A program made the translations under genes and the position numbers. Positions 1 through 64,000 of a stretch of DNA of 64,000 bases are shown piece after piece (within the stretch, counting starts at the first letter, position 1; each line of letters opens with the position of its first letter). A model generated the notes under the pieces. The model saw only the letters and a program-made list of their open reading frames with translations. It ran no database searches and was not told the DNA's origin. The stretch comes from Halopseudomonas nanhaiensis (lineage in GTDB: Bacteria > Pseudomonadota > Gammaproteobacteria > Pseudomonadales > Pseudomonadaceae): the NCBI RefSeq assembly GCF_020025155.1, contig NZ_CP073751.1, positions 558,001 to 622,000 on the forward strand, in the 5' to 3' direction.

Positions 1-1
1 C

Positions 2-748
2 TGGTACGGCCTGATGTACCTGATCGGGATTGGCGGAGCCTGGTGGCTGGCCGGTCGCCGTCTGGAGCAGTTCGATCCGACATGGTCCAGAGAAAAGCTG
101 TCGGACCTGGTGTTCTGGGTCGCGCTGGGTGTCATTGCTGGCGGGCGGTTGGGCTACGTGCTGTTTTATGACCTGCCGGCTTACATCAATGATCCGAGCC
201 TGGTTCTGCAGATATGGCGCGGGGGCATGTCCTTCCATGGCGGGTTGATCGGCGTACTGCTGGCGGTTGGCTGGTTTGCATGGCGCAACAACAAGCGCTT
301 TTTCGATCTGATGGACTTCATTGCACCGTTGGTACCGATCGGCCTGGGCGCTGGCCGTATCGGCAACTTTATCAATGCCGAACTGTGGGGCAAGCCCACA
401 GACGTGCCCTGGGCGATGGTATTCCCGACCGATCCGCTGCAACTGGCGCGACATCCGTCGCAGCTTTACCAGTTTGCGCTGGAGGGGGTTGCCCTGTTCA
501 TCATTCTCTGGCTGTATTCAAGCAAGCCACGCCCAACCATGGCCGTCAGCGGGCTGTTCGGCATCTGCTACGGTACCTTCCGCTTCCTGGTCGAATTCGT
601 CCGCGAGCCGGATGCGCATATCGGCTACCTCGCCTTCGGTTGGCTGACCATGGGCCAGGTACTGTGTATTCCCATGATTCTGATCGGCGCCGGCATGATG
701 GCCTGGGCCTATCGCAACGAGAGTGCAACGCGTGAAACAGTATCTTGA
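2..748 (+). CDS. lgt: Prolipoprotein diacylglyceryl transferase, 5' partial
   Basis: Inner-membrane enzyme that moves diacylglycerol from phosphatidylglycerol to the lipobox cysteine of prelipoproteins, the first step of lipoprotein maturation. The reading frame is open to the window edge, and residues WYGLMYLIG at its start match the family's first membrane helix, so the true start lies upstream. Visible family marks are HGGLIG, the Lgt signature [15 protein letters not shown], and HPSQLYQ. Several hydrophobic helices follow. The 3' end overlaps the start of thyA, and lgt-thyA-folA run as one unit. The assignment is firm; only the N-terminus is missing. Confidence 0.96.
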
Positions 749-1526
749 TCTGATGCGGCAGGTCCGCGAGAACGGCACCTTCAAGAGCGACCGGACCGGT
801 ACCGGGACCTACAGCGTGTTCGGGCATCAGATGCGCTTCGATCTGGCCGAAGGCTTCCCGCTGGTGACGACCAAGAAATGCCACCTGCGCTCGATCATCA
901 TCGAGCTGCTGTGGTTTCTGCGCGGGGACACCAATATTGCGTATCTGAAGGAAAACGGCGTGTCCATCTGGGACGAATGGGCCGACGAGAACGGTGATCT
1001 CGGGCCTGTCTACGGTTACCAGTGGCGGTCATGGCCGGCGCCGAATGGCGAGTCGATCGATCAGATCGGCAAGCTGGTGCAGATGATTCGCAGCAATCCC
1101 GATTCGCGTCGCCTGATCGTCTCGGCATGGAATCCCGCGCTGGTCGATCAGATGGCGCTGCCACCATGCCATGCCCTGTTTCAGTTCTACGTCGCGGATG
1201 GTCGGCTCAGTTGTCAGCTGTATCAGCGCTCGGCCGATATCTTTCTCGGCGTGCCCTTCAATATCGCCAGCTACGCCCTGCTGACCCTGATGGTCGCGCA
1301 GGTGTGCGATCTGCAGCCGGGCGAATTTATCTGGACCGGGGGGGATTGCCATCTGTATGCCAATCATCTGGAACAGACGGACCTTCAGCTGAGCCGCGAG
1401 CCGTTGCCGCTGCCGACGATGAAGCTCAATCCACAGGTAAAGGATCTTTTCGCCTTCACCTATGAAGACTTCGAACTGGTGGGCTATCAGGCGCACCCGC
1501 ACATCAAGGCGCCGGTCGCGGTATGA
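732..1526 (+). CDS. thyA: Thymidylate synthase
   Basis: Makes dTMP from dUMP using methylene-tetrahydrofolate, which leaves dihydrofolate for the folA product next door. The protein is 264 residues, the same length as the E. coli enzyme. The nucleophile is Cys146 in LPPCHALF, and the dUMP-binding stretch [18 protein letters not shown] is present. I chose the GTG at 732 (reading MKQYLDLM) because it matches the family N-terminus; a GTG three codons upstream is also open. The start lies inside the end of lgt, and the stop overlaps the folA start as ATGA, which suggests translational coupling. Confidence 0.97.
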
Positions 1527-2047
1527 GTATGATTGCAGCACCCCGGGTGGCGATGATCGCGGCGATGGCGCACAACAGGGTGATCGGTCGCGAGAACCAG
1601 TTGCCGTGGCATCTGCCGGAGGATCTGAAGTACTTTCGCGGCGTGACCTGGGGCAAGCCGATCATCATGGGGCGCAAGACCTTCGATTCGCTGGGTCGGC
1701 CGCTGCCTGGCCGCACCAACATCGTGGTCACCGGGCAGACCCATCTGCAGCTGCCGGGTGCACGGATAGCCGGATCGCCGGACGAGGCGCTGGACATTGC
1801 CTTTGCTCAGGCTGCGCTGGATGCCGTGGACGAAGTCATGGTGATCGGTGGCGCGACCCTGTATGAGCAGCTCATGGCACGAGCTGACCGGCTGTACCTG
1901 ACGCGAGTGGAGATCAGCCCGCCGGGCGATGCATGGTTTCCGGAGTTCGATGAAGGGCAGTGGCGGCTGGTTCAGGAACGCGTAGTGGCGGAAGGCGACG
2001 GCCACCCGGCACACCGCTATCAGGTGCTGGACAGGCTACCGGACTGA
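1523..2047 (+). CDS. folA: Dihydrofolate reductase
   Basis: Reduces dihydrofolate to tetrahydrofolate with NADPH, recycling the product of thymidylate synthase. The 174-residue protein shows the family N-terminal core: the Met20-loop region ([18 protein letters not shown]), with the active-site acid in PEDLKYF, then the NADPH-contacting segments IIMGRKTF and GRPLPGRTN, and the C-terminal [10 protein letters not shown]. Its ATG overlaps the thyA stop by four bases. The 3' end overlaps by 28 bp the end of a convergent gene on the other strand. Confidence 0.96.
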
Positions 2048-3732
2048 TCGAGCAGCTCGTCGAGGGGCCGCGGCTTGCCGATCCAGTAGCCCTGGAGGAA
2101 GTCACCGCCCCAGCTCGACAGCTGCTCGGCCGACTGCGCGTTTTCAACGTAATTGGCCGTAACTTGCTTGTCCAGGCTGCGCGCCAGCTTGATCAGATTG
2201 CGCAGGTAGGTGGCATGGTCGGTGTCCTGCTCACTCGTCAGTTCACGTGTGTCGACCTTGATGCCCTTGATGGGTAATCGGGTCAGATATCCTAGGGCGC
2301 CGTATTCTGCGCCGAAGTGATCCAGCCAGATGTCCACGCCCAGGGCGTTGAGCGACTGGCACAACTGGGCGGCCTGCTCTGCGTGCTTGAGCAGGGCGGC
2401 TTCGCGCAATTCCAGCTGAACGACCCCGGGCGGCACCTTGCTCTTGGCCAGAAGTTGTCTGAGCTGATCGGCGAACCGGGGTTGCTTGAGTTCCCGGTCG
2501 CTGAGGTTGATGGACAGTCGGCAGTCGACCCCGGCTGCGCGCCACGACTTGACGGCGGCCAGCGCCTGACTGATTACCCAGTGGCCCATGGGCAGAATCA
2601 ATCCGCTGTGTTCGGCCAGCTTGAGGAAGGCATCGGGAGACAGCAGTCCCAGCTGCGGGTGTTGCCAGCGCAGCAGCGCTTCCCACGAGACGGTATCCCC
2701 GGTTCGGGTATCAACGATAGGCTGGTAGTGCAGACGGAACTGCCCTTCCAGCAGACCATGACGCAGCCCCTGTTCGATATCCAGGTTATGCCGCGTCTGC
2801 GCCTGCTCCTCGGGATTGAAGAAACTGTAGCCATTGCGCCCGTTCGCCTTGGCCCGGTAAAGCGCCTGGTCGCCGTGATGCAGCAGTTCGGTCGCCGAAT
2901 GTCCGTGCTGTGGGTACAGCGCGATGCCGACGCTGGCCGAGATGAGCAGGTGGTGGCCGCTCAGGGTGATCGGTTCGCTCAGTGTATGAATGATCTTGCT
3001 GGCGATGAGCGCGGCATCGTTGGGATCGGCGACGTTGCGCAACAGCGCGACGAATTCGTCTCCGCCGATACGCGCAATCAGGTCATCCTGGCGCATGGTC
3101 CGCCGCAGGCGGTTGGCGATGACGGCCAGCAGCAGATCACCCAGGCCATGGCCGAAGCTGTCATTGATCTGCTTGAAGTAATCGAGGTCGATGTAGAGCA
3201 GGGCGAAAGCGGAGGCGCTGCGTTTGCCCTGGATCAGCAGGCGGTCAAGCTCTTCTTCCAGTCGTGCCCGATTGCCCAGGCCGGTGAGAGGGTCCTGCTT
3301 GGCCTGACGTTCGAGCTTGCTGCCGCTGTCGCGCCGCAGCTGACCGTGCAGCAGGGCACGGTCGACCTGGTCGGCATCGATGCTCGTTCGCACCAGTACA
3401 TCGTCTGCGCCCTGTTCGATGGCACGGCTGTCACCCTGAGCATCACCGCCTTCGCTGATGAGAATACACAGGGTATCCACCGCCACTCGGCGGATGTCCT
3501 GCAAGAGGCTCAGGTCGTTGGGCAGCAGACAGGCAAAAAACACGTTCTGCCCCGCCCGGTGTACCGCCTCGCGGGGCTGAGTGCAGATGTCTACCTCGAA
3601 GGAGGCGAGCGCGGGCTGCCGAAACAGGGAGAGCATGTGCTCTCGCTTGTTCGGGTCGGCTTCTACCAGCAGCAGTTTGCGTGCGGTTGTGCCCATTACG
3701 TCCGTGCCTAGCGAGGAGTGAAACGCGTCCAT
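2020..3732 (-). CDS. GGDEF/EAL protein with a receiver-like N-terminus
   Basis: Likely cyclic-di-GMP enzyme of 570 residues. Residues 17-130 resemble a response-regulator receiver, but the usual phospho-acceptor Asp is not recognisable (the strand reads FFACLLPND), so classical phosphorylation is doubtful. GGDEF is intact at 223-227 with an inhibitory I-site RQDD at 214-217, which supports diguanylate cyclase activity. The EAL domain has EAL at 351-353 and INLS near 408, but the metal-binding DDFG is DHFG at 471-474, so phosphodiesterase activity may be lost. ATG 3732 is used; an internal ATG at 3696 (MGTTARKLLL) is a possible alternative start. Single gene, convergent with folA. Confidence 0.9.
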   Translation of the reverse strand: MDAFHSSLGTDVMGTTARKLLLVEADPNKREHMLSLFRQPALASFEVDICTQPREAVHRAGQNVFFACLLPNDLSLLQDIRRVAVDTLCILISEGGDAQGDSRAIEQGADDVLVRTSIDADQVDRALLHGQLRRDSGSKLERQAKQDPLTGLGNRARLEEELDRLLIQGKRSASAFALLYIDLDYFKQINDSFGHGLGDLLLAVIANRLRRTMRQDDLIARIGGDEFVALLRNVADPNDAALIASKIIHTLSEPITLSGHHLLISASVGIALYPQHGHSATELLHHGDQALYRAKANGRNGYSFFNPEEQAQTRHNLDIEQGLRHGLLEGQFRLHYQPIVDTRTGDTVSWEALLRWQHPQLGLLSPDAFLKLAEHSGLILPMGHWVISQALAAVKSWRAAGVDCRLSINLSDRELKQPRFADQLRQLLAKSKVPPGVVQLELREAALLKHAEQAAQLCQSLNALGVDIWLDHFGAEYGALGYLTRLPIKGIKVDTRELTSEQDTDHATYLRNLIKLARSLDKQVTANYVENAQSAEQLSSWGGDFLQGYWIGKPRPLDELLDQSGSLSST

Positions 3733-3939
3733 GATCGCGTTATGACCTCATTATGTTAGCTCGTTCACATTCCACTGACAGTACTTTTGACCGATCAGTG
3801 GTAATTAATGCGGACAGGTGGTAGGGCTGGAGCCCTCTAATGGCGGGGTTTTGACGGTTCATCGGCGGGTTTTGCGCTGATGCCGGATTGCTGGCGCGAA
3901 CTGGTGGCCCTGGCGGGCACGATGATCATGGCTTGATGA

Positions 3940-3973
3940 CGCAGCGACGTCTCCGGGCGGGGACGTCGCTGCG
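3940..3973 (-). terminator. Hairpin downstream of ilvD
   Basis: A perfect 12-bp inverted repeat (CGCAGCGACGTC and its complement) with a 10-base loop lies 9 bases past the ilvD stop. There is no T-tract, so it could be an mRNA 3' stabilising hairpin or a weak terminator. The rest of the 249-bp gap up to the GGDEF/EAL gene start shows no convincing gene. Confidence 0.45.
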
Positions 3974-3981
3974 ACGAGCGC

Positions 3982-5820
3982 TCAGCCGTCGAGCATCGCC
4001 TTGTCGCGCACGGCGCCCTTGTCGGCACTGGTAGCCAGCAACGCATAGGCCTTCAACGCCGTGGTGACCTTGCGCGGCCTGGCTTCGACCGGCTTCCATC
4101 CCTTGCGATCCTGCTCGGTGCGGCGGTCGGCCAGCTCCTCGTCGCTCACCAGCAGATTGATGCTGCGGTTGGGTATGTCGATCAGAACCTTGTCGCCGTC
4201 GCGGACCAGGCCGATGGCGCCGCCGGCCGCGGCTTCAGGGGAAGCGTGACCTATCGACAGGCCCGATGTGCCCCCCGAGAAGCGGCCGTCGGTGAGCAGG
4301 GCGCAGTCCTTTCCCAGTCCCTTGGACTTGAGATACGAGGTCGGATACAGCATTTCCTGCATGCCCGGTCCGCCCTTGGGGCCTTCGTAGCGGATGATAA
4401 CGATGTCGCCGGGCTTCACCTCGTCGGCGAGGATGCCCTTTACCGCGCTGTCCTGACTCTCGAAGATTTTCGCGTTGCCCTCGAAGACATGGATCGACTC
4501 GTCGACCCCGGCGGTCTTCACCACGCAGCCATCCAGCGCGATGTTGCCGTACAGTACGGCGAGCCCACCTTCGGCCGAATAGGCATTTTCCACGCTGCGA
4601 ATGCAGCCGTTGGCGCGGTCATCATCCAGCGTGTCCCAGCGGGTCGACTGGCTGAAGGCAGTCTGCGTCGGAATGCCGGCCGGTCCGGCCCTGAAGAAGG
4701 TGTGCACCTGCTCATCATCGGTCTGGGTAATGTCCCAGCGCGCGATTGCTTCTTCCATGCTCGGGCTGTGGACGGTGGAGACGTCGGTATGCAGCAGGCC
4801 ACCGCGCGCCAGTTCACCGAGAATGCCGAACACGCCCCCGGCGCGGTGCACGTCCTCCATGTGGTACTTCTGAATGTTCGGGGCCACCTTGCACAGCTGC
4901 GGAACCTTGCGCGATAGCCGGTCGATATCCCGCAGATCGAACGGAATCTCGGCTTCCTGTGCTGCGGCAAGCAGGTGCAGGATGGTGTTGGTGGAGCCGC
5001 CCATGGCGATGTCCAGCGTCATGGCGTTTTCGAACGCCTTGAAATTGGCCACATTGCGAGGCAGGACGCTTTCGTCTCCGTCGCCATAGTAGCGCTTGCA
5101 AAGCTCCACCGCGGTACGACCGGCACGCAGGAACAGCTGCTCGCGGTCCGAATGCGTGGCGAGAGTCGAACCGTTGCCCGGCAGCGACAGGCCCAGGGCT
5201 TCGGTCAGGCAGTTCATCGAGTTGGCCGTGAACATCCCGGAGCAGCTGCCGCAGGTCGGGCAGGCGCTGCGCTCGTATTCGGCAACCTTCTCATCGCTGG
5301 CGCTTTCGTCGGCGGCGATCACCATCGCATCCACCAGATCCAGGCCGTGGCTCGCCAGTTTGGTCTTGCCGGCTTCCATCGGGCCGCCGGAAACGAATAC
5401 CACCGGGATGTTCAGGCGCAGCGCGGCCATCAGCATGCCGGGGGTGATCTTGTCGCAGTTGGAGATACAGACGATGGCGTCGGCACAATGCGCGTTGACC
5501 ATGTACTCGACCGAGTCCGCGATGATTTCGCGCGAGGGCAGGGAATACAGCATGCCGTCGTGCCCCATGGCGATGCCATCGTCCACGGCGATGGTGTTGA
5601 ATTCCTTGGCAACGCCGCCGGCGCGTTCGATTTCCCGAGCCACCAGTTGCCCCAGGTCCTTCAGATGGACGTGACCGGGCACGAACTGCGTGAAGGAGTT
5701 TGCGATCGCGATGATGGGTTTCTTGAAGTCCTCGTCTTTCATGCCGGTGGCGCGCCACAGCGCACGCGCGCCGGCCATGTTGCGGCCGAAGGTCGAGGTT
5801 TTCGAGCGATAATCAGGCAT
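3982..5820 (-). CDS. ilvD: Dihydroxy-acid dehydratase
   Basis: Iron-sulfur enzyme converting 2,3-dihydroxy-3-methylbutanoate and -pentanoate to the 2-keto acids in valine, isoleucine and leucine synthesis. At 612 residues it is full length and begins with the family sequence [19 protein letters not shown]. Cluster and active-site regions are visible: [30 protein letters not shown], and the C-terminal [19 protein letters not shown]. It stands alone, divergent from the yghU-like gene across 147 bp. No leader peptide or attenuator was seen in that gap. Confidence 0.97.
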
Positions 5821-5967
5821 CTGGGGTGGTCTCGTTATGCGTTGCTAGCCGGCTAGCATATCAAGTTTGCTTCAGACCTCACAGGCGGGCTCATCAGGTG
5901 CCGGCCCTGCATAGCGCTCCCATCGGCTATCCTCTTTCGGTCAACCTGTTACGTCAGTGGAGTACGT

Positions 5968-6840
5968 ATGACCGATTCGACCTACACGCCGCCGAAGGTC
6001 TGGACCTGGGACAAGGCCAGCGGTGGCCAGTTTGCCAACATCAACCGTCCCGTTGCGGGGCCGACGCATGACAAGACGTTGCCGCGCGGCAAGCATCCCC
6101 TGCAGCTGTACTCGCTGGCCACGCCCAACGGCGTCAAGGTCACCATCCTGCTTGAAGAGCTGCTCGCCAGGGGCTTCGATGGAGCGGAATATGACGCCTA
6201 CCTGATCCGCATTGGCGAGGGCGATCAGTTTGGCAGCGGTTTCGTCGAGCTCAATCCGAACTCCAAGATTCCGGTACTGCTTGATCAGAGCGTCGAGCCC
6301 GCACAGCGCGTCTTCGAGTCTGGCTCGATCCTGCTCTATCTGGCGGAAAAATTCGGTGCGTTCATTCCGCAGGGCGTGGCCGGGCGAACCGAGTGCCTGA
6401 ACTGGCTGTTCTGGCAGATGGGCAGCGCGCCGATGCTCGGTGGTGGCTTCGGGCATTTCTACGCCTATGCGCCGGAGAAGTACGAGTACCCGATTAACCG
6501 CTACGCGATGGAGGTCAAGCGACAGCTCGATGTGCTTGATCGACAGCTTGCAGATCACGCGTTCATCGCTGGCGACGAATACAGCATCGCTGATATGGCC
6601 ATCTGGCCCTGGTATGCAGGGGTGGCTACCAACCAGGTGTACGGCGCAGCCGAGTTCCTGCAGACCCACACCTACCGGAATCTGCTGCGCTGGGCTGAGG
6701 AGATCGGCGAGCGGCCGGCGGTGAAGCGCGGTCGGATGGTCAATCGGACCTGGGGTGATCCTTCGGAGCAGTTGGCCGAACGGCACGACGCCAGCGATTT
6801 CGACCTCCGCACGGCGGACAAGCTCGACAAGCGGAGCTGA
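5968..6840 (+). CDS. yghU: YghU-type glutathione S-transferase
   Basis: A 290-residue glutathione transferase of the Nu-class (YghU/YfcG) type, cytosolic, associated in that family with disulfide-bond reductase and peroxidase activity using glutathione. The N-terminal extension before the thioredoxin fold (TYTPPKVWTWDKASGGQFANIN) is characteristic of YghU. The thioredoxin-like domain follows from about residue 45 (LYSLATPNGVKV, then NPNSKIPVL and ESGSILLYLAEK), and the helical domain carries IADMAIWPW. The ATG has a GGAG ribosome site seven bases upstream. Convergent with argA. Its physiological substrate is not evident. Confidence 0.9.
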   Translation: MTDSTYTPPKVWTWDKASGGQFANINRPVAGPTHDKTLPRGKHPLQLYSLATPNGVKVTILLEELLARGFDGAEYDAYLIRIGEGDQFGSGFVELNPNSKIPVLLDQSVEPAQRVFESGSILLYLAEKFGAFIPQGVAGRTECLNWLFWQMGSAPMLGGGFGHFYAYAPEKYEYPINRYAMEVKRQLDVLDRQLADHAFIAGDEYSIADMAIWPWYAGVATNQVYGAAEFLQTHTYRNLLRWAEEIGERPAVKRGRMVNRTWGDPSEQLAERHDASDFDLRTADKLDKRS

Positions 6841-6872
6841 AGCCCGGCTGCCGGGCCAGCTCGTCCGGCGCG

Positions 6873-8159
6873 CTACAGGGCCTTCTCGAAGACCTTGGAA
6901 TTGCGCTGATAGTTGTACAGCTGCGCCCGTTTGGCCGGCAAACGCTCGACCGAGCTGGGCACGAAGCCGCGTTCGCGGAACCAGTGGGCGGTGCGCGTGG
7001 TGAGCACGAACAGCGTGTCGATCTTCATCGTGCGCGCCTGCGCCTCGATGTGCTCGAGCAACTGGTCGCCGCGCTTGCCGTGCCGATAGTTCGGGTCGAT
7101 AGCCACACAGGCGAGCTCGGCTGAGGTGGACTCTTCCAAGGGGTACAGCGCAGCGCAGCCGATGATCATCCCGTCGCGTTCGATGATGGTGAACTGGCCG
7201 ATCTCGCGTTCAAGCACTTCCCGAGACCGACGCACCAGAATGCCTGCTTCCTCGAGCGGCCGAAGCAGCTCGAGCAGCCCGCCGACATCTTCGATGGTTG
7301 CCGTGCGGATGTGCTCGAACTGTTCCTGGGTGACCAGGGTGCCACCGCCGTCGCGGGTAAACAGCTCGGTCAGCAGCGCACCGTCATCGGCGAAGCTGAC
7401 GATATGGCTGCGCCGTAGCCCCGAATTGCAGGCCTTGCAGGCGGCCGCGAGCAGTGTGCCGGGCAGGCTGTTGCCGAGCCTGGCCAGAATCGGTAGCGCC
7501 CGGGTCGGCTTGAGCTCGCGCAGCAGGTTGCCCTGATCGTCGAAGATGCCGGTGTCGGGCCCGAACAGGATCAGCTTGTCTGCCTCCAGCGAGCTGGCAG
7601 CACTGGTGGCAACGTCTTCACAGGCAAGATTGAATACCTCGCCCGTCGGTGAGTAGCCGATGGATGACAAAAGCACGATGGACTCTTCGTCCAGGTGCCG
7701 GTTGATCGCCTTGCGATCGATGCGCCGCACCTCGCCGGTGTGGTGGAAGTCCACCCCGTCGACCACGCCGATCGGTTTGGCCGTCACGAAATTGCCGCTG
7801 ACCACGCGTAGTCTCGGCCCCTGACCAGAGGCTACGCACAGCGCCGCCTCGATGGCGATACGCAGGCTGCCCACGGCGTCCATGACCGAAGCCAGGGTAT
7901 CGCTGTCAGTGATCCGCAAATCGTTGTGATAACGCGAGGCGACGCCGCGTGCGGTCTGGCGCTCTTCGATCTGCGGACGCGAACCATGCACCAGCACAAG
8001 CCGCACGCCCAGGCTGTTGAGCAGCATGATGTCGTGGACGATGTTGATGAAGTTGGGATGAGCCAGCGCCTCCCCGGGCAGCAACACGACGAAGGTGGTG
8101 TCTCGATGCGTGTTGATGTACGGCGTTGAATGACGAAACCAGTTGACGTAGTCGGACAT
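6873..8159 (-). CDS. argA: N-acetylglutamate synthase
   Basis: First step of arginine synthesis: acetylates glutamate with acetyl-CoA. The protein is 428 residues, an amino-acid-kinase-like domain (LVLVHGSRPQIEER near residue 55) that usually binds arginine as feedback inhibitor, followed by a GNAT acetyltransferase domain (IGCAALYP, ACVAIDPNYRHGKRGDQLLEHIE). I placed the start at MSDYVNWFRHSTPYIN, the family N-terminus; the frame stays open further upstream, but that stretch is unlike ArgA and overlaps the amn promoter region. argE lies nearby on the same strand, with amn facing the other way between them. Confidence 0.95.
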   Translation of the reverse strand: MSDYVNWFRHSTPYINTHRDTTFVVLLPGEALAHPNFINIVHDIMLLNSLGVRLVLVHGSRPQIEERQTARGVASRYHNDLRITDSDTLASVMDAVGSLRIAIEAALCVASGQGPRLRVVSGNFVTAKPIGVVDGVDFHHTGEVRRIDRKAINRHLDEESIVLLSSIGYSPTGEVFNLACEDVATSAASSLEADKLILFGPDTGIFDDQGNLLRELKPTRALPILARLGNSLPGTLLAAACKACNSGLRRSHIVSFADDGALLTELFTRDGGGTLVTQEQFEHIRTATIEDVGGLLELLRPLEEAGILVRRSREVLEREIGQFTIIERDGMIIGCAALYPLEESTSAELACVAIDPNYRHGKRGDQLLEHIEAQARTMKIDTLFVLTTRTAHWFRERGFVPSSVERLPAKRAQLYNYQRNSKVFEKAL

Positions 8160-8283
8160 GGCGCTGTTCCGCAGAAAAGGGCAGTGTAGGGACAATGGTC
8201 GGCCGGCATCAAGCATCGCACGCAATGTAAGCGGGTATGCTATGGGTAACCGATCAACGCCAGTGAAACCGTCGAGAGAGAGA

Positions 8284-9762
8284 ATGCCTGTGAGTGTGCG
8301 GTCCGATTCGTTTGTTGCAGTGAGCACCCCCGAGGAAGCCGTCGACCGCCTGGCGGCCTTGTACGAGCAGGCCACCGCTGCGCTGGGCGATGCGCTGAAG
8401 CAGTATATCCGGGACCGAACCCGTCCCACCGCCGAGCAAACCGCCAGATTTCACTATCCGGAACTGCGGCTGGTTTACGACTGCCCGGGCGAGACGCCGA
8501 CCAGCGTGCGGGCCTACGCCAAGGTACAGGTGCCGGGTACCTACAGCGTCACCGTCACGCAGCCGCAGGCGTTTCGCAAGTATCTGCTCGAGCAGCTGCG
8601 TCCGCTCATGCGCGATTTCACCGTGAAGATCGAGGTCGGCGTAAGCGAGCAGCCGATCCCGTATCCCTACGTGGTAGAAGGAGGCGACGAGCTGGCCGGC
8701 TCCGGTGTCACGGCCGGAGAGCTGGCGCGCATCTTCCCCAGCACGGACCTGGCCGCCGTGACTGACAGCAACGCCGACGGCCTGTTCGACTGGGAAGCGA
8801 TGGACCCGCTGCCCCTGGCGCTGTTCGATGCGGCGCGGGTGGATTTTTCCCTGCGCCGGCTGGTGCATTACACCGGCAGTGACTGGCGGCACATACAGCC
8901 GTGGATCCTGCTGACCAACTACCACCGGTATGTCGACCAGTTCATCCGCCACGGCCTCGATATGCTCACCGAGGCGTCACGCTTCGAGCGGATGATTCTG
9001 CCCGGCAACGTGGTGCTGCGCTGGGGCATGGAGGAGGGCGACATGCAGGCGTTGATCGCCAGCGTGCAGTGGCATCGCTATCAGATGCCCGCCTACCATC
9101 TGCAGGCCGCAGACGGAGACGGCATCACGCTGGTCAACATCGGGGTGGGCCCATCGAACGCCAAGAACATCACCGATCACCTCGCCGTGATGCGTCCGCA
9201 CTGCTGGCTGATGATCGGTCACTGCGGTGGGCTGCGTCAGTCGCAGACGATTGGTGACTACGTGCTGGCGCATGCCTATATGCGCCGGGACGGCATTCTC
9301 GATCGCGTCCTGCCGCCGAACATTCCGCTTCCTGCACTGGCCGAAGTACAACAGGCGTTGCAGGAGGCAGCGGCCAAGGTTACAGGTGATCGGGGCGACG
9401 CGCTCAAGCGTCGTCTGCGCACCGGCACCGTGCTGACCTACGACGACCGCAACTGGGAGCTGCGCTGGGCGCAGGAAAGGCCGCTGATCAACCAGGCGCG
9501 GGCGGTGGCGGTGGATATGGAAAGCGGGACCATTGCTGCGCAGGGCTATCGGTTGCGGGTGCCCTACGGCACGCTCCTGTGCGTGTCAGACAAGCCGCTG
9601 CACAGCGAGATCAAGCTCCCGGGCGCCGCCGGCGCCTTCTACGAACGCGCAGTCACCCAGCACCTGCATATCGGCATCACTGCGCTGGAGCTGCTTCGCA
9701 GCGAACTCGCTTCGCTGCATTCACGCAAGCTGCGCAGCTTCGATGAGCCGCCGTTCCGCTAA
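8284..9762 (+). CDS. amn: AMP nucleosidase
   Basis: Hydrolyses AMP to adenine and ribose 5-phosphate, adjusting adenylate pools. The 492-residue protein aligns by eye with E. coli Amn along its length: AMN N-terminal domain (DFSLRRLVHYTG, ILLTNYHRYVDQF), then the phosphorylase-like catalytic domain with VNIGVGPSNAKNITDHLAV, WLMIGHCGGLR, VAVDMESGTIAAQGYR and the ending LHSRKLRSFDEPPFR. ATG 8284 follows a purine-rich GAGAGAG ribosome site. Its stop overlaps the argE stop by four bases on the other strand. Confidence 0.95.
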   Translation: MPVSVRSDSFVAVSTPEEAVDRLAALYEQATAALGDALKQYIRDRTRPTAEQTARFHYPELRLVYDCPGETPTSVRAYAKVQVPGTYSVTVTQPQAFRKYLLEQLRPLMRDFTVKIEVGVSEQPIPYPYVVEGGDELAGSGVTAGELARIFPSTDLAAVTDSNADGLFDWEAMDPLPLALFDAARVDFSLRRLVHYTGSDWRHIQPWILLTNYHRYVDQFIRHGLDMLTEASRFERMILPGNVVLRWGMEEGDMQALIASVQWHRYQMPAYHLQAADGDGITLVNIGVGPSNAKNITDHLAVMRPHCWLMIGHCGGLRQSQTIGDYVLAHAYMRRDGILDRVLPPNIPLPALAEVQQALQEAAAKVTGDRGDALKRRLRTGTVLTYDDRNWELRWAQERPLINQARAVAVDMESGTIAAQGYRLRVPYGTLLCVSDKPLHSEIKLPGAAGAFYERAVTQHLHIGITALELLRSELASLHSRKLRSFDEPPFR

Positions 9763-10934
9763 TGGGTGGGGGCGGGGTCAGCATCAGCTGAGAGGCAGAA
9801 TCGTTCGATCAGCTGCTTGAGCAGATCCACCGTTGGCTGAATGCGGTCCATCGCCAGATACTCGTCCGGCTGGTGGGCCTGGTCGATATCGCCCGGTCCG
9901 AGAATCAGGGTCTGCATGCCCGCCTGATTGAAATACGGGCCTTCGGTGGCGAAGGCAACGCTGCCTGCGCTGTGGCCGGTCAGCTGCTCGCAAGCCAGTA
10001 CCAGCGGAGCATTGGCAGGCGTATTCAGCGGAGGAACGCCGGGGAACAGCGGTTTGTAGTCGATCCTGACCTGTCGCTCGGCAGCCACCCTGTGCAGTCT
10101 GCTCTGGATATCGGCGCGCAGCGCGTCCGGGTCCATGCCCGGCAGCGGGCGGATGTCGAATTCCAGCGCGCACTTGGCGCAGATGCGATTGGGATTGTCC
10201 CCGCCGTGTATGCAGCCAAGATTGAGCGTCGGGGTGGGCACGCTGAATAGCGGGTCATTCCAGCGCTTCTGCCATTGGCCGCGCAGGTCGATCAGACCGG
10301 CGATGACCAGATGCATGGCCTCCAGCGCGCTGCGGCCCAGCGACGGGTCGGATGAATGGCCGGCCTGGCCAATGATATCGATCCGCTCCATCAGGATACC
10401 CTTGTGCACCCGCACAGGTCGCAGCCCGGTAGGTTCGCCGATTACCGCGTGGCGCGCCTTGGGCTGACCACTGGCCGCCAGTGCGCGGGCGCCGCTCATC
10501 GAGCTTTCCTCGTCCGCGGTGGCAAGCACGATCAACGGCTGATGGAAGGGTCGATCCGCATAGGCCCGCGCGGCTTCGATGATCAGCGGAAAAAAACCTT
10601 TCATGTCGCAGCTGCCCAGGCCGTACCAGCGGCCGTTCGCCTCGGTCAGTGCAAAGGGATCGAAATTCCACTTCTCCGGATTGCACGGCACCGTGTCGGT
10701 ATGCCCGGCCAGGACCAGACCGCCTGGACCGCTGCCCAGGGTGGCGATGAGATTGGCCTTGCCTGGCTCGCCGGCTATCGGCTGAATGTCGCAGGCAAAA
10801 CCCAGCTCGCCCAGCCAGTCAGCCAGCAGATTGATGACCTGCATGTTGGACTGGTCGAACTCGGGCTGGGTGCAACTGATGGAAGGGGCTTTGAGCAGCG
10901 CGTCGAACTGCGCCTTGAGCGAGGGTACGGCCAT
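9759..10934 (-). CDS. argE: Acetylornithine deacetylase
   Basis: Zinc peptidase-family (M20) enzyme that releases ornithine from N-acetylornithine in arginine synthesis. It has 391 residues with the M20 metal and catalytic motifs: AGHTDTVP (His and Asp ligands), GSCDMKGF, ATADEESSMSGA (catalytic and metal Glu), and IGEPTGLRPV. The C-terminal TEGPYFNQAG and GPGDIDQAHQPDEY complete the fold. An AGGAG ribosome site precedes the ATG. Related M20 enzymes such as DapE are less likely given the length and motif wording. Confidence 0.93.
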   Translation of the reverse strand: MAVPSLKAQFDALLKAPSISCTQPEFDQSNMQVINLLADWLGELGFACDIQPIAGEPGKANLIATLGSGPGGLVLAGHTDTVPCNPEKWNFDPFALTEANGRWYGLGSCDMKGFFPLIIEAARAYADRPFHQPLIVLATADEESSMSGARALAASGQPKARHAVIGEPTGLRPVRVHKGILMERIDIIGQAGHSSDPSLGRSALEAMHLVIAGLIDLRGQWQKRWNDPLFSVPTPTLNLGCIHGGDNPNRICAKCALEFDIRPLPGMDPDALRADIQSRLHRVAAERQVRIDYKPLFPGVPPLNTPANAPLVLACEQLTGHSAGSVAFATEGPYFNQAGMQTLILGPGDIDQAHQPDEYLAMDRIQPTVDLLKQLIERFCLSADADPAPTH

Positions 10935-11001
10935 AACGGGCTCCTGGCGGCGAAAGCGGTCTGAATCGTTCAGACCAGCTTACGCGCCGAGAATGTTCCC
11001 G

Positions 11002-12261
11002 TCAGCCGAAAATGCCCTGGAAGATGAAGAAGTAGATGATCGAGAGCGCTGCGCCAGCGGGCAGCGTGATCAGCCAGGAGCTGAAGATCGTACCGATCAC
11101 GCGCAGATTCAGCGCGCCGATACCCCGCGCGATACCTACCCCAAGCACGGCGCCGACCAGCGTATGGGTGGTCGATACCGGCAGGCCGATACCGGATGCA
11201 CCGACTACGGTTGCCGCGGTTGCCAGCTCTGCGGCGAAGCCACGGCTGGGCGTCAGTTCGGTGATGTGTTTGCCGATCGTCGCGATGACCCGGTAACCGT
11301 AAGTCGCCAGGCCGATCACGATACCTACCGCGCCCAGCAGCAGAACCCAGCCGGGGACCATCGCTGTCTCGGAAACGATGCCGCCTGACTGAAGGGTGCT
11401 GACGATGGCAGCGAGCGGACCTACCGCGTTGGCGACGTCATTCGAGCCGTGGGCAAAGGCCATTGCACAGGCGGTGAAGATCATCAGCACGGCGAAGACC
11501 TTTTCCACGCTGGCGAAGTGGAAACTCTTGTCTGCTTCCGGGTCGGCCTTGACCCGGGTCAGTAGCGCGACACCCAAGGCCGTAACCAGGAAACCGACCA
11601 GTGCTGCGAGTAGGAAGCTTTGCGCGATCGAAAGATCCAGTCCGACGTGCTTGAGCCCCTTGGTCACCGTCATCAGCGTGACGAAAAACCCCACGGCGAA
11701 CATGTAGAAGGGCACATAGCGCTTGGCATTGGCGAAAGGGTCTTCGGTATCCAGAATCAGCTTGTGCACGCTCATGAAGATCATGAAGGCCACGGTGCCC
11801 GAGAGCAGCGGCGAAATGACCCAGCTGCTGACGATCGGGACCACGCCGCCCCAGTCCACCGCTTCCATGGACACGCCAACCGCGCCGAAGCCGATGACGG
11901 CGCCGATGATCGAGTGGGTGGTCGATACAGGCCAGCCCTTGATCGACGCGATGAGCAGCCAGGACCCGGCAGCGAGCAGGGACGCCAGCATGCCGAAGAT
12001 CATCTGTTCCGGGGAGATGAGATCGGAGTCGAGAATGCCGCTTCGAATGGTTTCGGTGACTTCGCCCCCGGCCAGGTACGCACCAAGGAACTCGAACACC
12101 ATGGCGATCAGAATGGCCTGCTTGATGGTCAGCGCCTTGGAGCCGACCGAGGTGCCCATGGCGTTCGCCACGTCGTTCGCACCGACGCCCCAGGCCATGA
12201 AAAACCCGAACAAACAGGCCATAACAAGCAGGATGGTGCCGTATTCCGCAATCAGGGTCAT
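11002..12261 (-). CDS. Pit-family inorganic phosphate transporter
   Basis: Inner-membrane phosphate permease of the PiT family, probably proton-coupled. The 419-residue protein is mostly hydrophobic helices and carries the duplicated PiT signature: GANDVANAMGTSVGSKAL near the N-terminus and HGSNDVANAVGPLAAIV in the second half, plus the two PVSTTHS/T repeats. It lies 42 bp downstream of the DUF47 gene on the same strand, the usual pairing of this family with its regulator. The ribosome site is weak, so translation may depend on the upstream gene. Confidence 0.94.
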   Translation of the reverse strand: MTLIAEYGTILLVMACLFGFFMAWGVGANDVANAMGTSVGSKALTIKQAILIAMVFEFLGAYLAGGEVTETIRSGILDSDLISPEQMIFGMLASLLAAGSWLLIASIKGWPVSTTHSIIGAVIGFGAVGVSMEAVDWGGVVPIVSSWVISPLLSGTVAFMIFMSVHKLILDTEDPFANAKRYVPFYMFAVGFFVTLMTVTKGLKHVGLDLSIAQSFLLAALVGFLVTALGVALLTRVKADPEADKSFHFASVEKVFAVLMIFTACAMAFAHGSNDVANAVGPLAAIVSTLQSGGIVSETAMVPGWVLLLGAVGIVIGLATYGYRVIATIGKHITELTPSRGFAAELATAATVVGASGIGLPVSTTHTLVGAVLGVGIARGIGALNLRVIGTIFSSWLITLPAGAALSIIYFFIFQGIFG

Positions 12262-12303
12262 AGCTGAAAAACTCTATTGTGAAGTGAGTGCAAAAAGGCC
12301 CGT

Positions 12304-12981
12304 TCAACGGGCCATGAGCAGTTCCAGACGATTGCCGACGCGTTGCGCCCGGTCGGCCACATCCCCGATCCATTCGATGATCTGATAGAGGAACATCACA
12401 TCGACCGGAGGCCAGTCCTTTTCGAGTTTGAACAGATCGGCACGGAGCTTGATCTGCAGGTTGTCGGTGTCGTGTTCGATGGCGTCCAGCTCGTCGATCA
12501 TCCGTTCGACAAGGGTCACTTCACGCCCGGAGAAGCCCGTTTCCAGCAGCTCGTCCAACTCGTTCATCGCGCGCAGTGCCTGGGCTGCGGCGTCGACCGA
12601 ACGCTCGACGAACTTGCGGAATGCAGGCTGCAGCGGAGTAGGGATCTGCATCTGCCGACCAAGCATCAGCCCGGCTATATCCTTGGCGCGGTTGGCTACT
12701 TTGTCCTGTACACTCAGCAGCTCCAGCAGGTCGGTGCGCGGCACCGGCAGGAACAGGCTCTTGGGTAGGTGGATGCGGACATCCTTCTTGAGTTTGTCGG
12801 CCTCGCGCTCCAGTACACAGATGTGTTGCTGGACCTTCTCGGCTTCGACCCAGTCGCCGGCGATTACGGCATCGATGAACGGAGTCAGCTGAGCAGCACA
12901 TTCGTGCGCCTTGGCGATATGCTGTTGCATAGGGCCGATCGGCGAACGACCGAACAGGGTAAGAAACGGATTGCTGGGCAT
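12304..12981 (-). CDS. DUF47/PhoU-like phosphate transport regulator
   Basis: 225-residue all-helical protein of the DUF47 (TIGR00153) family, related to PhoU, that accompanies Pit transporters and is thought to control them. Starts at MPSNPFLTLFGRSPIGPMQQHI; the open frame continues 20 codons upstream, but those codons do not resemble the family. Acidic helices (LEREADKLKKDVRIHLP and DELDAIEHDTDN) are typical PhoU-type metal-binding segments. First gene of a two-gene operon with the transporter, divergent from the CYTH/CHAD gene. Confidence 0.9.
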   Translation of the reverse strand: MPSNPFLTLFGRSPIGPMQQHIAKAHECAAQLTPFIDAVIAGDWVEAEKVQQHICVLEREADKLKKDVRIHLPKSLFLPVPRTDLLELLSVQDKVANRAKDIAGLMLGRQMQIPTPLQPAFRKFVERSVDAAAQALRAMNELDELLETGFSGREVTLVERMIDELDAIEHDTDNLQIKLRADLFKLEKDWPPVDVMFLYQIIEWIGDVADRAQRVGNRLELLMAR

Positions 12982-13097
12982 GGCGGCTCCAAGGGCTTGA
13001 TCAACGCGGCAAATTATAGAGGTTGAACCCGGTTGCGTCATTAAATCGACATCGGATGGTCATATGTCGTTCTCCGCAGCGTCGTTAAGGCATAGGC

Positions 13098-14501
13098 ATG
13101 GCTAAAGAAACCGAAATCAAACTGCGGGTGACGCCCGCGACACTCGACGCTCTGCGCGAGCACCCGCTGCTGAACGAGCGACGCACCGGCGACTGGCAAA
13201 GCGGCACGCTGTACAACCAGTATTTCGACACCGTAGACCGTGATCTGGCGCGCGCCAAGGTTGCACTGCGCATACGGCGAGACGGCGACACCTTCATCCA
13301 GACGCTGAAAAGCCGGGGCCAGAGCGTCGCCGGGTTGTCCGAGCGCAATGAATGGGACTGGTATCTGCAAGGCGATGCGCTGGACCTGTCCCTGCTCGAC
13401 GACAGCTGCTGGCCAGCGAGCCTGGGCGACCTCGATCGCACTTCCATCGTCCCTCTGTTCACCACGCATTTTCAGCGTACCAAGGCGCTGATCGGCTGGC
13501 AGCGCGGTGACGAGACCGTCGAAGTGGAGGTGGCGCTGGACGCCGGCACGGTGCAAGCCGGCGAGCAGCAGGAAACAATATGCGAGTTGGAGCTCGAAGT
13601 TCGCCAGGGACCTGCGGTGGCGGTGCTCGAACTCGCCGCCGCGCTGGCTGCCGATCTGCCGTTGATGCCCTGTGATATCAGCAAGGCCGAGCGCGGTTAT
13701 CGGCTCACCGATCCGGCCAGTTTCGCCCTGCGTCCCGCCGTGCCCGACTGGCAGGCCGAGACACCGGTCGACGAAGTCATTGCAGGCTCCGGCTGGCAGT
13801 TGCTCGGCCAGATTCAGCGGCTTGCCGAGCAGTACCGGCACACCGGCCAGTTCAAGCTGTTTCGTGACATGACGGCAGGTATCGCCGAGCTGCGGGCACT
13901 GTTCGGCGTGTTCGACATGGGGCTGCCGCGCTCGGCGGCGCAACCCTTCCTTGCGCCGCTCGATCAGCTACTCGATGCGTTTCGTCCGCAGGTCCTCGCC
14001 GGCTGGGCCGACGACGAAGCAGGGCAGGCCGCTCGCGATCAGGCGCCCATATCCTTCGATGCCGCTGTCACTGATCCGGCCTGGGGCCAGCTCTTCATTC
14101 AACTGGCTCTTTGGTTGCACGTTCGGGGCTGGCAACAGGATCGACCACCGCGTGGCGACCGCATCGGTGCACTGGCTTTGCCGCGCTGGCTGCTCGGCGC
14201 GGTAGCGCGGGAAATCCAGGAGCTGCAGGTGCCGCATCACAACGAGCCCGACAGCGCTGTCAGCGAGTGGCTGGATCAGCTGCCCCGCCTGGGACGGCTG
14301 CACTATCTGCTGGCGCATTTCCGTACCCATCTCGACGTTCCCGCCGCGGACCGTCTGTTTGGAGAGCTGAACAAGCTGCAGGCGTTGCTTGAACAGTACC
14401 CGCTGGTGGACGTCGAGCAGCAGCCGGCTCTCCTCGCAGCCCTGCGCAAGCAGGGGCAACGCCTGCGCAAGCTGGATGCCTGGCGCGAGCTGAACAGCTG
14501 A
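13098..14501 (+). CDS. CYTH-CHAD domain protein, probable inorganic triphosphatase
   Basis: 467 residues: an N-terminal CYTH tunnel-fold domain (1 to about 205) with the signature ExExK as ETEIK at residues 4-8, and a C-terminal CHAD helical domain (about 220-460) rich in His, Arg and acids. E. coli YgiF, with the same architecture, hydrolyses inorganic tripolyphosphate; CHAD domains bind polyphosphate. Its position beside the Pit/DUF47 pair fits a phosphate or polyphosphate role, though that is context only. CHAD is divergent here, with RHTGQFKLFRDMTAGIAEL as its best-conserved part. Confidence 0.88.
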   Translation: MAKETEIKLRVTPATLDALREHPLLNERRTGDWQSGTLYNQYFDTVDRDLARAKVALRIRRDGDTFIQTLKSRGQSVAGLSERNEWDWYLQGDALDLSLLDDSCWPASLGDLDRTSIVPLFTTHFQRTKALIGWQRGDETVEVEVALDAGTVQAGEQQETICELELEVRQGPAVAVLELAAALAADLPLMPCDISKAERGYRLTDPASFALRPAVPDWQAETPVDEVIAGSGWQLLGQIQRLAEQYRHTGQFKLFRDMTAGIAELRALFGVFDMGLPRSAAQPFLAPLDQLLDAFRPQVLAGWADDEAGQAARDQAPISFDAAVTDPAWGQLFIQLALWLHVRGWQQDRPPRGDRIGALALPRWLLGAVAREIQELQVPHHNEPDSAVSEWLDQLPRLGRLHYLLAHFRTHLDVPAADRLFGELNKLQALLEQYPLVDVEQQPALLAALRKQGQRLRKLDAWRELNS

Positions 14502-14526
14502 AAGTGGTCACGAAAGGAGAACAGGG

Positions 14527-16323
14527 ATGAATCACTTGCGCGACCTGGCCGTGCCTGGAAGCGACCGGCCTCTGGATCTGGCCGATATCCTCAACGCCCT
14601 GGTTGCTCAGGGCCGACTGGAGCTGGAAGCGGCCGAGCAGCTGAGCGTGCTGCGCCGCGCTGCCACCGGCGACAACGCGCGGCTGCACCCACTGGAATTC
14701 ATTGCCGCTCAGGCGCCAGCCGACAAGGCGCGCCCGGGCAAGACGCTGGATATCGATAGCCTCAGCCGCTGGCTGGCCACCGAAGCCGACCAGCCGTTCT
14801 ACCGGATCGACCCGCTGAAGATCAACGTCGCAGCAGTCACGCCGCTGATGTCCTTTGCCTTCGCCCAGCGTCACAAGATACTGGCCGTCGAGGTCAACGA
14901 TCGTGAAGTGACCATCGCCAGCGCTCAGCCCTTTGTCTCCAGCTGGGAAAGCAATCTTACCCATGTGCTCAAGCGCGAAATTCGCCGTGTGGTGGCCAAC
15001 CCTGCCGATCTGCAGCGCTATTCGGTGGAGTTCTATCGGTTGGCTCGCTCGGTAAGCGGTGCCAATGCCAGTGACCAGAAGAACAGCGTCATCGGCAACT
15101 TCGAGCAGCTGCTCAACCTGGGCAGCATGGGTCAGGAGCCGGACGCAAACGATGCGCACGTGGTGAACATCGTTGACTGGCTGTTCCAGTATGCCTTCGA
15201 GCAACGCGCCAGTGATATTCACATCGAGCCGCGTCGCGAGACCGGCAGCGTGCGTTTGCGCATCGATGGCGTGCTGCACACGGTGTACACCTTTCCGCTG
15301 CAGGTTACGGTGGCAGTGGTGGCGCGCCTGAAGACGCTCGGACGGATGAACGTCGCCGAAAAGCGCAAGCCGCAGGATGGCCGCGTAAAGACCAAGTCGC
15401 CCCAGGGCAACGAGGTCGAGCTGCGTCTGTCGACATTGCCGACAGCGTTCGGCGAGAAGATGGTCATGCGGATCTTCGATCCGGATGTGCTGCTGCGAAG
15501 CTTCGACAAACTCGGTTTTTCCGGGGAAGACCAGCGCCGCTGGCAGACCATGGTCCAGCAGCCCAACGGCATAATCCTGGTGACCGGTCCCACCGGTTCG
15601 GGGAAGACAACCACGCTCTACACCACGCTCAAGCAGCTGGCGACGCCCGAGGTGAATGTCTGCACCATCGAAGATCCGATCGAGATGGTCGAGGACAGCT
15701 TCAATCAGATGCAGGTGCAGCACAACATCGATCTGACCTTCGCCAGCGGTGTACGCGCACTGATGCGACAGGATCCGGACATCATCATGATCGGCGAGAT
15801 ACGCGATCTTGAGACCGCCGAAATGGCCATTCAGGCGGCATTGACCGGTCACCTGGTGTTGTCCACGCTGCACACCAATGATGCGCCCAGCGCCGTCAGC
15901 CGATTGATCGAGCTGGGCGTGCCGGCGTACCTGATCAAGGCCACCGTGCTGGGCGTCATGGCCCAGCGGCTGGTGCGTACACTGTGCCCGCATTGCAAGG
16001 CTCCGACAGACGTCGATGCCGAGGCCTGGCGTGAGCTGACCAGGCCCTGGAATGCCTCCCTGCCGAGCAACGCCCACCGTCCCGTCGGTTGTCCCGAATG
16101 CCGGGAAACGGGCTACCGAGGACGTGCGGGCGTGTACGAGCTGATGCCGCTGACCGACACGCTGCGCAGCCACGTCCATACCGACACCGATCTGGATATC
16201 CTGCGTCGCCAGGCCTACAAGGAGGGCATGCATAGCCTCCGCCTGTCCGGGGCACAGAAGGTCGGAGCGGGGCTGACGACCATCGAGGAAGTATTGCGCG
16301 TCACGCCGACCAGCCAGCACTGA
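14527..16323 (+). CDS. GspE/PilB-family type II secretion/type IV pilus ATPase
   Basis: 598-residue hexameric secretion ATPase. An N-terminal MshEN-like region (about 1-170) is followed by the catalytic core: HIEPRRE, Walker A GPTGSGKTTTLY, the Asp box (TIEDPIE), Walker B IMIGEIRDLETAEMAI, the His box HLVLSTLHTND, and a C-terminal zinc motif with two CxxC pairs (CPHC and CPEC). All catalytic motifs look intact. No secretin, pseudopilin or inner-membrane platform gene is nearby, so its machine must be encoded elsewhere or it acts alone. A strong AAGGAGA ribosome site precedes the ATG, 25 bp after the CYTH/CHAD gene. Confidence 0.92.
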   Translation: MNHLRDLAVPGSDRPLDLADILNALVAQGRLELEAAEQLSVLRRAATGDNARLHPLEFIAAQAPADKARPGKTLDIDSLSRWLATEADQPFYRIDPLKINVAAVTPLMSFAFAQRHKILAVEVNDREVTIASAQPFVSSWESNLTHVLKREIRRVVANPADLQRYSVEFYRLARSVSGANASDQKNSVIGNFEQLLNLGSMGQEPDANDAHVVNIVDWLFQYAFEQRASDIHIEPRRETGSVRLRIDGVLHTVYTFPLQVTVAVVARLKTLGRMNVAEKRKPQDGRVKTKSPQGNEVELRLSTLPTAFGEKMVMRIFDPDVLLRSFDKLGFSGEDQRRWQTMVQQPNGIILVTGPTGSGKTTTLYTTLKQLATPEVNVCTIEDPIEMVEDSFNQMQVQHNIDLTFASGVRALMRQDPDIIMIGEIRDLETAEMAIQAALTGHLVLSTLHTNDAPSAVSRLIELGVPAYLIKATVLGVMAQRLVRTLCPHCKAPTDVDAEAWRELTRPWNASLPSNAHRPVGCPECRETGYRGRAGVYELMPLTDTLRSHVHTDTDLDILRRQAYKEGMHSLRLSGAQKVGAGLTTIEEVLRVTPTSQH

Positions 16324-16399
16324 GCTGTCCCGTCGGGTGGTTGATCGGGCCTCTCGCGGCTAGAATGCCGCCCTTACCCGCACACACGCCGGACTGACC

Positions 16400-17242
16400 A
16401 TGAATTACCGTCACAGCTATCACGCCGGCAATCACCCCGATGTCTTCAAGCATTCCGTGCTGCAGCGGATGATCCAGTTGCTGCAGCGCAAGGAAGCGCC
16501 GTTCTGCTATCTCGACAGCCACGCCGGAACGGCCCTTTATGATCTGCAGGGCGAAGCAGCCAGCAAGACCGGCGAATATGTGGACGGCATCGGCCGCCTG
16601 TTCGATCGCACCGACCTGCCTGAGCTGATCGGCGACTACCGTGATGCGGTGGCCCGGCACAATCCGGATGGCGTCCTGCGCCTGTACCCCGGCTCGCCTC
16701 AGCTCGTTGCCGACCTGCTCCGCGAGCAGGATAGGATGATCGTCAGCGAGCTGCATCCCGACGACGCCGCAACGCTCAAGGCGCATTTCGCTGACAACGA
16801 TTCGATAGCCGTGCATCAGCGCGACGGGTACGAACTGCCCAAGGCGTTTCTGCCGGTAGCTGAAAAACGCGCGCTTTGGCTGCTGGACCCGCCGTTCGAA
16901 CAGATTGACGAGCTCGACTACTGTGTCGAGGCGGTGCAGCTGGCCGTGCAGCGCATGCGGCAGACCATCGTAGCGCTGTGGTATCCGATCAAGGACGAGC
17001 GGCTGTTGAGGGGCTTCTATCGCAGCATGGCCGAAGCAGGCCTGCCGAAGGTGCTGCGCGTCGAGCTGGGTGTTCGGCCCACCGACACGCGCATGGGATT
17101 GAACGGCTCGGGGTTGATGTTGGTGAACCCGCCCTGGCCGCTCTGGGAAGAGCTCGAAGAGACCCTTCCCTGGCTTGCCAGCACCCTCGCCCAGTCAGGC
17201 GAGGGCAGTTGGCGTATGGACTGGCTCGCCGGGCAGCCCTGA
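16400..17242 (+). CDS. rlmJ: 23S rRNA (adenine2030-N6)-methyltransferase
   Basis: SAM-dependent enzyme methylating A2030 of 23S rRNA. The 280-residue protein begins with the family-specific MNYRHSYHAGNHPDVFKH and has the SAM-binding stretch YLDSHAGTALYDL and the N6-adenine catalytic motif DPPF (LLDPPFEQIDEL). The C-terminus has GLNGSGLMLVNPPWPL, also typical. Full length. The gene is convergent with the saccharopine-dehydrogenase-like gene. Confidence 0.94.
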   Translation: MNYRHSYHAGNHPDVFKHSVLQRMIQLLQRKEAPFCYLDSHAGTALYDLQGEAASKTGEYVDGIGRLFDRTDLPELIGDYRDAVARHNPDGVLRLYPGSPQLVADLLREQDRMIVSELHPDDAATLKAHFADNDSIAVHQRDGYELPKAFLPVAEKRALWLLDPPFEQIDELDYCVEAVQLAVQRMRQTIVALWYPIKDERLLRGFYRSMAEAGLPKVLRVELGVRPTDTRMGLNGSGLMLVNPPWPLWEELEETLPWLASTLAQSGEGSWRMDWLAGQP

Positions 17243-17261
17243 CCCGGCGTCCGGCGTGGGT

Positions 17262-18443
17262 TCAGGCGTCTTCCAGCTTGAATGTCAGACCGGCATGCTC
17301 GGTGAGACGCTTGATCAGCCTGTGACCCATCGCCGGAGCCGTGGTCCAGATGCCGCCGCCAGTATCGGTAGCGTCGCGCAGCAGACACATGGCGCTTTCT
17401 GCAATCATCCGTGACGTCGACCCGTAGCCCGGGTCGCGCTTGCCGGCCACACTGGCGCGCAGGGTACGGCCGTCATCGGCTTCGCCGATGAACAGCACAT
17501 CGTAGAAGCCGTTTTCCCGCTCCTCGGCGGTGGGTCCCTCGCCGGGCTTGGGCGCCTTGTCGCTTGATAGTGACCGGTCGCCCGCCACCGCATCGGCGGT
17601 CGCCTTGCCCTGGTCGCCGGGCCCCGTGAGCAGCATCTCGTCGTACACGAAGTCGGTGCCGTAGGCATGGTTCATCAGCGCGTTGGAGCGATGCACGTTG
17701 CGCGTGTTGATTGCAGCCATGATGAACGGTGCCGCCCAGCTGCCGAGTTGCTCGTCGTATTCGGGTTTACTGGCTGGCGGTTGCGCCGGTCCGTCGAAGC
17801 CTGGCGCGAGGGCGAACGGATTGCCCAGCAGCTTGAGAATCTCGGGATTCTCCTTCGCGGCCTGCATCGTCGCCTTCAGGCTGGCCGCCGTGCCGCCGGA
17901 GAAGGTTCCCTTCATCTTGCGAACACGTCCCTTGACGCGGGGGACCGTACTGCCGAAGCGCTCGCGAGCGGCCTCCTGCAGGAAGAACACGCCGAGGTCG
18001 AACGGAATCGAGTCGAAGCCGCAGGAAAAGACGATACGGGCACCGGATTGCTTTGCAGTCTGCTCGTGCGCATCGATCATCTGGCGCATCCATGCCGGCT
18101 CGCCGCACAGGTCGACGTAGTCGGTGCCAGCCTTGGCGCAGGCCGCCACCAACGGCGAGCCGTAAAGCTGATATGGGCCCACGGTGGTGATGATCACCCG
18201 CGTGCGCTTGACCAGCGCATCGAGGCTGGCCGGATCGTCGGTATCGGCCACCAGCAGGGGCGTGTCCGCTGGCGCGCCGATCTGGTCGCGTACCTCGGCA
18301 AGCTTTGCCTGGTTACGGCCAGCCATGGCCCAGCGTAGCCCTGCGTCGTCGGCATATTCCTGAGCCAGATACTCGGCAACCAGTCGGCCGGTGTAGCCCG
18401 ATGCGCCGTAGACGATGATGTCGAATTCCGCACTGTCGCTCAT
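17262..18443 (-). CDS. Saccharopine dehydrogenase-like/trans-acting enoyl reductase family protein
   Basis: 393-residue NAD(P)-binding protein. The N-terminal Rossmann motif is clear (DIIVYGASGYTGRLVAEYL), followed by VGPYQLYGSPLVAACAKAG and the family's DLCGEPAWMRQMIDAH. It is in the same family as the trans-acting enoyl reductase of mycobacterial lipid synthesis and eukaryotic SCCPDH; in Pseudomonas its substrate is unknown. A CAGGAGC ribosome site precedes the ATG. Monocistronic by spacing. The annotation should not be read as lysine metabolism. Confidence 0.85.
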   Translation of the reverse strand: MSDSAEFDIIVYGASGYTGRLVAEYLAQEYADDAGLRWAMAGRNQAKLAEVRDQIGAPADTPLLVADTDDPASLDALVKRTRVIITTVGPYQLYGSPLVAACAKAGTDYVDLCGEPAWMRQMIDAHEQTAKQSGARIVFSCGFDSIPFDLGVFFLQEAARERFGSTVPRVKGRVRKMKGTFSGGTAASLKATMQAAKENPEILKLLGNPFALAPGFDGPAQPPASKPEYDEQLGSWAAPFIMAAINTRNVHRSNALMNHAYGTDFVYDEMLLTGPGDQGKATADAVAGDRSLSSDKAPKPGEGPTAEERENGFYDVLFIGEADDGRTLRASVAGKRDPGYGSTSRMIAESAMCLLRDATDTGGGIWTTAPAMGHRLIKRLTEHAGLTFKLEDA

Positions 18444-18625
18444 GGGTAGATGCTCCTGTTCGTGTGGCCAAGCTTCGGCTGAATCATTGATAGCAAGGGC
18501 GTGCGTTTGTGCTCTGCCTGCCTACTATTGCCGAGCCAAGGGAACACAGCGGCGGCGAGGTGGTCAAGTTAAGGTGTGAGGCACCTAGTCTGACATTCAT
18601 TCAGAATCAAATCAGGAGCGAACCT

Positions 18626-18946
18626 ATGGCCGCTGCAAACAATGAAAGCCCCATGAGCAAAGTCAGCAAGGATACTGAGCAGGAAGCAAACACTGGACGT
18701 GACGCCGTGATGGCTGCCTACAACAACCTGCTGGAAGCCAAGGAGCATTTCAAGCGCGCCGCTGGCACCGCCGGTATCGATCTCAAGAACGAGGCCAATA
18801 GCCGCTACTCGCAGGGCAAGGTCAAGGCCGGCGAGTGGAACGAGCAAGCCAATTCCTTCATCCGTGAACGTCCCCTCGCTGCAGTGGGTATTGCCTTCGC
18901 GGCCGGCTTTGTAGTGTCCAAGCTCTGCACGTCCTCGAAGAAATGA
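18626..18946 (+). CDS. DUF883 (ElaB/YqjD-like) membrane-anchored protein
   Basis: 106 residues. A long charged helical N-terminal part (about 1-80) ends with the hallmark RERPLAAVGIAFAAGFVVSKL, a single C-terminal glycine-rich membrane anchor. E. coli relatives YqjD and ElaB bind ribosomes at the inner membrane in stationary phase. The start at 18626 follows a CAGGAGCG ribosome site. The stop overlaps the next gene as ATGA. The gene opens a four-gene run that parallels E. coli yqjD-yqjE-yqjK in type and order. Confidence 0.88.
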   Translation: MAAANNESPMSKVSKDTEQEANTGRDAVMAAYNNLLEAKEHFKRAAGTAGIDLKNEANSRYSQGKVKAGEWNEQANSFIRERPLAAVGIAFAAGFVVSKLCTSSKK

Positions 18947-19449
18947 GTACGATCCCCGACGAAAACCGCCCGGGGAGCGGTGATCCGGCAAGTGCCGATC
19001 CAGACAGCCACACCGGTCCTGCCGAGTGGCTGGAGTGGGCAAAGCAGGCAACGGTAACAGCAGGCGATTTCTTCAAATTGCTGTTCGCCGAGCTGGGCCT
19101 GGCCGTGTCCGATGCCAAGCGCATCGCCGTGCTTGGCCTCGCCATGTTGCCGCTTGGCCTGCTCGCCTGGATCGGATTGTCGGTGTTGCTCGCCTGGCTG
19201 GCATACGTGCCCAGCGAGTCGGTAGCGCTGGGAATCGGAGTGTTCATTGCGGTACAGGTTGTGCCGATTCTGATCATGCTTGGAATGATCAAGAAGTACA
19301 GCAAGAGCCTGTCGTTGCCTGCCACCAGCCGGCAGATTCAAGCCTTCAAGGAGGGCTATCAGAATGGCGAAAAAACGGAAGGATCAGCTACAGAAGATTC
19401 AGGATCTGGACGATCGTCTGAAGATGGAACACAGTCTGGTAAAGCTTGA
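18943..19449 (+). CDS. Phage-holin-family (YqjE-like) membrane protein
   Basis: 168 residues with a hydrophilic N-terminus (about 1-50), two hydrophobic helices (near 64-85 and 92-115) typical of the holin-like Pfam family that includes YqjE, and a low-complexity acidic tail. The tail, from about residue 141 on, is encoded in sequence that also codes, in another frame, for the start of the next gene (86 bp overlap). Its composition (Gly, Ser, Glu, Thr) may therefore be dictated by the second frame. The start overlaps the upstream stop as ATGA. Confidence 0.83.
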   Translation: MSTIPDENRPGSGDPASADPDSHTGPAEWLEWAKQATVTAGDFFKLLFAELGLAVSDAKRIAVLGLAMLPLGLLAWIGLSVLLAWLAYVPSESVALGIGVFIAVQVVPILIMLGMIKKYSKSLSLPATSRQIQAFKEGYQNGEKTEGSATEDSGSGRSSEDGTQSGKA

Positions 19450-19657
19450 AGGGCAGAAGCACTGGGAGTCGATTCGCAATAATGTCTCCCCGATGTGGCT
19501 GGTAGGTGGAGGTCTTGCGTTGGGCGTGGTGATCGGCGCTCTGAAGGGCAGCACGCAGGCTGGATTGTTCGGTACGGCCTTCAAGGGCCTGCGTATCTGG
19601 CACTTGGCGCACGCCTTCTCGGGCGGCTCAGGCATGGATCCGGAAATTGATGCATGA
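19364..19657 (+). CDS. Small membrane protein of the DUF883/holin cluster
   Basis: 97-residue protein with a Lys/Asp-rich coiled N-terminus (MAKKRKDQLQKIQDLDDRL) and one or two hydrophobic stretches near residues 40-75. It occupies the YqjK position of the cluster but I cannot claim homology. A GAGG ribosome site lies upstream of the ATG, inside the preceding gene. Start and stop both overlap neighbours: 86 bp with the holin-like gene, 4 bp (ATGA) with the transporter. The A-run in GAAAAAACGG just after the start could permit slippage. Confidence 0.72.
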   Translation: MAKKRKDQLQKIQDLDDRLKMEHSLVKLEGQKHWESIRNNVSPMWLVGGGLALGVVIGALKGSTQAGLFGTAFKGLRIWHLAHAFSGGSGMDPEIDA

Positions 19658-20892
19658 CCGACAGGAGCGGCACGGAGCCGTTCGGCCAACCTTCGGAACC
19701 GCCGAGCTCATCATCTGACGACGAGCTGCCTCAGCCCAGACCCTCCAGATTGCTGGTCTGGTTGCTGGGGTTGGCTCTGTTGTACACCCTCTACTTCGCC
19801 AAATCCCTGATCATGCCACTTGTCGTGGCATTGCTGTTCGCACTTCTGCTGAGCCCGGTTGTAAGCGGCCTGAAACGTCTTCATGTCCCACGCACGCTGT
19901 CGGCCGTGGTGCTGCTCGGACTGCTGCTGGGCCCCTTTACTGTGCTCGCAGTACAGCTTTCCGAGCCTGTGCAGAAATGGGCCAAGCGCATGCCGGAGCT
20001 TTCGGCAACGCTCGCCGAGCAGGTCGATTCGCTGACCGATGCTTTTGATCTCTCCGAACCCACGATTCCCGAGCCTCCGCCCAGGGCAGAACCTGAAGAA
20101 GGGGGGTTCCGTCTATTCGGTTTTCTCCGGCGCGACGAGCCGCCGGCTCCGGAACCCGCGCCGCAGCAGAGGCAGGAAGATCAGGAGGGCGGGGAAGTAA
20201 CCGCACGCATCAAGCAGGGCGGCATCGAGGTGCTGGTCTCGGTGTTGAGTGCCACGCCCATGGTGATTGCCCAGTTCCTGACGGCGATCATTCTGATCCT
20301 GTTCCTGTTGATCTTCGGTCCAAGCCTGTTCGCCAACTTCATCCAGATCTGTCCGGAAGTGAAGAACAAGCGCATCAGCGTGATACTGGTCCGTACCATC
20401 CAGAAGGAGCTCTCGCGGTATATCGTCACGGTGACCGTCATCAACGCGTGTCTGGGCATGGTCACGGGCGGGGCGCTATGGCTGATGGGCGTTGAGGACG
20501 CCCTGTTATGGGGAGTACTGGTCGCATTGGTCAACTATGCGCCGTACGTGGGGCCGTTGATCGGGATACTCATACTCGGTCTGGCCGGCCTGGCGCAGTA
20601 CGGGCTGGAGTGGGCGGCGCTGATTCCGGCGCTGGTGTACTTCTCCATAAATCTGCTCGAGGCGCAGTTCGTTACCCCGACTGTTCTCGGTATGCACATG
20701 CGGCTGAACCCGCTGGTGATCATGGTCTGGCTGATCATCTGGGGATGGTTGTGGGGTGCCGTCGGGGTGTTGTTGGCAGTCCCCCTTCTGGTGTGTGTGA
20801 AACTGATTGCAGGACAGCTCAACGTCTTCCCGACCTGGGTGCGGCTGATCGAAACCCAGCCATCGTTCAAGCCGGATCAGGCGGACGCTTGA
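19654..20892 (+). CDS. AI-2E family (PerM/YhhQ-like) transporter
   Basis: 412-residue inner-membrane protein of the AI-2 exporter/PerM superfamily. Helices lie near residues 30-80, then a long proline- and acid-rich loop (about 140-185, with the Arg/Gln/Glu-rich part PAPQQRQEDQEGG), then the family core with GGALWLMGVEDALLWGVL, NYAPYVGPLIG and the C-terminal AVPLLVCVKLIA. Substrates of most members are unknown; some move Na+ and H+. It is last in the cluster, translationally coupled by ATGA. Its 3' end overlaps the convergent DMT gene by 26 bp. Confidence 0.87.
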   Translation: MTDRSGTEPFGQPSEPPSSSSDDELPQPRPSRLLVWLLGLALLYTLYFAKSLIMPLVVALLFALLLSPVVSGLKRLHVPRTLSAVVLLGLLLGPFTVLAVQLSEPVQKWAKRMPELSATLAEQVDSLTDAFDLSEPTIPEPPPRAEPEEGGFRLFGFLRRDEPPAPEPAPQQRQEDQEGGEVTARIKQGGIEVLVSVLSATPMVIAQFLTAIILILFLLIFGPSLFANFIQICPEVKNKRISVILVRTIQKELSRYIVTVTVINACLGMVTGGALWLMGVEDALLWGVLVALVNYAPYVGPLIGILILGLAGLAQYGLEWAALIPALVYFSINLLEAQFVTPTVLGMHMRLNPLVIMVWLIIWGWLWGAVGVLLAVPLLVCVKLIAGQLNVFPTWVRLIETQPSFKPDQADA

Positions 20893-21724
20893 CCAGCACC
20901 AGGGCGCCGACGATCAGCGCGCCGCCGATCAGCATGCGCAGCGTGGGCTGTTCGCCAAACAGATACCAGGCGAAGAGAATTCCATAGACGGGCTCGAGCG
21001 CGAAGAACAGCGACGCTACACGTGCCTTGAGTACCGCCAGACTGGCGACGAACAGACCGTGTGCAAGTCCGGTGCAGAGCAGGCCGAGTAAAGCGATCCA
21101 CAGCCAGTCCAGCGGCGGCATCGCAAGCAGGGCAGTGCCGCTGATCGGCACGAGGCACAGCAGGATGAACAGGTTCTGCCAGCAGGCGACCTGCACGGGC
21201 GACAGGTCGACGCTGGTCAGCCTGTTCCCCACTGATACCGCAGCGAAGCACAGCCCCGATAGCACGGCCCAGAGCAGCCCGGTGGTGGCCTGCGCGCCCA
21301 GCTCGAAATGCGGCGTGACCAGTATCAGGCCGATGACAATCAGCGCAACTTTCAGCAGATCCCGGTTACTGGGCGCCTCCCGCCAGCCGGCCCATTCCAG
21401 CAGAACCACGAAGGCAGGAAAACTCGCGAAGCCCAGCGTGGCTATGCCGACCCCGGCGATCTTTACCGAATGGAAGAACGTGAGCCAGTGCGTGCCGAGC
21501 AATAACCCGCAGAGAGCCAGCTGTAGCAGCCGGGTCAGAGTCAGGCCAGTCAACATGCGTTGGCGGAACAGCTGGGCGAACAGCAACAGTGCGACAACCG
21601 CGAACACTGCGCGGCCAAGCACGATGGTACCGGGGCCGGCAGTGGCGAGCTTGCCGAAAATGCCGGTCATGCCGAACATCAGCGCGGCGACATGCATGCT
21701 CGCCAGCGCCCGGCCATGGGTCAT
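20867..21724 (-). CDS. EamA/DMT-family transporter
   Basis: 285-residue inner-membrane permease of the drug/metabolite transporter superfamily: ten hydrophobic helices in two EamA repeats, the first with FGKLATAGPGTIVLGRAVFA, the second with FALEPVYGILFAWYLFGEQP, a classic EamA motif. Members export amino acids or metabolites; the substrate is not evident. I prefer ATG 21724; a TTG at 21739 is in frame upstream. Divergent from the HDOD gene. Confidence 0.87.
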   Translation of the reverse strand: MTHGRALASMHVAALMFGMTGIFGKLATAGPGTIVLGRAVFAVVALLLFAQLFRQRMLTGLTLTRLLQLALCGLLLGTHWLTFFHSVKIAGVGIATLGFASFPAFVVLLEWAGWREAPSNRDLLKVALIVIGLILVTPHFELGAQATTGLLWAVLSGLCFAAVSVGNRLTSVDLSPVQVACWQNLFILLCLVPISGTALLAMPPLDWLWIALLGLLCTGLAHGLFVASLAVLKARVASLFFALEPVYGILFAWYLFGEQPTLRMLIGGALIVGALVLVKRPPDPA

Positions 21725-21895
21725 GGGAATCGTATTCAAGGCGTCTGTCTACCGCGCCCCTGGCAGGGCGAATCCGAATGAGCCGCATAGTCTAGCGGCC
21801 ACGCTTCGTCCGGTCGATTCGTCGGCGCTCTCAAGCTCGCGCTAGAATAACCGATAGCGTAATAGCACCCTGCCATAAGACAATCGGAGAGCCAC

Positions 21896-23383
21896 TTGAG
21901 CGACACTGCCACACGAGGATTGCAGCAATGGATCGTTCGCCTGCAAAAGGCCGAGCTGCCCGCCATGTCGGTAGTTGTCCACGACCTGCTGCGCCTGTCG
22001 CAGTCCGAGACCGCCTCTGTCCGCCAGCTCGCCGACGTGCTGCTGCGCGATGCCTCGCTGACGTCCAAGGTACTCCGGGTCAGCAACAGCGTTTACTGCA
22101 ATCCGGGGCGCGAAGTGGTGAAGACCATCTCGCGGGCGGTGGTAGTCATCGGCTTCGATCAGGTGCGCATGATCGGTCTGTCCGTCAGCCTGCTCGACGG
22201 GTTGCTCAAGGGTTCGCCAAGGGATCAGCTGCAATCCCTGCTGGCGCGTTCGTTCCATGGCGCCATGCAGGCGCGCAACCTCGCCCAGTACATCTCGCTG
22301 GCCGAGAAGGAAGAGATATTCATCGCCACGCTGCTACGCCACCTCGGTGAACTGGCTTTCTGGAGCCAGGCGAATGCTGCCGAGGCAGAGCGGATGGTGG
22401 TTGCGCTCGAGGCATCGCCGGATGACCGCGAGCGGGCCTCGAAAGACGTGCTGGGAACGAGCTTCGATCAACTGACGCTGGGCCTTCTGAAGACCTGGAA
22501 TCTGGGGGAAATTGGTCAACTGGTGCAGGCCAGTCGAACCGCCAACGGGCCGGCGGCGCGCACCGTGGCCCTCGGCTCGGCGATTGCCCAGACTGCCGAG
22601 CGCGGCTGGGGCACCGAAGCGATGCAGGATCTGGCTCGGCAGGTCGCCGGCCTGATCGGGGTGGCGCCGGACGAAGCCATGCAGCAGATACTTGCCAGTA
22701 CCGACGAAGCCATTCACGTGGCCGGGACCTGCGCCAATGGCGACCTGGGAGCCTGGATTCCTCGTACCAACGAACTGCCGCTGGATCTCTCTGCGCTGCT
22801 GGCCATCGACGCCGAGCCTGCGCATCAGGCGCGCAGTGTGGTGCAGGAACCGCTTCTGCAGCCGAATCTGGACATGCTCAAGCTTTCGCTGCAGAACATG
22901 GCACTCATGAGCAAGAGCCCGATCAACGTGGACACCACACTCAGTACGCTGATGAATGGCCTGCACCTCGGGGTAGGGCTGGAGCGCGTAATGCTGGCGG
23001 TGCTGGCGGACAATCAGTCACGCTTCAAGGCGCGGCGGGTGATCGGCAAGGGCACGCAGCACTGGACGCAGGACTTCAATCTGCAATGCTCGAAGAACGA
23101 TACGAATATCTTCAGCTACGCACTGGAGCAGCGCGAAGCACTGTGGGTCGGCACCGCCAAGAGTGCGGCGTTGAATGGGATGGTACCGCAGCAGATGCGT
23201 GACTGGCTGGGTGATGGAATGTTCTTCATTGCGCCGATTCTGGCCGGCAATCGCCAGATCGGGGTGCTGTACGGTGATATGCGAATCTCCGGTCGCGCCT
23301 TGAGCGCCAGTCAGTTTGCGGCGTTCAAACGCTTCACCGAGCTGACCGGCGCCTGTCTCAATGCGCTGAGTCGCCGCAGCTGA
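21896..23383 (+). CDS. HDOD domain protein
   Basis: 495 residues. An N-terminal HDOD domain (about 15-220; [46 protein letters not shown]) resembles HD hydrolases without the catalytic pair, and is found in signalling proteins. A C-terminal region (about 340-490) has a GAF-like pattern ([32 protein letters not shown]). No output enzyme domain is attached. I accept a TTG start because CGGAGAG lies just upstream and the next in-frame ATG would cut into the domain. Function is probably signalling; the partner is unknown. Confidence 0.85.
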
Positions 23384-24031
23384 TCAGCCGCGCGGCATGC
23401 ACACCCCGGTGCCGCCCAGTCCACAGTAGCCACCGGGGTTCTTGTCCAGATACTGCTGATGGTAGGCCTCGGCATAGTAGAAGGTGGGCGCCGGCATCAC
23501 TTCAGTGGTGATCGGATTGAGTCCCGCCTCCTGCAATGCGTCAGCGAACTGCGCCTTGCTGGCCTCGGCATGGGCATGCTGCATGGGGCCGTAGACATAG
23601 ATGCCCGAGCGATACTGGGTTCCCATATCGTTACCCTGTCGCATGCCCTGCGTCGGATCGTGGGCTTCCCAGAACACCTTGAGCAGATCGTCCAGCGAGA
23701 CCTGATCCGGGTCATACACGACCAGCACCACTTCGTTGTGCCCGGTGCGACCGGAGCAGACCTCTTCGTATGTCGGATTGGGTGTCAGCCCGCCGCAATA
23801 CCCTGCCGCGGTGGTGTACACGCCAGGTACTTCCCAGAACCGCCGCTCGGCGCCCCAGAAACAGCCCATGCCAAAGATGATCTGCTGCATGCCGTCCGGA
23901 AAGGGCGGTTTTATCGGCGTGCCCAGCACGGTGTGGGTGCTGGAAGTGGGCACCGGATCGCTGCGGCCGGGCAGCGCCTCGTCCGGCGTGGGCAGGCGCA
24001 GTTTGTGTTCGGGGACGCGTTGCGAAAACAT
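23384..24031 (-). CDS. msrA: Peptide methionine (S)-S-oxide reductase
   Basis: Repairs oxidised methionine (S-sulfoxide) in proteins. The 215-residue protein has the catalytic Cys in GMGCFWGAE, then [26 protein letters not shown], both diagnostic. An N-terminal extension of about 50 residues before the catalytic motif is common in Pseudomonas MsrA. The C-terminus ends with [14 protein letters not shown], providing possible resolving cysteines. ATG 24031 follows a GGAG ribosome site; longer frames upstream lack similarity. Confidence 0.94.
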
Positions 24032-24120
24032 GGCGAACTCCTGGTCAGAGCGAAGGACTGTTGGACCCAGTGTAGGGATTTGTGCCGGCGATGCCAGCAC
24101 CGAAAAGCCGCCGCAGCCGG

Positions 24121-24939
24121 TCAGGATCCGGCTGGCCGGTCCAGCAGCAGCTCCAGCGTGGCGTTGTCGGTGGCACCCAGGGCGATGAAGTAGGGGTTGA
24201 GCCAGGTGTCGCGGGTCGGATAAGCGAAGCGCTGGCCGTGCAGGTCGATCACCTGGCCGCCTGCGCCCTCGACCACGGCCTGAGCTGCAGCGGTGTCCCA
24301 CTGGCTGGTCGGTCCGAAGCGCGGGTACAGGTCGGCCTCGCCCGCGGCGATCTGGCAGAATTTCAGTGAGCTGCCGATGCTGACGGTTTTGATCGCGCGG
24401 TGCGCGGCAAGTCGCTCGAGCAGCGCTTGCTGCTCGGGCGTGGAATGCCGGCGGCTGGCCACCACCACCAGTGGGTCGGACGCTTCGCGCACCCGTATGG
24501 GTATGGCATCGCCTTCACCGATCCGCCGCCAGGCACCGATGCCGTGACCGCCCCAGTACATCTGGTCACGAGCGGGTATGCCGACCACGCCCAGCGTGAC
24601 CTGGCCCTGCTCGACCAGCGCGATATTCACGGTGAATTCATCGCTTGCGCTGATGAACTCCTTGGTTCCGTCCAGGGGGTCGACCAGCCAGAAACGTTCC
24701 CAGCCTGTGCGTGTTTCAAGCGGTACGTCGGCGTCCTCTTCGGAGAGGACGGGAATCTCCGGCGTAAGCCTTCGCAGACCGTCGGCGATCAGACGGTGCG
24801 CAGCCAGATCAGCCGCGGTCACGGGTGACTCGTCGGACTTGGCCATGACCTCCAGCGGCTTGTTCCACCACGTCAACGTGGCCTTGCCGGCTTCCCGCGC
24901 CAGTGCGCAGAGTTGTTCGAAAGGTATCGGCAGGCTCAA
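24121..24939 (-). CDS. cysQ: 3'(2'),5'-bisphosphate nucleotidase
   Basis: Inositol-monophosphatase-fold enzyme removing the 3'-phosphate from PAP, the by-product of sulfate assimilation. 272 residues with the metal-binding motifs [19 protein letters not shown] and [17 protein letters not shown]. Cytosolic and magnesium-dependent, as is usual for the family. It is translationally coupled to nudE: the nudE stop overlaps its ATG. The pairing of two enzymes that clean up nucleotide diphosphate derivatives is conserved in pseudomonads. Confidence 0.94.
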
Positions 24940-25502
24940 CGCTGCAGTTCTCCGCGCTGCTCAAGCAGGTCGCGTACCAGATAGAGCGCAGCCAGCGCAC
25001 GGCCCTCACTGAAGTTGGGCTGGCCGGCGAGGGCGGACAGCGCGTACAGGTCGACGCTGTCAACGCGAATCGGCTCGGGTTCATCGCCGGGCAGACGTTT
25101 TTCGTACAGGTCGCGGGCCAGTACAACCGCGATCGACTGACTCATGTAGCCCGGCGACAGCGACAGGTGAGTGATGTATTCCAGTTGGCGCGCGCCAAAG
25201 CCGGCCTCTTCCATCAGCTCGCGATTGGCTGCGTCGAGCACATCCTCGCCGGGCTCGACCAGTCCCTTGGGCACCGACAGCTCGTAGCTGTCGGTGCCGC
25301 CGCAGTACTCCTCGATCAGCAGCGCGGTGCGTGCGTCACGCATGGCCACAACCATGACCGCTCCGTAGCCCTGGCCCTTGTTCACCAGCCGTTCGTAGGT
25401 GCGCTCGACGCCGTTGGAGAAACGCAATTGCACCTGCTCGACAGTAAACAGCCGGCTTCTGGCGACAATGCTGGCGTCGAGTTTCTCGGGCTTCTGCGGC
25501 AT
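24936..25502 (-). CDS. nudE: ADP compounds hydrolase NudE
   Basis: Nudix hydrolase acting on ADP-ribose, NADH and Ap3A-type compounds. 188 residues; the Nudix box is complete from GLVEPGED through RELMEEAGFG, matching Gx5Ex7REUxEExGU. The start MPQKPEKLDASIVARSRLF fits the NudE N-terminus; longer upstream frames overlap yrfG antisense. First gene of the nudE-cysQ pair, divergent from yrfG across 69 bp. Confidence 0.93.
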   Translation of the reverse strand: MPQKPEKLDASIVARSRLFTVEQVQLRFSNGVERTYERLVNKGQGYGAVMVVAMRDARTALLIEEYCGGTDSYELSVPKGLVEPGEDVLDAANRELMEEAGFGARQLEYITHLSLSPGYMSQSIAVVLARDLYEKRLPGDEPEPIRVDSVDLYALSALAGQPNFSEGRALAALYLVRDLLEQRGELQR

Positions 25503-25571
25503 GCGGGCTCCGTGGTGTGGGCGGGACGGCTTCGGTATCATAGCCGCACATGCCGCAAAGCCCAACCGCAC

Positions 25572-26252
25572 ATGCTCAACTGGAACGATATCGACACCGT
25601 CCTGCTGGATATGGATGGCACCCTGCTCGATCTGCATTTCGACAACCACTTCTGGCTGGAATACATGCCCCGGCGCTATGCCGAGCATCACGGCCAGTCA
25701 CTGGAGTGGGCCAAGGCCGAGGTCTATCCCCTGATGCGTGCCAAGCAGGGCCAGCTCGAATGGTATTGCCTGGACTACTGGACCCGGGAATTGAACTTGC
25801 CGATCGTCGAGCTTAAGCGCGAGATCGCTCATCTGATCAGCCTGCGCCCCGACGCCCGGGATTTTCTGGCAGCGCTGCAGCACAGCGGTCGGCAGGTCAT
25901 TCTCATCACCAATGCTCACCGCGGCTCGTTGTCGCTGAAAATGGAGCGGGTCGAGCTGATGACCTATTTTCAGCGTCTGATCAGCTCTCATGACTTCGGC
26001 TTCCCCAAGGAAGCGCAGGCGTTCTGGCATGCATTGCAAGCGGAGATTCCCTTTGACCCGCAGCGCACGTTGTTCATCGATGACAGCCTGAACATACTGC
26101 GCGCGGCCCGCGATTTCGGTGTGGGATCGCTGCTTGCCGTGCGTCAGCCCGATAGCCGCAGCGCCCCGCGCGACACCGAAGAGTTCGATGCAGTCGAAGA
26201 CTACGCCGTGCTGACGCGCGGACTCGAGAAAAAACCCTCCAATACTCGCTGA
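25572..26252 (+). CDS. yrfG: GMP/IMP nucleotidase (HAD family)
   Basis: 226-residue HAD hydrolase; E. coli YrfG dephosphorylates purine nucleoside monophosphates. Motif I DMDGTLLDL carries the nucleophilic and acid-base aspartates, motif II is LITNA, motif III the Lys of FPKEAQAF, motif IV FIDDSLN. MLNWNDIDTVLLDMDG is the family start. No strong ribosome site was seen before ATG 25572. Transcribed away from nudE-cysQ. Confidence 0.9.
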   Translation: MLNWNDIDTVLLDMDGTLLDLHFDNHFWLEYMPRRYAEHHGQSLEWAKAEVYPLMRAKQGQLEWYCLDYWTRELNLPIVELKREIAHLISLRPDARDFLAALQHSGRQVILITNAHRGSLSLKMERVELMTYFQRLISSHDFGFPKEAQAFWHALQAEIPFDPQRTLFIDDSLNILRAARDFGVGSLLAVRQPDSRSAPRDTEEFDAVEDYAVLTRGLEKKPSNTR

Positions 26253-26299
26253 CGTCGCGGAACGGGAACGCCCTGCGGCAGTCAGAACCGCACAGGTTC

Positions 26300-26785
26300 G
26301 TGTTCGTGGGGCAATTCGTGTCCGGTATCAGTCAGCATGGCGAAGTACGACGTTCGCTCTGGTACGCGGTGCTCGTCGGCATCGGCGTCATGGCTGCTCT
26401 GGATGAAATCGTCTTTCATCAATGGCTGCAGTGGCATCACTTCATTGATTTCGCCACGCCCTTCATCGGGATAGTGTCGGACGGGGTGCTCCACGCTGTT
26501 GAGCTGCTCGCCACAGTGGCCGGCTTCGCTGCGCTTGTCGGACTTGCCCGCGAGCAGGCGTTGAACCGCGCAGCGGCATGGGCCGGCGCGTTGCTGGGCG
26601 CCGGTGGTTTCCAGTTGTTCGACGGACTTGTCAATCACAAGGTCCTGCGCATTCATCAGGTGCGCTACGGGGTTGATCCGCTGCTCTACGACCTGGCCTG
26701 GAATGCAGCGGGCGTCGCCCTGCTGATCGCCGGCCTTTGCGTACTTATTCGTTTGCCCAGGGAGGGCAGGGATGTCGCTCGATAA
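26300..26785 (+). CDS. DUF2243 membrane protein
   Basis: 161 residues with four hydrophobic segments. Family marks are ALDEIVFHQWLQWHHF, DGVLHAVE and FQLFDGLVNHKVLRIHQVRYG, with several conserved histidines that could bind metal. GTG 26300 is taken as start. It overlaps the caa3-type CtaG gene by 14 bp, so the two are probably made together; the pairing suggests a role near copper or cytochrome oxidase assembly, but no function is established for DUF2243 to my knowledge. Confidence 0.8.
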   Translation: MFVGQFVSGISQHGEVRRSLWYAVLVGIGVMAALDEIVFHQWLQWHHFIDFATPFIGIVSDGVLHAVELLATVAGFAALVGLAREQALNRAAAWAGALLGAGGFQLFDGLVNHKVLRIHQVRYGVDPLLYDLAWNAAGVALLIAGLCVLIRLPREGRDVAR

Positions 26786-27587
26786 TCTACTGACGGGTCT
26801 CGGCGCCACCGGGCCGGCCATGTTTGCCGTTGCACTGGCGGCGGCCTACTTTGCCTGCCAACTGCGCGTGCAGCTCGCCGAAAAGGCCTGGTCGAGCTGG
26901 CGCAGCCTGAGCTTCGCCGGTGGCTGCCTGATGATGGCCCTGGCTCTTGCACCGCCCTTCATGCACTGGGCCCACGAGGACTTGCGCGGACACATGTTGC
27001 AGCACCTGGTGCTCGGCATGCTGGCCCCCATCGCGCTGGTTCTGGGTGCTCCGATCAGTCTGGGCTTGCAGGCCCTGCCGCGCTGGGGCGCGCGTCTTAT
27101 CACCTGGACGCTGGCAACCCGTTGGCTGCGCTGGATAAGTCACCCGGTTGGGGCGCTGACGCTCAACATTGGCGGTATGTACCTGTTGTACCTCTCACCG
27201 CTGTACGCAGCGTCACTCGATTCCCGCTTTCTCCAGGGGGTGCTCCATCTGCATTTTCTGGTGGCCGGGTATCTGTTCAGCTGGGCGGTGCTTGCCGGCC
27301 CGGATCGCGCGCCGCGGAGGCCGTCCATGCGCCTGAGAGTGGGCGTCTTGTTCGCTGCCATTGCGCTCCATGCAGTGCTCGCCAAGCTCATGATCATCTG
27401 GCAGTTGCCGGTCGCCGTCGCCCATCCTCCGGCGATGATCGAGACGGCGGCCAAGCTGATGTTCTACGGCGGGGATCTGATCGAGCTGCTGCTGGCAGCG
27501 CTGCTGTTCGCCAGCTGGTATCGGGAGCGCGTCCGGCAGGGACGTAGCTTCACCGATCTGCCGGTTCCGGGCGGGCCTCGGCCCTGA
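26772..27587 (+). CDS. CtaG_Cox11-unrelated caa3-type CtaG cytochrome c oxidase assembly protein
   Basis: 271-residue polytopic membrane protein of the Bacillus-type CtaG (caa3_CtaG) family, which is needed for cytochrome caa3 assembly in Bacillus and is related to copper-handling membrane proteins. Conserved pieces seen are PPFMHWAHEDLRGHMLQHLVLGMLAP, GMYLLYLSPLYA, HLHFLVAGYLF and MFYGGDLIELLLAALLFASWYR, rich in membrane His. A GGAGGG ribosome site lies inside the end of the DUF2243 gene. No oxidase subunit genes are nearby. Confidence 0.85.
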   Translation: MSLDNLLTGLGATGPAMFAVALAAAYFACQLRVQLAEKAWSSWRSLSFAGGCLMMALALAPPFMHWAHEDLRGHMLQHLVLGMLAPIALVLGAPISLGLQALPRWGARLITWTLATRWLRWISHPVGALTLNIGGMYLLYLSPLYAASLDSRFLQGVLHLHFLVAGYLFSWAVLAGPDRAPRRPSMRLRVGVLFAAIALHAVLAKLMIIWQLPVAVAHPPAMIETAAKLMFYGGDLIELLLAALLFASWYRERVRQGRSFTDLPVPGGPRP

Positions 27588-27590
27588 TGC

Positions 27591-28496
27591 TCAGCCCTTG
27601 CCGCGGGTTCGGGTCTGGTTGGGCCGGGCGTTTTTCTCTATATAGTCGATGATCAGGCCGGCCACGTCGCGGCCGGTGGTGGTCTCGATTCCTTCGAGCC
27701 CCGGAGATGAATTGACCTCCATCACCACCGGACCGTGATTCGAACGCAGGATATCCACGCCCGCCACATTCAGCCCCATCACCTTGGCCGCGCGCACTGC
27801 AGTCATCCGTTCTTCCGGCGTGATCTTGATCAGGCTGGCTGTGCCGCCGCGGTGCAGGTTGGAGCGGAATTCGCCGGCCTTGGCCTGACGCTTCATCGAA
27901 GCGATGACCTTGTCACCGACCACCAGGCAACGGATGTCTGCGCCGCCGGCCTCGCGGATGTATTCCTGCACCATGATGTTGGCCTTCAGACCCATGAAGG
28001 CTTCAAGCACCGATTCCGCGGCCTGTTCCGTTTCGCACATCACCACGCCGATGCCCTGGGTGCCTTCGAGCAGCTTGATCACCAGCGGCGCACCGCCCAC
28101 CATGCTGATCAGGTCGGGAATGTCGTCGGGGGAGTGAGCAAAGCCGGTGACCGGCAATCCCACGCCCTTGCGGGCCAGCAGCTGCAGTGAGCGCAACTTG
28201 TCACGAGAGCGGCTGATAGCCACCGACTCGTTCAGGGGAAACACCCCCATCATTTCAAACTGGCGCAGCACGGCAGAGCCGTAAAAGGTGATCGAGGCCC
28301 CGATGCGCGGAATGACCGCGTCGAATCCTTCCAACACCTGGCCCTTGTAGTGAATCGCCGGCTTGTGGCTGGTGATGTTCATGTAGGCGCGCAGGGTATC
28401 GATAACGCTGACTTCATGGCCGCGCTCGCGCGCAGCTTCCACTAACCGTCGCGTCGAGTAGAGATTCGGATTACGCGACAGAACCGCAATTTTCAT
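27591..28496 (-). CDS. rimK: Ribosomal protein S6--L-glutamate ligase
   Basis: ATP-grasp ligase that adds glutamates to the C-terminus of ribosomal protein S6. In Pseudomonas it influences ribosome composition and adaptation. 301 residues; ATP-grasp features include [33 protein letters not shown] and the metal-binding [14 protein letters not shown]. Start [15 protein letters not shown] is the family N-terminus; the frame stays open upstream into rimB. It lies 10 bp downstream of the RimB-like gene, same strand. Confidence 0.94.
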
Positions 28497-28506
28497 GATG
28501 AATTGT

Positions 28507-28974
28507 TCAGCCTTGAGCAAATTGAGAAGTTTGGGGTTTGTCCTGCACGAAGCGCGTTCCGGGATTGATGACCAATTGGCCGTCAAGCATGGCGGTGCAG
28601 CCAAGCAATACCCTATAGCGCATGTCCTTGCGGCAGGTCAGGGTGAATTCCACCAGCCAGCAGCGATCGCCCAGCACCAGGGGGGTGCGAATGACGTGAC
28701 GCTCCTGCATATGACCGTTGGAACTCTTGATTCGTTTAACGTCGACCCGTTCGGCTTCGCAGCGCTTGCCGCGCAGGTTGGATCGAGCGCCAGTATGCGC
28801 CGTGAAGCGGACCCAGGTAACGCCGTCACGCTCGAACGTCTCGATGTCACTGGCGTGGAGGGCTGACGTCCTGGCGCCGGAATCGACCTTGGCCATGACC
28901 TGATTGATACCCAGGTCGGGCAGTCCTATCCACTCGCGGAGGCCGATCACGCTCAGGTGGTCAAAGGTTTTCAT
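28507..28974 (-). CDS. rimB: RimB-like retropepsin/ATP-dependent zinc protease family protein
   Basis: 155-residue protein of the retropepsin-like family (once called ATP-dependent zinc protease). The catalytic-type triad is [11 protein letters not shown], near residue 32. RimB in Pseudomonas is reported to act with RimK in S6 modification. ATG 28974 ([22 protein letters not shown]) is preceded by AAGGAGAC. The gene heads the rimB-rimK pair. No rimA-like gene is adjacent: upstream, across about 100 bp, is the divergent hslR. Confidence 0.88.
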
Positions 28975-29075
28975 GTTGCGTCTCCTTATCCCGCCCACAG
29001 ATGGCGCGCATCATGGGGCAAGTCATCCGTTCCCACAAGCCTGTTAGACTCATCGGAAAGGGGAGTACAGACGCG

Positions 29076-29483
29076 ATGACAGACGAAGGCAAGGTGCGGC
29101 TGGACAAATGGCTGTGGGCCGCACGTTTTTTCAAGACCCGGGCGCTGGCCAAGGCGGCGATCGAAGGGGGCAAGGTGCAGTGCCAGGGTGAGCGCTGCAA
29201 GCCGGGCAAGGAGCCCGGAATCGGCGATGTTTTCGAGATTCGCCAGGGTTTCGATGTCCGCTTCGTCGAAGTGAAGGCGTTGAGCGGACAACGCCGGGGA
29301 GCGAGCGAAGCGCAGTTGCTGTACGAGGAAACCGCCGACAGTATCGCGCGCCGTGAGGCGGCGGCAGCACGGCGCAAGGCCATGGGTGCCGGGGCGGTCA
29401 TCAGCGAACATCGCCCGACCAAGAAGCAACGGCGGGACATCCATCGGTTCCGCGACGAGCGCAACGCGCCGTCCGGAGACTAA
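29076..29483 (+). CDS. hslR: Heat-shock protein 15, S4-domain RNA-binding protein
   Basis: 134 residues. The S4 RNA-binding fold occupies the N-terminus (VRLDKWLWAARFFKTRALAKAAI) and a basic tail follows (IARREAAAARRKAMG, TKKQRRDIHRF). E. coli Hsp15 binds free 50S subunits carrying a nascent chain and helps recycle them after heat shock. ATG 29076 has an AAAGGGGAG site upstream. It is followed 34 bp later by hslO, another heat-shock gene; a TATAAT at 29489 between them may give hslO its own promoter. Confidence 0.93.
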   Translation: MTDEGKVRLDKWLWAARFFKTRALAKAAIEGGKVQCQGERCKPGKEPGIGDVFEIRQGFDVRFVEVKALSGQRRGASEAQLLYEETADSIARREAAAARRKAMGAGAVISEHRPTKKQRRDIHRFRDERNAPSGD

Positions 29484-29517
29484 GTCGCTATAATTCAGCC
29501 TTTTTGCAGGTGCAACC

Positions 29518-30399
29518 ATGCAGTCTACGGACGTCACCCAGCGCTTTCTGTTCGATAATGCCGACGCTCGCGGCCAACTGGTTTCACTCGAGCTGGCCTA
29601 CCGCGAGATTCTCGCCAAGCATGATTATCCCGAACCCGTGCGCGCGCTTCTCGGTGAAATGCTGGCCGCTTCGGTCCTGCTGTCGACCGCCATCAAGTTC
29701 GACGGCCTGCTCATCCTGCAGGCGCGCTCTTCCGGACCGCTCTCCACGCTGATGATCGAGTGCTCGAGCAGTCAGGAGGTGCGTGGCATCGCCCGCTACG
29801 CCGATGATCTGGCGGGCGAGCGGCTGAACGAACTGATGCCGGACGGCCTGTTGGCCATCACCATCGACCCTGACAACGGCCAGCGCTATCAGGGCATCGT
29901 TTCCCTGGAGGGCGGCACGCTGGCGAATGCGCTGGAAGGATACTTTGCCAACTCCGAGCAATTGCCTACCCAGTTCCGTCTGGTTGCCGACGGGCGAGTC
30001 GCCCGCGGCTTCATGCTGCAGGCGCTGCCGGCCGATCGCCAGCCGGACCCTGAACAACGGGCTGCTACCTGGGAGCACCTGTCGATCCTGGCCAACACAC
30101 TCAGCGCCGAAGAGCTCATCAGTCTGGATAACCAGACGGTGCTGCGCCGCCTTTATCACGAAGAGGATGTGCGCCTGTTCGATGAAAGCCCGGTGATATT
30201 CAAATGCAGTTGCTCGGCGGAACGATCCGGTAACGCAATTGTCAGTTTGGGACGTGAGGATGCGTTGGCTCTGCTGGATGAGCGGGGCGGCGAAGTGGCG
30301 GTTGATTGCCAGTTCTGTAATGCCTCCTATCGCTTTGACCGTGAGGCACTGGAAGGTTTGTTCGAAGCGGCAGAGGAGCGTGCCAGGGGTCTTCATTGA
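29518..30399 (+). CDS. hslO: Redox-regulated chaperone Hsp33
   Basis: Holdase that switches on under oxidative unfolding stress. 293 residues; the C-terminal redox switch is visible as CSC near residue 230 and CQFC about 30 residues later, the four zinc-binding cysteines. The chaperone core includes QSTDVTQRFLFDNADARGQ and YFANSEQLPTQF. It follows hslR and precedes pckA across 226 bp. Confidence 0.96.
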   Translation: MQSTDVTQRFLFDNADARGQLVSLELAYREILAKHDYPEPVRALLGEMLAASVLLSTAIKFDGLLILQARSSGPLSTLMIECSSSQEVRGIARYADDLAGERLNELMPDGLLAITIDPDNGQRYQGIVSLEGGTLANALEGYFANSEQLPTQFRLVADGRVARGFMLQALPADRQPDPEQRAATWEHLSILANTLSAEELISLDNQTVLRRLYHEEDVRLFDESPVIFKCSCSAERSGNAIVSLGREDALALLDERGGEVAVDCQFCNASYRFDREALEGLFEAAEERARGLH

Positions 30400-30625
30400 A
30401 AACTTGCCAGCTCGGCCGGGATCTCCGATTCCGGCCATAGGTTCTATGTATGAGCCAAGGCGGTGAGATTTAGCGCGGCAGGGTTTTTTTTGGCATAATG
30501 GCGCCTTTGCGCGATGCTCTGGCGCTGATATAGACGCTGTAAAAACCCTTTCTCCCCTAGGTGCTGAGGCCGAGCCGATCGGTCTTTATGGAAATTTCGG
30601 TCGAGGCCGAAGAGGACGACGTTAG

Positions 30626-32170
30626 ATGACGCATGCTAGCAACACTGTTTATACCGACCTGAGTATCGCCCACCTGATCGAGCTGGCTGTTCAGCGCAAC
30701 GAAGGCCAGCTGGCCGATACCGGGGCGCTGGTGGTCAAGACCGGTGAGCGCACTGGCCGTTCGCCGATGGACCGCTTCATCGTTGACGAGCCGTCCACCA
30801 GCGACGCCATTGCCTGGGGGCCGATCAATCGCAAGTTTCCCGCCGAGAAGTTCGACGCGCTCTGGGACCGGGTGACGGCCTATGTCGCAGGCCGCGACAG
30901 CTTCGTTTCGCATGTGCATGTCGGCGCGGATCCCGAGCATTACCTGCCGGTCGTGATGACCACCGAAACGGCCTGGCACAACGTGTTCGGTCGCACGCTG
31001 TTCATCAATCCTCCGCGCCACAACCCGGCCGACAAGCCGGTCTGGCAGATTCTCAATGCGCCCTACTTTACCTGTGAGCCGGAGCGTGACGGGACCAACA
31101 GTGACGGCTGCGTCATCATCAATTTCGCCCAGCGCAAGGTTCTGCTCGCAGGCATGCAGTACGCCGGTGAAATGAAGAAAGCCATGTTCTCGGTTCAGAA
31201 CTTCCTTCTGCCGGCCAAGGACGTATTGCCGATGCACTGCTCGGCCAACGTGGGTGACGAGGGCGATACTACGTTGTTCTTCGGTCTGTCCGGCACTGGC
31301 AAGACCACGCTGTCCGCTGACGAGTCGCGCAACCTGATCGGTGATGACGAGCACGGCTGGGCCGAAGGCAGCGTCTTCAACATCGAAGGCGGTTGCTACG
31401 CCAAGTGTATCGACCTGTCGCAGAAGAACGAGCCGGTCATCTGGAATGCCATCAAATTCGGCTCGATCGTCGAAAACGTGGTGATCGATCCGGAAACCCG
31501 CGTAGCCGATTACACCGATGTCAGCCTCACGCAGAATACGCGCGTTGCCTATCCGCTGGAGCACGTTCGCAAGCGTGTGGTAGAGAACCGCGCCGGTGAG
31601 CCGAACGCGATCATCTTCCTCACGTGCGACCTGACCGGCGTGCTGCCGCCCGTGTCGATCCTTAACAATGAGCAGGCGGCCTATCACTTCCTGTCCGGCT
31701 ACACGGCGCTGGTCGGCTCCACCGAAATGGGCTCGGGTAGCGGCATCAAGTCGACGTTTTCCACCTGCTTCGGCGCGCCGTTCTTCCCGCGTCCGGCCGG
31801 CGAGTACGCTGAACTGCTGATCAAGCGCATCAATGGTTTCAACAGCAAGGTGTACCTGGTCAACACCGGTTGGACCGGTGGTGGCTATGGCGAGGGCACT
31901 CGCTTCAGCATCCCGACTACCCGCGCAATCATCGCCGCGGTTCAGTCCGGCGCGCTGATCGGTGCCGAGACCGAGCACCTTCCGGTGATCAATCTGGACG
32001 TGCCGAAGTCGGTACCCGGTGTGGACAGCAAGCTGCTCAACCCGCGCAACACCTGGTCCGATCCGGCGAAATACGACGCTGCAGCGAAGGAGCTGGCGCG
32101 TTTGTTCACCGAGAACTTCAAGAAGTTCGAGGTGGCCGAGTCGATCGTCAAGGCGGGTCCCTCTGCCTGA
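30626..32170 (+). CDS. pckA: Phosphoenolpyruvate carboxykinase (ATP)
   Basis: Gluconeogenic enzyme making PEP and CO2 from oxaloacetate and ATP. 514 residues, full length. The ATP site is [14 protein letters not shown] with the metal-binding DDEHGWAEG; substrate-binding [10 protein letters not shown] lies near residue 45 and the lid-region [11 protein letters not shown] near the C-terminus. It stands alone with a 226-bp upstream region. That region has a TTGGCATAATGGCGCC stretch at about 30488 that could serve as a promoter. A strong terminator follows. Confidence 0.97.
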
Positions 32171-32191
32171 TTCGCACGCTTCAATGGTGTG

Positions 32192-32218
32192 AAAAAACCC
32201 GCCTTCCGGCGGGTTTTT
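32192..32218 (+). terminator. Intrinsic terminator of pckA
   Basis: A GC stem CCCGCC / GGCGGG with a TTCC tetraloop, extended by A-T pairs, is followed by five T residues, 21 bases beyond the pckA stop. It separates pckA from the tRNA operon promoter. Confidence 0.9.
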
Positions 32219-32270
32219 CGTTTTTCGCAGGGCGACGCAACCCATTGATTACAAAAGGCGGGAAAAAGTG

Positions 32271-32298
32271 TTGACAGTACCTGCCGGGCCGGTAAAAT
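32271..32298 (+). promoter_or_regulatory. Sigma-70 promoter of the tRNA operon
   Basis: A perfect -35 TTGACA and a -10 TAAAAT are separated by 16 bp, 63 bp before tRNA-Asn. The GC-rich discriminator GGCGCGCC just after the -10 is what is expected of stable-RNA promoters under stringent control. Confidence 0.85.
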
Positions 32299-32360
32299 GG
32301 CGCGCCTCAGCAGGGGTTATGTGACAGCTTCAAGGTCCCTGTCGAGGCGTTTGAGATAAT

Positions 32361-32436
32361 TCCGCGATAGCTCAGTCGGTAGAGCAAATGACTGTTAATC
32401 ATTGGGTCCCTGGTTCGAGTCCAGGTCGCGGAGCCA
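32361..32436 (+). tRNA. tRNA-Asn (GTT)
   Basis: 76 nt including an encoded CCA. Acceptor arms TCCGCGA / TCGCGGA pair, the T-arm has GGTTCGAGTCC, and the anticodon loop reads CTGTTAA with anticodon GTT. First of three tRNAs in one transcript. Confidence 0.97.
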
Positions 32437-32449
32437 TCTTCTACGATAT

Positions 32450-32526
32450 CGGGGTATAGCGCAGTCTGGTAGCGCGCCTGCTTTGGGAGCAGGATGTCGG
32501 GAGTTCGAATCCCCCTACCCCGACCA
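32450..32526 (+). tRNA. tRNA-Pro (TGG)
   Basis: 77 nt including encoded CCA. Acceptor CGGGGTA / TACCCCG; anticodon stem CCTGC / GCAGG around loop TTTGGGA, anticodon TGG. It lies 13 nt after tRNA-Asn. Confidence 0.97.
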
Positions 32527-32535
32527 TTTTTATAT

Positions 32536-32611
32536 GGGTCGTTAGCTCAGTTGGTAGAGCAGTTGGCTTTTAACCAATTGGTCGTAGGTTCGAATCCTAC
32601 ACGACCCACCA
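32536..32611 (+). tRNA. tRNA-Lys (TTT)
   Basis: 76 nt including encoded CCA. Acceptor GGGTCGT / ACGACCC; anticodon stem TTGG / CCAA around loop CTTTTAA, anticodon TTT. Only 9 nt from tRNA-Pro. No terminator was seen after it, so transcription may run into the DUF2891 gene. Confidence 0.97.
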
Positions 32612-32695
32612 TCTTCGATATATCTTCCTCCGCCGATCTTGCCTCACAGGCATCGTTTTGCGCATCGGTGCGCAAGCGAACCGATCGGTTCCCGC

Positions 32696-33742
32696 ATGGC
32701 CCAAGCAGATATCTATTCAGCATGGAGCATGTTCTTGTCCTCCCTCGATTCTTCCACCGCAAGCCGTCTCGCGCAGATCGCCCTGGGCCATGTGCAGCGC
32801 GAATATCCGCATTCCGAAACCGTGCGCAGCCACGGGCCTGAGGACAGCGCTGGTACCCCTTGTAGCGATCATCCGATCTTCTTTGGCAGCTATGACTGGC
32901 ATTCCTGCGTGCATGGCCACTGGCTGCTTGCGCGACTGCTACGGCGGTTCCCTGGGTTACCTGAAGCCGCAGCGATAACGGCATTGTTCGAAAGCAGCTA
33001 CACGGCTGAAAAGGTCTTACGGGAGCTGGCGTTTTTCGACAGGCCGGGGCGGGCAGGCTTCGAGCGGCCGTATGGTTGGTGTTGGTTTTTCAAGCTGTTC
33101 AGCGAACTGGATCAGCTTGAGGCTCAGCACCTGGGGCGCTGGACCAGCGCGCTGCAGCCATTCGCGGACAGACTGTCGGAGCTGCTTAAGCTCTATCTGC
33201 CACGTCTGCTATACCCGATCCGTAGCGGCGCTCACAACAATACCGCTTTTGCGCTGCTACTGGCGGGCGACTTCGCCTTCCGATTCGATCCTGGTCTGCA
33301 TGAGCAGATTTCCGAGCAGGCGAGCCGGTATTTTCTCCCGGATCGGGATTACCAGGGCTGGGAGCCGGGCGGGGAGGATTTTCTATCGCCTGGCTGGCAG
33401 GAGGCATTGCTCATGCAGCAGGTGCTTGGTGATGCGTTCCCGGCGTGGTTCGACGCATTCCTGCCGCATCTGGCTGACGGTAGCCCGGCCCAGTTGCTAC
33501 ATCCGGTCCAGGTTTCCGATCGAAGCGATGGCCGTCTGGCTCATCTGGATGGGTTGAACCTCAGTCGGGCATGGTGCATGCGAGAAGTCGCGGAAGGTCT
33601 ACCGGCAGATCATCGGACGCGGGCGATACTGGTCACCGCTGCTGAGAGCCATCTGCAGGCGGGTGCCGGTCACCTGCAGGATGACTACATGGGCGAGCAT
33701 TGGCTCGCGACGTTTCTGGTGTTGGCACTCGACGGGCGCTAG
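32696..33742 (+). CDS. DUF2891 family protein
   Basis: About 348 residues, soluble, rich in Trp and His. Family-like elements are LAQIALGHVQREYPHSETV, HPIFFGSYDWHSCVHGHWLL, YGWCWFFKLFSELD, RSGAHNNTAFALLLA and HLDGLNLSRAWCM. The layout recalls an alpha/alpha-barrel glycosidase or epimerase, but no function is established to my knowledge. ATG 32696 is tentative; ATG 32729 (MFLSSLDSS) would also fit and neither has a good ribosome site. It directly follows the tRNA operon and converges on ndh with a 4-bp gap. Confidence 0.8.
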   Translation: MAQADIYSAWSMFLSSLDSSTASRLAQIALGHVQREYPHSETVRSHGPEDSAGTPCSDHPIFFGSYDWHSCVHGHWLLARLLRRFPGLPEAAAITALFESSYTAEKVLRELAFFDRPGRAGFERPYGWCWFFKLFSELDQLEAQHLGRWTSALQPFADRLSELLKLYLPRLLYPIRSGAHNNTAFALLLAGDFAFRFDPGLHEQISEQASRYFLPDRDYQGWEPGGEDFLSPGWQEALLMQQVLGDAFPAWFDAFLPHLADGSPAQLLHPVQVSDRSDGRLAHLDGLNLSRAWCMREVAEGLPADHRTRAILVTAAESHLQAGAGHLQDDYMGEHWLATFLVLALDGR

Positions 33743-33746
33743 CGCC

Positions 33747-35066
33747 TCAATGCAGCTTCAGACGCGGTTCGGTGCTGCGCCCGATGCGGTCACTGAGCAT
33801 CAGCATCATGGTCCTTGGCAGCCCGTACAGCGCCATCTGATGCATCCGGTACAGGGATATGTAGAACATCCGGGCGAGTTTGCCCTCAAGCATCACGCTG
33901 CCGGTCAGGTTCCCCATCAGGTTGCCGACCGCATCGAAGCTGGCCAATGAGATCAGCGAGCCGTAATCCTTGTAGGTGTATTCCTGCAGCGCCTTGCCTT
34001 CGAGCAGCCGTTTGAAGTTCTTCGCCAGCAAGCTCGCCTGCTGATGCGCGGCCTGGGCGCGGGGCGGCACCGTCCGGCCTTCTTCGCCGGTGGGGCAGGC
34101 GGCGCAATCGCCGAATGCGAAGATGCGCGGCTCGTTCGGTATCTGCAGCGTACGCGTGACCACCAGCTGATTGATCCGGTTGGTTTCCAGTCCCAGCTGC
34201 GTGAGAAAAGCCGGAGCCTTGATGCCGGCGGCCCACACCTTGAGCGATGCAGGGATTCTTTCGCCATTGGCCAGCAGCAGGCCGTCGGCGGTCACTTCCT
34301 TGACCGGCGAGCCGGTATGGATGTGCACGCCCAGGTTGTTCAGCGTGTGCGTTACCGGTTCGCTGATCCGTTCGGGTAGCGCAGGCAGCACCCGGTTGCT
34401 GGCCTCGACCAGGTTGATGTTGAGATCTTCCGGGCGGATTCGGTCCAGTCCGTAGGCCTGCAGCATTCGCGCGGCGTGATTGAGCTCGGCCGCCAGTTCC
34501 ACTCCGGTAGCGCCGGCGCCGATGATCGCGACGTTGATCGGCTCACCCGGGGTATGCTCGATAGCCTGCGCCTTCATGTACTGGTTGAGCAGCAATCGGT
34601 GGAAGCGCTCGGCCTGCGCGCGGGTATCGAGAAACAGGCAATGCTCGGCAGCCCCGGCGGTATTGAAGTCGTTGGTGTTGCTGCCTACCGCTATGACGAG
34701 ATAGTCGTAGCCCAGCTGACGTTCGGGGATCAACTCGCTGCCTTTCTCATCCTTGATCGCGGCCAACGTCACCTTGCGCTGCTCTCGGTCCAGCCCGGTC
34801 ATGGCGCCCAGCTGAAAGTGAAAGTGATTCCACTTGGCCTGGGCCACGTAATTGAGTTCATCTTCGGTGGAGTTGAGCGATCCGGCGGCCACTTCATGCA
34901 GCAGCGGCTTCCAGATGTGGGTCATGTTGGCGTCAGCCAAAGTGATCTGGGCGCGTTTCTTCTTTCCGAGCGTGCGGCCAAGGCGGGTGGCGAGTTCCAG
35001 ACCGCCGGCACCGCCACCCACCACGAGGATACGCGGCAGGGCGGTTTGCGTTTCTGATTGCGACAT
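33747..35066 (-). CDS. ndh: Type II NADH:quinone oxidoreductase
   Basis: Single-subunit, non-proton-pumping NADH dehydrogenase. 439 residues with two dinucleotide folds: FAD site ILVVGGGAGGLELATRLG at the N-terminus and NAD site VAIIGAGATGVELAAEL near residue 180. The FAD-binding FAFGDCAACP and the C-terminal membrane-associating region (LARMFYISLYRMHQMALYGLPR) fit NDH-2. It is followed upstream on the same strand by a small DUF3094-type gene. Confidence 0.92.
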   Translation of the reverse strand: MSQSETQTALPRILVVGGGAGGLELATRLGRTLGKKKRAQITLADANMTHIWKPLLHEVAAGSLNSTEDELNYVAQAKWNHFHFQLGAMTGLDREQRKVTLAAIKDEKGSELIPERQLGYDYLVIAVGSNTNDFNTAGAAEHCLFLDTRAQAERFHRLLLNQYMKAQAIEHTPGEPINVAIIGAGATGVELAAELNHAARMLQAYGLDRIRPEDLNINLVEASNRVLPALPERISEPVTHTLNNLGVHIHTGSPVKEVTADGLLLANGERIPASLKVWAAGIKAPAFLTQLGLETNRINQLVVTRTLQIPNEPRIFAFGDCAACPTGEEGRTVPPRAQAAHQQASLLAKNFKRLLEGKALQEYTYKDYGSLISLASFDAVGNLMGNLTGSVMLEGKLARMFYISLYRMHQMALYGLPRTMMLMLSDRIGRSTEPRLKLH

Positions 35067-35115
35067 TAACGAGACTCATCTGCTAAACGGGAATCTGTCG
35101 TCAGTCGAGAGCGTC

Positions 35116-35292
35116 CTAACCGAGGACGAGCGATGCCAGAGCGCGGGACAACAGTCCCAGACCGATCACGCTGCCAAGGATGATGGCGAGCAACACCCAG
35201 ACTCTGAACGGCTTGCGTTCGACCTGATGCAGCGGGGAGCTCAAGTATTCCTCGACCCGCTTCTGATCTTCCGGATACAGACGACTTGGCAT
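35116..35292 (-). CDS. DUF3094-type small membrane protein
   Basis: 58 codons, MPSRLYPEDQKRVEEYL at the start, then one hydrophobic helix (VWVLLAIILGSVIGLGLL) and a short tail. This pattern matches the small DUF3094 family of pseudomonads, as far as I recall; function unknown. An AAGG sequence precedes the ATG. It lies 49 bp upstream of ndh in the same direction, so the two may be cotranscribed and the protein may be linked to the respiratory chain, which is inference. Confidence 0.75.
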   Translation of the reverse strand: MPSRLYPEDQKRVEEYLSSPLHQVERKPFRVWVLLAIILGSVIGLGLLSRALASLVLG

Positions 35293-35490
35293 GGCATGAC
35301 CTTTTTTATGGCGATGCGCAGTACGGCGCTGCGCGATAGGCTTGACTGACTATGCGGCCATTCTAGTATGCGGCCAGCAAGAATGCATCAGGCTTGCTCG
35401 TCAAGCGGTCAGGCTGCGACCGATGCGCGCAGATCCGCTTGGCATGTGGCTGTGCTGCTACCATGAGCGCCTTCTTAGCGAGGAAGATCC

Positions 35491-36165
35491 ATGCTCTCGG
35501 CGAGTTTGCTGACTACCGTGCAAATGCTTTTGCTGCTGACCGCTCACGCGGCGGTGCTGGTATATGCGCTGGTCCGTGTGCGGTGGATCGAGCTGATCGC
35601 CGATCAGCGTCGACAACATCTGTTCTATGGCAGTGTGTTTCTGCTGGCCGTGCTATGGCTGTTGCGGCGCGAGTTCGATAGCGGCCTGAGTTTCCATTTT
35701 CTGGGCCTGACGGCTGTAATGCTACTGCTCGACTGGCCGCTGGCGATCCTCGCCGGCTCGCTGGCGCAGTTCGCTCTGGTGCTCCTGGGCGTGGACGATG
35801 CAGCGGCGTTCGGAGCCAACGGGCTGCTACGGATCCTCGCGCCGGTGCTGGTCACCGTGATGATCAGCCAGGCGCTGGAGCGGCTAAAACCGACCAACCT
35901 GTTTCTGTACATTTTCATCAGCGGGTTCTTCGCTGCGGGGATAGCGGCGGTGGTGACCCTGTTGCTCGGGATGGGGCTTCTCGCCTGGTCAGGCAATCTG
36001 GTCGCGCCTGATTCGGCAATGGAGTTGTTCGGGTACGCCTTGCTGGTGATGTTTCCCGAAGGTTTCATCAACGGCACGGCAATCGCGGCGCTGGTGGTTT
36101 TCCACCCTGACTGGGTGGAAACCTTCGACGCGGACCGCTACCTGCAGGAACCTTTCGATTCCTAG
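35491..36165 (+). CDS. Energy-coupling factor transporter permease-like (CbiM-type) membrane protein
   Basis: 224 residues with six or seven hydrophobic helices. The pattern LKPTNLFLYIFISGFFAAGIAAVV and MFPEGFINGTAIAALVVFHP resembles the CbiM/ECF S-component-like family found as solitary genes in pseudomonads. No ATPase or T-component gene is nearby, and no metal- or vitamin-related riboswitch was seen. Function uncertain. An AGGAAG site precedes the ATG. Confidence 0.72.
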   Translation: MLSASLLTTVQMLLLLTAHAAVLVYALVRVRWIELIADQRRQHLFYGSVFLLAVLWLLRREFDSGLSFHFLGLTAVMLLLDWPLAILAGSLAQFALVLLGVDDAAAFGANGLLRILAPVLVTVMISQALERLKPTNLFLYIFISGFFAAGIAAVVTLLLGMGLLAWSGNLVAPDSAMELFGYALLVMFPEGFINGTAIAALVVFHPDWVETFDADRYLQEPFDS

Positions 36166-36231
36166 GCTGAGCCAGATCAATACTCGCCGCACCCATTCAT
36201 GCTGCAATGCGGTTTTATTCGGAGAACCGAC

Positions 36232-36447
36232 ATGAGCGTTTACGCCTTAGCCAGAACCACCATGGAGCAAGCCCTGGAGCGCGCCGCTGCGCAGGGCTAC
36301 GACGAGCAGGACATCGCCCGCGCGCTGATGAGCGAAGTGATCGCGGTGTACAAGCGTGGCCGCACGAACGCCGATATCGCCCATGAGCTGGGGTTTCTTG
36401 CCGACAACCTTGACGACGATGCCGACTACGCGTTCATGCGGCCCTGA
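36232..36447 (+). CDS. Small conserved hypothetical protein
   Basis: 71 codons with a good GGAG ribosome site. The sequence is helical and charged: MSVYALARTTMEQALERAA, then IARALMSEVIAVYKRGRTN and an acidic end DNLDDDADYAF. No membrane segment or signal peptide. I do not recognise a domain. Convergent with the SIMPL gene, two bases apart. Confidence 0.65.
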   Translation: MSVYALARTTMEQALERAAAQGYDEQDIARALMSEVIAVYKRGRTNADIAHELGFLADNLDDDADYAFMRP

Positions 36448-36449
36448 TA

Positions 36450-37154
36450 TCAGGGTAGCGTGACCTCGATGACGCCGTCAGCGCTGACCGTGACATCGGC
36501 CTGCCCACCTTCGACGGACGGTGTCGACATCTCGCGGTCGGCGGCCATGCTCATCTTGGCTGCGCCGCGAAAGAACACCGGCGGCGGAGCGAACTGAGTG
36601 TTCAGGTTCAGGTTGACGATCTTGTAGGTGTTTCCGCCCAGCGCGCGGGTGGCAATGTCGGCGCGCGAGCGAAACGCGTCCACGGCTTCCTTGATAAGTT
36701 CGTCCTCGGTGCTGCGCTGACTGGCCGTGGACAGGCTGAAGTCCATGTTGGCCAGGCTCAGCGAACCGAGCAATTGGCCGGTCAGCTTCGACAGCGCGGC
36801 GAAATCGCTGCCCTCGAGAATTATCTCGCCGCGTTCGCGCCAGGCGACGATGGACTTGCCGTCTTCGCTATAGACCGGATAGCTGCTGCGATTACCGCTG
36901 CTCACCGTCACGCCGGATGTCCCGCGAGCCGTCTTCAGCCCGTCATTCAGCTGCCGGGTGATGCGCTCGGCGACGGTGGCGGGGTCCTGATGCTGGTCTT
37001 CGGCGTACAGCGTCACGCGCATGGTGTCGTGGCTGACTGAGCGCTCGACTTCTGCACGGAGTGATACCTGGTTGTAGCGAGGCTCATCGGCCAGTACCGA
37101 GGCCGACATGAACGACAGTGCGAGCACGCAGCTCAGCACGCAAGAATGACGCAT
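36450..37154 (-). CDS. SIMPL (DUF541) periplasmic protein
   Basis: 234 residues beginning with a clear signal peptide (MRHSCVLSCVLALSFMSASVLA), so periplasmic. The body has the SIMPL/DUF541 pattern: LRAEVERSVSHDTMRVTLYAEDQH and the repeated beta-alpha segments. The family is widespread and tied in E. coli (YggE) to oxidative-stress resistance, without known biochemistry. An AAGGAG site precedes the ATG. Divergent from the RoxS-like kinase across 122 bp. Confidence 0.85.
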   Translation of the reverse strand: MRHSCVLSCVLALSFMSASVLADEPRYNQVSLRAEVERSVSHDTMRVTLYAEDQHQDPATVAERITRQLNDGLKTARGTSGVTVSSGNRSSYPVYSEDGKSIVAWRERGEIILEGSDFAALSKLTGQLLGSLSLANMDFSLSTASQRSTEDELIKEAVDAFRSRADIATRALGGNTYKIVNLNLNTQFAPPPVFFRGAAKMSMAADREMSTPSVEGGQADVTVSADGVIEVTLP

Positions 37155-37276
37155 GGGTGTTTCTCCTTGAACAGCCGGCTTTGACGAAGCTATAAGAGTA
37201 CGTCGGCGATGCTCTGCGACGCACATGTCGGCTGTTATGCCATGCTCAGAGCAGTTGTGCCAGACATCCGTAGTCA

Positions 37277-38581
37277 ATGGAGCAAATCGTGCAGCAACGC
37301 TTTTTCAGTCCGAACGCCCTGGCGCTATCGCCTTCCAGGCAGAATCTGTGGCGATTGATTCTGATCCGGTTGCTGGTGTGGTTGGCCCAGGCCATATCGG
37401 TGGCTGGCGCCTATCTCAGCGGCTGGTTTCCGCTTCCCTGGATGCCGCTGCTGATCACGCTGGCGGTGTCGGCCACGGTGAGCATCATTACGCTGCTGCG
37501 TCTGTCCCGGCGTTGGCCGGTGACTGACATCGAGTACGGGCTGCATTTGCTGTTCGATATGGTGATTCACAGCGTATTGCTCTACTACTCGGGTGGTCCG
37601 ACCAATCCCTTCGTGTCCTATTATCTTGTTCCCTTGACCATCGCGGCGGCAACCCTGCCCTGGCTGTTCACGCTGTTTCTCGCCAGCGTAGCGGTATTTG
37701 CCTACAGCGCCCTGCTGGTCTGGTACCAGCCCCTCGATGCGTTCGAGCTGCCGGTGGTGCCCAGTCTGATCAATCTGCATGTGATCGGGATGTGGCTCAA
37801 CTTTGCCATGAGCGCCGGCCTGATCAGTCTGTTCGTGGTGCGCATGGCCGATGCGTTGCGCCAGCATGCCGAGAGGCTGGCCGAGCGTCGCGAGCAGAGC
37901 ATGCGCGACGCTCAGCTGCTGGGCATTGCCAGCGTGGCTGCGGGAGCCGCCCACGAGCTCTCCACCCCGCTGTCGACCATGAGCGTGTTGCTCAAGGATC
38001 TGCGCAGTGATCACCCCGACCCGGCGTTGCAGGAGGACCTCGAGCTGCTGCAGCAGCAGGTTGCCCAGTGCAAGCAGAGTCTCCAGCATATGGTCCGTAC
38101 TGCCGAGGAAGACCGCCGTCAGCCGCAACAACTCGACCGCGCGGATAAATGGCTGCACGCGCTGCTGACCCGCTGGCAACTGATGCGGCCCGAGGCCTCC
38201 TGGCAGCTCAAACCCTTGCAGCCCGGCCCGCCGCCACAGCTGCTCGCCGGTCCCGAGCTCGGTCAGGCGATCCTCAATCTGCTCAACAATGCGGCGGACG
38301 CCTGCGCGGACGGCATCGAGATCACCCTCAGCTGGAGTACCGATCGTCTGGGTTTGCGCATACGCGATCATGGTCCGGGTGTGCCGCTGCATATAGCCGA
38401 GCAGCTGGGCACCGCATTTCTGACGACCAAGGGGAAGAAGGGTTTCGGGCTCGGATTATTCCTCAGCCAGGCGGCGGTGGAGCGTCTCGGCGGCAGCGTC
38501 AAGCTGTACAATCAGGACGGTGGCGGGACCCTCACGGAAGTCTCGCTGCCGACCGTCACGGAGAATCTCGATGAGCGATGA
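37277..38581 (+). CDS. roxS: RegB/RoxS-type redox sensor histidine kinase
   Basis: 434 residues, six hydrophobic helices (about 25-190), then a kinase core. The quinone-binding signature GGPTNPF is at 106-112 between helices, His226 in AAGAAHELSTPLSTM is the phospho-acceptor, and Cys265 in QVAQCK matches the redox-active cysteine described in RegB. The ATP-binding boxes are NLLNNAADAC, DHGPGVP and KKGFGLGLFLSQ. Together with RoxR it forms the RegBA-type system that adjusts respiratory oxidases and, in pseudomonads, the cyanide-insensitive oxidase. The stop overlaps roxR. Confidence 0.93.
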   Translation: MEQIVQQRFFSPNALALSPSRQNLWRLILIRLLVWLAQAISVAGAYLSGWFPLPWMPLLITLAVSATVSIITLLRLSRRWPVTDIEYGLHLLFDMVIHSVLLYYSGGPTNPFVSYYLVPLTIAAATLPWLFTLFLASVAVFAYSALLVWYQPLDAFELPVVPSLINLHVIGMWLNFAMSAGLISLFVVRMADALRQHAERLAERREQSMRDAQLLGIASVAAGAAHELSTPLSTMSVLLKDLRSDHPDPALQEDLELLQQQVAQCKQSLQHMVRTAEEDRRQPQQLDRADKWLHALLTRWQLMRPEASWQLKPLQPGPPPQLLAGPELGQAILNLLNNAADACADGIEITLSWSTDRLGLRIRDHGPGVPLHIAEQLGTAFLTTKGKKGFGLGLFLSQAAVERLGGSVKLYNQDGGGTLTEVSLPTVTENLDER

Positions 38582-39125
38582 ACTGAATCAGGAAGACCTG
38601 CCGCTGCTGTTGCTGGTTGATGACGACCCGACCTTTACTCGCGTCATGGCCAGAGCCCTGTCTCGCCGCGGGTTGCGGGTAGAGACCGCGGGCGATGCTG
38701 AAGAAGCGATGGTATTGGCTCGGCGCGAGCGCCCGGATTACGCGGTGCTCGATCTGAAGATGGAGGGCGATTCCGGGCTGGTGCTGCTGCCGCGGCTGCT
38801 GGAGCTGTATCCGGATCTGAAGGTGGTGATTCTCACGGGCTATTCGAGCATCGCTACGGCGGTCGAGGCGATCAAGCGAGGCGCCTGCAACTATCTGTGC
38901 AAGCCGGCCGACGCCGACGACGTTCTCACCGCTCTGCTGTCCGAGCAGGCAGACCTGGACAGCCTGGTGCCGGAACATCCGATGTCCGTCGACCGGTTAC
39001 AGTGGGAGCACATCCAGCGGGTGCTGGCGGAGCATGAGGGCAATATTTCGGCGACCGCCCGAGCCCTTGGAATGCACCGGCGCACCTTGCAGCGCAAGCT
39101 GCAGAAGCGGCCGGTACGGCGCTAG
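38571..39125 (+). CDS. roxR: RegA/RoxR-type response regulator
   Basis: 184 residues: a receiver domain with the acidic cluster LVDDDP and phospho-acceptor Asp61 (VLDLKMEGDSG), and a Fis-type helix-turn-helix at the C-terminus (NISATARALGMHRRTLQRKL), almost identical in wording to RegA/PrrA. There is no AAA+ domain, so it is not a sigma-54 activator. ATG 38571 lies within the last codons of roxS, giving an 11-bp overlap. Confidence 0.94.
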   Translation: MSDELNQEDLPLLLLVDDDPTFTRVMARALSRRGLRVETAGDAEEAMVLARRERPDYAVLDLKMEGDSGLVLLPRLLELYPDLKVVILTGYSSIATAVEAIKRGACNYLCKPADADDVLTALLSEQADLDSLVPEHPMSVDRLQWEHIQRVLAEHEGNISATARALGMHRRTLQRKLQKRPVRR

Positions 39126-39133
39126 CCGCGGCT

Positions 39134-39155
39134 GCCGCCCCAGGGTTGGGGCGGC
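39134..39155. terminator. Convergent hairpin between roxR and the Tim44-like gene
   Basis: Eight-bp GC stem GCCGCCCC / GGGGCGGC with a six-base loop, sitting between two convergent gene ends. There is no clear T-tract, so termination strength is uncertain. Confidence 0.5.
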
Positions 39156-39161
39156 GGTCGT

Positions 39162-40019
39162 TCAGCTGTTCTGGCGGATGCCGGTGATGATCCAGGGCTG
39201 GTTCTCGCCAGCGTCGCGCTCCAGACGCCAGCTCTCATCGAACCACTCACCCGCATCATCCGGGGTATCACGGTCAAGTCCGGTAAAGCCGACCGTGGCG
39301 ATGGCGCGACCGTCCACTTCCTCGATCCCGTCCAGACGAACCTGCAGCTGCTCGACGAAGCCATTGACGGTCGGCGGCTCTGCGCGACGCGTGGCACTCA
39401 TTTCGCGCAGCAGTTCGGGGCTCATGTACTCGGCCATGCCCGCTTCGTCACCGTCTCGCCAGTGACGCTGGAGGGTGAAGAAATGCTCTTCGGCACCGCG
39501 CAGGAAGCGGTCGGCATCGAACCAGGCTGGCACGCGGGTTTCAATCCGATGCGCACCCGACGCGGCAGGGTGCGCCATCTCTGGCTCCGGTCGACGTTGC
39601 CATGCGCCGCCGGGCGCGTGACCTGCCGGGGCAGGCTGCCGCTGATGCGCGGCGGCACCGCGCCGGCTGAACAGCTTGAACAGAATGAAGCCGATCAGGG
39701 CGACCATGAGTATGTCGAACAGCTGGATGCCTTCGAAGCCATCACCGAACAGCATGGCTGCCAGCAGTCCGCCCGCGGCGATCCCGGCGAGCGGGCCGAG
39801 CCAGCGTCGTGCACCGGAGTTGGCAACCGTCTGCGAACGCTGCTGTTGCTGCGCTGCACGGTCCTCGCGTTGTTGCTGCTGACGCTGTTGGGCGGGCTGG
39901 CTACGGTGCATGGGAGCCGAGCCGAAGCTCTTGCCGCCGCCCATACGACGCGCTTCAGCCTCGGGCACAGCCAGGCCAAGCATCAGAAAGACGGTAAAGA
40001 AGGGTAACAGCCAGCGCAT
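39162..40019 (-). CDS. Tim44-domain (TIM44-like) exported/membrane protein
   Basis: 285 residues. A signal peptide (MRWLLPFFTVFLMLGLAVPEAEA) is followed by a Gln- and Arg-rich low-complexity stretch (about 35-70), one or two membrane helices (about 75-110), and a C-terminal Tim44-like domain from about 155 (RVPAWFDADRFLRGAEEHFFTLQRHW). Bacterial Tim44-like proteins are membrane-associated with unknown targets. A GGAGG ribosome site precedes the ATG. Divergent from the leucine dehydrogenase gene. Confidence 0.86.
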   Translation of the reverse strand: MRWLLPFFTVFLMLGLAVPEAEARRMGGGKSFGSAPMHRSQPAQQRQQQQREDRAAQQQQRSQTVANSGARRWLGPLAGIAAGGLLAAMLFGDGFEGIQLFDILMVALIGFILFKLFSRRGAAAHQRQPAPAGHAPGGAWQRRPEPEMAHPAASGAHRIETRVPAWFDADRFLRGAEEHFFTLQRHWRDGDEAGMAEYMSPELLREMSATRRAEPPTVNGFVEQLQVRLDGIEEVDGRAIATVGFTGLDRDTPDDAGEWFDESWRLERDAGENQPWIITGIRQNS

Positions 40020-40178
40020 GGGAAACCTCCGGGTGGAATTGCGCTGCATATTGCCAAACACTATTGGGCAACGGCCAGCCTTAATGTGTATCGTGGTGTC
40101 AACGCGATCCTGCGTCTCCGGATTGACCCCGCCGGGGCGTGACTGGTTCAAGCACTCCGACAGCAAGGCGAGGCCATC

Positions 40179-41198
40179 ATGTTTGCTGCTATGCGCGCAG
40201 AGAAGATGCAGGCGCTGCATCTGTTCACCGACCCGGCAACCGGGCTCGAGGCGATCATCGCCATCCACAACACCCGTCTTGGTCCCGCTCTGGGCGGCAG
40301 CCGCTATCAACCCTACGACAGCCTCAACGACGCTATGGCGGATGCCATGCGGCTGGCGCGCGGCATGAGCTACAAGGCAGCGCTGGCGGGGTTGCAGCAG
40401 GGGGGTGGCAAGGCGGTGATCATCCGCAAGCCGCATGTGGAAAACCGCGCCGCACTGTTCGAGGCCTTCGGTCGCTGCATCGAGTCGCTGCGTGGGGGCT
40501 ACATCACTGCCGTGGACAGCGGCACCAGCAGTCAGGACATGGACTGCATCGCCCAGGAAACCCGCCATGTCACCAGCACCTCCGAAGCAGGCGACCCGTC
40601 GCCGCACACCGCGCTGGGTGTGTTATCCGGCATTCGCACCGCCGCACGCCACCGGCTGGGTCAGGATTCGCTGACCGGGGTCCGAGTGATGGTGCAAGGG
40701 CTGGGCAATGTGGGTTACGCGCTGGTAGAGCTGCTGGTGGCGGAGGGCGCCGACGTGCTGGTGGCCGACATCGATCCAGGACGTGTGCGTCTGGTGGTTG
40801 ACGAAACGGGCGCGCATCCGGTTGCACTTGATGCGGTGTACGAGGCGCCGTGCGATATCTTCGCCCCCTGTGGCCTCGGGGGTATTCTCGACAGCGGACA
40901 TATCGATCAGCTGCGCTGCGCGGTGGTAGCCGGTGCGGCAAACAACCAGCTCGCCGAACCAGGTGCTGCGGATCGCCTGGACGGGCGCGGCATCCTGTAC
41001 GCGCCGGATTACGTGATCAATGCAGGCGGACTGCTGCATGTGGCGCTCACGCATCAGAACGTTCCGGCGAATCGAATTGCGGAACGGGTCAGCGGCATCG
41101 GCGAGCGGCTTGCAGCCATCTTCGAACAAAGCACGGCAGAGGGGCGGCCGCCGTCGGTCATTGCCGATCGGCAGGCCGAAGCGATCCTGTACGAATAA
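40179..41198 (+). CDS. ldh: Leu/Phe/Val dehydrogenase
   Basis: NAD-dependent amino acid dehydrogenase of the Glu/Leu/Phe/Val family; the 339-residue length fits leucine dehydrogenase. The N-terminal substrate domain has LGPALGGSRY, the catalytic MSYKAALAGLQQGGGKAVI, and TAVDSGTSSQDM. The NAD domain has VQGLGNVGYALVELL and FAPCGLGGIL. It probably opens branched-chain amino acid catabolism. Substrate choice among leucine, valine and phenylalanine cannot be fixed from sequence. Convergent with the downstream short-chain dehydrogenase. Confidence 0.88.
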   Translation: MFAAMRAEKMQALHLFTDPATGLEAIIAIHNTRLGPALGGSRYQPYDSLNDAMADAMRLARGMSYKAALAGLQQGGGKAVIIRKPHVENRAALFEAFGRCIESLRGGYITAVDSGTSSQDMDCIAQETRHVTSTSEAGDPSPHTALGVLSGIRTAARHRLGQDSLTGVRVMVQGLGNVGYALVELLVAEGADVLVADIDPGRVRLVVDETGAHPVALDAVYEAPCDIFAPCGLGGILDSGHIDQLRCAVVAGAANNQLAEPGAADRLDGRGILYAPDYVINAGGLLHVALTHQNVPANRIAERVSGIGERLAAIFEQSTAEGRPPSVIADRQAEAILYE

Positions 41199-41213
41199 TC
41201 GTGGGGTGGCGGC

Positions 41214-42038
41214 TCAGGCTTTGTTCAGGCCGAAGCGCTTGCGCAGCCGTGCGTCGAGTACCGACGTGGGCAGCCAGCGCTTGAGCGCAACCATGCTGCG
41301 GCTGCTGGTACCGATAAGCACTTCCTCGGGACGCAGCGGATTCTTGATGTAGCGCACCAGTTCCTTGGAAAAATCCATTGCGGAGGTCGACGTGGCACGC
41401 TGCGAAGCCTTCGCTCGAGCCTGGACCGCCTTCTCCCAGGGCTTGAACCAGGATGCTTCGGCCATGGTGATCGCGGCAGTCGCATTGTTGCCGAAATCCG
41501 ATGCGATCGCGCCTGGCTTGACGGTCATCACATTGATCCCGAACGGTGCCAGTTCTAGGCGCAGCGCATCGGACAGAGCATGGAGAGCCGCCTTCGACGC
41601 GCAGTAGACGCCCGAGAAAGGCGTGGTGGTGACGCCCGACACGCTTCCGATATTGACCACCAGGCCATGGCTTGCACGCAGCAGATCAGCGGTCGCACGC
41701 ACCAGCTGCAAGGGCGCGAACACGTTGGTGTCAAATTGTCTGAGCAGGGTTTCGCGGTCGGCGTCCAGAACCGGACCCATGGCCCCGTACCCGGCATTGT
41801 TGATCAACACATCGAGCCGACCCGCTTCGGCATGGATGCGCTCGGCGCAGGCCGCAAGCTGCGTGGCATCGTTTACATCCAGCGTCACTGGAACGGCACC
41901 GCGGGTGACCAGCTGTGCGAGGGTGTCCGGATTGCGCGCAGTGGCCCATACCGTATAGCCCTCGTCCAGCATCACGTGAGCGAGGGCCTGGCCAATGCCG
42001 GATGAACAGCCGGTAATCAATGCGACGGGTTGGCTCAT
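41214..42038 (-). CDS. SDR family oxidoreductase
   Basis: 274-residue classical short-chain dehydrogenase: cofactor motif TGCSSGIGQALA, LINNAGYGAMGPV, catalytic Ser in NIGSVSGV and the YCASK active site. The presence of ARNP after the second strand suggests NADP preference, which is inference. The extended C-terminus (VALKRWLPTSVLDARLRKRFGL) resembles lipid- or retinol-type SDRs. Last of a tatD-hypothetical-SDR run, 24 bp after the preceding stop. Substrate unknown. Confidence 0.85.
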   Translation of the reverse strand: MSQPVALITGCSSGIGQALAHVMLDEGYTVWATARNPDTLAQLVTRGAVPVTLDVNDATQLAACAERIHAEAGRLDVLINNAGYGAMGPVLDADRETLLRQFDTNVFAPLQLVRATADLLRASHGLVVNIGSVSGVTTTPFSGVYCASKAALHALSDALRLELAPFGINVMTVKPGAIASDFGNNATAAITMAEASWFKPWEKAVQARAKASQRATSTSAMDFSKELVRYIKNPLRPEEVLIGTSSRSMVALKRWLPTSVLDARLRKRFGLNKA

Positions 42039-42062
42039 TGTTGTTATGTCCTGTGAGAGTCG

Positions 42063-42524
42063 TTAATCGAAGTCGACGCGTATGCGGTCGGCACGGTATT
42101 CGAGGTCACGGGCGCGATAGCCGCTGCGCAGCCGAGGAGGCGGCAGGCATTGCTCGAAGGCCTCGCCATCGGCCAACCGCTTCTCGGTACGATAGGTTGC
42201 GGCGTCGCTGCTGGTATCGACCAGATTCGTACTGTATCCCGGTTGTACCGCCTTGAGCTCCCAGTGCACCTGTACAGCGTCACGGCCGCTCTGATTGATC
42301 AGTCGCACCCGAATCGGTTGCGCCAGATTGCAGCTGTGCGCGTCATAGCGGATATCAAAGTCGATACGCTCTACGCGCTGTCGTTGTTGCCACTGCCAGA
42401 AAGCTGCGCCTGCGGCAAACACACCGGCAACGATGACCAGTACGCCAGTCGCCCGTAGCATGACGCGCGGAAAGCGGATCAACAGAATCAGCCAGACGAT
42501 CAGCAGTACCACGCCGAATGCCAT
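42063..42524 (-). CDS. Hypothetical membrane-anchored protein
   Basis: 153 codons. Two adjacent hydrophobic helices (MAFGVVLLIVWLILLIRFP and RATGVLVIVAGVFAAGAAFW) anchor a soluble part of about 105 residues, DFDIRYDAHSCNLAQPIRVRL then beta-rich sequence, predicted to lie outside the cytosol or on the membrane face. I recognise no domain; such proteins beside tatD occur in pseudomonads. A TTG two codons upstream is a less likely start. Confidence 0.68.
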   Translation of the reverse strand: MAFGVVLLIVWLILLIRFPRVMLRATGVLVIVAGVFAAGAAFWQWQQRQRVERIDFDIRYDAHSCNLAQPIRVRLINQSGRDAVQVHWELKAVQPGYSTNLVDTSSDAATYRTEKRLADGEAFEQCLPPPRLRSGYRARDLEYRADRIRVDFD

Positions 42525-42577
42525 ATGCAATCCTATCCTTTGAGATATCGATCCTCGACTCTATCAGACGCGGCGCC

Positions 42578-43372
42578 TCAGGGCACCGCATCGGGCTGCC
42601 AGCCGAACAATTCACAGGTGTTATGCAAACAGGCCTCGGCCAGCTGCTCGGGACTTTCACCCCGCAACTCGGCCAGCTGGCGGCATATTTCAGGCAGATA
42701 CTCCGGGCTGTTTCGTTGATAGGCCTGAAAGCTCGGCGCCATATCGGGAGAGTCCGTTTCCAGCACCAGTGCCGAGGCCGGAAGTTCCGCAATTACCCGC
42801 CGCAGGCGGCTCGCCTGCGGCCACGTTGCCGCGCCGCCCAGCCCGAGCTTGAACCCCAGTTTGATGTATTCCCGGGCTTCCTCCCGACTGCCGGCGAAGG
42901 CATGCACGATGCCCGCCCTGGGAAGACGCCAGCGCTTGAGCGTGGCGATCATCGCTGCATGCGCCCGGCGTACGTGCAGCAGCACTGGCTTGCCGTGCTC
43001 GCGGGCGATGTCCAGCTGCGCCTCGAGCAGCTGCTGCTGCTCGTCACGGTTCAGATCCTTGAGAAAATAGTCCAGCCCGATCTCGCCTACTGCGCAGCAT
43101 TTGGGATGCCCTGCTACCCGTTCCAGCCAGGCGCGCAACTCGAGCAGGTGGCTCGGTTGATGCTCGTCCAGATAGATCGGATGCAGGCCGAACGCTGCAT
43201 AAAGACCTTCGGCGCTGGTAGCCAATTGCCATGAACGCTCCCAGTTCGCGTGCGTTACCCCCATGATCAGTACGCGATGCACCCCCAGGGAATGTGAACG
43301 AGCGAGCACTTCTCGACGATCGGCGTCAAAATCCTGATAGTCGATATGGGTGTGGGTGTCGATCAGGCGCAT
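42578..43372 (-). CDS. tatD: TatD family metal-dependent deoxyribonuclease
   Basis: 264 residues of the TatD DNase fold, a metal-dependent TIM barrel. Metal ligands are visible: HTHIDYQ at the N-terminus, CAVGEIGLDYF, LLHVRRAH, HAFAGSREEA and LVLETDSPDMAP. E. coli TatD has 3'-5' exonuclease activity and a role in DNA repair. Start MRLIDTHTH is the family N-terminus. It heads a three-gene run. A TatD-superfamily relative such as YcfH/YjjV cannot be excluded, so the symbol is at family level. Confidence 0.88.
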   Translation of the reverse strand: MRLIDTHTHIDYQDFDADRREVLARSHSLGVHRVLIMGVTHANWERSWQLATSAEGLYAAFGLHPIYLDEHQPSHLLELRAWLERVAGHPKCCAVGEIGLDYFLKDLNRDEQQQLLEAQLDIAREHGKPVLLHVRRAHAAMIATLKRWRLPRAGIVHAFAGSREEAREYIKLGFKLGLGGAATWPQASRLRRVIAELPASALVLETDSPDMAPSFQAYQRNSPEYLPEICRQLAELRGESPEQLAEACLHNTCELFGWQPDAVP

Positions 43373-43490
43373 AATTGACGCTCCGGCAGCATATACGACC
43401 TCAGGATGCCACCGCGCCCGCCGACTTGTCACATGCGTGGGCTGCACCGGCTGGCGGCACGCTAGCGGCGATGCCCCGTGTTGGCGCGAG

Positions 43491-43512
43491 GTTCCGGTGC
43501 TGCTTTCGGAAC
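43491..43512. repeat. Inverted repeat upstream of the sigma-54 promoter
   Basis: GTTCCG and CGGAAC, perfect six-base arms ten bases apart, centred about 65 bp before the predicted transcription start. Position and symmetry fit an enhancer-type activator site for a sigma-54 promoter; no activator can be named. Confidence 0.45.
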
Positions 43513-43541
43513 AATGTTGGCGGAATCAAGAGCTTATATTC

Positions 43542-43557
43542 TGGTATGCGCTTTGCT
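43542..43557 (+). promoter_or_regulatory. Putative sigma-54 (RpoN) promoter
   Basis: TGGTATGCGCTTTGCT against consensus TGGCACGNNNNTTGCT: the GG of the -24 element and the GC of the -12 element are exactly ten bases apart, with 10 of 12 specified bases matching. The predicted start is near 43567. No sigma-70 hexamers of comparable quality lie here. Confidence 0.65.
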
Positions 43558-43566
43558 TGAACCTTG

Positions 43567-43668
43567 ATTACAGACGCGCGAAGTCCAGGATGGGCGCGGC
43601 TGGTACCTTGATGTTCGGGAGAAGATGAGCTCCGGTCGGCGTTTGCCGGCCGGAGCCGTCTTTGTTTG
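43567..43668 (+). ncRNA. Candidate sigma-54-dependent small RNA or leader
   Basis: Inferred from the promoter above and the strong terminator at 43629-43668: a transcript of about 100 nt in the gap between tatD and prfC. It contains a 12-codon frame (43590-43628, MGAAGTLMFGRR) whose stop abuts the terminator stem and which has only a weak AGG ribosome site. I recognise no known RNA family. It could be a trans-acting RNA, a leader attenuating the frame at 43701, or a peptide mRNA. Confidence 0.5.
43629..43668 (+). terminator. Strong intrinsic terminator
   Basis: A 12-bp GC-rich stem (43629-43640 with 43645-43656, one G-U pair) closes a GTTT loop and is followed by the T-rich CGTCTTTGTTT. It reads best on the plus strand. 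Confidence 0.75.
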
Positions 43669-43700
43669 GCGCTCATGTCGCAAATGGAGTGTGATGAGAG

Positions 43701-44060
43701 ATGCTGATACTTACCGTATCGAAACGTCTTGGATGCTGCGCGCTGGTGATCGCCACGGTGGCGGCAATGAGCGATGCAGGAGCGCCGACGTCCGGCCTAC
43801 TGGCTTCGCTGGAACGTCTGCCCGGCACAGCGGGCCTGCGGATGGTCGCCAGTCATGCTGCAGACAAGGACCAACCCGGTTGCACGGACCCGTATCACGG
43901 ACAGGTCCGGGGTGCTGGCACTGCGCAGGTCATATCGCTGCCGTGCGAGTCAGGGAATCAGGCACGAGAGCCGCTTGAGGGGCCGGGGCTCAGTTTGCAG
44001 CCGCTAATTGAGCCCGCTCCGGCCGTCGTGGAAAAACCGAGCCAGCGGATCACCTTCTGA
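43701..44060 (+). CDS. Possible small exported protein
   Basis: 119 codons. The N-terminus looks like a signal peptide: basic SKR, then LGCCALVIATVAAMSDAGA, after which the sequence is Pro/Gly/Ser-rich without recognisable domain. GGAG lies 11 bases upstream of the ATG, a loose spacing. An overlapping frame beginning at 43695 is an alternative and is also unrecognisable. It lies just after a terminator and ends 63 bp before the convergent prfC stop. It may not be a gene. Confidence 0.35.
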   Translation: MLILTVSKRLGCCALVIATVAAMSDAGAPTSGLLASLERLPGTAGLRMVASHAADKDQPGCTDPYHGQVRGAGTAQVISLPCESGNQAREPLEGPGLSLQPLIEPAPAVVEKPSQRITF

Positions 44061-44123
44061 CAGACCGCCGGTGCCTGAGTGTGAACCGGGTGCCGTCGGC
44101 CGGCTGCGCTCGGTATCGATGCG

Positions 44124-45710
44124 TCAGTGATGCTCGCGGGTTGCACTGAAGCGGATATCGGGCCAGCGCTCTTCGGTCAGGCTCAGGTTGACCCGCGTCG
44201 GGGCGAGGTAGGTAAGATGTCCGCCGCCGTCGATGGCCAGGTTCTCCATGGCCTTTGTCTTGAATTCCTCGAGCTTCTTCCTGTCGCCTGACTCCACCCA
44301 GCGTGCCGACCAGACGTTGACCGGCTCGTACATGCACTCGACCTTGTATTCCTCCTTCAGACGGCTGGCGACCACGTCGAACTGCAGCACGCCCACGGCA
44401 CCGAGAATGATGTCGTTGCTGCGCTCAGGAAAGAACACCTGGGTCGCGCCTTCCTCCGCCAGCTCCTGCAGGCCCTGACGCAGTTGCTTGGACTTGAGCG
44501 GGTCCTTCAGACGCACCCGGCGGAACAGTTCGGGTGCAAAGTGGGGAATGCCGGTGAAACCGATGCTTTCACCCTGAGTAAAGGTGTCGCCGATCTGGAT
44601 GGTGCCATGGTTGTGCAGGCCGATGATGTCGCCCGCCCAGGCTTCCTCCAGATGCTCACGCTCCGAGGCGAAAAAGGTTAGCGCGTCGGCGATGCGCACT
44701 TCCTTTCCGGTACGGACGTGATGGAGCTTCATCCCCTTGTCGTAACGCCCCGAGCAGATGCGCATGAAGGCGATCCGGTCACGGTGCTTGGGGTCCATGT
44801 TTGCCTGAATCTTGAATACGAAGCCGGTAAAGGTTTCTTCGGTCGGCTCCACGCTGCGCTCATGCGCGGGCCGTGACAGGGGAGCGGGCGCCCAGTCGAC
44901 GATGGCGTCGAGCACCTGGTCGACGCCGAAGTTGCCCAGCGCCGTCCCGAAGAACACCGGGGTCATCTCGCCGCTGAGGAATGCGTCGCGGTCGAACTCG
45001 TGACAGGCACCCTGAACCAGTTCGAGCTCTTCGACGAAGCTGTCGTACATATCGCCCAGATGATCGCGCGCCTCGGATGAATCGAGATTGGCGATTACCC
45101 GCTGCTCGGTACGCTCGTGTCCGTGTCCCGATTCATAGACGATGATGGTGTCGTCGGCGAGGTGGTAAACACCCTTGAAATCGCGGTAGCAGCCGATCGG
45201 CCAGGTGATCGGCGCGGCCTTGATCTTGAGTACCGCCTCGATTTCATCGAGCAGCTCGATCGGGTCGCGGATATCGCGGTCGAGCTTGTTCACGAAGCTG
45301 ACGATGGGCGTGTCGCGAAGTCGGCACACTTCCATCAGCGCAATGGTTCGCGGCTCGACGCCCTTGCCGCCGTCGAGCACCATCAACGCAGAGTCCACTG
45401 CGGTCAGCGTGCGGTAGGTGTCTTCAGAGAAGTCCTCGTGACCGGGCGTATCCAGGAGGTTGATCATGCGTTCGCGATAGGGAAACTGCATGACCGACGT
45501 GGTGACCGAGATGCCGCGCTGCTTCTCCATCGCCATCCAGTCCGAGGTCGCATGCCGGTCGGATTTGCGCGCCTTGACCGTCCCGGCCACGCTGATCGCC
45601 TGGCCCATCAGCAGCAAACGCTCGGTGATGGTCGTTTTACCCGCGTCGGGGTGGGAAATGATCGCAAATGTGCGGCGCTTGGCGACTTCTTTGGCTGTGA
45701 CGTTGGACAT
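44124..45710 (-). CDS. prfC: Peptide chain release factor 3
   Basis: GTPase that removes RF1 and RF2 from the ribosome after termination. 528 residues. G1 motif [17 protein letters not shown]3 [13 protein letters not shown] and G4 NKLDRD are intact, and the RF3-specific [18 protein letters not shown] is seen. The C-terminal domains include [16 protein letters not shown], typical of RF3 rather than EF-G. Separate from the upstream GGDEF/EAL gene by 126 bp. Confidence 0.97.
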
Positions 45711-45836
45711 ATCGGCTTCGGTTCTTGCTCGTGGCGAAGGCCAGCCGCTGTGGCCGACCTTCGGCGGGGATGTGAAATCGGTCGATATTGTCGCGGATAA
45801 AGCAGGCCAAACAAAGCGAAAGTTGTCCTGCCCGCG

Positions 45837-47546
45837 TCACGCCGGAACCTTCAGAACGGCGGCCAGTTGGTCCAGCATGACCTGCTCGCCCATGTGGAAT
45901 CCCTGGGCATAATCCACGCCGATATCGCGGATGACCTTGAGGATGTTCGCGCTGGATACATGCTCGGCGATGACCTTCTTGTTCAGGAAGTGACCCATTT
46001 CGGTGATGGATCTGACCACTGCGCGGTCGACCTCGTCGCGGGCGATATGTTCGATGAACGTGCCGTCGATCTTGATGAAGTCCACCGGCAGCCGCTTGAG
46101 ATATCCGTAGGAGAACTGGCCCACGCCGAAATCGTCGAGCGAGAAGCGGCATCCGATCCGGCGCATCTCGTTGATGAAATCGGCGGCGTCCTCCAGGTTG
46201 GCTACCGCGGTGGTCTCGGTGATCTCGAAGATCAGCCGGTCTCGCGGGACCGCATGACGAACCAGTGCCTCGAACAGGAAATCGATGAACGACTCATCAT
46301 TCAGCGAGTGGCCGGAAAGATTGATCGAGAACCCGCCGAATCGTTGCAGCTCTGCCGGATGCGCCGCCATCCATGTCAGTACGGTCTGAATGACCCAGCG
46401 GTCGACCGCTGCCATCCGGCCGTATTGCTCGGCCGCCTTGATGAAGTCGGCCGGAAGCAGGTGCTGGCCATTCCGGTCGATCACCGTCAGCAGCACCTCG
46501 TAGTGCGGAAGCACGCCCGAAGCCGGGTCGATCGGCATGATTTTCTGGCAACGAATCCGCAAGTTGTCCTCATCCATGGCCTTGTTGATCCGGGTGACCC
46601 AGGACATCAGCTGGTCGCGTCTGGCCACCGCCGGATTTCCCGGTCGGACCAGTTGAACATCGGTGCGGCCGGCCTGTTTGCACAGTTCCGCCGCAGCTTC
46701 GGCCATTCGCAGCGGCTCCAGGGCATGATCGGTATGCTGATCAATCCCGACCAGCGCCACTACCGCGCTGGTGACGAAACGCTGCCCGGCATGGTCGAAG
46801 CGGCTCGCTTCGACCATTCGCTTGAGCTCTGTGGCCAGCAGGTAGCCTGCTTTTTCCGTGGTCAACGGAGCGAGCACGGCGAACCGATCAGCGCCCAGGC
46901 GCCCGATCTCGGCCGAGTCGCCAAGGCGACCTCGCAGCTGCAGGGCCAGTTCACGGAGGAAGCGGTCACCTGCTTCGTAGCCGCAGGTATTGTTGATCAG
47001 CTTGAACTGCACGATATCCAGGAAGATCAGCACATGTCCGCTACGCTGTCGGCGTGCTTCGGCAGCGAGATGTTGCAGGCAGGAGATGAACGCCGGGCGG
47101 GTAAGCAGACCGGTCAACGGATCATGCCGGGCGTCAGAGTCCAGCTTGTCCGACAGACTCAGGAGCAGCCCGTCCAACTCCACATCGACCGACGGCAGCC
47201 CGACCACGTTGGGAGCGACGATATGCACGCCGCGCACCAGTTCGGCAATGTCGGCAAGCGTCAGATGGCCCGCAGCACGGTCCGGTGTCGCAGAGCGTTC
47301 CGGGATGGCCTGGTGCTGACCGCCTGGGAGGTTGCCGGTATCAGACGGGATCTTCTTTCGTTGAACGCGGCTCAGCGAGCGCGCTCGCTTTAGCCATCGT
47401 TGCATGATTGCATTGTTGCCAAGCCAGGCGGATTGGTGGCTCGGCTCGATGAGCGCACCGTGCCGGCTGCAGCCTGAACGACTGTCACCGACCGGCCTCT
47501 GCGTGATGGGAAGGTCCAGCTCGGAAAGCCTGAGTGCCTGGGTCAT
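45837..47546 (-). CDS. EAL phosphodiesterase with degenerate GGDEF domain
   Basis: 569 residues. The first 130 are of low similarity to anything I recognise and lack membrane helices. A GGDEF-like domain follows but its active site reads GADRF (218-222), so cyclase activity is unlikely. The EAL domain keeps the key residues: Glu350 in EVL, SINLS, FEITE, LDDFG and the Lys of FIKIDG, so cyclic-di-GMP hydrolysis is likely. An AAGGAGA ribosome site precedes ATG 47546. Divergent from a TetR gene; the shared 96-bp region holds a palindromic operator candidate. Confidence 0.88.
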   Translation of the reverse strand: MTQALRLSELDLPITQRPVGDSRSGCSRHGALIEPSHQSAWLGNNAIMQRWLKRARSLSRVQRKKIPSDTGNLPGGQHQAIPERSATPDRAAGHLTLADIAELVRGVHIVAPNVVGLPSVDVELDGLLLSLSDKLDSDARHDPLTGLLTRPAFISCLQHLAAEARRQRSGHVLIFLDIVQFKLINNTCGYEAGDRFLRELALQLRGRLGDSAEIGRLGADRFAVLAPLTTEKAGYLLATELKRMVEASRFDHAGQRFVTSAVVALVGIDQHTDHALEPLRMAEAAAELCKQAGRTDVQLVRPGNPAVARRDQLMSWVTRINKAMDEDNLRIRCQKIMPIDPASGVLPHYEVLLTVIDRNGQHLLPADFIKAAEQYGRMAAVDRWVIQTVLTWMAAHPAELQRFGGFSINLSGHSLNDESFIDFLFEALVRHAVPRDRLIFEITETTAVANLEDAADFINEMRRIGCRFSLDDFGVGQFSYGYLKRLPVDFIKIDGTFIEHIARDEVDRAVVRSITEMGHFLNKKVIAEHVSSANILKVIRDIGVDYAQGFHMGEQVMLDQLAAVLKVPA

Positions 47547-47600
47547 CTGCGTATCTCTCCTTGATTGCCTTTGCGTCGATATGACGCTACACTTTCTGCC

Positions 47601-47628
47601 TAGAACATAATTCTAGAATCATATTCTA
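47601..47628. promoter_or_regulatory. Overlapping palindromes, probable TetR operator
   Basis: Two palindromes share bases: TAGAACATAATTCTA (47601-47615) and TAGAATCATATTCTA (47614-47628), with ATTCTAGAAT at their junction. This AT-rich block contrasts with its surroundings and sits 15 bp before the tetR start. It is placed to control both divergent genes, as TetR-family repressors usually do. Confidence 0.65.
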
Positions 47629-47642
47629 ATACGAGATGTGTC

Positions 47643-48221
47643 ATGCCACGCAAGTCCCGCAAGGAAAGTATTTTGCTCGCGGCCCTCGAATGCTTTACCG
47701 AGCAGGGGGTCGAGTCGACGACCATCGAGATGATCCGGGATCGTGCCGACGCCAGCATCGGCAGCCTGTATCACCATTTCGGCAATAAGGAGCGGATCAT
47801 CGGCGCGCTCTATCTGGCCGGTCTGGCGGACTACGTGACGGTACTCGAGAGCCGCATGGACGAAGCCACCAGCGCGGAAGCCTGCATCCGGCTGCTGGTC
47901 ACCAGCTATATCGACTGGGTGGTGGCCAACCCGGACTGGGCGCGGTTCATTCTGCATAGCCGCAGTCGGGTCGAAGCGGGAGAGATGGGCCCCGCACTGC
48001 TCGAAGCCAATCAGCAGAACTATCTGCAGATTTACTCCCGTGTCGAGGCGCACCGCAGTGAGGGGTGTTTTCTCAAGGTGCCGCCGGACTGCTTCGTATC
48101 GATCATCATCGGCCCGTCACAGGAGTTCGCCCGGAACTGGCTGGCCGGGCGCACCCGGACCCATCTGGCCGATTGTCGCGATCTGTTCGCCGACATCGCC
48201 TGGCGCAGCGTGCGCGCCTAG
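47643..48221 (+). CDS. TetR/AcrR family transcriptional regulator
   Basis: 192 residues. The N-terminal helix-turn-helix is canonical: RKESILLAALECFTEQGVESTTIEMIRDRADASIGSLYHHFGNKERII. The C-terminal ligand domain (about 60-190) has no recognisable ligand signature. Autoregulation is suggested by the overlapping palindromes just upstream. It may control the divergent EAL gene and so connect an effector to cyclic-di-GMP, which is an inference from layout. Confidence 0.87.
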   Translation: MPRKSRKESILLAALECFTEQGVESTTIEMIRDRADASIGSLYHHFGNKERIIGALYLAGLADYVTVLESRMDEATSAEACIRLLVTSYIDWVVANPDWARFILHSRSRVEAGEMGPALLEANQQNYLQIYSRVEAHRSEGCFLKVPPDCFVSIIIGPSQEFARNWLAGRTRTHLADCRDLFADIAWRSVRA

Positions 48222-48304
48222 GCCGATTAGGAGAGCAGGGGGAATGATCGCCGGCGGTCGCCACCTGCATGGCCGCCCCGGCAATTTTCAGCTAGGTTTC
48301 GCAT

Positions 48305-48676
48305 ATGACCACTCCACACATTCATGCAACCATCCCGGTGCTGGCCTCGTTGTCGATCGTCGAGACCGTGCATTTCTATAGTCAGCGGCTGGGCTTCGAA
48401 CCGCTGCTGATACAGGCGGAGTACGCCATCATGCAGCGTGACGGCGCCGAGCTGCATTTCTGGCTTTGCCGGGAGCGGCATATCGCGGAAAACACCTCCT
48501 GCTACGTCAGAGTCGGCGGCACCCAGGGGCTGTATGAGGAGTTTCTGGCCAAGGGTCTCAATGTTCAGCCCCCGACGGAACGTGAGTGGGGCATGAAGGA
48601 GCTCTATGTCATCGATCCCCACGGGAACCTGATCAAGTTCGGCGAGCCTACGCCGCCGCCGCTGGACGAAGCGTAG
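48305..48676 (+). CDS. VOC superfamily (bleomycin-resistance/glyoxalase fold) protein
   Basis: 123 residues with the two-module VOC fold: ATIPVLASLSIVETVHFYSQRLGFE at the start and ELYVIDPHGNLIKFGEP at the end, the latter carrying the usual metal or drug-pocket Glu position. The length is that of bleomycin-binding or small glyoxalase-like proteins. A resistance role cannot be claimed from this alone. Convergent with the catalase-like gene. Confidence 0.82.
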   Translation: MTTPHIHATIPVLASLSIVETVHFYSQRLGFEPLLIQAEYAIMQRDGAELHFWLCRERHIAENTSCYVRVGGTQGLYEEFLAKGLNVQPPTEREWGMKELYVIDPHGNLIKFGEPTPPPLDEA

Positions 48677-48693
48677 ACGCAGCCCGCCCCGTC

Positions 48694-49776
48694 TCAGCGG
48701 GGCTCGTGGATGGGACATCCGTTGTGCGAGGCGCGATAGCCGGCGGACATTTCGTAGGCGGGTTTGCGCGCGCGCATGATGCTGCCGAGCGGCCGATGTG
48801 CGGCGAGTCCGTGCCAGGGACTGAATGCCATGCCGTCATCGATTCGACGTGACAATGCTTCCGACCAGCCATCCTGCGGCTGAACCTCGATGCGCCCGAC
48901 GGTGATGTAAGGACTCTCTGCTTCAGGCCATTCCACGGTAGCGTCCTCGATCGGCATCTTTTCCAGATCAGTCGCCAGTTGCACCCGAACCTCCCAGGTC
49001 CCGCCCTGGCTCCGGAAGTGCCCGGTCACCGCGTCGCGCAGTGCATTGGGTCGGTCCTTGAGTTCCAGCGGCTGATCCTTGAGTTGCTTGAGTTCCGGCG
49101 AGACGGGCGCAATGCTGACCTTGGCGAAATACGGTCCCCACAACATCGGCACCACGCTGTAGAAGGTCTCTCCCAACATGTTGGTGGCCGGATGTCCGCC
49201 GAGACTCTTGAGCGAGGCGCTCTCGCCCCCCGCCTTTTCGACTACCGCTTCGGTGCCACGCAGTACTGCCGACAGCGCCTGCTTGGCGTGCGGCGCCTTG
49301 TCGGTGGTCTTCGCCAGCAACTTCAGCGAGCGGGAAAAGGCCCTGGTGTCCGGCGCCATGAAGACCGGGGCGTTGACCATCACGAAGTCCTGGGTGCGGG
49401 CCTCTTCACTGCCCGGAAGACGCTTACCCGGAACATCCATGATCTTCAGCGCCAGCCCGCGCGGGGTGGACACCGTGTCAGCGAGGATGTCGCCCGGATT
49501 GGTCGACAGGCGCATGATCACCGGGTGGCTACCCGGCTGCGCAAAGGCCCCTTGCGCCAGCGCCTCCGGCAAATCGGCCGCCACTGTCAGCGTGCCTTCC
49601 AGCAGCCCATGGCTCTTCGCGTGGACGCTGCGGATGGCATGGCCGCCGTGAGCGTAAGTGGTCTCGAGAATATGCTGCAACGAGTCCATGATCTCCTGCT
49701 GAGTATCCGCTTCGCTTTCATGGATCTGTTCAAACTGCGGTTCGAAGGGTAGAGGGCGTATCGGTAGCTGGGGCAT
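48694..49776 (-). CDS. Catalase-like heme protein
   Basis: 360 residues, shorter than the roughly 480 of a true monofunctional catalase. The N-terminal core has VHAKSHGLLEGTL, with the His at the catalytic-His place, and RLSTNPGDILADT, while the distal Asn position fits NAPVFMAPD. The heme-ligand region appears as IMRARKPAYEMSAGYR, with a Tyr at the proximal place. Members include small catalase-related heme proteins and allene-oxide-synthase-like enzymes, so peroxidase or hydroperoxide chemistry is as likely as catalase. Same strand as gntR and atzF, after a 104-bp gap. Confidence 0.8.
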   Translation of the reverse strand: MPQLPIRPLPFEPQFEQIHESEADTQQEIMDSLQHILETTYAHGGHAIRSVHAKSHGLLEGTLTVAADLPEALAQGAFAQPGSHPVIMRLSTNPGDILADTVSTPRGLALKIMDVPGKRLPGSEEARTQDFVMVNAPVFMAPDTRAFSRSLKLLAKTTDKAPHAKQALSAVLRGTEAVVEKAGGESASLKSLGGHPATNMLGETFYSVVPMLWGPYFAKVSIAPVSPELKQLKDQPLELKDRPNALRDAVTGHFRSQGGTWEVRVQLATDLEKMPIEDATVEWPEAESPYITVGRIEVQPQDGWSEALSRRIDDGMAFSPWHGLAAHRPLGSIMRARKPAYEMSAGYRASHNGCPIHEPR

Positions 49777-49880
49777 GCGCTGTCTCCTGAAACAGGCCGG
49801 TTCGCCGGGCGGCGGGGGCGTTCAGAAAGTGGACCGGGAGAATGACCGTCGGTTCTGCCTGAGCGTCGGCGGCGGCTCTG

Positions 49881-50588
49881 TTATCGCCCGGTTCGGCGAC
49901 TCGCCTCGTAAAGCGTATGCAGGGTGATCTGGCGGACCTCGGCCTTGCTCTCCTGCACATGCGTACGCAGCAGCTCGCGAGCGCGGTCGGCGTCGCCAGC
50001 GAGAATACGTTCGATGATCGCGCCGTGCTCGTCGTAGGTGCATTGAATGCGGGCGGACTGGGTGAAATCCAGTCGGCGGACGATATGCAGGCGTTCACTG
50101 ATGTCGTGATGAATCCGGGCCATCTCCCGATTGCCGGTGGCCTCGACGAGGTGTTCGTGGAAGCGTTCGTCCAGGGCGCAGACGGTCGGGCCATCGCTCA
50201 GCCGCGAGTCCCGGTCGACCAGCCAGATGTCTGCCAAGGTTTTCAGCTCCACCAGCGGTGGTGCGATACAGAGTTTCTCCACTGCGGCGAGTTCGAGCGC
50301 GATACGAACATCGTACAGCTGCTCGAACTGTGCGAACTCGAATGGACTGACCTGCCAGCCGCTACGAAAGGCGACCGATACGAACCCCTCCCGCGCAAGC
50401 CGGGTCAGCGCCTCGCGAACCGGCGTGCGACTCGCGCCGGTCAGCGTAGCGATCTCGTTTTCGGTGAAGCGCTCGCCGGGTAGCAGGCGGAAGCTGAAGA
50501 TATCCTCCTTCAAACGGCGGTACACCCGCTCGGTCAGATTCTCCGGGCGCGCTGTCGAAGAGACCGGATCCGCTTCGCCTGTCGGCAT
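49881..50588 (-). CDS. GntR family (FadR-type) transcriptional regulator
   Basis: 235 residues. The winged-helix N-terminus (LTERVYRRLKEDIFSFRLLPGERFTENEIATLTGASRTPVREAL) is typical GntR; the C-terminal FCD domain follows, with the metal-binding pattern DERFHEHLVEATGN and HGAIIERILAGDADRAREL. It starts one base after the atzF stop, so is coexpressed with it. The palindrome at 52404 upstream of atzF is its likely operator. An upstream in-frame start at 50618 would overlap atzF. Confidence 0.86.
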   Translation of the reverse strand: MPTGEADPVSSTARPENLTERVYRRLKEDIFSFRLLPGERFTENEIATLTGASRTPVREALTRLAREGFVSVAFRSGWQVSPFEFAQFEQLYDVRIALELAAVEKLCIAPPLVELKTLADIWLVDRDSRLSDGPTVCALDERFHEHLVEATGNREMARIHHDISERLHIVRRLDFTQSARIQCTYDEHGAIIERILAGDADRARELLRTHVQESKAEVRQITLHTLYEASRRTGR

Positions 50589-50589
50589 G

Positions 50590-52377
50590 TCAGCTGTTCC
50601 GTGAAGCAATATAGGCACGCCAGCCGCCCAGATGAGTGATGTCGGTCGCCCCTTCCACGGCCGCTCCTTCGCAGATGAAACCCTTGACCTGGCGGCCGTC
50701 CTGCAGTGTCAGCGTGCCGATGCCAAGCGGAGCGGGAATGAGCGCGACGAAACTGCCGAATGCCTGCAGCGGCACGTCCCATAGTTCGACGATGATGGCG
50801 GCGCCGTCGGCGCTTCGGATCAGTCCGGGCTTGGGCGGGGTGGTATTGGGCAGTGCGTACAGCCGGTAGTTATCGGCCGTGAAGGTGCTCTCGACGAAGC
50901 GTGCACGGCGCTCCACCAGCTGCGTGTTGAGCGGCATCCCGGTGAGATGGGCGCCGACCACGGCGAGACGTACGTAGCCTTCAGGGGCGTCACGCGCCGG
51001 GGCAGGGGCAGGCAGCTCGCGCTGCGTAGCGCCCGCTTTCCACGGCGCGAAGGCCTGCCAGCGGCGACCGAACTCGGCCAGCGCTTCGTCCTGCCAGGCA
51101 GCCCCGATCAGCGTGATGCCAGATGGCAGCCCGTCATCGCGCATGCCCGCCGGTAGGGCCAGCGCAGAGCCATCGGCCAGGTTGACGAAATTGGTCCAGG
51201 TGCCGAGCTGGCTGTTGACCTCGACCGGTTCGGCGGCCACCTCCGCCAATGTGGGCAGGCGCGGTGCTGTGGGCACCAACAGCGCGTCGACCTGCTGCAT
51301 GCGCAGCTGTATTTCGCGCGCCAGATCGGCACGGCGGTATTCGGCTCGGTAGGTATCGGCGGCGCTGAATCTGGCCGCGTTGGCGAGAATGCCGCGCACG
51401 ACCTCATTCATCTGATCGGCATGCTCGTCCATGAACGAGGCGATCGCCGCGTAGCGCTCGGCTACCCAGGGGCCACCGTAGAGAAGTTCGGCGAGCTGCT
51501 GCATCGGGGCGAAGTCGATATCCACCAGCTCCACGGCCATCTCCTTCAGACGGGTCAGGCTGGCCTGCCAGGCCGCCTCGGCCTGGGTATCGCCGAACCA
51601 GGGCAACTGACTCGGTATGCCGAAGCGCGGCGAGGCCTGCATGAGGGTGGCCGGATGCTCCTGCTCGCGAGAGTAACCGTCCCTCGGGTCGAAGCCTGTC
51701 ATGACTCTGGCGACGCTCTGCGCGTCTTCCACGTCCAGAGCGAAGATCGATACGCAGTCCAGACTGCGGCAGGCAGGTATCACGCCGGTGGTGCTGAAGC
51801 GTCCACGGGTTGGCTTGAGTCCGACCAGGTTGTTGAAGCCGGCGGGGACCCTGCCGGAACCGGCGGTATCGGTGCCCAGGCTGAACGGGACCAGGCCGCG
51901 GGCTACCGCGACCGCCGAGCCGGAGCTGGAACCACCGGAGACGTAGTCCGGATTGAAGCTGTTGGGTACCGCGCCGTACGGCGAGCGCGTGCCGACCAGA
52001 CCGGTGGCGAACTGATCCAGATTGGTCTTGGCCATGATGATTGCGCCGGCGGCCCGTAGGCGAGCAACGCTGGTGGCGTCAGCGGCTGCGACGTATCGGA
52101 AGGCAGGGCAGGCGGCGGTCGTCGGGAGTCCCGCTACGTCGATGTTGTCCTTGATTACGCAGGGCACGCCGTACAGGGGCAGCGCGCGGGCATCGTCCAT
52201 CGCATCGAGCTGATCCAGTTGGCTGGAGAGTTCAGCGGCAGTGACCACATGAATGAATGCCGGGTCTTCGGGCTCGAAGTGTTCGAGCAGCGTCATCAGC
52301 GCATGCCGGGGCGTTTGGCCGTCTTCGCGATAGGCCCTGAGCCATTCCCTGATTGTCCAGCCGTTTTGCGTTGCCAT
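50590..52377 (-). CDS. atzF: Allophanate hydrolase
   Basis: Hydrolyses allophanate to ammonia and CO2, the second half of the urea carboxylase/amidolyase pathway. 595 residues: an amidase-signature domain (1 to about 450) with the Lys of [11 protein letters not shown] and the Ser nucleophile region [14 protein letters not shown] and [11 protein letters not shown], and a C-terminal domain (about 470-595, [16 protein letters not shown]) found in AtzF-type enzymes. AGGAGG precedes the ATG. Usually a urea carboxylase or guanidine-degradation gene is adjacent; none is here. Operon with gntR. Confidence 0.93.
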
Positions 52378-52403
52378 CGATCCTCCTGCGGATTCAATAC
52401 GAT

Positions 52404-52415
52404 CTTGTATACAAG
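52404..52415. promoter_or_regulatory. CTTGTATACAAG palindrome, probable GntR operator
   Basis: A perfect 12-bp palindrome 27 bp before the atzF start. It fits the TNGTNNACNA core bound by FadR-type GntR regulators, and the operon itself encodes one. It is placed to repress atzF-gntR. Confidence 0.7.
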
Positions 52416-53103
52416 TTGGTATTCAGCAGGGTTCGTGCCAGAACGGCGGCAGATGGCGTGTGACTCGCCAGCCGGTAGCCATGGGGCCTTCCCGCTCACC
52501 TTGCCAGAGTCGTGGCCTGATGATCACTGCCAACGACTGGTGCCGCGTGCATCCGGAAGCCTTGTTTTGGTGCGTTTGACGCGTCGCATCGAACGGGTGT
52601 TTCGTCGAGAGCAGCCGAACGGTGCAAACCGGCGATGGTCTACGCTTGGACATTACAAACCGAGGCACTGGTGGAGCCGGCTCTGGTCGGAATCGCTCCG
52701 TGGCGGTCACTCGATCGTCACGAGCGCACACCAGACTGCTCGAAATGTCTGGCAGGTATTGACCACACGACCGCTTGGTTTTATGGTTCGCCCCGAACGT
52801 TGAGGCTGGCACGATCCATACGGCTCAAGTACTGACGACGAGACAGCAAGACCACGGTTGCCGCCGCGGACTTATTGCTTTCGGCGCACGCCTTGGGAAG
52901 TAGGCGAACCAAAGTGGGGATACTGATCAGACGTTCGCACCCCCGGGTTGTGTGTTGGCCATATATCGTTCGGAGCGCTTCCGTCGGAAAGCGCGCCGCA
53001 GTCCTCGTCTGCATGCGACTGCTGCGCGCTCATCTGCCCTGCATCTGATCGTCATGTCCTCACGCGGCCCGAATCCGGAACTCACAGCTTTGGAGCCGAC
53101 GCC
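52416..53103. other. Long intergenic region upstream of speC
   Basis: About 690 bp between the atzF operator and speC. Frames of up to about 130 codons exist on both strands but resemble no family, lack ribosome sites, and overlap one another. Near 52972 a bulged hairpin (GCGCTTCC/GGAAAGCGC) lies in what may be the speC leader. I see no RNA gene, transposon end or riboswitch I can name. Confidence 0.5.
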
Positions 53104-54267
53104 ATGTCCATCAAACTCGAAGACTACTTCGACAAAGAGACCTTCAGCCGCATCAAGGACCGTGCCGATCAGCACGACACGCCGTTTCTCGTGGTTGACC
53201 TGAAGACCATCGACCGCGCATACGACGACCTGGTCGAAGGCTTTCCCTTCGCCAAGATCTACTACGCGGTGAAAGCCAATCCGTCCAATGAAGTGCTGGG
53301 CCTGTTGAAAGACAAGGGCTCGAACTTCGACATCGCCTCGATCTACGAGCTGGAGAAGGTCATGGCTCTGGGTGTACGTCCGGAGCAGATCAGCTTCGGC
53401 AACACCATCAAGAAGTCCAAGCACATCCGCGCCTTCTACGAGAAGGGCGTACGGCTGTTCGCCACCGATTCCGAAGCGGATCTGCGCAACATCGCCAAGG
53501 CAGCACCGGGCTCGAAAGTCTACGTGCGCATCCTTACTGAAGGTTCGACCACTGCCGATTGGCCGCTGTCGCGCAAGTTCGGCTGCCAGACCGACATGGC
53601 CATGGACCTGCTGGTGCTGGCCAAGGAACTGGGTCTCGATCCCTACGGCATCTCCTTCCACGTCGGCTCGCAGCAGCGCGATATCGGCGCGTGGGACGCG
53701 GCGATTGCCAAGGTAAAGGTCATCTTCGAGCGTCTGAAGGAAGAAGACGGCATCACCCTGAAGATGATCAACATGGGTGGCGGCTTCCCGGCGAACTATC
53801 TGACCAAGACCAATACCTTGCAGACTTACGCCGAAGAGATCACCCGCTTCCTGCAGGAAGACTTCGGTGACGAGCTGCCGGAGATCATTCTCGAGCCGGG
53901 TCGTTCGCTGATTGCCAACGCAGGCATCCTGGTCAGCGAAGTGGTGCTGGTATCGCGCAAGTCACACACAGCGCTCGAGCGCTGGGTGTTCACCGACGTG
54001 GGCAAGTTCTCCGGCCTGATCGAAACCATGGACGAGTCGATCAAGTTCCCGATCTATGTCGAAAAGAAGGGCGAGCTGGAAGAAGCGGTCATCGCCGGGC
54101 CGACCTGCGACAGCGCCGACATCATGTACGAGAACTACAAGTACGGCCTGCCGCTGAACCTGGCGATCGGTGATCGTATGTACTGGCTGTCCACCGGCGC
54201 CTACACCACCAGCTACAGCGCGATCGAGTTCAACGGCTTTCCGCCGCTGGAGGCTTTCTACGTTTGA
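53104..54267 (+). CDS. speC: Ornithine decarboxylase (group IV PLP)
   Basis: PLP enzyme making putrescine from ornithine; 387 residues, matching the Pseudomonas SpeC length. The PLP-binding Lys is in YYAVKANPS, with the phosphate-binding GGGFPANY, substrate stretch LEPGRSLIANAG and the catalytic Cys in GPTCDSADIM. Lysine decarboxylation by relatives is known, so specificity for ornithine is likely but not absolute. GGAG precedes ATG 53104. A strong terminator follows. Confidence 0.93.
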   Translation: MSIKLEDYFDKETFSRIKDRADQHDTPFLVVDLKTIDRAYDDLVEGFPFAKIYYAVKANPSNEVLGLLKDKGSNFDIASIYELEKVMALGVRPEQISFGNTIKKSKHIRAFYEKGVRLFATDSEADLRNIAKAAPGSKVYVRILTEGSTTADWPLSRKFGCQTDMAMDLLVLAKELGLDPYGISFHVGSQQRDIGAWDAAIAKVKVIFERLKEEDGITLKMINMGGGFPANYLTKTNTLQTYAEEITRFLQEDFGDELPEIILEPGRSLIANAGILVSEVVLVSRKSHTALERWVFTDVGKFSGLIETMDESIKFPIYVEKKGELEEAVIAGPTCDSADIMYENYKYGLPLNLAIGDRMYWLSTGAYTTSYSAIEFNGFPPLEAFYV

Positions 54268-54333
54268 CGTGGAAGGCAGCGGCGAGCTTCGAGCAGTAAG
54301 CTGCAAGCTGACCGAGTCGGCCTAAAAGAAAAA

Positions 54334-54362
54334 GCCCGCGCTGTCACCAGCGCGGGCTTTTT
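54334..54362 (+). terminator. Intrinsic terminator of speC
   Basis: A perfect 10-bp stem GCCCGCGCTG / CAGCGCGGGC with a TCAC loop, followed by five T, 66 bases after the speC stop. An A-rich 5' flank makes it usable on the other strand too. Confidence 0.9.
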
Positions 54363-54383
54363 CGTGTGATGCGGAAGCCGCTC

Positions 54384-54411
54384 GGTGGATAACGCTGCGC
54401 GGTTTTCCACC
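54384..54411. repeat. Imperfect inverted repeat (GGTGGA core)
   Basis: GGTGGATAAC and GTTTTCCACC arms, one mismatch in ten, around a GC-rich loop. It lies between two terminators and shares its GGTGGA / TCCACC core with the next repeat. The wording resembles short intergenic repeats scattered in many proteobacteria. Confidence 0.55.
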
Positions 54412-54440
54412 CTACGTCAGGATGATGCCGGGCGATGCAG

Positions 54441-54464
54441 GGTGGATGGCCGAAGCCATCCACC
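54441..54464. repeat. Perfect inverted repeat (GGTGGATGGC)
   Basis: GGTGGATGGC and GCCATCCACC, perfect ten-base arms with a CGAA tetraloop. Possibly another copy of the same family of intergenic repeats as its neighbour at 54384. Confidence 0.6.
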
Positions 54465-54500
54465 GGGGTCATGAACCACAAGCGTCGAGCCCAAAGAAAA

Positions 54501-54530
54501 GCCCGCACTGCTTCCAGTGCGGGCTTTTTC
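54501..54530 (-). terminator. Hairpin terminator before the SDR gene end
   Basis: Perfect ten-base stem GCCCGCACTG / CAGTGCGGGC with CTTC loop and both an upstream A-run and a downstream T-run, so it can serve either strand. It lies 64 bp past the stop of the minus-strand SDR gene and is nearly the same as the speC terminator. Confidence 0.8.
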
Positions 54531-54593
54531 ATTTCTGCTGGCGCGGTCGGCGTGTCGCTTGCAGCTCAAAGCTTGCCGCTGCAAAGCCCGACG

Positions 54594-55499
54594 TCAGGCG
54601 AACTTCTGGATGTTCGCCATCAGCTCACGCAGCGCTTCGATATTGTCCTTCGGGTGCACGGCGCCTTCGAAGCTGCACAGCTTCTCGAAGTTGGCCGCGA
54701 CATCTTCCGGCGTGAAGCCTTCGTCGGGGTTGAAGCCGATGCCCAGCGAACGCTCCCAGCGCACCTTGCCCATCCAGCCGCCGCCGACTTCGAACAGGCT
54801 ACCCGTTTCCTTGCAGTCTTCCGAGCACAGATAGGCTACCAAGGGGCTGACCAGTTCGGGCTTGAGCTTTTCGAACGCGCCCGGCGGGAACAGGCCTTCG
54901 GTCATGCGCGTGCCGCCAGTCGGGGCGATCGCGTTGACGAAGATGTTGTTCTTGCGGCCTTCGATCGCCAGGGTGCGGGTCAGGCCGTACAGGCCCAGCT
55001 TGGCCATGCCGTAGTTGGCCTGGCCGAAGTTGCCATAGATACCGGAGGTGGAGGCAGTGAAGATCACGCGACCAAAGTTGCTGTCCTTCATGTGCGGCCA
55101 GGCGGCGTGGGTCACCTTGTAGGCGCCTTCCACGTGCACGCGATAGACCAGATCCCAGTCGGCATCGGTCATCTTGGCGAAGCTCTTGTCGCGCAGGATG
55201 CCGGCGTTGTTCACCACAACGTCGACACGGCCGAAGTTGTCCATGGCGCACTGGACGATCTTGTCGCCGTCGATCACGTTTTCCGGATTGGCTACTGCGG
55301 TGCCGCCAGCGGCCTTGATTTCCTCGACCACCTTCAGCGCGGCTTCGCTGTTGGCGCCTTCCCCCTGGGTGCTGCCACCCAGATCATTCACGATGACCTT
55401 GGCGCCATGCTTGGCGAACAGCAGTGCGTGGGCGCGGCCGATGCCACCACCGGCGCCGGTAACGATGACGACCTTGTCGTCAAAACGGATATCGCTCAT
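54594..55499 (-). CDS. SDR dehydrogenase, multifunctional-enzyme-2 N-domain type
   Basis: 301 residues. Cofactor motif VTGAGGGIGRAHAL, VNDLGGSTQGEG, NNAGILRDKSFAKM, Ser in TASTSGIYGNFGQ and the YGMAK catalytic pair; this wording matches the 3-hydroxyacyl-CoA dehydrogenase domain of peroxisomal multifunctional enzyme 2 and its bacterial homologues. It probably acts on CoA-linked fatty acid or sterol-type intermediates. Monocistronic, divergent from the response regulator gene. Confidence 0.88.
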   Translation of the reverse strand: MSDIRFDDKVVIVTGAGGGIGRAHALLFAKHGAKVIVNDLGGSTQGEGANSEAALKVVEEIKAAGGTAVANPENVIDGDKIVQCAMDNFGRVDVVVNNAGILRDKSFAKMTDADWDLVYRVHVEGAYKVTHAAWPHMKDSNFGRVIFTASTSGIYGNFGQANYGMAKLGLYGLTRTLAIEGRKNNIFVNAIAPTGGTRMTEGLFPPGAFEKLKPELVSPLVAYLCSEDCKETGSLFEVGGGWMGKVRWERSLGIGFNPDEGFTPEDVAANFEKLCSFEGAVHPKDNIEALRELMANIQKFA

Positions 55500-55696
55500 G
55501 GATCATCCTCTCGGTATGCAGGTTAAAAACGGCGCCCAGTGTCGGCCATGGCCAAGGCGATTGGCAAGGGCTGCGCGCACCCTGAATATCCGTGCATAAC
55601 CGCGCGGAACGCCCGTTTTCACGCTGAACCATCTGGCAGCCGCGCAGCTCCGATACTTTCGATGGTGGACAGATGACAAACTCCGATATGCGTATA

Positions 55697-55711
55697 TGAT
55701 AACCATTCGCA
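55697..55711 (+). promoter_or_regulatory. Fur-box-like sequence upstream of the response regulator
   Basis: TGATAACCATTCGCA matches 12 of 15 positions of the 7-1-7 Fur core TGATAATCATTATCA. It overlaps the end of a TATGAT -10-like hexamer (55695-55700), the right place to block transcription of the regulator under iron plenty. Confidence 0.65.
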
Positions 55712-55726
55712 TCAGGGAGGTTGGCG

Positions 55727-56422
55727 ATGGGCGCGCATCTTGGCCGCATCATGATTATTGAAGATGATTCGACGCTGGGCGACCAACTCGCTCAATTATT
55801 GCAGGGTTGTGGATACGCTACGGAGCGCTACGAGGACGGCCTGGTGGGTCTGGATGCAGCGCTTGCGCGAGACGCTCAGTTGATCCTGTTGGACATCAAG
55901 CTTCCCGGTTTGAACGGCTTGAGCCTGCTCAAACGACTGCGTGAAGCCAAACAGACCCCGGTGATCATGCTCACCGCCTGCGGCGCGGAGGAGGAACGGA
56001 TCCGGGGTCTGCGCCACGGTGCCGATGATTACCTGGCGAAGCCGTTCAATGTCGAGGAACTGACGTTGCGGATTGATGCGGTGCTCAGGCGTAGCCGGAC
56101 TGCCCTTCGGGCCATGAAGACCGAGCCGACGCAGCTGCAGATCGGTGACTTGCGACTGGATCGGGCGTGTCAGACGGTACACGTGCGGCAGCAGATGATC
56201 GACATCACCCCCATACAGTTTCGTCTGTTGTGGCAGCTGGTCGCCCAGCGCGGCGAGGCATTGTCCAAGGCGTATCTGTACCGGCTCGTGTTCGACCGCG
56301 ATTACAGTCGCTACGACCGCAGCCTGGAGATGCATATCAGCCGCATCCGCCGCCGTCTTCAGCAAGCAGGCCTCGCCGATCCGATCCAGACGCTGCATGG
56401 CCGCGGATACGTGTATTCATGA
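55727..56422 (+). CDS. OmpR-family response regulator of the iron-uptake cluster
   Basis: 231 residues: receiver domain with IIEDDSTLG, phospho-acceptor Asp56 (LLDIKLPGLNG) and the Lys of LAKPFNVEEL, then an OmpR/PhoB winged helix ending HGRGYVYS. ATG 55727 follows the strong AGGGAGG; a TTG two codons earlier is not needed. The stop overlaps the kinase start as ATGA. By position it should control the receptor and ABC genes that follow, as PfeR does for a siderophore receptor in P. aeruginosa. Confidence 0.9.
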   Translation: MGAHLGRIMIIEDDSTLGDQLAQLLQGCGYATERYEDGLVGLDAALARDAQLILLDIKLPGLNGLSLLKRLREAKQTPVIMLTACGAEEERIRGLRHGADDYLAKPFNVEELTLRIDAVLRRSRTALRAMKTEPTQLQIGDLRLDRACQTVHVRQQMIDITPIQFRLLWQLVAQRGEALSKAYLYRLVFDRDYSRYDRSLEMHISRIRRRLQQAGLADPIQTLHGRGYVYS

Positions 56423-57771
56423 ACCGGCCGCTGTGGTGGAAGCTCTGCGCAACGCTGGTGCTGGGCATGCTCGCGCTGTTCTGGACCATCTCGCATCTGA
56501 CCTGGGAAGCCGAAGAGGCGATGAGCTTCATCGCGCAGGCGCATCAAAAGACGCTGCGCAGCTACGGCGCACAGGCTGAGGCGATCTACCGTGCCGGAAA
56601 CGACGAAGCGCTCGCCAGTTGGCTGAATACCTTGCAGGAGCAGGAGTCGACATGGGCGGCGGTGGTTCGGACTGATCTTGAGCCAGTCGCCGGTAGCACG
56701 CTGTCGCCGCGCTTTGTCGAGGGCTTCGGCCTGGGGCGCGACGTGTCCTGGAAGATACATCTGTATTTTGATGAAAATCCGATCATGGACCTGCCGTTCA
56801 GCGATGGTCGCACGCACTTCGTGATTCAGCTGCCTGACCGGATGCGACCCGGGTTTTACTGGTCATCCTCACGGTTGCTGTTGCAGCTGGTGCTGCCGTT
56901 GACTGTGCTGCTGGTGATCTGCCTTGTGCTCTACCGCCACCTGATGCATCCATTGCGTCGCCTCGAACAAGCCGCGCGTCGCTTCAGCGAGGGCGACTTC
57001 AGTGCCCGAGTCGGGCTGGTGCCCGGCGTGCGCAAGGACGAAATAGCGGCACTCGCGCAGGCGTTCGACAGCATGGCCGACCGCACTGCAGAACTGATCC
57101 TGCAGCAGCGACAACGGTTGTCCGACATGTCCCATGAACTGCGCACGCCGCTTGCGCGAATCGGACTGGCGGTGAGCCTGGCCGAGCAGCAGGGCACCGA
57201 TCAGCAGCTGGCCAAACGCATCCGCTCCGAATGCGATGAGATGCGCCGTCTGGTCGAGGACGCGCTGACCTTGAGCTGGCTGGAAAACGAATCACCGACG
57301 CTGCGCGATGAATCGCTGGACTTGACCGAATTGCTCGACACCCTCGTCGACGATGCGCGCTTCGAGTATCCCGACCGGGCGATAGATTCCACGCTGCCGG
57401 CTCAGGCGCCGTTGGCCGCGAGCAGTCACAGGGCGCTTGGCCAGGCGATAGAGAACGTTCTGCGCAACGCGCTGATTCACACACCGGTCGGCGGTACCGT
57501 GCGCGTCGAGCTGGCAGAGCGTCGCCATCAATGGCACCTGACGGTTGTCGATCAGGGGCCGGGCGTGCCCGGCGACATGCTCGAACGAATATTTCATCCG
57601 TTCTTCCGGGCGCCGTCGAGAGAGACGTCTGGCCGCTCCGGCTTCGGTCTCGGTCTGGCATTGGCCAGACGGCAGATCCGCGCCACCGGCGGCACCATTT
57701 CAGCCCGCAATGTAGCAAGTGGCGGGCTGGCGATCGACATTCTGCTGCCGCGACACACGGAGGAGGCGTAA
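56419..57771 (+). CDS. Sensor histidine kinase of the iron-uptake cluster
   Basis: 450 residues: one membrane helix near residues 6-26, a periplasmic sensor region of about 120 residues (28-150), a second helix near 152-173, then HAMP, dimerisation (His in MSHELRTPLARIG) and ATPase domains (NVLRNALIHT, DQGPGVPG, GRSGFGLGLALAR). The topology is that of an EnvZ/PfeS-type kinase that reads a periplasmic ligand. The ligand is probably the imported iron complex or iron itself. It is coupled to the regulator upstream, and 84 bp separate it from the receptor. Confidence 0.9.
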   Translation: MNRPLWWKLCATLVLGMLALFWTISHLTWEAEEAMSFIAQAHQKTLRSYGAQAEAIYRAGNDEALASWLNTLQEQESTWAAVVRTDLEPVAGSTLSPRFVEGFGLGRDVSWKIHLYFDENPIMDLPFSDGRTHFVIQLPDRMRPGFYWSSSRLLLQLVLPLTVLLVICLVLYRHLMHPLRRLEQAARRFSEGDFSARVGLVPGVRKDEIAALAQAFDSMADRTAELILQQRQRLSDMSHELRTPLARIGLAVSLAEQQGTDQQLAKRIRSECDEMRRLVEDALTLSWLENESPTLRDESLDLTELLDTLVDDARFEYPDRAIDSTLPAQAPLAASSHRALGQAIENVLRNALIHTPVGGTVRVELAERRHQWHLTVVDQGPGVPGDMLERIFHPFFRAPSRETSGRSGFGLGLALARRQIRATGGTISARNVASGGLAIDILLPRHTEEA

Positions 57772-57808
57772 CAATTGTAAAAGTGGTTTATTGCACGGGC
57801 GAGGTAAA

Positions 57809-57840
57809 TGAGAATGCGCACCAAATGAGAATCAGTATTG
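57809..57840 (+). promoter_or_regulatory. Fur-box-like tandem before the TonB-dependent receptor
   Basis: Two overlapping Fur-core-like elements: TGAGAATGCGCACCA (57809, 9 of 15 by eye) and TGAGAATCAGTATTG (57826, 11 of 15). They lie 15-47 bp before the receptor ATG and downstream of no clear -35/-10, so placement relative to the start site is uncertain. Confidence 0.6.
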
Positions 57841-57855
57841 ATAGGAGTAGGTCGC

Positions 57856-59829
57856 ATGTCTCATCGTGTCGTTGCAGGGAGCCTGGGGTTGGCCCCGCTT
57901 GCTGTGGGCTTTTCGCTCCTTGGCTGTATCCCGTTGGCCAAGGCTCAGGAGGTGGTGACCGAGCTGCCCACCTTGCAAATCGTCGGTGAGCGCCAGTCCG
58001 CTTCCTGCCGCAGTGTCTCGTCAGAGGAGCTGTCGCATTATCAGGCGGCTGACCTGGAAGATGTCTTTGCATCCGAGCCCGATGTCAGCGTCGGTGGCGG
58101 GCACAGCGTTGCGCAGAAACTCTACCTACGCGGCATCGAAGACACGCTGTTGAACATTCGCATAGATGGTGCGCAGCAGGTCGGACAGACGTTCCATCAC
58201 ACCGGTCGTATCACCATTGAGCCGGAGCTGCTCAAGCGGGCGGATATCCAGGCCGGTACTTCCGATGCCCTGGCCGGTCCCGGTGCCCTGGGCGGTAGCA
58301 TTCGCTTCGTCACCAAGGATCCGGAGGATTTGCTGCGGCCTGGCGAGAACCTCGGCGCACTGACCAAGGGTACCTATTTCAGCAACGCCGAAGGTTACAA
58401 GGCCAGCGCCAGCGTCTTCGGTCGGTTTTCGGAAGACTGGTCAGGGCTGCTAATGGCAACCCATCAGGATCAGAACGACTACGAGGACGGCAGCAACGAC
58501 GTCGTGTATGGCTCCGGCTCGCGTCAGGGGCTGGGGTTCGCCAAGCTGGTGGGCCATCTGAGCGAGGCTCAGACCCTGCGGCTGAGCTATGAACGTCGCG
58601 AGGACGAGGGCGAGCGTACCCAGCGTCCGCAGTGGGTACCGAGCTCGTTCAACCGCCTGTATCCGATCGACAATCAGCGCGAAACCTGGAATGTCGGTTA
58701 TGCATTCGCACCCGCTCACATGCCGCTGGTTGATGTCGAGCTGACGACGTTTCACACGCAGAATCACCTCGAGCAAAACGTGATCGGTCGTTGGGGGTTG
58801 TACGAGTCACAGGCAGAGTCCTGGGGATTCGATGCACGCAACACAAGCCTAGTCGGCGATCACCAGTTGACATACGGATTTGATTACCGCGAAGACGATC
58901 TCACTGCCGGGCCCGGCACGGACCCTTCCGAGCAGGAGCAGCTAGGGCGTGTGCAGGGCGTATATGTCCAGGATTACTGGAGCCTGACCGATCGCCTGCT
59001 GTTCGGCCTCGGTGCGCGTTATGATCGCTACCGCCTGACCGACAGCGACGGGCAGCGTTTCGATGAAAGCGACCTGAGTCCGAACGCCAGCCTGCGCTTT
59101 CAGGCGACGCCGGCTCTCGCCTTGCGCGCAGCGCACACCAGGGCTTTCCGCGGTCCGCAGGTACGCGATGGGTTCAAGGCGGATAGCGCCGCGCTGGCTC
59201 CCGATCTGCAGCCGGAACAGGCCCGTACGTCCGAGCTGGGCTTCGATTATGCGAAGCGTCGCTGGACACTGGCAGGCAAGGTGTATCGCACCGAGATTCA
59301 GGATGCCATTGCCGACCCCGTCCCGCGTCCGGCGGTCTATCTCAACGCTGGCGATCTGGAGTCCGAAGGTGTGCTGGTTGAGGCTGGCTATCACTGGGAT
59401 GCCTTGAGTGTCGGCGCGAGTTACCATCACAACGACAGCACCATCGACGGCAACGACCTGAACGTGTACGAGCACAACGGTCTCGGCGCCAGCGTCGGCG
59501 ACACCTGGGTTCTCAACGCCGATTATCAATACAGCGCCTCGCTCACGTTCGGTTGGCTGGGCCGTTTCGTGGAGTCGATCGATTCGCTCGAGACCAGCGT
59601 AGGCCGGATCGACAAGCCGGGGTACGGCGTGCATGACTTGTACGTGAGCTGGCTGCCGTTGGCGGACGAGTCGCTGAACCTCACGCTGACGCTGAAAAAT
59701 GCGCTCGACAAGGATTACCTCGATCACGCCAGCAATGAAGATTTCGAGGCCATCGAGGAGTACGAAGGCATAATCGGCTCGGCAGAGCCAGGCCGCGAGC
59801 TTCGTCTGTCTGCCGCGTTGCGCTTCTGA
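57856..59829 (+). CDS. TonB-dependent outer-membrane receptor
   Basis: 657 residues with a signal peptide (cut probably after PLAKA), a TonB-box-like LPTLQIVGE, a plug domain (about 55-165, LYLRGIEDTLLNIRIDGAQ, AGPGALGGSIRFVT), and a 22-strand barrel ending in the C-terminal Phe of LSAALRF. There is no N-terminal signalling domain, consistent with control by the two-component pair rather than a FecI/FecR type. Barrel motifs such as ALRAAHTRAFRGP and TSELGFDYAKR are general. Substrate (catecholate, hydroxamate or heme) cannot be read. Stop overlaps the next start as TGATG. Confidence 0.92.
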   Translation: MSHRVVAGSLGLAPLAVGFSLLGCIPLAKAQEVVTELPTLQIVGERQSASCRSVSSEELSHYQAADLEDVFASEPDVSVGGGHSVAQKLYLRGIEDTLLNIRIDGAQQVGQTFHHTGRITIEPELLKRADIQAGTSDALAGPGALGGSIRFVTKDPEDLLRPGENLGALTKGTYFSNAEGYKASASVFGRFSEDWSGLLMATHQDQNDYEDGSNDVVYGSGSRQGLGFAKLVGHLSEAQTLRLSYERREDEGERTQRPQWVPSSFNRLYPIDNQRETWNVGYAFAPAHMPLVDVELTTFHTQNHLEQNVIGRWGLYESQAESWGFDARNTSLVGDHQLTYGFDYREDDLTAGPGTDPSEQEQLGRVQGVYVQDYWSLTDRLLFGLGARYDRYRLTDSDGQRFDESDLSPNASLRFQATPALALRAAHTRAFRGPQVRDGFKADSAALAPDLQPEQARTSELGFDYAKRRWTLAGKVYRTEIQDAIADPVPRPAVYLNAGDLESEGVLVEAGYHWDALSVGASYHHNDSTIDGNDLNVYEHNGLGASVGDTWVLNADYQYSASLTFGWLGRFVESIDSLETSVGRIDKPGYGVHDLYVSWLPLADESLNLTLTLKNALDKDYLDHASNEDFEAIEEYEGIIGSAEPGRELRLSAALRF

Positions 59830-60953
59830 TGACGGTACGACTCATAGGGCGCAGCGCGGCAAGAGGCCTGCTGGCTGCGCTGCTGTTCGCCTGCACGATG
59901 CCCGCTATGGCCATGCAGGACCTGGCGGGCCGGGAGCTCACCCGGCCGGCTGAGGTCAAGCGAGTGGTTTTGGGCGAAGGCCGTCTGTTACCGGTACTGG
60001 CCATACTCGAAGGCGATGAGCTCACCGACCGCCTGGTGGGCATGCCGCGTGATCTGCCTCTGGTATCACCGGGCACTCATGAGGCCTACCGCCAGCGCTT
60101 TCCGGAAATAGACCAGCTCCCCGCTGTAGGGCGTGGTAGCGCCGACACCTTCAATGCTGAACAGGTGCTGGCACTCAGGCCCGATCTGGTGGTGCTCAGC
60201 CTGCATGGTCATGGCCCGGGTGCAGGCGAGACGAGGCTAGTTGAGCAGCTCGAAGCCGCGGGAGTCGCGGTAGCCTTCGTCGACTTTCGTAACGAGCCGC
60301 TGCGACATACGCCGCGCAGCATCGAGCTGCTGGGTTGGCTGCTGGATCGGGAAGATGCTGCGCAAGAGTTCGTGTCTTACTACCAGGCCCAGCTGGACGA
60401 CATTCGCACGCGGCTGGACACCGTAACCGAGCGTCCGACCGTGTTCCTGCACAGTCGCGCCGGGCTGTCCGACGTGTGTTGCGAGACCATGGCCCGCGGC
60501 ATGCTGGCCAATCTGCTCGATGCGGCCGGCGGTCAAAACCTGGCGTCGAACCTGCTGCCTGGGGCAGTCGGAACGATCAGCCTCGAACTGCTGATGACGC
60601 GTCCCGCCGACCTTTACGTGGCCAGCGGAGTCGGGTCACAAAGCTCGTTCGAGCGCGGCGCAAAGTATGTGGCGATGGGGCCGGGAGTTAGCGAAACAGC
60701 AGCGCGCACCACGCTGCGCAAGCTGGTCGAGGAGCCACCGTTGTCGCGAGTCCCCACGCTAGCCAACGGCAAGGTGGCGGCCATCTGGCACGATTTCTAC
60801 AACACCCCGTTCAATATCGTTGCGGTGCAGGTGTTGGCGAAATGGCTGCATCCGGCTGCGTTCGCTGACGTCGATCCCGCACAGACGCTGCAGACCATGC
60901 AGCAGCGCTTTCAACCCGTAGCGCTGCCCGGCACGTATTGGGTGATGTTGTGA
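59829..60953 (+). CDS. Periplasmic iron-complex binding protein
   Basis: 374 residues of the BtuF/FhuD-type helical-backbone family. The signal peptide runs to PAMA and does not match a strict lipobox, so a soluble periplasmic protein is likely. The body has LQPDLVVLS-like ALRPDLVVLSLHG, VAFVDFRNEPL, and FLHSRAGLSDVCCETMARGM, an unusual vicinal Cys pair. Ligand unknown. It overlaps the receptor stop and, as GTGA, the permease start. Confidence 0.87.
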   Translation: MTVRLIGRSAARGLLAALLFACTMPAMAMQDLAGRELTRPAEVKRVVLGEGRLLPVLAILEGDELTDRLVGMPRDLPLVSPGTHEAYRQRFPEIDQLPAVGRGSADTFNAEQVLALRPDLVVLSLHGHGPGAGETRLVEQLEAAGVAVAFVDFRNEPLRHTPRSIELLGWLLDREDAAQEFVSYYQAQLDDIRTRLDTVTERPTVFLHSRAGLSDVCCETMARGMLANLLDAAGGQNLASNLLPGAVGTISLELLMTRPADLYVASGVGSQSSFERGAKYVAMGPGVSETAARTTLRKLVEEPPLSRVPTLANGKVAAIWHDFYNTPFNIVAVQVLAKWLHPAAFADVDPAQTLQTMQQRFQPVALPGTYWVML

Positions 60954-61996
60954 GCACAGCTCTGTCACAAGCCTATCGACGACTGATATTCAAGCGTGCG
61001 GCGGTGCTCGCGGCATTGCTGGTGCTCAGCATCGCCTCGTTCATCATCGACCTATCGGTCGGTCCTGTGATGCTCAGCGGCGTAGAGGTGCTCGAAGCGA
61101 TTCTGGGTCTGGAAACCGCTGATACCTTGAATCGGGTAGTGATTCTTGAGCTGCGGCTGCCCTACGCACTGATGGCACTGCTGGTCGGCGCCAGTCTGGG
61201 GTTGGCTGGCGCAGAGATGCAAACCGCGCTGAACAATCCATTGGCCAGTCCGTTCACCCTGGGTATCGGTGCCGCGGCAACGGTGGGAGCTTCGCTGGTC
61301 ATCGTGTTCGGCGCACACTGGTCCGGACTCAGCCAGACCGTGCTGCTGCCGATCGCCGCCAGTTTCTGCGCAGCGGCGGCCTGCGCCCTGCTGCTGTTGG
61401 TGAGCCGGGTGCTGGGTACGGCCGTGCATACCCTGGTGCTATTCGGCATTGCGCTGCTATTCGGCCTCAACGCGCTGGTCGGCCTGATTCAGTTTCTTGC
61501 CGACGCCGAGGCAGTTCAGCAGATCGTGTACTGGACGTTGGGCAGTCTGGCTCGCTCCAGTCTGGACCGAGCCGCTTTGCTCGCTGTGGCGTTTGCGTTG
61601 TGCATGTTCTTCGCCTGGCGGCAGGCCTGGCCCATGACCCTGTTGCGCAGCGGGGAAGCTCAGGCGGCAAGTCTGGGGGTAGCGGTCGGCCGGTTGCGAG
61701 TCGCCGTATTCATCCGTGTCAGCGTGCTGACGGGGGTGGCTACCGCTTTCGTTGGTGAAGTCGGCTTCATCGGGTTGGTAGGCCCGCATGTTGCTCGCCT
61801 GTTGCTCGGAGAGGATCACCGCTTCTTTCTGCCGGGTAGCGCCCTGGCCGGCGCACTGTTGCTCTCGCTGGCGTCGGTCGCCAGCCGCAGCCTGCTGCCG
61901 GGCGTGATACTGCCGGTCGGTCTGGTGACCGCTCTGGTCGGGGTGCCGCTATTCATCGTCTTGATTACCGCGCGCGGTCAGCGAGGGCAGTGGTGA
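60950..61996 (+). CDS. FecCD-family iron-complex permease
   Basis: 348 residues, about ten membrane helices. Family marks are RLPYALMALLVGASLGLAGAEMQTALNNPLASPFTLG, LVLFGIALLFGLNALV, YWTLGSLAR, and FVGEVGFIGLVGPHVARLLLGEDHR with the EAA-like loop, plus LLPGVILPVGLVTALVGVPLFI. Start chosen at GTG 60950, which overlaps the binding protein stop; an upstream TTG is also in frame. It overlaps the ATPase start by one base as TGATG. Confidence 0.92.
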   Translation: MSTALSQAYRRLIFKRAAVLAALLVLSIASFIIDLSVGPVMLSGVEVLEAILGLETADTLNRVVILELRLPYALMALLVGASLGLAGAEMQTALNNPLASPFTLGIGAAATVGASLVIVFGAHWSGLSQTVLLPIAASFCAAAACALLLLVSRVLGTAVHTLVLFGIALLFGLNALVGLIQFLADAEAVQQIVYWTLGSLARSSLDRAALLAVAFALCMFFAWRQAWPMTLLRSGEAQAASLGVAVGRLRVAVFIRVSVLTGVATAFVGEVGFIGLVGPHVARLLLGEDHRFFLPGSALAGALLLSLASVASRSLLPGVILPVGLVTALVGVPLFIVLITARGQRGQW

Positions 61997-62802
61997 TGCT
62001 GCATATCGATCAACTGTCGTGCTCGTATGGCAAACATGTGGTGCTTCGAGCTGTTTCGCTGGCACCGGTCGAGGGCGGGTCACTGGTGGCGCTACTCGGG
62101 CCCAACGGTGCGGGCAAGTCGACGCTGATCCGTGCCCTCGCCGGGGTGCAACCGTCCACCGGACGCGTCGCGCTTAACGGCGAACAGGTAGGCCAGATGA
62201 GCGTCGTTGACCGTCACCGAAACCTGGCTTACCTGCCGCAAACCCTGCCGCAAGCTTCTTCGCTGGTGGTGTACGAACTGCTCTTGGGATCGGCGCGCCT
62301 GGCCGGGATGACTGCAGATGAGAGTGTGCGGGAGATCGAAGCCGTGTCGGCGCGACTCGACATCACGCCGCTTCTCCTTCGTCAGTTGGCGCAGCTGTCC
62401 GGCGGGCAGCGGCAGATGGTTGGGCTGGCGCAGACGCTGGTCCGTCGTGCATTGCTGTTGCTTCTCGACGAGCCTACCAGTGCACTGGACTTGCGCTGGC
62501 AGTTGAAGGTGCTGGAAGTGGTGAAGGAATACGTCGAGCGTGAGCAGCGTATCGCTCTGTTCGCCTGCCACGATCTGAATCTGGCGCTGCGCTTCGCCAG
62601 CGATGTCGTGTTATTGGGAGGCGAGGGGCAATGCCGAACCGGCACTCCGGCTGACTTGATCACGCCCGAAGCGCTACAGCGAACCTATGGGGTGCAAGCT
62701 CGGGTAGAACGCTGTTCGCAGGGTTACCCGGTGGTGCTGGCCGACGCGGCGCTGGGCGTCGATTTGCAGGCTGATGCCAGGCCTGAAGGCCCCGGGCGGT
62801 AG
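61996..62802 (+). CDS. ABC transporter ATP-binding protein of the iron-uptake system
   Basis: 268 residues, FepC/FhuC/BtuD-type. Walker A GPNGAGKSTLIRAL, signature LSGGQRQMVGLAQ, Walker B LLLLDEPTSALD and switch His in ACHDLNLAL are intact, so a working importer ATPase. The C-terminal LITPEALQRTYGVQARV is typical of iron-siderophore importers. Last gene of the cluster; a hairpin follows at 62824. Confidence 0.92.
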   Translation: MLHIDQLSCSYGKHVVLRAVSLAPVEGGSLVALLGPNGAGKSTLIRALAGVQPSTGRVALNGEQVGQMSVVDRHRNLAYLPQTLPQASSLVVYELLLGSARLAGMTADESVREIEAVSARLDITPLLLRQLAQLSGGQRQMVGLAQTLVRRALLLLLDEPTSALDLRWQLKVLEVVKEYVEREQRIALFACHDLNLALRFASDVVLLGGEGQCRTGTPADLITPEALQRTYGVQARVERCSQGYPVVLADAALGVDLQADARPEGPGR

Positions 62803-62815
62803 GGCGGCAGTCGCT

Positions 62816-62844
62816 AAAAAAAAGGCCGCCCGGTTGGGGCGGCC
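62816..62844 (-). terminator. Terminator of the thiolase, in the gap after the ABC operon
   Basis: Stem GGCCGCCC / GGGCGGCC (eight bp, five-base loop) with eight A on its left. Read on the minus strand this is stem then T-tract, a good intrinsic terminator 25 bases past the thiolase stop. For the plus-strand operon it gives only a hairpin. Confidence 0.8.
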
Positions 62845-62868
62845 CGGATCTGTCTCAGGGAAACCTAA

Positions 62869-64000
62869 TCAGATCAGTTCGATCGCCACTGCCGTCGCTT
62901 CGCCGCCGCCGATACACAACGATGCGACGCCGCGCTTGCCGCCGGTCTTCTGCAGCGCATTGATCAACGTGACGATGATGCGCGAACCAGTAGAGCCGAC
63001 CGGGTGGCCCTGGGCGCAGGCGCCGCCGTAAATGTTGACTTTGGCATGGTCGAGGCCGTGCTCACGCATCGCCAACATGGTGACCATGGCGAAAGCTTCG
63101 TTGATTTCGAACAGGTCGACCTCGTCCTTGCTCCAGCCGGTCTTGTCGAACAGGTTGGCCATGGCGCCGATCGGGGCGAGAGTAAACTCGCTCGGGTCCT
63201 GGCTCTGGGTAGCATGGCCGACGATACGAGCCAGCGGCTTCAGGCCGCGGCGCTCGGCTTCGGCTGCGGTCATCAGAACCACTGCGCTGGCGCCGTCGGA
63301 AATCGAACTGGCGTTGGCCGCGGTGACGGTGCCGTCCTTGCGGAATGCGGGCTTGAGCCCGGGGATCTTTTCAATATTGGCGTTGTGCGGCTGTTCGTCG
63401 TCCTTCACGACGACTTCACCCTTGCGGGTTTGCACCGTGACCGGGACGATCTCGCTTTCCAGCGAACCATTGTCGATCGCCGCCTTGGCGCGCTTGAGCG
63501 ACTCGATGGCGTAGGCGTCCATCTCTTCGCGCGTCACGCCGTTCTTGTCGGCCGTGTCCTGAGCGAAGGAGCCCATCAAACGACCGGTGCGAGCGTCTTC
63601 CAGGCCGTCGAGGAACATGTGGTCCTTGATTTCGGCGTGGCCCATGCGCATGCCGCTGCGAGCCTTTTCCATCAGGTAGGGCGCGTTGGACATGCTCTCC
63701 ATGCCGCCGGCGACCATGACCTGATTGGTGCCCGCCTTGAGCGCGTCATGCGCCAGCATCACCGCCTTCATGCCGGAGCCGCAAAGTTTGTTGATGGTGG
63801 TGCAGCCGGTCGCTGCAGGCAACCCTGCATTGAGCGATGCCTGGCGGGCAGGACCCTGCTTGAGACCTGCTGGCAGCACGCAGCCCATGATGACTTCCTG
63901 CACATCCGTCGGCGCGATGCCGGCACGCGATACTGCTTCGCGAATGGCCAGGGCACCCAGATCGACTGCCGAGACGCTCGACAGGCTGCCCTGAAAGCCA
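62869..64000 (-). CDS. Acetyl-CoA C-acyltransferase (thiolase), 5' partial
   Basis: Thiolase joining or splitting acyl-CoA with acetyl-CoA. At least 376 residues are visible, and the frame is open to the window edge: the sequence before residue VQEVIMGCVLP reads FQGSLSSVSAVDLGALAIRE, typical of the N-terminal part. The active-site Cys is in TTINKLCGSGMKAV, the catalytic His in GACAQGHPVGSTG and the second Cys in LCIGGGEATAVA. An acetoacetyl-CoA-type thiolase (AtoB/PhaA) is most likely from the wording. No neighbour beyond the edge can be seen. Confidence 0.92.
   Translation of the reverse strand, partial: GFQGSLSSVSAVDLGALAIREAVSRAGIAPTDVQEVIMGCVLPAGLKQGPARQASLNAGLPAATGCTTINKLCGSGMKAVMLAHDALKAGTNQVMVAGGMESMSNAPYLMEKARSGMRMGHAEIKDHMFLDGLEDARTGRLMGSFAQDTADKNGVTREEMDAYAIESLKRAKAAIDNGSLESEIVPVTVQTRKGEVVVKDDEQPHNANIEKIPGLKPAFRKDGTVTAANASSISDGASAVVLMTAAEAERRGLKPLARIVGHATQSQDPSEFTLAPIGAMANLFDKTGWSKDEVDLFEINEAFAMVTMLAMREHGLDHAKVNIYGGACAQGHPVGSTGSRIIVTLINALQKTGGKRGVASLCIGGGEATAVAIELI

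Follow-up and report, generated by a model that had tools for sequence, protein, structure and literature searches.

A predicted sigma-54-dependent leader upstream of a small, exported-looking protein gene between tatD and prfC in Halopseudomonas

The gap between the tatD-type DNase gene and prfC of Halopseudomonas nanhaiensis raises the question of whether a sigma-54-type promoter closely followed by a terminator-like hairpin marks a free small RNA or the leader of an mRNA. The window that we analyzed is a 64-kb stretch of DNA (positions 558001-622000 of G000, C1; the genome is a single contig of 3.65 Mb), in which tatD (42578-43372, minus strand; Pfam TatD_DNase, 8e-73) and prfC (44124-45710, minus strand; Pfam RF3_C, 8.7e-46) are the divergent and convergent neighbors of the locus, respectively. 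The first-pass annotation had proposed a sigma-54-dependent small RNA or leader here; it omitted an open reading frame (ORF) at 43701-44060 on the plus strand, on which the interpretation of the locus turns.

The genus set comprised 37 Halopseudomonas genomes, assigned to the genus by record name, and TatD was found in all 37. The DNA upstream of tatD was scanned in every one of them, mostly as a fetched stretch of approximately 1.5 kb per genome, and prfC was reached only in the genomes where it fell inside that stretch. A small, exported-looking ORF was present in the tatD-prfC gap of six genomes (G000, G034, G016, G029, G020, and G035, the last being a MAG). The start of the ORF is preceded by the block CRCAARYGGAGTGTGAT, which lies 4-5 bases before the ATG. 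The search pattern CRCAARYGGAGTGTGAT-N3-8-ATG occurred in 6 of 398 sampled genomes of the family, a profile of the six proteins found the same 6 of 398, and all six matches sit beside tatD. In the TatD tree, the six small-ORF genomes and the long-branched genome G032, which carries a porin in the gap, formed one group of seven (89/89, not starred); the tree does not settle whether the porin or the small ORF arrived first.

The small proteins are 119-145 aa in length (119 aa in the window, ending in QRITF). Their N-terminus is hydrophobic by eye and the position of the ATG is kept in 6/6 genomes, while only three alignment columns are invariant: M1, one Leu, and the terminal Phe. The C-terminal tripeptides are ITF, IAF, YWF, YWF, FWF, and LTF, so that each protein ends in a hydrophobic-x-F. 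The pairwise dN/dS was 0.20 for G000 and G034 and 0.21-0.31 among G016, G029, and G020; cross-lineage values ranged from 0.28 to 0.62, from poor alignments, and the ratios are rough throughout because synonymous differences reached 0.74 per site (near saturation in some pairs). The comparison supports the prediction of a real, fast-changing coding gene that appears to be under purifying selection. Scans of the window, G016, and G035 proteins against Pfam and NCBIfam gave no match, and AlphaFold2 runs on the six small-protein sequences gave a mean pLDDT of 49.7 and a pTM of 0.11, with no usable fold. As described in a published study (PMC8545111), AlgW is activated by MucE, a small protein of the envelope, through its C-terminal WVF. 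The proteins studied here resemble MucE in being small and exported-looking and in their terminal hydrophobic-x-F (6/6); however, their length of 119-145 aa is unlike that of MucE.

The putative sigma-54 (-24/-12) promoter, TGGTATGCGCTTTGCT, is located at 43542-43557 on the plus strand, with GG at 43543-43544 and GC at 43555-43556, separated by 10 bases. Sigma-54 promoters follow a GG-N10-GC consensus of the TGGCAC-N5-TTGCW type, and the site agreed with it at 10 of 12 scored positions, which confirmed the spacing and the near-consensus -24/-12 elements reported by the first-pass annotation. Both strands of the window contained seven sites scoring at least 10, compared with a mean of 7.7 in 20 first-order Markov resamplings, so that the motif alone is at chance level; what raises the promoter above chance is its conservation among relatives. 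TGG-N8-TTGCT was found at the matching place in five of the six small-ORF genomes, within otherwise diverged DNA: G034 is identical to the window, G016 and G029 have TGGTTCGCTTTTTGCT, and G020 has TGGTTCGCTTCTTGCT. Between G000 and G034, the 19-base run TGGTATGCGCTTTGCTTGA that holds the promoter was identical, and the promoter lies 170 and 169 bases from tatD, respectively. The three 20-nt blocks preceding the block with this run were only 30-40% identical, five 20-nt blocks at gap positions 61 to 160 were 30-55% identical, and the next long identity between the two genomes, 22 bases in length, falls at the ribosome binding site and the ATG of the small ORF. As an exception, G035 has the ORF with its conserved start block, yet a GG-N10-GC promoter was not found where expected. 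A GG-N12-GC near match was seen by eye upstream of the small ORF in this genome (L010), and the missing promoter may reflect either a true loss or a MAG error. These comparisons support the prediction of a conserved sigma-54-type promoter, and a sigma-54 DNA-binding domain is encoded in G000.

Farther upstream, the palindrome GTTCCG-N10-CGGAAC that the first-pass annotation had pointed out is present at 43491-43512, but three palindromes with 6-bp arms were observed in 43373-43700 versus 1.7 in resamplings, and a search for the full palindrome in the five relatives carrying the small ORF found it in none. We judged it a chance occurrence and rejected it as an activator site. In G016, G029, and G020, a GCAC-N7-GTGC dyad (0-1 mismatch) starts 109 bases before the first base of the promoter, and a second dyad, GCAC-N6-GTGC (0-1 mismatch), was found at -79. 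These dyads, which resemble the NtrC consensus, were thus found at three of the five small-ORF loci that have the promoter. When nine porin sites were used to derive a scoring matrix, the search detected no NtrC-type dyad above chance in G000 (best p 0.32) or G034 (best p 0.56). NrsZ is an example of an NtrC/sigma-54-dependent small RNA. The locus resembles NtrC/sigma-54-dependent genes and RNAs of this kind in its sigma-54 promoter and in the dyads of the three sister species; in contrast to the NrsZ type, a conserved ORF follows, G000 and G034 have no recognizable NtrC sites, and there is no Rfam match.

The predicted 5' untranslated leader extends from 43568 to 43700 on the plus strand, its start being placed by promoter geometry, and the segment 43568-43703 folded at -61.4 kcal/mol (z = -3.46). 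Near its 5' end is a possible small hairpin, GUCCA-GGA-UGGGC (43583-43595, plus strand), with GGA in the loop and conserved pairing potential; the consensus of this upstream GGA element is GUCCA-(U)GGA(A)-UGGAC, with 93.3% of cells pairable across 6/6 genomes. When the whole leader was folded, the mean probability of its CCA/UGG pairs was 0.06 in the window, 0.00 in G034, and 0.15 in G020, compared with 0.89 in G016, 0.78 in G029, and 0.46 in G035. At the other end of the leader, the predicted Shine-Dalgarno hairpin, GUCGCA-AAUGGAG-UGUGAU (43677-43695, plus strand), places GGAG in a 7-nt loop. All six of its pairs are possible in 6/6 genomes (100%; five distinct rows counted), two of them varying on one side only, and the consensus is AUCRCA-AAYGGAG-UGUGAU, with the loop AGCGGAG in G020. 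Its mean pair probability in the whole leader was 0.79-0.96 in five genomes (0.86 in the window) and 0.10 in G020. Sliding the partners by 1-3 columns lowered the pairing to at most 43% for the upstream hairpin and at most 50% for the Shine-Dalgarno hairpin. Conservation in the leader is highest beyond the terminator, where the next gene has its ribosome binding site, and a long distance of 10-11 nt separates GGAG from the ATG. The kept pairing supports a conserved ribosome-binding-site hairpin as a prediction. Stem covariation, to which the first-pass annotation had looked for support, provided none for the GGA hairpins, since no double-sided change occurred in either of them among the six genomes and the shuffle control showed no excess for either.

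According to a review of CsrA (PMC7652899), this protein acts at glgC on a hairpin-loop site together with a Shine-Dalgarno site, CAGGAUG is the CsrB repeat motif, and the affinity of CsrA is lowered by extra loop nucleotides and by base-pairing of GGA. The window leader is similar to glgC-type CsrA/RsmA-repressed leaders in having an upstream GGA element and a GGA in the Shine-Dalgarno loop, and its first element contains CAGGAUG, as do the CsrB repeats. Unlike an ideal CsrA site, neither element presents an ANGGAN hexaloop: the upstream loops are GGA or, with one pair open, AGGAU/UGGAA-like, and the Shine-Dalgarno loops are AAYGGAG or, in G020, AGCGGAG. The leader also differs from the glgC type in that the upstream hairpin is improbable in 3/6 folded leaders, including that of the window, and in that a terminator-like hairpin lies between the two sites. 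CsrA was found in 37/37 genus genomes and is thus not discriminating. With a conserved GGA sequence and an upstream hairpin that is improbable in the window, Rsm control would be a reasonable guess from the sequence and not a structural result; it is the second step that we prefer, but by itself we consider Rsm/CsrA control of the leader doubtful.

Between the two GGA elements is a terminator-like hairpin with a U-rich tail, a candidate attenuator (43629-43668, plus strand). The hairpin itself (43629-43656) has 12 bp, 10 of them GC, and is followed by the tail CGTCTTTGTT; a terminator scan of 43000-44200 gave two sites versus 1.0 expected. A hairpin and a U-rich run occupy this position in 6/6 genomes, with diverged sequences and with strengths of -33 kcal/mol in G000, -27 kcal/mol in G034, and -12 to -15 kcal/mol in the other four, so that the strong terminator noted previously holds for the window and G034 but not for the rest. 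The 12-codon frame MGAAGTLMFGRR (43590-43628, plus strand), with the hairpin starting at 43629, had been offered as a possible peptide. A regulatory leader peptide would be in keeping with the start of the kind ATG-xxY-GCN-GCN, which recurs in 6/6 genomes with changes at third codon positions. However, the length, frame, and stop differ in the five relatives; the frame opened by that ATG extends over 74 codons in G034 and 41 in G016 and reads MDAAHV in G020 and MVAATVAR in G035. Furthermore, the ATG overlaps the conserved GGA element, and this overlap can explain its conservation. The ATGG-x-YGC-type start is thus kept without its frame or stop; we judged the frame not to be a conserved peptide and rejected a leader peptide, which is extremely unlikely. 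In G029 (L008), translation read from the ATG of the GGA element would continue in frame into the small protein, probably by chance, because the other genomes stop or change frame.

In three other species of the genus (G015, G022, and G032), a plus-strand porin occupies the space between tatD and prfC and is preceded by a sigma-54 motif (TGGCACGGGCTTTGCT in G015 and G022, TGGCACACGACTTGCC in G032); the G022 porin matches Pfam Alginate_exp. Orthologs of this porin at approximately 60% identity or more were found in 14 genomes, and all 14 have a sigma-54 motif (score 9-12) located 152-201 bases before the aligned protein start. All 14 leaders also contain CAAAGRCGTCCAC followed by at least six T within approximately 50 bases, an arrangement absent from the six further porin-like stretches that were examined. 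GCAC-N7-GTGC with at most one mismatch was found within 170 bases upstream at 10 of the 14 porin loci versus 0.8 in shuffles. Nine of the porin dyads are at -110 to -113; those of G032, at -110 and -80, are near the -109 and -79 of the G016 group, and at the same stringency no GCAC dyad was found in G015 or G022. A long ANTAR protein (defined as an open frame of at least 298 aa, with the threshold chosen after the list had been viewed) was present in 13 of the 14 porin-ortholog genomes versus 5 of the 23 others (Fisher p 3e-5, uncorrected for kinship). The porin genome without one was G024, which is 75% complete, and the one long ANTAR protein that was scanned contained a NIT nitrate-sensing domain. 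Two of the porin loci (L070 and L072) were scanned with Rfam, which gave no match at the place of the leader. The porin gene is probably of the nitrate type and controlled by an ANTAR-type attenuator, and the comparison also reveals a conserved candidate nitrate attenuator before a porin in the same genus. The small-ORF leader resembles ANTAR-responsive leaders (NasR/NasT) in its sigma-54 promoter and terminator-like hairpin and in the co-occurrence of the same-slot porin with long ANTAR proteins. ANTAR matches among the small-ORF genomes were one each in G000, G034, and G035. Since the other three (G016, G020, and G029) have the leader without an ANTAR match, ANTAR antiterminators are not general here and the small-ORF leader must differ from the porin leader; we rejected ANTAR control as the general mechanism of the small-ORF leader.

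The conservation of the promoter, the Shine-Dalgarno hairpin, and the ORF suggests that the region is best read as a sigma-54-dependent mRNA leader and not as a free small RNA, and we consider it probable that it is the leader of an mRNA for the small exported protein, with activation, Rsm/CsrA control, and partial termination as predicted steps. From the promoter at 43542-43557, the mRNA would start near 43568 and carry a leader of approximately 133 nt, with the conserved GGA element, the terminator-like hairpin, and the Shine-Dalgarno hairpin in that order before the ORF at 43701-44060. Transcription would be switched on by an enhancer-binding protein, which may be NtrC-like in the three sister species. 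Rsm/CsrA bridging both GGA sites would repress translation until titrated away, the weakest step of the proposal. The middle hairpin may terminate part of the transcripts early, in which case an RNA of approximately 100 nt may exist as a by-product; however, the strong terminator shape in the window would reduce read-through, which counts against the mRNA-leader reading. Most likely, the locus is real and probably regulated, and its general type is a familiar one. What looked like an orphan small RNA would thereby become a gene under regulation that encodes a member of a lineage-restricted, so far undescribed family of exported proteins, with the caution that a promoter and a terminator need not signify a small RNA. 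If the Rsm step is true, a sigma-54 signal (nitrogen-type in some species) and Rsm control would meet at one envelope gene.

The hairpin can also be given the main part. The leader may act chiefly as a transcription attenuator, in which the 43629-43656 hairpin stops transcription unless it is kept from doing so by a protein, a ribosome, or a base-pairing RNA, with read-through setting the expression of the ORF. The hairpin and U-rich run between the promoter region and the ribosome binding site in 6/6 genomes are consistent with this alternative, as is the clear terminator, with its long run of T, in the leader of the porin that takes this slot in three other species. However, the sequence and strength of the hairpin drift (-33 to -12 kcal/mol), the consensus fold contains no conserved alternative pairing able to undo it, and ANTAR antiterminators are not general among the small-ORF genomes; we hold this alternative possible, though only tentatively. 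That a free, trans-acting, sigma-54-dependent small RNA of approximately 100 nt, ending at the terminator, is the main function of the locus is unlikely. The promoter, length, and terminator fit such an RNA in the window and the leader fold is unusually stable, but from the promoter to the terminator tail most of the RNA differs from one lineage to another, and conservation is highest beyond the terminator, in the block at the ribosome binding site. Of the small RNA or leader suggested by the first-pass annotation, it is thus the leader that gained support, from the promoter in 5/6 genomes and the downstream ORF, and little spoke for the free small RNA. Its statement that no known RNA family was recognizable agrees with an Rfam 15 covariance search, which found no family at this place at the gathering score; the sub-threshold matches were uup, isrG, and P15 only in 43400-43800, all far below the cut-offs, and those at the loci of the five relatives were likewise far below the cut-off. 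A literature search on Halopseudomonas and small RNA returned no small RNA paper, its sole match concerning polyurethane degradation.

The shared slot suggests a further origin for the ORF, as a reduced remnant of the porin of G015, G022, and G032 that kept the signal peptide and the C-terminal hydrophobic-x-F and lost the barrel. Both leaders have a sigma-54 promoter and a terminator-like hairpin, both proteins end in F, and the six small-ORF genomes are without a close porin ortholog (G000 has only a 36% match). This origin is nevertheless quite unlikely: there was no significant similarity between the two proteins (hhalign probability 0.5%, E 0.11; hmmsearch best E 0.074), the small ORF appears to be under purifying selection, and the absence of the porin from the six genomes is not significant alone (Fisher p 0.065). 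Position and layout suggest that an inherited promoter may have had the gene behind it replaced. A fuller version of this idea is very unlikely as a whole: a nitrogen-type sigma-54 promoter slot between tatD and prfC would hold an exchanged payload, in some Halopseudomonas a nitrate-linked porin with an ANTAR-type attenuator and in others a new, lineage-restricted small exported protein with a leader rebuilt around Rsm-binding GGA sites, and this small protein would signal through its C-terminus, in the manner of MucE, to a protease of the AlgW/DegS type.

Elsewhere in the window, Rfam marked three consecutive tRNA genes at 32361-32608 on the plus strand, and the 569-aa ORF beside prfC (45837-47546, minus strand) is GGDEF-EAL-like by reading of its translation.
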